From assembly GCA_026391715.1 (NCBI GenBank), contig JAPLDO010000145.1, positions 1 to 32,252 on the forward strand: a stretch of DNA of 32,252 nucleotides, in the 5' to 3' direction. Origin of the DNA: Bacteroidota bacterium. GTDB taxonomy: Bacteria > Bacteroidota > Bacteroidia > Bacteroidales > FEN-979. How positions within the stretch are numbered: the first letter of the stretch is position 1; every line of letters begins with the position of its first letter. The translations under genes were made by a program, and so were the position numbers. This document shows positions 1 through 32,252 of this stretch, piece after piece. Below the pieces are notes generated by a model. That model was not told the DNA's origin and searched no databases. It saw only the letters and a program-made list of their open reading frames with translations.

Positions 1-2672
1 TGCTTTCCACTGCGGTGGAGCTGCTTCTTGAACGTGTTGGCGAAGATAAAGAGCTGACTAATCTTTTAGTAGGCTTCATTGAATCCCGGCTTGAGGAGGA
101 GAAAGGCTGGAACATCGCTGAAATTCTTAGTTCGTTCGCGAAAAATCTGCTCAATGAGGAGGGACAGATCAGGATTGACAGTTTAAGAAAAGTTTCAATA
201 CAGCGATTTCATAATATTTCATCAGAGCTGACGCATCAAATCAGGAATTTTGAGCGTCAGATAAGGGAAATCGCAGATCAGGCGTCGAGCCTGATTAAAA
301 ATAGAAATATCCCTGTCGCGGCGTTCTATCAGGCAGATAAGGGTGTGGCGAAGTATTTTATTAACCTCTCAGCGGGTCGGTTTGATAAACTGGAGCCAAA
401 CATTTATGTTGTCAAAACCGTTGACGAAGACAAATGGTTTTCTGGCAAAGCTACCCTCTCCGACAAGGAAGATATTTCCGCCATCAAACCGGAGCTGATA
501 ATCAAATATGATCAGATTCAAAAGATTAGCGAGAAACAAAGCCCTGATTACAGATTGAGGAAGCTGCTGGCAAAGACAATCTATCCGCTTGCCGTTCTAC
601 ATGAAATTGAAAAAGTATTGACTGAATTCAAACAGCAGAACAATCTGATTCACATCTCCGAATTCAATACGCGAATTGCCGCCATTGTTATGAATGAGCC
701 GGTTCCATTCATTTACGAAAGGCTTGGCGAAAAGTATCATCATCTTTTGATTGATGAATTTCAGGACACCTCGGCGCTCCAATGGATGAATTTCATTCCA
801 TTAATCGAAAACGCCTTAGCCGGCGGATACTTTAATCTTGTGGTTGGCGATGGAAAACAGGCAATTTACCGATGGCGGGGCGGCGATATTGAGCAGTTTA
901 ACTCTTTGCCATTAATCGCCGGCAGCGATTTGAATCCCGTTTTGAAACAGCGTGAGCAATCCCTTAAAAACCATTTTCACAAAGTAAACCTCGACAAGAA
1001 CTTTCGATCAAGAGCCGAAATTGTTGAGTTCAACAACAGGTTTTTCAGAATCATAGCAAATCAGGCTTTAACCGGAGGAAAAGAGAAGATTTTCAACGAA
1101 GTTGAACAACAATATGATAAGCAGAATACCGGTGGATATATCAGTTTGGAATTTTTGTCGAAGGATGATGATGGGCTTACTTATGAAGCGACAACGTTAA
1201 ACAGGATTCTGGAGATAATTCACGATGCAACCGGTTCAAAATTCAGTTTAAAAGATATCGCCATCCTTTGCCGGAGCAACTATAACGCTACCCGCATTGC
1301 AGGGTTTCTGCTTGCAAACGGCGTTGATGTGGTTTCCGCAGAATCACTGCTGATTCGGAATTCATTAAAAATAAGATTTATCATTTCATTCCTTCGCCTG
1401 CTCTATGAACCTCCAAATGAAATTGTGAGGGAAGAGGTAAGGCTGTATTTACAGAGCCGGCAACATAATGAGTTGGATCAGCCGGGAAAGGTTTTTGAAA
1501 ACTTGACGGTTTTACCAATTTATGATTTATGTGAAACCATTATCCGCAGGTTCGATCTTAGTCAATCAGCCGATCCATATCTCCAGTTTTTTCTTGATGT
1601 GGTTTTGAAGTTCTCGGCAAAAACCTCTTATAACGCTATTGATTTTTTAGAATTCTGGGAGAAAAACAGCGCCAGGTTTTCGATTACCGTGCCTGAAGAA
1701 CTCGATGCAGTGAAGGTGATGACTATACACAAAGCTAAAGGGCTGCAATTTCCAATAGTTATCCTTCCTTTTGCTCAGGAATACCGGAAAAATACGAAAA
1801 CTTATCTGTGGGTTGAGCTTGATGAATCGGTTGCGCCTGGACTTGAAACCGCAATTCTGCGAAGCGATAAAGATATGGAAGCCACTGTTTACAAGGATTT
1901 GTATCAGGATGAACAGGAAAAGTCAATGCTTGATTTGCTCAACATACTTTATGTGGCAATGACCAGACCGGAGGAGCGACTTTTTATTCTGACGTCGCTG
2001 CCACCCGCTCAGTCTGAAGCGGTGGATTCACTTCCAAAATTTTTTGGATATTTTTTAAAAGCAGAAGGTCTTTTTGCTGAAGAACAGCGCCAGTATGAAT
2101 TTGGAACGCTAACTGACCATTCAGAGGCGAATCAAAAGGAAAAACCTGAGGCGCTTGTTTTGAATGAATTTATTTCCAGCGACTGGCAGAAAAAGATAAA
2201 TATTCGCACAAGCGCGCCACACAGTTGGGATGCCGATAATCCTTTGCGGAACGCTGATTTTGGAAACCGTATTCACAAAATACTGTCATGGATAAAAACC
2301 GCTGATGATATTTCCACCGCTATTGAACGGGCAGAAATTACTGGTTTAATTGAATCCACCGATGTTGAGCGCATTTCAAAAACTCTGCTTTCAGTGATCC
2401 ACCATCCCGATCTGGCAGATTGTTTCCTAAAACAGGCAAAGATAAAAACCGAACCTGAGATTTTACTTCCACATGGAATCTTTTACCGTCCCGACCGTGT
2501 AGTGATTATTCAAAACGCCGTAATTATTATTGATTACAAAACCGGCTCCCAACGCCCTGAACATGCTCTTCAACTGAACCAATATGCAGGATATATAGCT
2601 GAAATGGGGTATAACAACATAAAATGTCTGCTTGTATATCTTGAACCGGAAGTTAAAGTGATTGCACTGTGA
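1..2672 (+). CDS. AddA/RecB-like UvrD-family helicase-nuclease, 5' partial
   Basis: ATP-dependent DNA helicase with a C-terminal RecB-type nuclease, the kind of enzyme that resects double-strand breaks for recombination. The frame is already open at base 3, and the Walker A region lies before the window, so the GTG at 15 is not a real start. Numbering from that GTG: motif II DEFQDT at ~247, then VGDGKQAIYRWRGG (motif III), NFRS (motif IV), TIHKAKGLQFP at ~570 (motif V) and YVAMTR at ~646 (motif VI). Near the C-terminus RPDRV, IDYKTG (~840) and QLNQY form the D...DxK...QxxxY signature of the PD-(D/E)XK nuclease of AddA/RecB. No Fe-S cysteine cluster is evident in the visible part. An AddB-like partner would be expected outside the window. 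The visible 885 residues fit the C-terminal part of a ~1000-1150 aa family member. Family is certain; AddA versus another RecB-like subfamily is not settled. Confidence 0.9.
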   Translation, partial: LSTAVELLLERVGEDKELTNLLVGFIESRLEEEKGWNIAEILSSFAKNLLNEEGQIRIDSLRKVSIQRFHNISSELTHQIRNFERQIREIADQASSLIKNRNIPVAAFYQADKGVAKYFINLSAGRFDKLEPNIYVVKTVDEDKWFSGKATLSDKEDISAIKPELIIKYDQIQKISEKQSPDYRLRKLLAKTIYPLAVLHEIEKVLTEFKQQNNLIHISEFNTRIAAIVMNEPVPFIYERLGEKYHHLLIDEFQDTSALQWMNFIPLIENALAGGYFNLVVGDGKQAIYRWRGGDIEQFNSLPLIAGSDLNPVLKQREQSLKNHFHKVNLDKNFRSRAEIVEFNNRFFRIIANQALTGGKEKIFNEVEQQYDKQNTGGYISLEFLSKDDDGLTYEATTLNRILEIIHDATGSKFSLKDIAILCRSNYNATRIAGFLLANGVDVVSAESLLIRNSLKIRFIISFLRLLYEPPNEIVREEVRLYLQSRQHNELDQPGKVFENLTVLPIYDLCETIIRRFDLSQSADPYLQFFLDVVLKFSAKTSYNAIDFLEFWEKNSARFSITVPEELDAVKVMTIHKAKGLQFPIVILPFAQEYRKNTKTYLWVELDESVAPGLETAILRSDKDMEATVYKDLYQDEQEKSMLDLLNILYVAMTRPEERLFILTSLPPAQSEAVDSLPKFFGYFLKAEGLFAEEQRQYEFGTLTDHSEANQKEKPEALVLNEFISSDWQKKINIRTSAPHSWDADNPLRNADFGNRIHKILSWIKTADDISTAIERAEITGLIESTDVERISKTLLSVIHHPDLADCFLKQAKIKTEPEILLPHGIFYRPDRVVIIQNAVIIIDYKTGSQRPEHALQLNQYAGYIAEMGYNNIKCLLVYLEPEVKVIAL

Positions 2673-2761
2673 AATTCCAAATGCAAAATTCCAAATTTGA
2701 GTCCACTCCGAAAAGTCAAAAATATAAATAAACAGCTATTTGTCATATCATCCTTCATTGT

Positions 2762-2899
2762 ACCCCACCCCCAACCCCTCCCCAAAAAGGGAGGGGAGTC
2801 GTGTTCTAATCGGCATAATACCATGATTAACAGAGCTATTGCATATTAGCACGAGCCTCCCCCTTCCCTTTTTGGGGAAGGGGGCAGGGGGGAAGGGGT
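2762..2899. repeat. Inverted pair of C-rich hairpin elements in the spacer before the HAD gene
   Basis: The 357-base spacer 2673-3029 contains no convincing gene. It holds two related elements in opposite orientation. Element 1 (2762-2810) contains CCCCTCCC (2775-2782), an A-rich loop and GGGAGGGG (2789-2796), followed by TCGTGTTCTAAT. Element 2 (2845-2899) is its reverse: ATTAGCACGAG, then CCCCCTTCCC (2859-2868), a T-rich loop and GGGAAGGGGG (2875-2884). Both the stem and the outer flank match after reverse complementing, so this is one element type present twice. Similar C-rich hairpins are scattered between genes in many Bacteroidota genomes; the function is unknown. Short frames inside it look spurious. 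Confidence 0.7.
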
Positions 2900-3029
2900 C
2901 TAATGGCAGGTGTAATAGCGTGATGTTTGTTGCGATGTGGCAAAAAAATGACTTTTCGTTGTGGACTAAAAAATTCAAATTAACCTCAAAGCAATTTTTC
3001 ATCTCAACATCATCTCAAAATTAAATTTT

Positions 3030-3677
3030 ATGATTAAACTGAATAAATACTCGAATGTGATATGGGATTGGAACGGCACTCTGCTCAACGATGCATGGCT
3101 CTGCGTGGATGTAATGAACGGAATGTTAAAAGAACGTGGTCTTCCGCTGAAAACAGTGGCAGAATACCGTGAACTTTTCGATTTCCCCGTGAAAGATTAT
3201 TATCAGAAACTTGGCTATGATTTTGAAAAAGAGTCGTTCGAAATTGTTGGAATGGAGTTTATTGACAAGTACAATAGCCGCCATTTTGAAACCACTCTTC
3301 ACCCGGAAGTCCCCAAAGTACTGGAACAATTTGCCGCTCTTGGAATGTCTCAGAACATTCTTTCAGCCCGGCATCAGACAGAACTGATTGCCGAGACGAG
3401 GAAGCTGGATGTTTATCGTTATTTTGAGCGGATCTGCGGACTGGATAATCACTACGCACACAGCAAAAAGGAGGCTGGCATTCAACTCCTCAGCGATATT
3501 GGAGCGCTTAAGAAAAGAATTTTATTTATTGGCGATACCAAACATGACGCCGAAGTTGCCAACGAACTCGGCATTGACTGTGTGCTAATTACAAACGGTC
3601 ACCAAAGTGAAAAACGTTTGAAACAACTATATGTTCCGCTGTTTAACAGTTTACAGGATTTAATTGATTTATTATGA
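3030..3677 (+). CDS. HAD-superfamily hydrolase (phosphoglycolate phosphatase-like)
   Basis: Predicted cytosolic phosphatase of the HAD superfamily, 215 aa, with an alpha-helical cap between motifs I and II. Motif I is DWNGT (D13-T17): the nucleophile D13 is present, but the usual acid/base Asp at +2 is Asn15, a variant I associate with a Bacteroidota HAD_2-type subgroup. Motif II is the Ser in NILSARHQ, motif III the Lys in HSKKEAG (~145), and motif IV GDTKHD (~168-173) supplies the Mg2+-binding acids. The substrate cannot be read from sequence. The start follows an AT-rich stretch with no strong ribosome site. Its TGA overlaps the ATG of the next gene (ATGA at 3674-3677), suggesting translational coupling. 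Confidence 0.85.
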   Translation: MIKLNKYSNVIWDWNGTLLNDAWLCVDVMNGMLKERGLPLKTVAEYRELFDFPVKDYYQKLGYDFEKESFEIVGMEFIDKYNSRHFETTLHPEVPKVLEQFAALGMSQNILSARHQTELIAETRKLDVYRYFERICGLDNHYAHSKKEAGIQLLSDIGALKKRILFIGDTKHDAEVANELGIDCVLITNGHQSEKRLKQLYVPLFNSLQDLIDLL

Positions 3678-6600
3678 TACTACAAATTGTCTGCAATGAA
3701 TTTTGCGAAAATCTGCGGAAAAATCTGCGAAAATCTCCGGGATTTTTTTCCGGATTGATAATATTAACTGTTTTTTTTAATTCGCAAGAATGTCGTCCAC
3801 AAGCTGTGAAAGGTCAGAGCATTCGGATGCATACAATTCCACTGACTAAGAAAACCATTGAGACGAGCAAAGCGAACAAGCCTCTTATCGGGTTTGTAAG
3901 TCTTTTTCCATACAATGAATCCGATGCCGTAACGAAAACAGCTTTTGACCAGCTCAGCCGGTCAACCGAATTTTCAGCCCAATTTGTGACCATCAGGGAA
4001 CTTGAGAAGAAGCCGAAACAAAACAACCGGTTTGCGGTTTTATGGATACATCGAACTGATACAACTCCACTGAAATCAAATGAAACCGATGAAAAATTCC
4101 TGAAAAGCATCAAAGGCTATGTTGAACAGGGTGGAAAATTGCTGCTCTCAATGCAGGCTGCACATTATCTTAATGCTCTTGGATATGAAACGGAAATTCT
4201 ACATGACAGCGCCAAAACCTGCGCCGATGATGGATATGGACGCAGACTTGGCTTTCACGCTTTCAGAGAACATCCTTTATTCACAGGACTTAACGGCGGC
4301 GCGTACATACAAAAGCCGCTGGATGACGTCAAAACAAGGATTACCGGGTACTTTGGAACAAAATGTCCGGCGAATGGCAAGGTAGTTGCGGTTGACTGGG
4401 ATTATATTTTTTTGAGAGAAGATTCAAAACTCATCCTGGAACATACGCCAGGAAGTGGGAAAATACTGACTGTTGGCGCATATATGGATTTCGCCATGCC
4501 CAACAGGAATGCCGCCCACCTCGACATGTTCACAACAAACTGCTTTAAATACCTGACAGGGCAGTTTGACGGAAAGCCTGAACATTACTGGGACTATTCT
4601 CCACGAACAGTTAAAGAATGTGCGCCGCGACCTGAAAGCGACCGGTTGTTAATAGCCGTTCCGCCATCAGTGGATTGGAATATAAAGGAAACCAACCTTA
4701 CCCTGAAACGCCGGTTTGCAACGGAAAATTTCTGGGATGCAGCCGGCGAAAGGATGCTTACAATGGGAAACGAAAAAGGCGGCATTGAAGAGGTTTGGGC
4801 GCATCCGTTTATGGCGTTCAGAGATTACGAGGTGGGAATCAGGTTTAATTACCGCGACACTATTTACTGGCTTGGCGATGAAAAGCCGGAAATATCTGTA
4901 AACCCTTCCAGTTTTTCAAGGCTTTACAAGTTTCAGCGCGCCTATCTGAAGGAGGTGGTAGTAAATCATCCTTTTGATCCCTCCGGAGTGATCCATTATG
5001 AGTACCGTGGCGTTTATCCGGCGGAATTGGTAATACGGTTTAAGTCGAATCTCCGGTGGATGTGGCCATACTCCGATCGCGTAACAGGTTCCATCTGTCA
5101 TTCATGGAATACAGACATCGAGGCATTGGCAATCAGTGATTATTCCGGCGATCTGAATGTAATTATTGGCGGAACGAAAAAACCTGATTTTCATCTTGCC
5201 GGACAATTTGACGGATTCAACTGCATCGGAAAAGCCAGTGATTTCAAGGGTGTCGTCACAGATAAAATCCAAATATCAGGATTGATGGTTTACTCGCTTC
5301 AGATGAATGATAATTTTGATATTGTCTATTCAGCATCTTCTGAGGGATTTGACAGCGCCTTGATAAGTTTTGACAAAGCAATTCACAATCCGCAGGAAAT
5401 TTATACAGCAGATCTGAAACACTCTTCAGAACTTCTATCTGAAAGTCTTCTGATAACAACTCCCGACACTATTTTCAACACCGGTTACCGTTGGGCGTTG
5501 CTTGCTGCCGATCGGTTTTTCGTTAATACGCCGGGTATGGGAAAAGCGCTTGTTGCCGGTTATTCCACAACGAGCCGCGGATGGGATGGCGGTCATGCGA
5601 TAAATGGCAGACCCGGTTATGGCTGGTACTTTGGCAGGGACGCTGAGTGGAGCAGCTTCGCGGCGATCGATTACGGTGATTTCGGGAAAGTGCGGCAACA
5701 ACTTGAATTCTTCAATAAATACCAGGATTTAAACGGCAAGATTTTCCATGAAGCCAGTACTTCGGGATTGATCCATTACGACGCCGCCGACGCCACCCCG
5801 CTTTATATTGTTCTTGCTGGCAGGTATTTCAGGCATACGAACGATACAGCATTCATGCGGAAAACCTGGCCGAATGTGAAACGCGCGATAAATTTCTGTT
5901 TTTCTACCGACACAGATCAGGATCATCTCATAGAAAATACCAACGTGGGGCATGGTTGGGTTGAAGGCGGCAACCTGTTTGGATCGCATGCAACAATTTA
6001 TATGGCTGGTTCGTGGGGCGCTGCGTTGAGAGAGGCTGCGAATATGGCGCGATTTATGAAGGATATCGAAGAAGAGAGCTACCGGATGGAATCTGACGAA
6101 CAGATGAAGATTATAGATACAAAATTCTGGGATGCAAGTCAACGGTTTTTTTCGTATGGCATGGACAAAGACAAGACATTCCGCAAAGTTCAGACGATCC
6201 TGCCGGCAGTTCCTATCTATTTCCGAATGACCGACCGTGAGAAAGGATCGGTTTGCGCGAGAGAATACGCAGGAAACGCCTTCACGACAAACTGGGGCGC
6301 GCGGATTCTGCGCGAAGACAATCCCTGGTTTAAACCTGCCGGATATCATTACGGAAGCGTATGGCCTCTATTCACCGGCTGGGCTTCGCTCGCTGAATAT
6401 ACAACCGGTAATGCCATCCAGGGTTTTTCTCACATTATGAATAATCTCAATGTTTACCGCAACTGGGGTCTTGGATTTGTTGAAGAGGTTCTCAACGGAG
6501 CTGAATATGAGCCTTCGGGCGTTTGCCCCCACCAGTGCTGGTCGGAAACAATGGTGTTGCAGCCCGCCATTGAAGGTATGCTCGGGCTGGAGGTGCGGGC

Positions 6601-7210
6601 GCAGGAAAATAAGATCATACTTTCGCCAAATCTACCGGCAAACTGGGATTCATTGAAGGTTCAGCATATCGGCATAGCCAACCGTTTTGTTGATTTCCAT
6701 TTTGTACGCAAGGCGAAAATCTGTGAATATACCTTTACTCTTAACGAGGGAAAACCGGTAACTGTTGAGTTTATGCCCTATTTCCCGGCGATGACAAAAT
6801 TCGCGAAAGTAACCCTCAACGGAAAGGATATCCCATTTACCACTTTCAAAACCATGCAGGCAATGTGTTTGATTGTCGCTATCGAACTGGCTTCAAACTC
6901 TAAACTAACCATAGAAACAGAAGGCGGAATAAACGTTATACCAATTATATCCAATCCGAAACCCGGCGATCCTGCCGGTGGGATGAGGATAATCTCCACT
7001 AAATCTACCGGAGAACTGTACATTACCGAAGTTGAAGGATTGAGCGGAAGTTCCGATACGCTGGAGTTCTGGTCGGGCAATGATGTGACGCGAAAAGTAA
7101 ACGGGGCAACACTCCTGGATCAGCAGGGGCGGGTAAGCAAATACAGAGTTGATTTTAAACCATCCGAATCGAAATATTCGGTTCAAACAGTTACGCTGAC
7201 AGCGAGATAA
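3674..7210 (+). CDS. Exported six-hairpin glycosidase, glycogen-debranching-like
   Basis: Large (1178 aa) protein predicted to be exported: a basic N-terminus (NLRKNLRKSP) is followed by a hydrophobic stretch, about residues 25-36. Residues ~65-300 resemble a class-I glutamine-amidotransferase-like fold without obvious catalytic residues. A beta-rich middle follows, then an (alpha/alpha)6 toroid at ~600-990 with GYGWYFGRDAEWSS (~650), GHGWVEGGNLFG (~760) and NGAEYEPSG/HQCWSE near its end, as in amylo-alpha-1,6-glucosidase / GH63-GH133-like enzymes. A C-terminal beta domain contains LPANWDSLKV, typical of these glycosidases. Likely role: hydrolysis of an alpha-linked glycan in the periplasm or at the surface. 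The GH family and the catalytic acids cannot be assigned with certainty. It overlaps the HAD gene by 4 bp and converges on the peptidase gene. Confidence 0.75.
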   Translation: MILQIVCNEFCENLRKNLRKSPGFFSGLIILTVFFNSQECRPQAVKGQSIRMHTIPLTKKTIETSKANKPLIGFVSLFPYNESDAVTKTAFDQLSRSTEFSAQFVTIRELEKKPKQNNRFAVLWIHRTDTTPLKSNETDEKFLKSIKGYVEQGGKLLLSMQAAHYLNALGYETEILHDSAKTCADDGYGRRLGFHAFREHPLFTGLNGGAYIQKPLDDVKTRITGYFGTKCPANGKVVAVDWDYIFLREDSKLILEHTPGSGKILTVGAYMDFAMPNRNAAHLDMFTTNCFKYLTGQFDGKPEHYWDYSPRTVKECAPRPESDRLLIAVPPSVDWNIKETNLTLKRRFATENFWDAAGERMLTMGNEKGGIEEVWAHPFMAFRDYEVGIRFNYRDTIYWLGDEKPEISVNPSSFSRLYKFQRAYLKEVVVNHPFDPSGVIHYEYRGVYPAELVIRFKSNLRWMWPYSDRVTGSICHSWNTDIEALAISDYSGDLNVIIGGTKKPDFHLAGQFDGFNCIGKASDFKGVVTDKIQISGLMVYSLQMNDNFDIVYSASSEGFDSALISFDKAIHNPQEIYTADLKHSSELLSESLLITTPDTIFNTGYRWALLAADRFFVNTPGMGKALVAGYSTTSRGWDGGHAINGRPGYGWYFGRDAEWSSFAAIDYGDFGKVRQQLEFFNKYQDLNGKIFHEASTSGLIHYDAADATPLYIVLAGRYFRHTNDTAFMRKTWPNVKRAINFCFSTDTDQDHLIENTNVGHGWVEGGNLFGSHATIYMAGSWGAALREAANMARFMKDIEEESYRMESDEQMKIIDTKFWDASQRFFSYGMDKDKTFRKVQTILPAVPIYFRMTDREKGSVCAREYAGNAFTTNWGARILREDNPWFKPAGYHYGSVWPLFTGWASLAEYTTGNAIQGFSHIMNNLNVYRNWGLGFVEEVLNGAEYEPSGVCPHQCWSETMVLQPAIEGMLGLEVRAQENKIILSPNLPANWDSLKVQHIGIANRFVDFHFVRKAKICEYTFTLNEGKPVTVEFMPYFPAMTKFAKVTLNGKDIPFTTFKTMQAMCLIVAIELASNSKLTIETEGGINVIPIISNPKPGDPAGGMRIISTKSTGELYITEVEGLSGSSDTLEFWSGNDVTRKVNGATLLDQQGRVSKYRVDFKPSESKYSVQTVTLTAR

Positions 7211-7229
7211 CCCTTGCGTAAAAAAGGGT
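7210..7229. terminator. Small hairpin between convergent genes
   Basis: ACCCTT (7210-7215) and AAGGGT (7224-7229) form a 6-bp stem with an 8-nt loop in the 33-bp gap between the glycosidase and the peptidase, which run towards each other. There is no good T-tract on either side, so the terminator role is inferred mainly from position. Confidence 0.25.
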
Positions 7230-7243
7230 CAGATTGTTAACGA

Positions 7244-8452
7244 TTACCGGATTCCAAGTTTTTTCCGGATTTCCTTTGGGATGGCGTTTTTATTGACCAT
7301 TATGTCCATCGTTTTCAGGCGGAGATATGCATCGGAAGCGTAGAAATAGCCTTTGTAAGGACTTCCGTCGGTTCCCCATGAATTTTTAATGAGGAAATAT
7401 TTGTTTCCATTCTGATCTTTTGCAATACCTGTCAGATGCAGACCATGATCGTCGGTAGTTTGGTAATTGTCGAATTCCAACTGGCGCATTTCCTGAGTAA
7501 TTTTCTTTTCAGGCATAGGCTTGTCAAATTTTAAAAGCAGCTTATCTTTTTCGGAATCCGACATTTTTTCCCATTTATCGCGTTCAATACCTGCTATTTC
7601 AGGCGCATTCCTGTCGGGTACAACAGCGACTCCGGTTTTCCATGAAAATCCTTTTTCACTTACATCGGCGCCCCAAACTACGGTATAGCCTGTGGTTATT
7701 GAGTTTTCAATAACCTGCATCATTTCATCAACCGGCAGGTTATAAACCTCGCCCATTTCCCAGTTGTCGGGAATTTCGAGAATAAATTTTGAATAGAACG
7801 GTTGATGGGTGTATGAAGTTATTTCAACATAATCATCGGGATTCAAACCCATCATATCGGCAAAGGATTTTGCTGTATATTCGGTTCCTTTATAGGTAAA
7901 CTTTTCGGGTATTTTTCCAAGGTAAGCGTCGAGCAAACCGTTAAATCCCTGATGCCATACGGGCGTGAGTTTTTTATTGGAGTTTTTGAGAACGGCGTCA
8001 ACATTGGCGCTGAGAACGGCGTCCATTTCTCCATGAACAGGATTTATTTCGCCAATGGTCATTCCGGTATAAGATTCTTCAGGAACCATCCCGTATTTTT
8101 TAAGAACGCTGGTAACGTCATGGGCTGCGCCGCCACCCCCGAAATTATGTTTACCGTTCCATCGGATATACAACACTGCCTTGTCGGAATAACAGTTTCG
8201 GACGCAGAACATTTCCGAAAGGTTGAAAGTATCCTTACCAGTGCGAAGAAGTTCTGATTCGAGAAATGAAATGGCTGAATAGCTCCAGCACGTTCCCGAC
8301 CTGTTCTGATTCTTTACCGAAGTGGCAGGCAGTTGTTTGACGATGGTAAAATGGTATCCGGAATCAGATTTATGCTCTATATCCTGAGCAAATGAACTTG
8401 CAGCAGTTAATAGCATCAGACCTGTAATCATAAGGGAGAAAAATTTACGCAT
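7244..8452 (-). CDS. Exported C1-family cysteine peptidase (bleomycin hydrolase / PepC-like)
   Basis: Papain-fold aminopeptidase of the bleomycin-hydrolase type (peptidase C1B), 402 aa. The N-terminus MRKFFSLMITGLMLLTAASS followed by FAQ is a clear Sec signal peptide, so unlike the cytosolic PepC enzymes this one is exported. Catalytic residues are visible: Cys55 in NRSGTCWSYS preceded by the oxyanion Gln48/Gln49 region (VKNQN), His339 in DDHGLHLTG, and Asn357 in KNSWG. The family is usually ~440-460 aa, so this member is somewhat short. Exported homologues are common in Bacteroidota and probably trim peptides in the periplasm or outside the cell. A promoter-like element lies ~58 bp upstream of the start. 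Confidence 0.88.
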   Translation of the reverse strand: MRKFFSLMITGLMLLTAASSFAQDIEHKSDSGYHFTIVKQLPATSVKNQNRSGTCWSYSAISFLESELLRTGKDTFNLSEMFCVRNCYSDKAVLYIRWNGKHNFGGGGAAHDVTSVLKKYGMVPEESYTGMTIGEINPVHGEMDAVLSANVDAVLKNSNKKLTPVWHQGFNGLLDAYLGKIPEKFTYKGTEYTAKSFADMMGLNPDDYVEITSYTHQPFYSKFILEIPDNWEMGEVYNLPVDEMMQVIENSITTGYTVVWGADVSEKGFSWKTGVAVVPDRNAPEIAGIERDKWEKMSDSEKDKLLLKFDKPMPEKKITQEMRQLEFDNYQTTDDHGLHLTGIAKDQNGNKYFLIKNSWGTDGSPYKGYFYASDAYLRLKTMDIMVNKNAIPKEIRKKLGIR

Positions 8453-8509
8453 GATGTTGGTTGTTTAAGATTTACGATGAGATTTGAACCTGATTTTCGT
8501 GCAAAGCGC

Positions 8510-8541
8510 CAAAAGTAAACAGTTTCACCTTTGCCCGCAAG
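8510..8541 (-). promoter_or_regulatory. Bacteroidota-type promoter for the C1 peptidase gene
   Basis: On the minus strand TACTTTTG (8517-8510) matches the -7 consensus TAnnTTTG exactly. CTTG (8541-8538), 20 bp further upstream, is close to the -33 TTTG element. This predicts a leader of ~50 nt before the ATG at 8452. Confidence 0.5.
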
Positions 8542-8627
8542 GAATTTCTTTAACCATAAGTGTTTTGACGATAAACTTACAGAAATCCCTGTTTATTCGT
8601 ACCTTTACTCCCTAAACAAAAAGAGCT

Positions 8628-8834
8628 ATGAAAAATAACATGGGAATGGCAGATAAAATCGTCAGAATAATTGTTGCTATTATATTTGCAGCGTTATATT
8701 TTACAGATAGGGTTCCCGGAACATTGGGCGTTATTTTGTTGGTATTGGGCGTTGTATTTGTACTAACAAGTCTTATCGGTTTCTGTCCGCTCTACCTGCC
8801 GTTTGGCGTCAATACCGGCGCTAAAAAGAAGTGA
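8628..8834 (+). CDS. DUF2892 (YgaP-like) small inner-membrane protein
   Basis: A 68-aa protein that is mostly two hydrophobic segments (about residues 11-23 and 30-50). The pattern MGMADKIVRI at the start and GFCPLYLPFGVNT at the end is the DUF2892 / YgaP transmembrane-domain signature; the Cys in GFCPLY is conserved in that family. In other bacteria the domain occurs alone or fused to rhodanese; its function is not established. The gene ends 7 bp from truA, which runs in the opposite direction. No good promoter was identified, though TACCTTTA at 8600-8607 is one base from the -7 consensus. Confidence 0.85.
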   Translation: MKNNMGMADKIVRIIVAIIFAALYFTDRVPGTLGVILLVLGVVFVLTSLIGFCPLYLPFGVNTGAKKK

Positions 8835-8841
8835 TGAAGGT

Positions 8842-9606
8842 TTACAACGCCGGATAATCAATCCGATATAACACCAACCCCCTGGCAGGCGCTGAATCCC
8901 CGGCGTTTGACCGGTTTTTGCTCTCAATGATCTGTTCCAGGTCATTTAAGGTGATTCTGCCTTTGCCCAGTTCAAGGAGCGTTCCCACGATTGCCCTCAC
9001 CATATTTCTCAGAAAACGATCTGCGGTGATGGTAAAAACCAGTTCGCTACCTTCTTCTTCCCAACAGGCATGAGTTATCCTGCAAATGTTGGTTTTAGAA
9101 TCGGTGTCAACCTTTGAAAAGGAAGTGAAGTCGTCATAACGAATGATTAGGGCAGCTCCAGCGTTCATCATTACCTTATCCAGCTCGCCATATATAAAAT
9201 GGGTATAATCCTTTCTGAAGGGGTTCTTTTCAGAGGTAATACAATAGCGGTAAGTGCGTGACAGCGCGCTGAAACGTGCATGTGAGCCGGGCTGCACTGG
9301 AAAAATTCTGATTATGGCAATATCGCCGGAAAGGTAGCTGTTTAGTTTGAAAACCAACTTTTCGCAAAATCCGGTGGACAACTCTGAATTCAAATCAAAG
9401 TGAGCATAGAAGTCGGCAGCATGAACTCCGGTATCGGTACGCCCGGCTCCGGTAAGTGATACAGGAGTACGTAACATCATGGTCATAGCCTCCTCGATGG
9501 TTTGCTGTACAGTAATTCCATTGAGTTGGCGTTGCCAGCCGTGAAACATTGTACCATCGTACGACAATCGGATAAAATACCTGTGATTATTCAAATCATT
9601 AGCCAT
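8842..9606 (-). CDS. truA: tRNA pseudouridine synthase A
   Basis: Converts uridines 38-40 in the anticodon arm of tRNAs to pseudouridine. Length is 254 aa, normal for TruA. The catalytic motif GRTDTGVHA is present with the nucleophile Asp58; other family landmarks are LSYDGTMFHGWQRQ at the N-terminus, SRTYRYCI in the middle and FLRNMVRAIVGTLLELG near the C-terminus. The start MANDLNNHRYFIRLSYDGT gives the expected short N-terminal extension. An exact Bacteroidota -7 element lies 17 bp upstream. Confidence 0.96.
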   Translation of the reverse strand: MANDLNNHRYFIRLSYDGTMFHGWQRQLNGITVQQTIEEAMTMMLRTPVSLTGAGRTDTGVHAADFYAHFDLNSELSTGFCEKLVFKLNSYLSGDIAIIRIFPVQPGSHARFSALSRTYRYCITSEKNPFRKDYTHFIYGELDKVMMNAGAALIIRYDDFTSFSKVDTDSKTNICRITHACWEEEGSELVFTITADRFLRNMVRAIVGTLLELGKGRITLNDLEQIIESKNRSNAGDSAPARGLVLYRIDYPAL

Positions 9607-9623
9607 CTTTAACTACGATCCGC

Positions 9624-9631
9624 CAAAATTA
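9624..9631 (-). promoter_or_regulatory. Possible truA promoter -7 element
   Basis: TAATTTTG on the minus strand matches TAnnTTTG exactly, 17 bp before the truA ATG. No clear TTTG is seen 19-21 bp further upstream, so support is partial. Confidence 0.35.
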
Positions 9632-9793
9632 GCGAAACTATCAATGAGACCAGTATAAAATACCACAGATTCACAGATTGAAAAAATTCACAGCATTGTA
9701 ATTCAGCATTATGCAAATTATATTAAGAGTAGCAGGTGGGTTGCTTAAATAATCAATACATGACTATCCGTATGCTTACCTACCTTGAAATGA

Positions 9794-9940
9794 CGCCCTT
9801 TGTTATTCAATTATTGGAAAAAGGACAAGTGGCAATATTTATGTAAAAGCTGCGGAAAACGTACAACTTTACGATTTGGGACTGCAATGCATAGGTCTCG
9901 TCTGCCATGTATTGTGGCTGCGGTTTTTAACGGAAATTGA
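9794..9940 (+). pseudogene. Transposase-type zinc-ribbon remnant
   Basis: The frame starting at 9794 reads WKKDKWQYLCKSCGKRTT (from ~9815), which looks like the second CxxC knuckle and following basic stretch of the N-terminal zinc ribbon in IS1/IS1595-type transposases. The first knuckle upstream appears damaged: a neighbouring frame reads LCYSIIG at ~9800-9820, implying an indel, and a TGA stands at 9791. The frame ends at a TGA at 9938-9940. No catalytic transposase core follows. I regard this as a fossil fragment; a zinc ribbon from another family is possible. Confidence 0.4.
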
Positions 9941-10205
9941 TGAAAACATCACTGAAATCCCTACAGAGCTGATGAACCAAAGCGAAATTCGCGACGCAAT
10001 TGACTGCCTTCAGGAATCGGCGTTTACAAAGGGGGAACGGGAGCTTTACGAGTGTTATTGAGATATCATACGCGTGGAACGCTCACGAATCGAAGATGCC
10101 GATATTTCTGAATTGACCGGATTAGATGCAGGAAAAGTAGCCAAACTCCGTATTGTTTTTAACAAGTATGGGCATTACACGGACTTGCATTTTGAGGAGG
10201 TATAA
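9924..10205 (+). pseudogene. C-terminal remnant of an Rpn-family (PD-(D/E)XK) putative transposase
   Basis: The reading LTEIDENITEIPTEL ... ERELYECY, a stop, then DIIRVERSRIEDADISELTG resembles the C-terminal half of Rpn/PDDEXK_2 proteins, where 'E.YEEYW..IRVER' and a 'LTGL' helix are typical. The TGA at 10059-10061 sits where the family usually has Trp (TGG), and the frame continues open for 47 codons to TAA at 10203. The nuclease domain is absent. The family identification is from memory of the pattern. Confidence 0.5.
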
Positions 10206-10326
10206 GAAGCCTGAACTCACGATAACAACCCAGCAAGGGAATAAGGGATAAGAAACCTGAGAATATTAATTTCCCGAATCCGGTACCTTATCAGCCATTA
10301 AACAGTACATTTGCTTATAATTTAAA
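10206..10326. other. Non-coding stretch within the accessory region
   Basis: Together with 9607-9790 this is AT-rich sequence between remnants in which I see no gene, RNA or repeat. Confidence 0.4.
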
Positions 10327-10393
10327 TGAACCGATTACTAAAACCATGAACATCATGTAGGAAAACCTTCTTAAAATATAGCGTTTAGCAGAA
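10327..10393 (+). repeat. 67-bp direct repeat, left copy
   Basis: Matches 11202-11268 at 65 of 67 positions. The two copies bracket the intact RelE-type TA pair. Both contain the start of an antitoxin-like frame carrying the same two TAG codons. Confidence 0.85.
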
Positions 10394-10516
10394 AATAAGG
10401 TTGTTGGAAAATTTATCCTTCTCAATAAGGTTGAACAAGACCTCCAGAATGTACGGGACGGAAAAGTTCATGCCACTGAAGAGGTCTGGAAAAAATTAGA
10501 AAAATGGTTAAAATAA
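10346..10516 (+). pseudogene. Broken antitoxin-like small gene with two in-frame TAG codons
   Basis: From the ATG at 10346 one frame runs 56 codons to TAA: MNIM, stop, ENLLKI, stop, RLAENKVVGKFILLNKVEQD and on to EEVWKKLEKWLK. Composition and size look like a genuine acidic/helical antitoxin (addiction-module component), interrupted by TAG at 10358-10360 and 10379-10381. Each stop is a single C-to-T change from CAG (Gln). It is most likely a pseudogene. The exact family is not recognised. Confidence 0.45.
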
Positions 10517-10614
10517 TCTGGGCAATCAGGTCTTAGACCGATCTTCTTGAAATCGGGGAATATAAATCCAGAAAACAAAATATTTTGCAAATTTGAACAT
10601 TTAAACTTACAGAA

Positions 10615-10833
10615 ATGGATTTGCACTTACAATACATTACCAATGAGAAGGGGATCTCGCAGGCGGTGGTCATTCCGCAGAAAGAGTGGGAGATTTTTCA
10701 AAAAGAATATTTCAAGATGAAAAAGAAACTTGAAATTTTGCTGGGCATTGAAAATGCTCTCCAAGAGGTTGACTTGATTCAAACCGGTAAAAAGAAAGGT
10801 AAATCATTGGCAACCTTCATTTATGAACTTTGA
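10615..10833 (+). CDS. Antitoxin partner of the RelE-type toxin
   Basis: A 72-aa protein directly before a RelE/HigB-like toxin and overlapping it by 11 bp, the standard type II TA layout. The N-terminal half (LQYITNEKGISQAVVIPQKE) resembles the beta-strand start of Phd/RelB-like antitoxins, followed by a lysine/glutamate-rich helix EWEIFQKEYFKMKKKLEIL that could wrap the toxin. Expected role: neutralise the toxin and repress the operon. The specific antitoxin family is not certain. Confidence 0.75.
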   Translation: MDLHLQYITNEKGISQAVVIPQKEWEIFQKEYFKMKKKLEILLGIENALQEVDLIQTGKKKGKSLATFIYEL

Positions 10834-11176
10834 ATGTATTGTCACCGGAAATTTTCAGAATGAGGCAAAACGTCTTGTAAAAAAACATGCTTCGTTAAAA
10901 GATGAATTGAAAGTTCTTGAGGAGCTATTGTTGAAAAATCCGAAAACCGGCACGCCCATTGGCCGGAATGCCTATAAAATCAGACTATCAGTGAAAAGTA
11001 AAGGCAAGGGTAAACGGGGAGGAATGCGTGTAATAACCTATCTTGAAATTGATTTTATCATAACGGATATGACGAAAATATTCCTTTTGACGATTTACGA
11101 TAAATCTGAAACAGAATATATCACCAAGGATGAACTGGCACGGCTGATTAATGCCAGGAGCAAGGAAAGAAAATAA
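10823..11176 (+). CDS. RelE/ParE-superfamily toxin
   Basis: A 117-aa basic protein with the RelE-fold pattern: an N-terminal strand, a lysine-rich helix (EAKRLVKKHASLKDELK), then GGMRVITYLE (~67-75) and IFLLTIYDKSE (~86-96), and a C-terminal helix TKDELARLINARSKERK. This GGxRV(I/V)xY...(L/I)YDKSE pattern is typical of HigB2/RelE-like ribosome-dependent mRNA interferases, which cleave translated mRNA. It appears full length. The pair is bracketed by 67-bp direct repeats, suggesting it moved or was duplicated as a unit. Confidence 0.8.
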   Translation: MNFECIVTGNFQNEAKRLVKKHASLKDELKVLEELLLKNPKTGTPIGRNAYKIRLSVKSKGKGKRGGMRVITYLEIDFIITDMTKIFLLTIYDKSETEYITKDELARLINARSKERK

Positions 11177-11201
11177 TTTTTTATCAATTTGTTATCGTGA
11201 T

Positions 11202-11268
11202 TGAACCGATTACTAAAACCATGAACATCATGTAGAAAAACCTCCTTAAAATATAGCGTTTAGCAGAA
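11202..11268 (+). repeat. 67-bp direct repeat, right copy
   Basis: Second copy of 10327-10393 (two substitutions). After it the sequences diverge. The 90 bases that follow (11268-11360) contain a coding-like stretch ending LKQGKTGASEFWLGKKDV and then LVVVVLKHT before TAA at 11358, possibly another gene tail of unknown family. Confidence 0.85.
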
Positions 11269-11392
11269 TTCTGTATCTGAAACAAGGTAAAACAGGTGCA
11301 AGTGAATTTTGGTTAGGCAAGAAAGATGTTCTTGTCGTTGTCGTTCTCAAACATACATAAATATTGCGTTGCTAATATTTCTCTTATAGAAA

Positions 11393-11488
11393 ACCGCCAA
11401 TTTTTTAGTCAGAGAGAAATCTCATTAGTGAACGCACCCTACGGGTGTGTTCCTTTTGCTATTTCAGTTCTGACGGGTGCTTGGCGGT
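11393..11488 (+). ncRNA. Candidate structured RNA leader (aptamer-like multi-stem fold)
   Basis: Four nested pairings can be drawn by eye. P1: ACCGCCAA (11393-11400) with TTGGCGGT (11481-11488), 8 perfect pairs. P2: GTCA (11408-11411) with TGAC (11471-11474). P3: GAGA (11412-11415) - GAAA tetraloop - TCTC (11420-11423). P4: GAACGCACCC (11430-11439) - TAC - GGGTGTGTTC (11443-11452), 10 pairs with one G-U. P3 and P4 lie inside P2, giving a closed multibranch fold ~118 nt upstream of the repeat-protein gene. It does not match any riboswitch class I remember. Chance pairing cannot be excluded without covariation. Confidence 0.45.
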
Positions 11489-11536
11489 ACCTCTATAAGC
11501 TGAATATGTGCGGAGGTTCACGCCCTTTTTTATTTT
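11483..11536 (+). terminator. Candidate intrinsic terminator overlapping the leader stem
   Basis: GGCG (11483-11486) and ACCTC (11489-11493) can pair with CGCC (11521-11524) and GAGGT (11513-11517), separated by a 2x3 internal loop and followed by a T-rich run starting at 11526. Its 5' strand is the same bases as the 3' strand of P1 of the leader, so the two structures exclude each other. Confidence 0.45.
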
Positions 11537-11605
11537 GTGTGGATTTTAGCAATAGCCGGTAAATGAAAAAATGAATCTGTTATCACAAAACTTAAAAAAC
11601 TGAAT

Positions 11606-14136
11606 ATGAAAAAATTATCCTTTTTTATCGTTATGATTCTGCTCAATAGCAGCTTAATGCTGGCACAGGTGGGTATTAATACCAATGGTAGTAATCCTGA
11701 TCCATCGGCAGGATTGGATGTGAAATTCAGCAACAAAGGATTTCTTCCACCCCGAATGAGTCGTGCAGAACTCAATGTAATTCCTAACCCTGCTGATGGG
11801 CTTATTGTGTATTGTACCAACTGTGGCGCAAATGGAGCTGGCGCGCTTACCATGTTTATGTCTGGAGCTTGGTACAGTTTAAGCGCCAACTGTTTGATTC
11901 CTATATCACCAGTAACCGGAACCCATGTAGCATCGCCTACTCAAATTGTCTGGAACTGGAATGCTGCATTAAATGCATCAGGTTATAAATGGAGTACTAC
12001 AAATGTTTTTGCAAATGCCACTGATATGGGATTAAACCTACAGCTTGTTGAAACCGGACTTACATGCAATACCAACTATTCAAGATATGTTTGGGCGTAT
12101 AGTGAATGTGGAAATTCGACAGTAACAACGTTAGTGCAGGCAACTCAAAGCTCTACCATTAATGCTCCGACTTCAGGCGCCCACGTTTCATCGCCAACGC
12201 AAATCGTTTGGAATTGGAATTCTGTATCAGGCGCAACAGGGTATAAGTGGAGCCTGACGAATAATTATTCTACTGCAACTGATATGGGCGCAAGTCTTAC
12301 AAAAACTGAAACAGGGTTAACTTGTTTAACTCCATATACAAGATTTGTTTGGGCTTACAGCGCCTGTGGAATTTCTGCACCAACCACATTGACACAATCA
12401 ACCACCGGCTCAACGGTGACAGCGCCGATTGCAGGAATCCATGTTCCATCGCCGACGCAAATCGTTTGGAACTGGAATGCAGTTTCGGGAGCAACCGGTT
12501 ATAAATTGAGCGCCACCAATAATTACGATACAGCCACAGATTTGGGAGCCAACCTCACAAATACAGAAATGGGATTAACCTGTCTGACTTCATATACAAG
12601 ATATATCTGGGCATACAATGGTTGTGGAAATTCAACAGCGACAATATTAACACAAACTACGACAGGCACGACTACAACAGCCCCGACAGCAGGCGCGCAT
12701 GTTCCATCTGCAACGCAGATCGTATGGAACTGGAATACAGTATCAGGTGCGTCAGGCTATAAATGGAGCATTACCAATAACTACGCTACTGCGACAGATA
12801 TGGGAACATCCATCACAAAAACTGAGACAGGGTTAACCTGCAACACAGCATATTCAAGGTTTGTTTGGTCTTACAATGCATGTGGAAATTCAAATGCAAC
12901 AACATTGACACAATCCACAAGTGTTAGTCCCTCCTCGCCAATTGCAGGAACCCATGTTCCTTCGCCAACACAAATCGTATGGAACTGGAATCCTGTTTCA
13001 GGCGCTACCGGCTATAAATGGAATGTTACTTCTGATTATAATTCCGCTACTGAAATGGGCGCCAATACTACAAAAACAGAAACGGGCTTAATTTGTATTA
13101 CTCCTTATACACGGTATGTATGGGCTTATAACACTTGCGGCTATTCAACCGCAAAAACATTAACGCAAACCACTTCAACAAACCCGCCTGCTCCCCCAAC
13201 TTCAGGTACGCATGTGCCAACCGTTTTCAGATTGTATGGAACTGGAATACTTCGCCTGGCGCAACAGGTTACAGATGGAGCGCGACTAACAACTTTGCAA
13301 CAGCCACTGATATGGGAACTGCTACCACAAAAACCGAAACCGGACTGTCCTGTGGAACTGCCTATACAAGGTATGTTTGGTCTTACGGCGCTTGCGGAAA
13401 CTCAACGCCAGCCACATTAACACAATCAACTTTAACATCAGTCTATCCACCGGCTTCAGGCAATCACACTGCTTCAGGAACCCAGATTATATGGAATTGG
13501 ATTGCCTCTCCCGGAGCAATCGGGTACAAATGGAACACAATAAATGATTACGCTTCCGCTACTGAAATGGGAGCAGGCACAAGCAAAACAGAAACCGGAC
13601 TTACCCCGTTCATCACTTATACGCGATATGTTTGGGCATACAACACTTGCGGAATATCGCCGGCAGCAACTTTAACCGGGACTATCTATCAACTGGGCGC
13701 AAGTTATGGAGGTGGAATCATCTTTTATATCGATTGGACCACACAACACGGGCTTATTTCATCCACCAGCGACCAAAGTACAGGAACGAACTGGGGTTGT
13801 CAAGGAACCTTAATCGGAACTTCCACAGGTATTGGCAGTGGACAGGCAAATACAACGGCTATTGTTAACGGATGCAGCACGGCAGGTATTGCAGCGCGGA
13901 TTTGCAATGATCTTGTCTTGAACGGCTACAGCGACTGGTTTTTGCCATCTAAAGACGAACAGGATCAAATGTATGAACAAAAAAACGTGATCGGTGGATT
14001 TACAAGTACTTGGTATTGGAGTTCTTCGGAGACCGGCCCGAGCACTGCTTGGTACCAGTTCTTCAGCAATGGCTACCAGTATGGCTACAGTAAAAGCGAC
14101 GCTACATTCTACGTACGCGCCATCCGGGCTTTTTAA
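11606..14136 (+). CDS. Secreted seven-repeat protein with C-terminal DUF1566 domain, interrupted by a frameshift
   Basis: One gene read in two frames: 11606 to ~13224, then the -1-shifted frame to TAA at 14136. MKKLSFFIVMILLNSSLMLA is a signal peptide. The VGINTNG...SNKGFLPPRM head is common in Bacteroidota surface proteins. Seven tandem 85-86 aa fibronectin-III-like repeats follow, each with TQIVWNWN, GATGYKWS, TKTETGLTC and VWAYxxCG. The C-terminus (13711-14136) is a DUF1566/Lcl-type domain with GGIIFYID, WFLPSKDEQ, YWSSSE and VRAIRAF. Repeat 6 lacks one base near T-tract 13224-13227: the next repeat starts 254 instead of 255 bases later. A sequencing or assembly error, a real inactivating deletion, or slippage are all possible. 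No T9SS sorting domain is present. Likely an adhesin-like surface protein. Confidence 0.75.
11918..13715 (+). repeat. Seven tandem fn3-like coding repeats
   Basis: Repeat starts (GxHV or equivalent) fall at 11918, 12176, 12434, 12692, 12947, 13205 and 13459, i.e. spacings of 258, 258, 258, 255, 258 and 254. The last spacing is the only one not divisible by three and locates the frameshift in repeat 6. Each unit has two cysteines (LTC and ACG), which could bridge. Confidence 0.9.
14011..14136 (+). other. DUF1566 tail resembling a diversity-generating-retroelement variable region
   Basis: The C-terminal ~40 residues, YWSSSE ... AWYQFFSNGYQYGYSKSD ... VRAIRAF, match the arrangement at the end of DUF1566/C-type-lectin-fold targets of diversity-generating retroelements. 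Many codons here are NNC/NNT forms reachable from AAC/AAT (AGC, TAC, TTC, GGC, GAC, AGT, TAT), as adenine mutagenesis would produce. No template repeat or reverse transcriptase is in this window, and non-diversified DUF1566 proteins share the WSSSE...VRAIRAF frame, so this remains a suspicion. Confidence 0.4.
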
Positions 14137-14163
14137 TAGCCATTTAGATCGTTAAAATTTGGA

Positions 14164-14258
14164 GGCGTTCTTCCTCCTTGTGATTGAAAAGCAAGCAGGA
14201 AAAGCGCCTTCATTTTTGAAACCATCCCTTCGTGGCGCTTCGTATTTTCTTCGTGGCT
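14164..14258 (+). repeat. 95-bp direct repeat, left copy
   Basis: Matches 16449-16543 at 91 of 95 positions. The pair brackets the PIN/DUF433/DUF5615 TA cluster. It lies immediately downstream of the DUF1566 gene. Confidence 0.85.
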
Positions 14259-14292
14259 CTTCGTGATATTTTTTACACGAAGAGCCACGAAG
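14249..14292. repeat. Perfect 17-bp inverted repeat (REP-like hairpin)
   Basis: CTTCGTGGCTCTTCGTG (14249-14265), a 10-nt loop and CACGAAGAGCCACGAAG (14276-14292) form a perfect stem. The unit CTTCGTGGC itself recurs nearby (14229-14237, 14249-14257, 16514-16522, 16535-16543). Similar 'CTTCGTG(G)' palindromes are frequent intergenic repeats in several bacterial phyla. It could act as a transcript end for the DUF1566 gene, though no clean T-tract follows. Confidence 0.7.
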
Positions 14293-14381
14293 TTTTCACG
14301 AAGGGCCACGAAGTCTTACAGGATGAGACTTTCAAAGTGATTTGTAACTCATGCGGGATAGACCTGACGATTTTCAGAAGT

Positions 14382-14505
14382 AAAAAGGTGACCTGTCATG
14401 GGAAACCAACAATCCGTAGTATAAGATATCCGGTAGATATGATTTTGGATTTATTGCCATCTGGTATGACTTTCCGGGGAAATTATCAACGATTTGATTA
14501 TTCCT
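14382..14505 (+). pseudogene. N-terminal half of a DUF433 antitoxin, broken
   Basis: The frame reads KKVTCHGKPTIRSIRYPVDM followed by ILDLLPSGMT (to 14471), the typical first half of DUF433 antitoxins, after which the match stops. A +1 frame then continues EIIND from 14480, the words that begin the C-terminal halves at 15418 and 16115. So this is a DUF433 gene broken by an indel and lacking its C-terminal half and its toxin. The longer open frame around it (14232-14543) starts inside repeat DNA and is unlikely to be a gene in its own right. Confidence 0.55.
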
Positions 14506-14573
14506 ACCTGTTGGACAATTTGGAGACGCTTTCAAAACATTGATGACCTGCTAAAAAATTATCAGAATGTTTT

Positions 14574-14753
14574 TCAGATAATTGTAGTGGGCTGCTGTGT
14601 TCGTCCGGAAATTTCCTTCTCAAATTTTTCTCCATTGATGCGAAAATATTCAACCACCTGATCAGGTGTCAGGTTTTCAATTTCTTTATTTACTTTGTCC
14701 CTGATCTCCCGCATCATCTTTACGGCGTCAAATTTTTTCTCTTTATGTTTCAT
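14574..14753 (-). CDS. Antitoxin of the minus-strand PIN module
   Basis: A 59-aa protein starting at ATG 14753, inside the end of the PIN gene (11-bp overlap). The start MKHKEKKFDAVKMMREIRDK fits the layout better than an upstream ATG at 14819 that would sit deep in the toxin gene. The FDAVKMMREIRDK(V/I) block recurs in the second module at 15888-16049, so it is a conserved family. Charged helical protein; by position and size it is the antitoxin. The toxin-first order is unusual for VapBC but consistent across both modules here. Confidence 0.75.
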   Translation of the reverse strand: MKHKEKKFDAVKMMREIRDKVNKEIENLTPDQVVEYFRINGEKFEKEISGRTQQPTTII

Positions 14754-15204
14754 AGTCAATAAGATCCTTAGGTGAACGTATTTCAAGAACAGAGTAACCA
14801 TTTTTAATATTGATAGCATTGTAACCCCGAATTCGCTTAATATTTACGATGTGTTTGAAATTCCAGGAAACCAGAATGTCAATTTTATTAATTGTTGCAA
14901 GCGCAATGTGCAAACAATCGTCTTTGCTGGTTTCTCCGACTACTTTTTCCTGGAGGTATTCTTTCGCCAAGTCATCCACTTCAGTGGTCATTGAAACAAC
15001 TTCAGGGGTTATATAAAGATTTTTCAACAACATTTTTACATTTTCAGGCGCACCAAGAAGCTCTCTTTCAGTTAAATCAGAGAGAACAATGCAATATTCA
15101 TTCTGTTCAATTTTTTTAAACAAAGCCTTTGTTTCCTCTTCAAATTCCTGATCAAAATAACCCCCGATAACTGAAGTGTCAATATATAGCTTAATGGTTT
15201 TCAT
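14743..15204 (-). CDS. PIN-domain toxin (VapC-like ribonuclease)
   Basis: A 153-aa PIN-domain protein with the acidic residues expected for metal-dependent RNA cleavage: Asp9 in YIDTSVIGG, Glu48 in LTERELLG, Asp95/Asp96 in TSKDDCLHIA and the SWNFKHIV motif (Asn115). It appears full length and intact. It is followed by an overlapping small antitoxin gene. An exact TATATTTG element lies 14 bp upstream. Predicted to cleave tRNA, rRNA or mRNA when freed from its antitoxin; the target is unknown. Confidence 0.82.
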   Translation of the reverse strand: MKTIKLYIDTSVIGGYFDQEFEEETKALFKKIEQNEYCIVLSDLTERELLGAPENVKMLLKNLYITPEVVSMTTEVDDLAKEYLQEKVVGETSKDDCLHIALATINKIDILVSWNFKHIVNIKRIRGYNAINIKNGYSVLEIRSPKDLIDYET

Positions 15205-15218
15205 ATCAGAAGTTTAAG

Positions 15219-15226
15219 CAAATATA
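15219..15226 (-). promoter_or_regulatory. Promoter -7 element of the PIN module
   Basis: TATATTTG on the minus strand, an exact TAnnTTTG match, ends 14 bp before the ATG at 15204, predicting a very short leader. The same octamer precedes the second PIN copy. No good -33 element was seen. Confidence 0.45.
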
Positions 15227-15363
15227 CAACAATTAGACGAATATATTGCAGCGATACAACCCAAACTTACCAAACATGAAATAGCCCGATCCCATACCAG
15301 ATTACCATTATTATAAGAATGAAATATATTCCCAAGATGAAGGGGTTTTCCGGTAAAATAAAG

Positions 15364-15525
15364 AGTCCGGAATTCCTCCGAATTCAGCGTTTGCATTCTG
15401 ATAATGTACTATTCCAGGAAATTATCAACGACTTTCCGGCGATCGAACCAGAGGATATTAAAGCATGTCTGGCTTATGCTTCAAGGTTGACGAAGGTAAA
15501 ATCAATTCATAAAGTAGTTGCATGA
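15364..15525 (+). pseudogene. DUF433 antitoxin C-terminal half, copy A
   Basis: The frame ends EIINDFPAIEPEDIKACLAY then ASRLTKVKSIHKVVA, the usual C-terminal half of DUF433 antitoxins. The N-terminal half (CHGKPxIR...SGMT) is absent: upstream the frame reads SPEFLRIQRLHSDN, unrelated to the family. The stop overlaps the following toxin start (ATGA at 15522-15525). An ATG at 15319 leaves a 68-aa open frame, but it is probably a non-functional remnant. Confidence 0.6.
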
Positions 15526-15605
15526 AGTTTATTGTTGACGCACAATTACCGAAGGAGATTACCTGGATTTTTAATAATCGGGGATTTGATGCAAAACGAC
15601 TCTGA
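15522..15605 (+). pseudogene. Truncated DUF5615 (PIN-like) toxin, copy A
   Basis: MKFIVDAQLPKEITWIFNNR then GFDAKRL and a TGA: only the first ~24 residues of a DUF5615 protein, which normally has ~110-120. The sequence then turns into unrelated DNA. The Asp in IVDAQLP is the first PIN-like acid; the rest of the active site is missing. Confidence 0.7.
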
Positions 15606-15652
15606 TTATAAAAGAACGCCCGGTTTTATAATGAACAGAATTTTCATCCGGG

Positions 15653-15684
15653 TTGGGTCTAATACGGAACATTCCTTATATTTG
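15653..15684 (+). promoter_or_regulatory. Promoter directly abutting the truncated PIN gene
   Basis: TATATTTG (15677-15684) matches TAnnTTTG exactly and has TTGG (15653-15656) 20 bp upstream as a -33-like element. The ATG at 15689 begins only 4 bp downstream, so the mRNA would be leaderless or nearly so. Confidence 0.5.
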
Positions 15685-15688
15685 TGGG

Positions 15689-15901
15689 ATGAGACAGAGA
15701 ATATACATCGACACATCGATTGTGGGTGGTTTCTTTGATGAAGAATTTGAAGATGCCACAAAAATGCTTTTCAACAGGCTTGAGAAAGAGGAAATAATTT
15801 TTGTGATTTCCGACTTACTCGAGATTGAACTCATTGAAGCCCCGGTAAGAGTTAGAGAGCTTCTGAATACTTAAGAGCTGATCAGATATGAAAAAGACTA
15901 A
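15689..15901 (+). pseudogene. PIN-domain toxin with internal deletion
   Basis: MRQRIYIDTSIVGGFFDEEF ... SDLLEIELIEAPVRVRELLN is the N-terminal ~60 residues of a PIN toxin homologous to the one at 14743-15204. It ends at TAA 15872-15874, and the very next in-frame codons read ELIRYEKD and TAA, equivalent to the normal toxin C-terminus (DLIDYET in the intact copy). About 90 residues holding the DDC and SWNFKH motifs are missing, so it cannot be an active nuclease. The overlap with the antitoxin start (tATGAAA) is preserved. Confidence 0.75.
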
Positions 15902-16049
15902 GGAAAAAGCATTCGACGCCGTAAAAATGATGCGGGAAATCCGGGACAAGATTAGTTCCGAAACCCAGAATATGACTTTTGAAGAGCTGAAGAATTATAT
16001 TGAAACACGTTTAAAAAAAAGCGGGGTAAAAATCATCGGACAACCATGA
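15888..16049 (+). CDS. Orphan antitoxin of the deleted PIN module
   Basis: A 53-aa frame beginning MKKTKEKAFDAVKMMREIRD and ending SGVKIIGQP. It shares the FDAVKMMREIRDK block with the antitoxin at 14574-14753 and is intact although its toxin has lost its catalytic core. It could still neutralise the intact toxin on the other strand, an inference from similarity only. The ATG lies inside the toxin remnant's last codons. Confidence 0.7.
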   Translation: MKKTKEKAFDAVKMMREIRDKISSETQNMTFEELKNYIETRLKKSGVKIIGQP

Positions 16050-16060
16050 AGGCTGAGTTC

Positions 16061-16222
16061 AGTCCGGAATTCCCCTGAATTCAGCGGTTGCATTCTGATT
16101 ATGTACTATTTCAGGAAATCATCAACGACTTTCCGGCAATAGAACCAGAGGATATTAAAGCATGCCTGGATTATGCTTCAAGATTGACGAAGGTAAAATC
16201 AATACACAAAGTAGTTGCATGA
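16061..16222 (+). pseudogene. DUF433 antitoxin C-terminal half, copy B
   Basis: Second copy of the 15364 region. Over 231 bp (15364-15594 versus 16061-16291) I count about 17 differences. A TGA near 16075 replaces CGA of copy A, followed by an open frame IQRLHSDYVLFQEIINDFPA to VKSIHKVVA. The stop overlaps the toxin ATG at 16219. Confidence 0.6.
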
Positions 16223-16407
16223 AGTTTATTGTTGACGCACAATTACCGAGGGAGATTGCCTGGATGTTCAATAATCGGGGATTTGATGCAATACATACAG
16301 ATGACTTGCCTGACAAAGAGATGACAACCGATAATCAGATCATTGACCTTCTAAAAAGTTGCAACCTGGTTGAGATGGACAATAATGAGTTGATTGGTCT
16401 GGAATAA
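16219..16407 (+). pseudogene. DUF5615 toxin with internal deletion, copy B
   Basis: 62 aa: MKFIVDAQLPREIAWMFNNR, GFDAIHTDDLPDKEMTTDNQ, then LLKSCNLVEMDNNELIGLE. The first ~47 residues match the start and the last ~15 the end of DUF5615 proteins, but the middle ~55 residues, including the second catalytic acid region, are absent. It is an in-frame internal deletion and is probably inactive. Confidence 0.65.
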
Positions 16408-16448
16408 ATTGTAAATTTTCTTGAGAAAATATTTTGGCTATGCCAGTT

Positions 16449-16543
16449 GGCGTTCTTCCTCCTTGTGATTAAAAAGCAAGCAGGAAAAGCGCCTTCAATT
16501 TTGCAACCATCCCTTCGTGGCTCTTCGTATTTTCTTCGTGGCT
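16449..16543 (+). repeat. 95-bp direct repeat, right copy
   Basis: Second copy of 14164-14258 with four substitutions, ending 108 bp before pdxB. The pdxB frame is open upstream through this repeat (from 16517), but that extension is repeat DNA and not part of the enzyme. Confidence 0.85.
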
Positions 16544-16651
16544 TTAATCAGGCAGATTGCTTATTACAGTGGCGATTTCATTGTTACTGGCGGCGGAATT
16601 TATACCTTTGGCGAAGATTGGGAGATTGACCCGTGGATCAGTTGCGAACTT

Positions 16652-17779
16652 ATGATAACAATAATTGCCGATGATAAAATTCCGTTTCTGAATGGCGCAC
16701 TGGAACCCTTTGCTACCATAAGGTACATGGATGGAGGGAAGATCAATCAAAAGGCGGTTGAACTTGCCGACGCACTGTTGATCAGGACACGGACAATCTG
16801 CAATGAATCGCTGCTTTCCGGTTCACGGGTTAAATTTATTGCAACTGCCACTATCGGATTTGACCATATTGCCACAGATTATTGCGCCGCCAACTCAATT
16901 CACTGGACAAACGCCCCTGGCTGCAATGCCGCATCGGTGCAACAATATATCGCCTCGGCGCTTGTTACGCTTGCGCACCGGCATAATTTTTCGCTTGCAG
17001 GCAAGATACTTGGCGTCATTGGGGTCGGACATGTTGGGAAGAAAGTTGAAACCCTTGCCCGATCGCTTGGCATGAAGGTTCTTTTAAACGATCCTCCACG
17101 CGCAAGATTGGAAGGGGATTCCGGTTTCGTTTCATTGGAAAAAATTCTTGCCGAATCCGACATTGTCACTCTGCATGTGCCTATGAACCGAACCGGCGAG
17201 GATAAAACTTTTCATCTTATTAATGAAACTACCTTCGATTTTTTAAAACCCGGAGCATGGCTGATCAATTCATCCCGCGGTGAAGTTGTGAAGGGCGAAG
17301 CGTTGAAGTCGGCATTGAATAAAGGCAAACTTTCCGGCGCCGTTCTCGATGTATGGGAAAACGAACCGTTTGTTGACCGGCAGGCGCTCGAAAAAGTTAC
17401 CATTGCCACACCCCATATTGCTGGTTATTCAACCGATGGCAAAAGAAATGGAACCGTTCAGGCGGTGAGGAGCCTTGGAAAATATTTTAATCTTCCGGTG
17501 AATGACTGGGAACCATCGGGTATTCCTGAACCGGAACATCCCCTTATTGTTTTGGATTCCAGGCGTCAGACTTCGGAAGAACTTGTCCGGCGCGCTATTC
17601 TGAGTACATATAATGTAATGGAAGACGATTTTCGTTTTCGGTCAAATCCCGGCGAATTCGAAAAACTGAGAGACAACTATCCTGTCCGGAGAGAATTTCC
17701 CGCCTATAAAATCAGTTTATTAATCCATAGCGCCTCTGTAACCGAGATGCTGCAGGCATTAGGTGTTTCTTTCGTTTAA
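16652..17779 (+). CDS. pdxB: 4-phosphoerythronate dehydrogenase
   Basis: NAD-dependent D-2-hydroxyacid dehydrogenase oxidising 4-phosphoerythronate in the DXP-dependent route to pyridoxal 5'-phosphate. The start at MITIIADDKIPFL gives 375 aa, the normal PdxB length; an upstream ATG at 16517 would add 45 residues encoded mostly by repeat DNA. Rossmann motif GVGHVG at 124-129, NSSRG (Arg209), ENEPF (Glu238) and TPHIAGYS (His255) give the Arg-Glu-His active site. The C-terminal ~90 residues, from DSRRQTSEE to the end, are the PdxB-specific dimerisation domain that separates it from SerA. The direct repeat ending at 16543 may have replaced the native upstream region. Confidence 0.93.
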   Translation: MITIIADDKIPFLNGALEPFATIRYMDGGKINQKAVELADALLIRTRTICNESLLSGSRVKFIATATIGFDHIATDYCAANSIHWTNAPGCNAASVQQYIASALVTLAHRHNFSLAGKILGVIGVGHVGKKVETLARSLGMKVLLNDPPRARLEGDSGFVSLEKILAESDIVTLHVPMNRTGEDKTFHLINETTFDFLKPGAWLINSSRGEVVKGEALKSALNKGKLSGAVLDVWENEPFVDRQALEKVTIATPHIAGYSTDGKRNGTVQAVRSLGKYFNLPVNDWEPSGIPEPEHPLIVLDSRRQTSEELVRRAILSTYNVMEDDFRFRSNPGEFEKLRDNYPVRREFPAYKISLLIHSASVTEMLQALGVSFV

Positions 17780-18010
17780 CTACCTGAAGGCGGGGACGCG
17801 GCGCTCACAAACTAAGCAAAAAGGATGAGCAGTAAATAAATTTACGGTTATCCCCAATTGATTTTAAAAATAATGAATGTAAATTTACACGTAAAGAAAA
17901 ACCTTCCAATCCTAAAATTCATGGAAGATTAAAATACAATCAGTTGCAAATAATTAGCGAATTTCAAAATGTAAAAATATTATCATGTCAACATTTAACA
18001 TTTCTGCCTT

Positions 18011-21000
18011 ATGTCAAACTCTGCCAATTTTCGAAATTATATTCGTTGTCTCGTTATCCTGCTGATTTTTTCAGGAACTGACCTTTATAGTCATCCGGTT
18101 AATTCCTTTGATGGTAATTCATCATGTATGCCCAATCTTGTCCCTTCGATTTCGGGTCCCGATACCGTTTGCAACGGTACCGGCGGATATGTTTACGCGA
18201 CGGAATCAGGCATGACGAATTACACCTGGACGCTATCTTCTGGCGGATCAATAACTTCAGGAGCCGGCACAAATAGCGTTGTTGTTTCCTGGTCACAGGC
18301 TGGGTTAGGGATGGTTACGGTTAACTATTCAACGGCAATAGCGCCCGGCGTTCTCGATGTAATGGTTTTATCGGTAGTGGTTCCTTCAGTTTCAGTATTG
18401 GCAGGCGCAAATCCGGCATGTCAGGGATCTGCTGTAACTTTTGTTGCGACAACTGTAAATGGCGGCGGTTCTCCTGTATTTCAATGGACGGTAAACGGAT
18501 TTCCGGCGGGAACCAATAGCGCATCGTTTACTTACAGCCCGGCAAATGGGGATGCAGTATTGTGTAAATTATATTCATCAGTATTGTGCAGGTCGGTATA
18601 TCCTGCCATTTCAAATACGATTTCCATGATAGTAAACCCGAACGTACCGGTAAGCGTTTCCATTGCAACATCTGCAAATCCGGTTTGTGTTACCTCGCCG
18701 GTCACATTAACGGCTTACCCCTTTAACGGGGGATTATCTCCGGTTTTCGAATGGAAAGTTAATGGCAATGTTGCGGGAACAAACAGTTCAGGTTTTTCTT
18801 TTATTCCTAATCAGGGAGATCATATTGTTTGTTCGATGACTTCAAGCGCAGGTTGCGCGCCATTGACGCCTGTTATTTCAAATTCTATTACCATGTCGGT
18901 TAGTCCATTGCTGCCGGTATCAGTTTTTATACAGCCATCAGCGAATCCGGTATGCCAGAATGTTCAGGTTGTATATACTGCCTCACCTTTACATGGAGGA
19001 ACATCGCCTTCATTTCAATGGAAAGTGAATGGATTAAACAGTGGTACAAATAATCCGGTTTTTACACATATTCCCCAGGATGGAGATTTGATCTCCTGTA
19101 TTTTAACATCAAATGCTGCTTGCGCCACCGATAATCCGGCAACTTCCAACACAATTACCATGATAGTAATTCCAAGCCTCGGTATGCCAGTAAGCGTTGC
19201 AATAGCGGCTTCAGCAAATCCATCCTGTTTTGGACTTCCCGCTACTTTCACCGCTTCTGCCGTCAATGGAGGTTCTGCCCCTGTTTATAACTGGACGGTA
19301 AATGGATTAAATGTAGGAACAAACAGTCCCACATTTACCTATATTCCTTCAACCGGAAATTTTATACAATGTTCCGTGACTTCCGACTTAGCTTGTGCAA
19401 CGAACAATCCGGCTGTTTCAAATCAGATTGCCATGACGGTTAATGCAATTCTCCCGGTCAGCGTTTCAATCATCAGTTCGGCAAACCCTTCGTGCCTTGG
19501 AGCAACAGTAACTTATACGGCAAATGCGGTAAATCCTGGTCTATCGCCTGTTTATCAATGGAAAGTTAACGGCGCTAATACAGGAACCAATCAAAATACA
19601 TTGGTATATTCTCCAGTGAATGGAACAGTCGTGACATGTTTATTGACGTCGGGGATTGGATGCACATCAGGCAACCCAGCCACCTCAAATGCAATAACCA
19701 TGAGCGTATTGCCGGTGTTGCCGGTCGGAATTTCGATTTCAACCCTTACAAATCCATCCTGCACAGGCAGTCAGGTTACATTTAATGCAACAATTACAAA
19801 CGGCGGCGCCTCGCCGGTATATCAATGGAAACTCAATGGAAACAGTACAGGCAGCAACAGCGCTGTACTGATTTTTACGCCTGCTTCGGGGGATGTAATT
19901 ACCTGTAAACTTACATCGAATGCTCTTTGTTACGCGGGAAACAAAGTTGTTACTTCAACTCCGATAAATATGGTAGTGAGCCCTGAGCTTGCGCCGGCAG
20001 TAAGTATTACCTCTTCTTTAAATCCGTTTTGCGAAGGGAATCAGGTAAACTATACAGCTACGCCGTTTAATGGCGGAACGGCGCCGGTTTATCAATGGCG
20101 GGTGAATTGTGCGCAGACAGGCTCAGGTAGCGCGGCATTTTCTTATACGCCCTCAGACGGGGATTTCGTTACCTGCCAGATGACGTCAAACCTGAGTTGC
20201 GCTGTATTGAATCCCTGCAAATCAAATGGAATTTCGATGAGACATAATACCGAAACATCAGCCGTTATTGAGATTTCAGCTTCGGCAAACCCGGTTTGTC
20301 AGGGCGCAGGAGTTACCTTCACAGCTACAGTTACGAATGGCGGAACATTGCCGGTTTACCAATGGAAGGTTAACGGAAACAACTCCGGTTCAAATTCGCC
20401 GTGTTTTATTTTTACGCCTGCAAACGGAGATGTTATCACTTGCCGGTTGATGTCGAATGCGTCTTGTGTGAGCGGAAATCCGGTTACGTCAAATCTTATA
20501 ACGATGGTTGTGAGTTCGGCATTGCCGGCAAGTATTGTAATAAAAACGCCCACAAATCCGTTTTGCGCTGGAACCGCCGTTAATTTTACAGCGACGCCAA
20601 CCAATGGAGGCGCTTCGCCGGTTTCTCAATGGAAAGTGAATGGTTTAGCGACTGGAACCAATTCTCAATTCTTCAATTATTTTCCGGTAACGGGAGATGT
20701 TGTAACATGTGGCTTAACGTCAAATGCCAGTTGCATCAGCGGCGCAAATCCTGTTTCATCCAATCAGATACTAATGCAGTCGGGATCGTCAGTTCCTGTT
20801 ATAATTTCAATTAACTCTTCAACAAATCCTGTGTGTGCAGGAAGTAGAGTTAATTATACCGCAACCCATTCTGGCGGTGGGAATAATCCGGTTTTTGAAT
20901 GGCATGTCAACGGACTTCCGGCAGGAGTAAATAATGAGGAATTTACTTATCTTCCTGTAAATGGCGATGTAGTGAATTGTACGCTCAACTCCAACCTTGC

Positions 21001-24000
21001 TTGTGCAGCAAATTCTTCAGTGGTTTCCAATAGTATTGTGACGACGGTAAACCCGTCGCTGCCGGTTTCCGTTTCTATTACTGCCTCAATAAATCCATGT
21101 TGTTTTGGAAGCCCGGTTACCTTTAACGCTATTACAATAAATGGCGGATCGTCTCCGGTTTATCAATGGAGTGTCAATTGTGTAAATGTTGGCGCAAACA
21201 GCACTGAATACACATATATTCCAGTAAATGGCGATGTTGTTGTTTGTCGAGTTCTTTCTAATGCTTTGTGTTCATCAGGAAATCCAGGTGTTTCAAATAA
21301 TATCAACATGGCGGTAATACCAATTCAGCCGGTTAGCGTTGCCATTCAGGCTTCGTTTAATCCGTTTTGTGTCGGGAATCCAATAACTTTTACGGCGACG
21401 CCATCCAATGGCGGTCCAGCGCCACAGTATCAGTGGCAGGTAAATCATATAAATGTGGGCGCGAATAATCCGGTTTATACCTATTCGCCGTTGGAGGGCG
21501 ACAGTGTTGTATGTATATTGACTTCCAATTCTGTTTGCGCAAGCGGTAATCCTGCATTTTCGGCGCCGGTGAGGATGAATGGAATTTCTTCATTACCGGT
21601 AACCATTTCAATTGCAGCTTCCAATAATCCTATATGTTTTACCACGCTTGTTGCATTTACTGCAACTACCACAAATGGCGGGAACTCCCCAAATTATCAA
21701 TGGAAAGTAAATGGAATAAATGCCGGACCAAACCATCACACCTACCAGTATGCGCCAGCTATCGGGGATGTGGTGACATGCCAGATTGCAACCAGTTTAA
21801 GTTGCGCCGCCCCTAATCCCGCCATTTCCAACCCGATAAATATGACGGTTTATCCGCAGTTACCGGTTTCGGTATTAGTTACTGTTTCAGAGAATCCGAC
21901 CTGCCAGGGAGCGTCGGTAACATTTAATGCAACCGTTACGAATGGCGGAGCGGCTCCGCTTTACAGATGGCGGGTTAACGGGTCAATTGTTGGCGCAAAT
22001 AGTCCGACATACACCTACTCGCCAAGCAATGGCGACGTCATATACTGCCGCGTTACTTCGAATGCGCAGTGTGCTACCGGAAATCCGTCAAACTCGAATC
22101 AGATCGTAATGACGGTGAATCCAAATTCGCCGGCAGCCGTTTCAATTGCGCCTTCATCAAATCCGGTTTGCGAAGGTTCTACAGTTGTGTTGACGGCAAC
22201 GCCTTCCAATGGAGGAACAGCGCCCCTATATCAATGGAAAGTAAATGGAATAAATGCTGGAACAAACAATGTCGTATTTTCATATATACCAGTAAACGGC
22301 GATATTGTTCAATGTAATATGATATCAAATTCAAACTGCACGGCAGTACTGAATGTAATGTCAAATCCAATAACATTGACCGTGAGCTCCGTGCAACCGG
22401 TAAGCGTTTCGGTTTCGCCATCGGCAAATCCTGTTTGCATCAATAGTTATGTTACATTCACAGCTCTAACTGTAAATGGAGGAATTTCGCCGCAATATCA
22501 ATGGAAAGTTGATGGAATACCAGTTGGGATAAATAGTCAGAGTTTCACCTATATCCCTGATAATGGCGATGTTGTTACTTGTGGGTTAACTTCAGGGTTG
22601 TCATGTTCAACGGGGAATCCTGCAACCTCCCCGCCGGTTGTAATGATGGTTAGCTCAAGTTTACCGGTTGGCGTTTCGGTTTCGCCATCTGCCAACCCCT
22701 CATGTCTGGGTCAATCAGTTGATTTTACTGTTACTTCCGTTAACGGAGGAATTAATCCGGATTATCAATGGATGGTTAATGGAATCAATGTAGGCGCCAA
22801 CAGTACGGGATATTCATACACGCCTGCTCAGGGAGATAATGTACAATGTGAGGCAACTTCCGATTTTTCATGCGCAACGGGCAATCCGGCTACATCGGCG
22901 CCCCTGCTGACGGATGTTAATCCATATCTGCCAACTGCTGTTTCAATAGTAAGTTCGGGTAATCCGATATGTTTGGGAGCGCTGGTTTCTTATACGGCAA
23001 TGCCGGTTAATGGCGGGATTTCTCCCGTATATCAATGGAAAGTAAATGGGCTTAATGCTGGAAACAATTCATCCAATTTCAGTTTTATTCCTGGAAATGG
23101 CGATACAGTGACTTGCCTGATGACATCGGGCATTGCCTGTCCGGCAAACAATCCGGTTTTATCAAATTCCATAATCATGAATGTTGTCGTATCTGTGCCC
23201 ATTGCCGTTTCGGTTTCGGTTTCACAAAATCCAGCCTGTGCGGGAAACGAGGTAACGTTTATTGCAAATCCTGAAAATGGCGGGTTCAATCCTCTTTATC
23301 AATGGAAGGTAAACGGGTTGAACGCCGGCGGAGGGTTACCTTCTTTTTCCTACACTCCAGTCAATGGCGACGTAGTTATTTGTGAAATGACTTCCAGCGC
23401 TTCATGCGTCAGTTCAAACACTGTGCAGTCGTCGCCTATAGTAATTACCGTTACCTCAGAACTTCCGGTGAGCGTGAATATACAGGCTTCATCCAATCCG
23501 GTTTGCAGCGGGCAACCGGATGTGTATTCTGCTGTTGTAGTAAATGGAGGGAACTTTCCTCTGTACCAATGGATGGTCAATGGAATTAATGTTGGCTATA
23601 ACAATGCGGTATTCACCTATTTCCCTTCGGATGGAGATACTGTTAAATGTCTGGTAACCTCCGACTTCTCATGCGCCACCGGTAATCCCGCATTATCCAA
23701 CGCAATTTACATGTCGGTTACATCGGCAATTCCGGCGGGAATTACAATTGCCGCTTCAGCCAATCCCGTATGTACCGGAAGTTCGGTAAGCTATTCGGCT
23801 TCTGTTGTTAATGGAGGTTCTTCACCGGTTTTTCAATGGAAGGTAAACGGAGCCGTCGTTGGCGAAAACCTGCCTGTTTTTACATACATTCCTGTTAACG
23901 GAGATATGGTAACCTGCCTGTTAACCACAAACGGCATTTGTTTATCGTCAATTCCGGTTCTTTCAAATCAGATAATCATGGTTGTCACCGATCAGCTTAT

Positions 24001-26068
24001 AGTGAGCGTTTCGGTTTTTGTAAATCAAAATAATGTTTGCGCCGGAACGCAGGTAACATTCACAGCAACGCCTGTAAATGGAGGCGTTCCGTCGTACCAA
24101 TGGTATCTTAACGGGTTACCTGCTGGTTTGAACGAGTCTGTCTTTACATACCTTCCCGGTAACGGTGATATGGTGTATGTTGCAATGACTTCAAGCCTGG
24201 CGTGTGTAAATACGCCGACTGTTAGTTCAAATGTTGTAACAATGATCGTTAATAGCCCTCTAACGGTAAGCGCTACCATTACGGTTGATCAGAACCCTGT
24301 ATGTGAAGGTTCGGTTGTAACATTTACAGCTACTCCGGTAAATGGAGGAACTCCGTTGTGGAGGTGGTTTTTGAATGGGATTACAGTCGGATTTAATCAG
24401 CCTTTTTTCAGTTGTATTGTTGGTAATGGCGACCAGGTTTATGCTGAAATGACTACCAGTTTGTCTTGTGTAAACAATTCAACCGCCGCCTCAAATATGA
24501 TAACAATGGCGGTAAATTCATCGGTAATGGCTGGCGTTGCCATCGCGGTAAACCAAAATTCCGTATGCCAGGGAACCGAAGTTATATTTACTGCAACAGC
24601 AATAAATGGAGGTAATCCCATTTATCATTGGTATAAAAATAATCTGCCGGTTGGAGCCAACAACTTCCAATATTCCTGTGTCCCATTAAATGGGGAACGT
24701 ATTTTTGTGGAAATGACCTCCGATTTAACTTGTGCAATTCCTTATATTTCAATTTCAGATGTTGTTGAAATGGTTGTTAATCCCGGACTTGCAATTGGCG
24801 TGAGCATTGTTTCAGATGCCAATCGGGTTTGCCTCGGAACTGTTGTCACATTCACCGCAACTCCTGTGAATGGAGGCGCACCGGATTATCAGTGGTACAA
24901 AAACGATATACCAGTTGGAATGAATCAATCGGTTTATTCTTGTGCGCCAACTGATGCTGATAAGGTTTATGTAGAAATGACAAGCAGTCTGCCCTGTGTG
25001 AATGTCTCTTCGGTGATTTCTGACGCTATTGGAATGGTTGTTGATAATCCATTGGAGGTTGAGGTGACAATTTCATCTGATCAGGATGAGATTTGCGAAG
25101 GAACAACAGTGACTTTTACGGCTATTCCGGTAAATGGAGGAGCGCCGGTTTTTCGGTGGTTCAGGAACGGGATTCCGGCTGGTAGCAATAACCCGGAATA
25201 TTCCGCAATTCCTTTGCCCGGAGATCGAATCAAGGTGGAAATGACTTCAAGCCTGTTGTGTGTAACCTCGTTCACAGCTACATCCAACGAGTTATCGCCG
25301 GCAGTAAAGTCGTTACCTGCGGAGGCATTATCAATCACCGGAACTGCGACAGTTTGTGCAGGCACAGAAGGCGTGGTTTTTTCAATTTCACCTGTTGCTG
25401 ATGCGACGTCTTATATTTGGAATCTTCCTGAGGGCGTAACCATTGCCGCCGGCGGGCATGAAAGGTCAATTACTTTGAATTTCAATGAATCGTCAAACTC
25501 CGGCGATATCAGTGTTTCCGGGAACAATGAATGTGGAAATGGAGTAGTTTCGCCAATTATGCAGGTTGAGGTAGTTCCGACTCCGGAAACGCCGGTGATT
25601 TCGAGGGAAGGCAATTTAATCCAAAGTAATGCGCCTGCCGGAAACCAATGGTATTTTGAGGGAACGCTGATTCAGGATTCGGTTAGCGAAACAATAAAAC
25701 CGCAACTTCCAGGCTGGTATTGGAGCGCCGTTACCGAAAATGGTTGCAGTTCCGACACTTCGAATCACATCTATTTCAACGGTGCTTTTCCGGTAACTCC
25801 TCCCACCGAACCTGGATTCTGGGTATATCCGATACCCAACGACGGGCAATTCACAGTTAAGATTCTGTTACCTGCGGAAGATGTTTTTGATATTATGATA
25901 TTTAATAGTCTGGGAATGAAAATATTTGAACTTCCCGGTATTGTTGTTAAGAGTAAATTTAAACAATTGATTGATCTTCGTCCGAAAATGCCCAGGGGAT
26001 TGTTTACCGTTATCTTCAAATGCAGCGATTACCAGGTGGTGAAAAAAGTTTTAATTTACAATCGTTAA
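18011..26068 (+). CDS. Giant secreted Ig-like repeat protein with T9SS sorting domain
   Basis: 2685 aa. The N-terminus has a signal peptide (hydrophobic CLVILLIFSGTDLYS). A PKD-like domain comes first (ISGPDTVCNGTGGYVYATE, ~47-120), then 26 tandem ~87-89 aa Ig-like repeats with consensus NPxC-G-VTFTA, NGG-SPVYQWKVNG, GD-VTC-LTS and C-SGNPA-SN-ITM. Next are another PKD-like domain (ITGTATVCAGTEG), an Ig-like segment (NQWYFEGTLI) and the last ~80 residues (VYPIPNDGQFTVK ... GLFTVIFKCSDYQVVKKVLI), a type IX secretion C-terminal sorting domain. Predicted surface-attached or released adhesin-like protein. The 231-bp spacer before it (17780-18010) shows no gene. A near-copy in architecture follows downstream. 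The repeats differ at DNA level, so the array is not a recent expansion. Confidence 0.88.
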   Translation: MSNSANFRNYIRCLVILLIFSGTDLYSHPVNSFDGNSSCMPNLVPSISGPDTVCNGTGGYVYATESGMTNYTWTLSSGGSITSGAGTNSVVVSWSQAGLGMVTVNYSTAIAPGVLDVMVLSVVVPSVSVLAGANPACQGSAVTFVATTVNGGGSPVFQWTVNGFPAGTNSASFTYSPANGDAVLCKLYSSVLCRSVYPAISNTISMIVNPNVPVSVSIATSANPVCVTSPVTLTAYPFNGGLSPVFEWKVNGNVAGTNSSGFSFIPNQGDHIVCSMTSSAGCAPLTPVISNSITMSVSPLLPVSVFIQPSANPVCQNVQVVYTASPLHGGTSPSFQWKVNGLNSGTNNPVFTHIPQDGDLISCILTSNAACATDNPATSNTITMIVIPSLGMPVSVAIAASANPSCFGLPATFTASAVNGGSAPVYNWTVNGLNVGTNSPTFTYIPSTGNFIQCSVTSDLACATNNPAVSNQIAMTVNAILPVSVSIISSANPSCLGATVTYTANAVNPGLSPVYQWKVNGANTGTNQNTLVYSPVNGTVVTCLLTSGIGCTSGNPATSNAITMSVLPVLPVGISISTLTNPSCTGSQVTFNATITNGGASPVYQWKLNGNSTGSNSAVLIFTPASGDVITCKLTSNALCYAGNKVVTSTPINMVVSPELAPAVSITSSLNPFCEGNQVNYTATPFNGGTAPVYQWRVNCAQTGSGSAAFSYTPSDGDFVTCQMTSNLSCAVLNPCKSNGISMRHNTETSAVIEISASANPVCQGAGVTFTATVTNGGTLPVYQWKVNGNNSGSNSPCFIFTPANGDVITCRLMSNASCVSGNPVTSNLITMVVSSALPASIVIKTPTNPFCAGTAVNFTATPTNGGASPVSQWKVNGLATGTNSQFFNYFPVTGDVVTCGLTSNASCISGANPVSSNQILMQSGSSVPVIISINSSTNPVCAGSRVNYTATHSGGGNNPVFEWHVNGLPAGVNNEEFTYLPVNGDVVNCTLNSNLACAANSSVVSNSIVTTVNPSLPVSVSITASINPCCFGSPVTFNAITINGGSSPVYQWSVNCVNVGANSTEYTYIPVNGDVVVCRVLSNALCSSGNPGVSNNINMAVIPIQPVSVAIQASFNPFCVGNPITFTATPSNGGPAPQYQWQVNHINVGANNPVYTYSPLEGDSVVCILTSNSVCASGNPAFSAPVRMNGISSLPVTISIAASNNPICFTTLVAFTATTTNGGNSPNYQWKVNGINAGPNHHTYQYAPAIGDVVTCQIATSLSCAAPNPAISNPINMTVYPQLPVSVLVTVSENPTCQGASVTFNATVTNGGAAPLYRWRVNGSIVGANSPTYTYSPSNGDVIYCRVTSNAQCATGNPSNSNQIVMTVNPNSPAAVSIAPSSNPVCEGSTVVLTATPSNGGTAPLYQWKVNGINAGTNNVVFSYIPVNGDIVQCNMISNSNCTAVLNVMSNPITLTVSSVQPVSVSVSPSANPVCINSYVTFTALTVNGGISPQYQWKVDGIPVGINSQSFTYIPDNGDVVTCGLTSGLSCSTGNPATSPPVVMMVSSSLPVGVSVSPSANPSCLGQSVDFTVTSVNGGINPDYQWMVNGINVGANSTGYSYTPAQGDNVQCEATSDFSCATGNPATSAPLLTDVNPYLPTAVSIVSSGNPICLGALVSYTAMPVNGGISPVYQWKVNGLNAGNNSSNFSFIPGNGDTVTCLMTSGIACPANNPVLSNSIIMNVVVSVPIAVSVSVSQNPACAGNEVTFIANPENGGFNPLYQWKVNGLNAGGGLPSFSYTPVNGDVVICEMTSSASCVSSNTVQSSPIVITVTSELPVSVNIQASSNPVCSGQPDVYSAVVVNGGNFPLYQWMVNGINVGYNNAVFTYFPSDGDTVKCLVTSDFSCATGNPALSNAIYMSVTSAIPAGITIAASANPVCTGSSVSYSASVVNGGSSPVFQWKVNGAVVGENLPVFTYIPVNGDMVTCLLTTNGICLSSIPVLSNQIIMVVTDQLIVSVSVFVNQNNVCAGTQVTFTATPVNGGVPSYQWYLNGLPAGLNESVFTYLPGNGDMVYVAMTSSLACVNTPTVSSNVVTMIVNSPLTVSATITVDQNPVCEGSVVTFTATPVNGGTPLWRWFLNGITVGFNQPFFSCIVGNGDQVYAEMTTSLSCVNNSTAASNMITMAVNSSVMAGVAIAVNQNSVCQGTEVIFTATAINGGNPIYHWYKNNLPVGANNFQYSCVPLNGERIFVEMTSDLTCAIPYISISDVVEMVVNPGLAIGVSIVSDANRVCLGTVVTFTATPVNGGAPDYQWYKNDIPVGMNQSVYSCAPTDADKVYVEMTSSLPCVNVSSVISDAIGMVVDNPLEVEVTISSDQDEICEGTTVTFTAIPVNGGAPVFRWFRNGIPAGSNNPEYSAIPLPGDRIKVEMTSSLLCVTSFTATSNELSPAVKSLPAEALSITGTATVCAGTEGVVFSISPVADATSYIWNLPEGVTIAAGGHERSITLNFNESSNSGDISVSGNNECGNGVVSPIMQVEVVPTPETPVISREGNLIQSNAPAGNQWYFEGTLIQDSVSETIKPQLPGWYWSAVTENGCSSDTSNHIYFNGAFPVTPPTEPGFWVYPIPNDGQFTVKILLPAEDVFDIMIFNSLGMKIFELPGIVVKSKFKQLIDLRPKMPRGLFTVIFKCSDYQVVKKVLIYNR
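18380..25310 (+). repeat. 26 tandem Ig-like coding repeats (~267 bp each)
   Basis: The NPxC landmark recurs 26 times from about 18409 to 25087 at ~261-270 bp intervals. Units 1-21 normally carry three cysteines (NPxC, VTC and SxC). Units 22-26 are a distinct subtype (NGGxPxYQWYxNG, VYVEMTSSLxCV) with the central VTC cysteine gone. Confidence 0.9.
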
Positions 26069-26157
26069 ATTAGCTTGCATTTACTGTATCATTTTGAAGC
26101 AATTACCGTATAACCCTTGTAGAAAATTTGCGTACATTCGTGCAAGGTTATTTTTTG

Positions 26158-29100
26158 ATGAAAGCGGGTTTAACATTAGTACTTTTTTTTCTGATATTTA
26201 TACCGGTTTGTTTGTTTGCACAAACTGGTTTAAATGAATCTTTGCGCCATTCCCCTAATGACATTCCGATAATTTCAGGACCCATAACTCCCTGTGTTGG
26301 TTACATCGGCAATGTTTACACTACCGAGTTATTCAAGGAAAATTATGACTGGACTATTTCTGCCGGCGGCACAATTACCGCCGGAGGCGATGGAACGAGT
26401 TCGGTGACAATTACCTGGATAACTGAGGGAGCGCAAACTGTCAGCGTTATTTACACAGGGGCTACCGGTCATGGAGTTTTAAATGTTACAGTACAACCTA
26501 CCTTTCCGGTTAGTGTTATTGTTAACCCTTCATCGAATCCGGTTTGTGCGGGAAATCAGGTAACATTTACAGCTTCTGTAACAAACGGAGGTAGTCAGCC
26601 GGGTTATGAATGGTTTGTAAACGGAGTCAATGTTGGTACTAATCCAAACTATAGTTACGTACCCGCCAATAATGATATTGTTTATTGCAAAGTCAGTTCG
26701 AATCTGGCATGCACTTTTGGAAATCCTGCCACATCACTTCCGGTAACAGTTATCGTGACGCCTAATTTACCCGTAAATGTTACCGTTCTGGCGTCGGCGA
26801 ATCCTTCGTGTGAAGGAGCTATGGTAAACTTTACAGCTACTTCAATTAACGGGGGGCTTTCGCCGCTGTACCAATGGAAGAACAATGGAACCACAATTTC
26901 CGGCGCAACAAATAGTTCCTATTCCTTTATCCCGAATAACGGAAATATTATTACTTGTGTGTTGAATTCCAGTCTTCAATGCACTTCGGGAAACCCGGCA
27001 ACTTCGAGCGCAATAACGATGACCGTGAGTCCGAATTTACCGGTCGGCATTTCCATTGTAGCTTCCGCAAATCCTGTTTGTATCGGGAGTCAGGTTGTTT
27101 ATACAGCCACTCCGGTAAATGGCGGGAATTCGCCTGGTTATTCATGGATGATTAACGGCATCAACGCCGGAACCAATAGTCCGATAATGACGTGGACTCC
27201 TGCCGATGGCGATGTTGTAAGTTGCACTTTAAATTCTAATGCGATATGCAAATCAGGGAATCCGGCTTTGTCAAATCTGATAAACATGGCTGTTGAACCT
27301 TATCAAACAGTCAATGTCAGTATTGTCGCTTCCGAGAATCCGGTATGTAATGGCAGTCAGGTTACGCTTACAGCCACTCCAACCAATGGCGGAACCGCGC
27401 CACATTATCAATGGACTGTAAATGCGGTGAGTATTGTTCATGATAACCCGGTGTTTTCATATATCCCGACAAATGGGGATCAGGTTATTTGTTACGTCAC
27501 TTCTAACGTCTTATGCCCAAGCGGGAATCCTGCAACATCAAATACAATTTTATTAACCGTCAGTCCGGCAATTGTTTCAAGCGTTTCTATCACTGCTTCC
27601 TCAAATCCTACCTGTGCAGGCTCTCCAATTCTGTTTACAGCGCACCCGGTAAATGCCGGAACCAATCCACAGTTTGAATGGCTTGTAAACGGACTGCCTT
27701 CAGGTAACGCGATTACCTTAACATATACTCCGGGCAGCGGGGATGTTGTTGTTTGTCGCATGACGTCGAGCGCTATGTGCAGTCAGGGTACGCCGGTTTT
27801 GTCGAATTCAATTACCATGATCATAAGTCCTGCTTTGCCGGTTAGCGTTTCAATAAATGTATCGGTCAATCCGATATGCGCAGGGAGTGCGGTTGTTATT
27901 ACCGCTACGCCGGTTAACGGCGGATCGCTGCCGGGTTATCAATGGAAAGTTAATGGAATTGCCAACGGGACAAATAGCGCAACCTTCAATTATTCTCCTG
28001 TTGATGGCGATGTAATAACGTGCACGTTAACTTCGAGTTTAAGCTGCGCAATTACAAATCCGGCAGTATCTAATGCCATCACTATGGTTGTCAGCGGGTC
28101 GCTTACAGTGAGCGTGAATATCGTTGCCAGCGCTAACCCTGCTTGTTCAGGACAAGTGATAACCTTTACTGCCGTCAGCGTAAACGGAGGATTATCGCCG
28201 GTTTATACCTGGCATGTGAATGGAGTTACCAGTGGATCCGGTCTTTCAACTTTCAGTTACACACCAACCAATGGGGATAATATTATTTGCTATGTAAATT
28301 CGAGCTATGCCTGCGCTATTGGCAGCCCTGCCACTTCGAATCAGATTACAATGGCAGTCAATCCAAATCTTCCGGTGAGTTTGACAATAAGTACATTGAA
28401 CAATCCGTCTTGTCAGGGAACGCAGATAACCTACACTGCCGCTTCGGTTAATGGAGGATTAAATCCTGCATTTCAATGGAAAGTAAATGGAAGCGCCGCA
28501 GGAACCAATAGCGGAACATTTAGCTATGTTCCCGCCACCGGAAATGTTATTGTTTGTCAACTTACGTCATCTATCTCGTGTCCGATCACAAACCCTGTAT
28601 TATCTAATTCCATCACACAAACGGTATTTCCTATTTTACCGGCAGGAATAACTATTTCAGCAACAGCCAACCCGGTTTGTACGGGAACCGAAGTCACTTT
28701 TACGGCAACGCCTGTAAACGGAGGCTCTTCGCCAATTTATCAATGGAAACGGAATGGCAGTCCTGCCGGGACTTCCGCTATTTTGATTTATACACCCGTG
28801 AACGGCGATGTGATAACCTGTACGCTTACTTCGAGTTTGATGTGTGTAAGCGGTAACCAGATCACCTCAAATCCAATAACAATGGCGGTTAGTTCGGCAA
28901 TGATTCCTGTAATAAATATTATCGCATCAGCCAATCCTTTTTGTCAGGGATCATCAGTTAATTTTACATCTTCGATAACCAACGGAGGGACTACTCCCAG
29001 CTATCAATGGCTGAAAAACGGATTGCCTGCGGGCGTTGGTTCCACATTCAGCTATCCTCCCATTGATGGCGATTTTATTACCTGCAGGCTTACATCAAGC

Positions 29101-32100
29101 CTGGGATGCGCATCGCCTAATATGGTTACTTCAAATCCAATCTTAATGATCCGGAACCAGAATACGCCGGCGAGCGTTTCGATTGAGGTTTCAGCAAATC
29201 CTGTTTGTATAGGAAGTCAGGCAACATTTACCGCAACTCCCGTAAATGGCGGCTCTTCACCTGCATATCAATGGAAAGTAAATGGAACAAATATGGGAAC
29301 AGGCGTTACTTACACTTACGCGCCAACGAGTGGAGATATAGTTACATGCCAGTTAACTTCCAATGCTGCATGCGCCAGCGGAAGCCCTGCAATCTCAAAC
29401 CAAATCACTATGGTAACCGCTTCCCCCTTGCCGGCAGGCGTGCAAATTTCAACATTGACAAACCCTTTTTGTCAGGGAGCTTCAGTAACATTTACCGCAG
29501 CGGCTACCAATGGAGGCTCTTCTCCAACCTACCAATGGAAAGTCAATGGGATTACCATGGGTTTAAATAGTATAACATTTGATTATTCTCCATTAAACGG
29601 AAATATTATTACATGCGAGATGGTTTCTAATGCATCCTGCTTTACAGGAACAAATCCTCTTGTATCCAATCCGATTGTAATGATTTCTTCTACTGATCTT
29701 CCGGTTTCGATTTCTATCGTTGCCTCGGCAACCACGGTTTGCCAGGGGGTAGCGGTTCATTTTACCGCAACTCCGGTAAATGGAGGTAATACGCCTCAAT
29801 ATCAATGGAAGGTAAATGGAGTAAATGCGGGAACCAATAAACCGGAGTTTACTTACACTCCATTAAACGGTAATGTGATAACCTGCCAATTAACTTCCAA
29901 TTTATCCTGTGCAAGCGGTAATCCTGCAGTTTCCAATTCGATTAATATGACGGTTAATACGCCTCTACCTGTTGGGGTTTCAATTACAGCCTCTTCCAAT
30001 CCGGTTTGTCAGGGAAGTCCGGTTACGCTTACCGCCACATCAGTGAACGGAGGCGCTTCGCCGGTTTACCAATGGAGGATAAACGGGATAAGCGTTGGGG
30101 TGAATAGTCCTGTATATACCTACATTCCGTCAAATGGCGATGTTGCAACTGTTACGGTAACTTCCAATGCCTATTGTGTAAGCGGTAATCCGGTTGTATC
30201 AAATTCGGTGGTTTTGGTTGCTGGCACTGAACAACCGGTAGGCATTACTATTTCAGCCAGTGAAAATCCTTTCTGCGCAGGCAGCCAGATTGTTTACACT
30301 GCAACGCCTGCCAATGGCGGAGCGACTCCTGTTTACGAATGGCGGGTAAACGGCATTGTGTCGGGATTAAACAATCCGGTTTTTCTTTACTCCCCCGTTA
30401 ATGGCGATCAGATAACTTGTAAGCTTACATCAAATCAAACGTGTATATCCAATAATCCTGCCACTTCCAATACGATCACAATGGTGGTTACAGCAGCAAT
30501 ACCTTTGAGCGTTTCGATCATTGCGAGCTCTGATACATGTTGCGCCGGCACGCCGATTCAATTTACTGCATCAGTTATAAATGGAGGTTCCTCACTACAT
30601 TATGATTGGAAAGTAAATGGAATTGACAAAGGTCCTAACCATTATATATATCAGTTTGCCCCGTTGAATGGCGATATTGTGACTTGCGTAGTAAATTCCG
30701 ATCTGTTGTGCGCCTCAAACAATCCGGCTACTTCCAATGCCATTACGATGACTGTAATTCCTCTGGCGCCGGTTACAATCAGCATCGCCGCATCTTGCAA
30801 TCCATGTTGTCAGGGAACATCAGTTACTTATACCGCTACGGCAGTAAATACAGGGATTGATCCATTGTATCGCTGGAAGGTGAATGGGACTATTATTCTC
30901 GGATCGGGCAGCCCGGTATTCAATTACATTCCAGCCAATGGAGATCAGGTACAATGCAGAATGACCTCTTACGAAGTATGCGCTACCAATAATCCTGCCA
31001 ATTCCAATACTATTATTATGGATATCCAGCCATATAGTACGGTGGGCGTAACTGTTACAGCTTCCGGGAATCCGGTTTGTCAGGGCGCTCAGGTAACCTA
31101 TACGGCAACTCCGGTAAATGGTGGCGCTTCGCCCGTTTATGAGTGGAAGGTGAATGGTTTTTTTACCGGAACCAATTCGCCGACATTTACTTACACTCCA
31201 GTACAAGGCGAGGTGATTGCCTGCGTGATGACTTCAAATGCTTCCTGCGTTTTGAATAACATCGCATATTCAAACCCGATAGTTATGACTGTAAGTCCGT
31301 TGGTGCCTGCAAGCGTTAACATTGTGCCTTCATCTAATCCGGTTTGCCAGGGCTCTGTTACCTTCAATGCAACTCCCACTAATGGCGGACCTCTTCCGGC
31401 ATATCAGTGGAAAGTGAATGGTGGAAATATGGGAAGCGGTAGTCCCGTTTTCAGCTACGCGCCTTCAGATGGCGATGTAGTGTTATGCGTAATGACTTCA
31501 AACGCGGCATGTGTGCAGGGAAATCCGGCAAGTTCCAATGCTGTCACGCTGAATGTAGTTCAAAGTCTTCCGGTGAGCGTTTCGGTTGTGCCTTCTTCGC
31601 TACCGCCTTGTCAGGGCGAGGCGATAACTTATACGGCAACTCCCGTGAACGGTGGTATTAATCCAATTTACCAATGGATGGTGAATGGAACCAATCTCGT
31701 TGGGGCAACTGCGACCTCGCTACTGCTGACGAACGTACAGTCGGCCGATGCAGGCGTTTATTCCGTGGTCGTCACCAACGCCGTGGGCACGGCGACAAGT
31801 TCCAATGCCGTGTTGACGGTGAATCCGCCGCCGCCTTGTGCACCGCTCCCAGCGGGCCTGGTCAGTTGGTGGCGCGGTGGAGGCAATGCTTTCGACCAGG
31901 TTGGGGCGAACAATGGCACGCCAGTGGGGAACTCAGCCTATGGCGCAGGCCGGGTTGGGCAGGCGTTTGTCTTGGGCGGCGCCAACGGCGACGGGGTGAC
32001 GCTGGGTAACCCGGCTGGCTTGCAGTTGCAGGACCTGACCATTGAGGCCTGGATTAAGCGGGCCAGTGCTTCCCAGATCACTACTGGCCCGGTGGATGGT

Positions 32101-32252
32101 GGCAACTTCCTGGCATACGGTGCCGGGGGATACTGCTTTGGCATGTATGCTAACGGGAGCCTGGTCTTTGGGAAAGCCTACGTCGATGGTGTGACCAGCG
32201 CTCCCGGTCTGGTCACGGACACGAACTGGCACCATGTGGTGGTGGCCAAGTC
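26158..32252 (+). CDS. Second giant secreted Ig-like repeat protein, 3' partial, with aberrant GC-rich tail
   Basis: Open without a stop from ATG 26158 to the window end (over 2030 codons). MKAGLTLVLFFLIFIPVCLF then A is a signal peptide. A PKD-like domain (IISGPITPCVGYIGNVYTTE) matches that of the preceding gene, then about 20 ~89-aa repeats of the same Ig-like type follow (NPxC at ~26533 to ~31594). In the twentieth repeat, after YQWMVNGTNLVG (~31705), the sequence changes to LLTNVQSADAGVYSVVVTN and then a LamG/concanavalin-like domain (LVSWWRGGGNAFDQVG, LTIEAWIKRAS, NWHHVVVAK). That tail is much richer in GC and of a style seen in Verrucomicrobia-like proteins. The protein up to ~31690 is secure; the tail may not belong to it. 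It lies 89 bp after the first giant gene. Confidence 0.8.
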   Translation, partial: MKAGLTLVLFFLIFIPVCLFAQTGLNESLRHSPNDIPIISGPITPCVGYIGNVYTTELFKENYDWTISAGGTITAGGDGTSSVTITWITEGAQTVSVIYTGATGHGVLNVTVQPTFPVSVIVNPSSNPVCAGNQVTFTASVTNGGSQPGYEWFVNGVNVGTNPNYSYVPANNDIVYCKVSSNLACTFGNPATSLPVTVIVTPNLPVNVTVLASANPSCEGAMVNFTATSINGGLSPLYQWKNNGTTISGATNSSYSFIPNNGNIITCVLNSSLQCTSGNPATSSAITMTVSPNLPVGISIVASANPVCIGSQVVYTATPVNGGNSPGYSWMINGINAGTNSPIMTWTPADGDVVSCTLNSNAICKSGNPALSNLINMAVEPYQTVNVSIVASENPVCNGSQVTLTATPTNGGTAPHYQWTVNAVSIVHDNPVFSYIPTNGDQVICYVTSNVLCPSGNPATSNTILLTVSPAIVSSVSITASSNPTCAGSPILFTAHPVNAGTNPQFEWLVNGLPSGNAITLTYTPGSGDVVVCRMTSSAMCSQGTPVLSNSITMIISPALPVSVSINVSVNPICAGSAVVITATPVNGGSLPGYQWKVNGIANGTNSATFNYSPVDGDVITCTLTSSLSCAITNPAVSNAITMVVSGSLTVSVNIVASANPACSGQVITFTAVSVNGGLSPVYTWHVNGVTSGSGLSTFSYTPTNGDNIICYVNSSYACAIGSPATSNQITMAVNPNLPVSLTISTLNNPSCQGTQITYTAASVNGGLNPAFQWKVNGSAAGTNSGTFSYVPATGNVIVCQLTSSISCPITNPVLSNSITQTVFPILPAGITISATANPVCTGTEVTFTATPVNGGSSPIYQWKRNGSPAGTSAILIYTPVNGDVITCTLTSSLMCVSGNQITSNPITMAVSSAMIPVINIIASANPFCQGSSVNFTSSITNGGTTPSYQWLKNGLPAGVGSTFSYPPIDGDFITCRLTSSLGCASPNMVTSNPILMIRNQNTPASVSIEVSANPVCIGSQATFTATPVNGGSSPAYQWKVNGTNMGTGVTYTYAPTSGDIVTCQLTSNAACASGSPAISNQITMVTASPLPAGVQISTLTNPFCQGASVTFTAAATNGGSSPTYQWKVNGITMGLNSITFDYSPLNGNIITCEMVSNASCFTGTNPLVSNPIVMISSTDLPVSISIVASATTVCQGVAVHFTATPVNGGNTPQYQWKVNGVNAGTNKPEFTYTPLNGNVITCQLTSNLSCASGNPAVSNSINMTVNTPLPVGVSITASSNPVCQGSPVTLTATSVNGGASPVYQWRINGISVGVNSPVYTYIPSNGDVATVTVTSNAYCVSGNPVVSNSVVLVAGTEQPVGITISASENPFCAGSQIVYTATPANGGATPVYEWRVNGIVSGLNNPVFLYSPVNGDQITCKLTSNQTCISNNPATSNTITMVVTAAIPLSVSIIASSDTCCAGTPIQFTASVINGGSSLHYDWKVNGIDKGPNHYIYQFAPLNGDIVTCVVNSDLLCASNNPATSNAITMTVIPLAPVTISIAASCNPCCQGTSVTYTATAVNTGIDPLYRWKVNGTIILGSGSPVFNYIPANGDQVQCRMTSYEVCATNNPANSNTIIMDIQPYSTVGVTVTASGNPVCQGAQVTYTATPVNGGASPVYEWKVNGFFTGTNSPTFTYTPVQGEVIACVMTSNASCVLNNIAYSNPIVMTVSPLVPASVNIVPSSNPVCQGSVTFNATPTNGGPLPAYQWKVNGGNMGSGSPVFSYAPSDGDVVLCVMTSNAACVQGNPASSNAVTLNVVQSLPVSVSVVPSSLPPCQGEAITYTATPVNGGINPIYQWMVNGTNLVGATATSLLLTNVQSADAGVYSVVVTNAVGTATSSNAVLTVNPPPPCAPLPAGLVSWWRGGGNAFDQVGANNGTPVGNSAYGAGRVGQAFVLGGANGDGVTLGNPAGLQLQDLTIEAWIKRASASQITTGPVDGGNFLAYGAGGYCFGMYANGSLVFGKAYVDGVTSAPGLVTDTNWHHVVVAK
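26500..31690 (+). repeat. About 20 tandem Ig-like coding repeats
   Basis: The NPxC (or variant) landmark recurs roughly every 258-276 bp: about 26533, 26803, 27070, 27337, 27604 and so on to 31594. The consensus is the same as in the upstream giant gene. One unit near 30120 lacks the central cysteine (GDVATVTVTSNAYC). Confidence 0.88.
31690..32252. other. GC-rich segment of different composition (probable assembly junction)
   Basis: Hand counts on 60-base lines: 45% GC at 31261-31320 and 52% at 31501-31560, versus 63% at 31741-31800, 68% at 31921-31980 and 58% at 32101-32160. Third codon positions become mostly G/C. The coding frame stays open across the change. Confidence 0.7.

Follow-up and report, generated by a model that had tools for sequence, protein, structure and literature searches.

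Is the folded leader in front of a secreted surface-protein gene in the window (the whole 32,252-nt stretch of DNA analyzed here) an RNA switch, and if so, which of its strands change partners? A first-pass annotation had placed at 11393-11536 a riboswitch-like leader whose closing stem and terminator exclude one another. The covariance model R2, described below, has a single match in the window (E up to 1), a 180.5-bit match on the (+) strand that sets the extent of the element at 11361-11531. The core had been located, but the true start lies about 30 nt further 5', where a strand that we call S0 occupies approximately 11365-11385. The 11361-11531 segment folds at -64.6 kcal/mol (z -7.2) and 11380-11545 folds with z -5.5, with 0 of 200 shuffles equal in either case. 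The 8-bp closing stem is found exactly where it had been described (ACCGCCAA at 11393-11400, UUGGCGGU at 11481-11488), as is the 10-bp hairpin (GAACGCACCC/GGGUGUGUUC, 11430-11439 with 11443-11452), and a T-run at 11526-11531 does stand ahead of the secreted-protein gene, whose start codon at 11606 follows 75 nt on. The GNRA-capped hairpin of the same annotation (GAGA-GAAA-TCTC, 11412-11423) is not conserved but private to the window copy: 28 other aligned copies mostly have GAGAAATAG or GGGAAATAG at this site, and what covaries there is a different pairing, P2b.

The class had been called unrecognized, which holds against Rfam 15: no family model matched over the element in the window (E up to 5), in 14 order-level loci (E up to 1), or in 18 phylum-level loci (E up to 0.1). 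T-box, JUMPstart, Flavo-1, Bacteroidales-1, 6S-Flavo, and other Rfam families were all among those with no match over the element, and the papers found by a search of the open-licence literature do not describe the leader.

We read the element as a probable cis-acting transcription attenuator of a new family with four alternating strands (Table 1), in which pairings 1:2 and 3:4 compete with 2:3, and from comparative sequence evidence we put the probability of the four-strand attenuator itself, apart from its effector and its direction of control, at roughly 80%. Sequence and covariation support two forms. In one, S1:S2, closed by P2a and P1, makes one long hairpin with a free 3' end; with S2 occupied in this way the terminator stem cannot form, and RNA polymerase would read through into the surface or signalling gene (ON). 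In the other, S0:S1 makes hairpin I and S2:S3 makes hairpin II, a terminator-like structure ending at the U-run, where polymerase would terminate (OFF). The apical parts of hairpins I and II carry the complementary strands of P1b, and these loops may meet, nucleate P1b, and zip the RNA into the long hairpin. An effector, whether metabolite, protein, or RNA, would shift the balance. The earlier proposal that the folded leader favours expression fits this predicted pairing logic.

Table 1. Coordinates of the candidate attenuator and its neighbouring features in the window.
Feature	Position	Strand	Remarks
Promoter-like box GAATTTTG, tentative	11304-11311	+	One mismatch to TAnnTTTG; 57 nt 5' of the element
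S0	11365-11385	+	OFF form: partner of S1 in hairpin I; own-versus-swapped test
P1a 5' strand	11383-11389	+	ON form: partner 11493-11499
P1b 5' strand ACCGCCAA	11393-11400	+	ON form: partner 11481-11488
P2a 5' strand	11408-11414	+	ON form: partner 11468-11474
S1	11412-11439	+	Partner S0 (OFF) or S2 (ON)
S2, exchanged strand	11443-11469	+	Partner S1 (ON) or S3 (terminator)
Apex of hairpin II	11475-11492	+	GGGU/ACCU pairing flanks the P1b 3' strand
P1b 3' strand UUGGCGGU	11481-11488	+	ON form
P1a 3' strand	11493-11499	+	ON form
S3	11498-11525	+	3' side of the terminator stem, partner S2
T-run (U-run in RNA)	11526-11531	+	Seen in the sequence
Downstream gene, secreted repeat protein, presumed target	11606-13420	+	604-aa ORF; no Pfam family

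The comparative evidence comes from relatives of the window copy. Searching at the DNA level gave three copies in the genome of the window and, at E up to 0.1, matches in 22 of 61 genomes (that one included), with up to 8 in a single genome, G009; the flanks of most copies differ, and many copies lie close to contig ends. Model R1, built from 27 copies, matched 109 of 393 genomes of Bacteroidales, the order to which FEN-979 belongs (E up to 0.001). These 27 copies and 45 order-level loci, 72 sequences re-aligned as A5, were the source of model R2, which matched 17 of 43 genomes of the window's family and 58 of 392 genomes across the phylum (completeness at least 85), both at E up to 0.001. Within the window's genome, R2 found three strong copies, a fourth at 84.5 bits, and two weak ones (56 and 49 bits); a true copy read on its reverse strand reached 55 bits. 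Some low-scoring matches are therefore false, and for the weak part the genome counts at E 0.001 are best read as maxima. The element is absent from the phage and plasmid records searched, and a pattern search of viral contigs gave no match; on these searches we set a phage or plasmid origin aside.

The 117 loci used for the counts below are mutually related and were chosen for good scores, so they are no random sample, and the phylum-level alignment A6 is a separate set found with the A5-built model rather than an independently found one. Four reverse-strand matches were dropped from the 80 rows of A4, leaving 76. Loci L018 and L031 were left out of A2, and L017, L018, L031, and L045 were left out of A5 but are among the 117; partial matches L023-L025 were left aside, and R2 did not match the short partial matches L019-L022 and L032 at E 1e-5.

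Together, P1a, P1b, P2a, P2b, and P3 make up the single long hairpin of the ON fold. RNAalifold already gave a long interrupted hairpin for 29 aligned copies, with double-sided changes at 17 of 38 pairs, and on A5 such changes occur at 36 of 39 pairs with 97.1% of cells paired. Compensatory changes in P1, which the first-pass annotation had named as a check, are abundant. The three copies in the window's genome alone have P2a as UCAGAG/UUCUGA, AAACAG/UUGUUU, and AAAGGG/UCCUUU. Beside P1b, the unpaired letters AAA, GGU, and ACC are strongly conserved, giving a conserved structured domain with conserved unpaired letters of the kind that marks riboswitches. Counts on this fold lean towards ON, the structure to which both alignments, A5 and A6, had been fitted; model R2 includes neither S0:S1 nor S2:S3. 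A local 4-bp hairpin at the 3' end, proposed by RNAalifold, was dropped from R2.

The OFF fold divides the element into a 5' half (11361-11441) and a 3' half (11442-11531), separate hairpins with z -4.5 and -4.9. Hairpin II ends at 11525 and UUUUUU follows immediately, so the terminator stem (11443-11469 with 11498-11525) stands directly before the U-run, as it does in attenuators. This arrangement is general among the relatives: in 101 of 101 members, folding the 3' half to minimum energy gives an unpaired tail of 3-9 nt, most commonly 6, and at least 6 T per 8-nt window are found at the 3' end of 106 of the 117 members. Double-sided changes occur at 17 of the 23 pairs of the terminator stem, a number reached by 2 of 500 shuffles, and 83.5% of its cells are paired. 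G-U cells far outnumber A-C cells in both folds (266 vs 57 in the terminator stem; 282 vs 25 in A5 and 118 vs 11 in A6 for the ON fold), which points to an RNA of the (+) strand. A separate small 5' hairpin at GCGUUGC was considered and set aside, S0:S1 explaining this segment better.

Strand exchange was tested by computing the energy of each duplex twice, once for a member's own two strands and once after swapping in the partner strand of other members (5000 permutations). Among the 45 non-redundant members of A5, own partners were better than swapped ones for S0:S1 (-14.95 vs -10.17, z -12.2), S1:S2 (-23.7 vs -17.4, z -11.7), S2:S3 (-26.8 vs -19.5, z -13.2), and P1 (-18.7 vs -8.6, z -19.7), with 0 of 5000 permutations as extreme in each case. 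The phylum-level set A6 (23 non-redundant members) gave z -8.2, -9.0, -9.4, and -13.6 for the same four pairings, and a run on the 76 loci (49 non-redundant) agreed with the A5 result. Control pairings in A5 gave z +0.9 (S0:S2), -0.8 (S0:S3), +0.8 (S0 with the P1 3' strand), +0.6 (P1 5' strand with S1), and -1.2 (P1 3' strand with S3); S1:S3, which is not an expected pairing, gave z -2.6 (36 of 5000 permutations). The same six control pairings ranged from z -0.9 to +3.0 in A6. A harder test, in which each of the 72 rows of A5 was swapped only with its nearest relative below 92% identity, gave p 9e-10 for P1, 0.0005 for S2:S3, and 0.003 for S1:S2; S0:S1 was not significant (p 0.087) and, of the four, is for this reason the one in most doubt. 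As in an attenuator, one strand is shared between two folds that exclude each other, S1:S2 and S2:S3 both passing in two sets.

These results separate two parts of the original proposal. Its layout, a leader with a fold and a terminator that exclude each other before a surface-protein gene, is borne out by covariation in two sets, the T-run, and the gene context, but the strand exchange it proposed is not. It had the 3' strand of the closing stem double as the 5' strand of the terminator; that pairing gave z -1.2 in A5 and also in the 76-locus run, +3.0 in A6, and p 0.47 in the nearest-relative test, and only 1 of its 8 pairs has double changes. The 5' strand of the terminator is S2.

Energies pose a question for the four-strand attenuator. 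At the median, the full-length fold is 10.1 kcal/mol lower than hairpins I and II folded separately, a difference whose positive values are impossible by construction, and the best fold of the window copy (-64.6 kcal/mol) compares with -56.9 kcal/mol when the terminator is forced. Given this greater stability, it is not obvious how the gene would be held off, and any OFF state would have to be decided during transcription or by a partner. That an effector holds the long hairpin, making the element an ON switch, is a guess to which we give slightly less than even odds.

The apices of the two OFF hairpins may bear on how the switch is made. In the window copy, the P1b 5' strand forms the 7-nt loop CCGCCAA (11394-11400), closed by AAAA/UUUU, and UUGGCGGU lies at the apex of hairpin II inside GGGU/ACCU, where the minimum-energy fold has it partly paired with a loop at 11482-11485. 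A GGY/RCC closing pair is present in 97 of the 98 members scored out of 101 (90.9 expected under independence), 7 members having C-G instead of U-A. With the two P1b strands at their tops, hairpins I and II present complementary apices, which suggests a kissing contact that nucleates the long hairpin. The copies in G009 differ in P1b (CCGCC, CUGCC, CCUCC) and each has the matching partner, which speaks for pairing in cis. A bolder version, about which we are doubtful, would be a phylum-wide self-kissing attenuator: complementary loops (CCGCCAA and UUGGCGG, compensated elsewhere) would kiss and zip into the antiterminator, the contact itself being the sensing step read by a Bacteroidota signal, and terminated leaders from sister loci could compete in trans, which would join surface, TonB-receptor, and kinase genes in a single regulon run by RNA.

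Gene context was tallied at the 117 loci by simple ORF calling, on which the orientation, ORF, and promoter counts all rest. The nearest downstream ORF lies on the same strand at 101 loci, at a median distance of 61 nt from the element, and on the opposite strand at 4, so the element typically sits upstream of same-strand genes; the 16 loci without a same-strand gene in reach (these 4, another 3 with no ORF inside 1 kb, and 9 where the contig stops) count against an attenuator. Upstream, 56 loci have a same-strand ORF, 29 an opposite one, 16 none, and 16 too short a sequence. In a Pfam search of the 101 downstream proteins (first 480 residues), the 25 of 60 families listed include TonB plug (12), PAS_9 (10), CheB (4), and CheR (4), and signal-like N-termini are found in 55 of 92 downstream proteins vs 24 of 98 background ORFs by a crude score uncorrected for relatedness. 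By sequence comparison, the same predicted design is recurrent before surface and signalling genes in many Bacteroidota genomes. Of 113 loci, 80 have an exact TAnnTTTG, the -7 box of Bacteroidota, between 10 and 170 nt upstream, where shuffled sequence predicts 17.5; a control region has it in 13 of 100 (9.2 expected). At the window copy the only such box, at 11304, carries one mismatch.

Several neighbourhoods recur. Eight phylum-level copies (L150, L152, L153, L156, L158, L161, L167, L170) lie about 200-375 nt before SusC-like TonB receptors, and upstream of the copies in this cluster are small divergent genes, several of them HTH-like by eye. At L118, L120, and L141, a small gene that also looks HTH-like begins within a few bases of the T-run, and at L037, L053, and L054, in three genomes, the same gene pair (268 and 162-163 aa) lies just upstream. 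In the window itself, a small two-gene unit (10615-11176, + strand) lies directly upstream of the leader; its ORF 10823-11176 has a weak RelE toxin match (20.1 bits, below the Pfam cut-off of 27), and the copies L033, L101, and L142 likewise lie just behind genes that look toxin-like by eye. Downstream, the ORFs 11606-13420 and 13135-14136 (+ strand) overlap, the surface-protein repeats breaking off in the first and resuming out of frame in the second, at whose end lies an Lcl_C domain (38.2 bits, cut-off 34.9); the surface-protein gene at 11606-14136 looks frameshifted, or the assembly is in error. Two intergenic inverted repeats stand apart from the leader: a near-perfect one of CTTCGTG-like units at 14225-14316 (DNA fold z -11.9), where Rfam microRNA matches fall below cut-off, and a strong one at 2781-2876 with arms CCCAAAAAGGGAGGGG and CCCCTTCCCTTTTTGGG (DNA fold z -6.3).

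The promoter-like boxes, together with a terminator-like 3' end and several similar copies per genome, could belong to a small RNA that stands alone, is transcribed from its own promoter to its own terminator, and acts in trans. We think this quite unlikely: the downstream ORF is on the same strand at 101 of 117 loci vs 4 opposite, at a median of only 61 nt, and a stand-alone RNA would have no need of two mutually exclusive folds. A released leader may nevertheless act in trans besides its control in cis.

The leader might instead recruit a processive antitermination factor, either NusB/S10 through a boxA or a NusG paralogue (UpxY/LoaP/RfaH type). The block GTTCTTAAACAT at 11343, just upstream, resembles GTTCTTTGA of the family's rRNA leaders, and GGCGGTA resembles an ops core. 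The boxA comparison (GTTCTTAAAC against GTTCTTTGA), however, gives a partial match that is missing from the G048 copies, and the ops-like GGCGG varies with compensation (CCGCC/GGCGG, CUGCC/GGCAG, CCUCC/GGAGG), so these letters behave as a stem and not as a recognition site; we consider such a site very unlikely. The GTTCTTAAACAT-like block itself (11343-11355) is conserved in own-family copies directly before the element.

The 1:2, 2:3, 3:4 logic is also that of the trp-type attenuators, in which case a ribosome stalling at S0 while translating a short ORF would free S1 and set the ON form. Such an attenuator has a short leader ORF overlapping strand 1. Counting ATG starts only, ORFs 7 or more codons long whose ends fall in the stretch from S0 to P1 are present at 11 of 113 loci, fewer than the 31.2 expected from shuffled upstream sequence, and we regard this explanation as highly improbable.

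That the element is a DNA hairpin of a mobile or repetitive kind (a transposon end, a MITE, or a recombination site) is scarcely credible: several copies per genome, up to 8 in G009, many near contig ends and with differing flanks, would suit it, but the roughly tenfold excess of G-U over A-C in the ON fold is unexpected for a DNA hairpin, the orientation to genes is nearly fixed (101 vs 4) where transposon ends or MITEs would be strand-symmetric repeats in random orientation, and phage and plasmid records and, by pattern, viral contigs hold no match.

If the four-strand attenuator works as proposed, many Bacteroidota would use an RNA switch class outside Rfam 15 to control receptors of the outer membrane, secreted proteins with repeats, and sensor kinases. 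What mutations should do follows exactly from the model, and a search for the signal can start from the genes found downstream.

Among described RNAs, the candidate motif HMP2_1032 offers a comparison. As that source characterizes it, HMP2_1032 occurs only in Bacteroidetes, has a predicted Rho-independent terminator, and is 106 bp long, in a TonB-linked context near a periplasmic TonB gene (PMC8040213). Phylum, terminator, and TonB context are thus alike, whereas length and gene setting differ; the element may overlap with the source's list of 3161 candidate RNAs (PMC8040213). Flavo-1 (RF01705) and other Bacteroidetes families of Rfam are similar to the element in being widespread structured motifs of the phylum; the window's genome gives no match to Flavo-1, a motif of 76 positions.

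With terminator-type riboswitches the element shares a structured leader with an expression platform and conserved unpaired letters (AAA, GGU, ACC), but it matches no Rfam class, and the GGU and ACC need not be a binding pocket since they can pair together in the OFF form. The trp and his leaders are four-segment operon attenuators with pairings 1:2, 2:3, and 3:4, of which 3:4 is the terminator before a U-run. Alternating pairings and a terminator stem before the U-run are common to these and the element, which differs in giving no indication of a leader peptide, in the closure of its 2:3 hairpin by P1 and P2a, in its complementary apical loops, and in having surface and signalling genes as targets. 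A loop-loop contact that chooses between terminator and antiterminator invites comparison with the pT181-type antisense attenuators; here both complementary loops would lie in one RNA.
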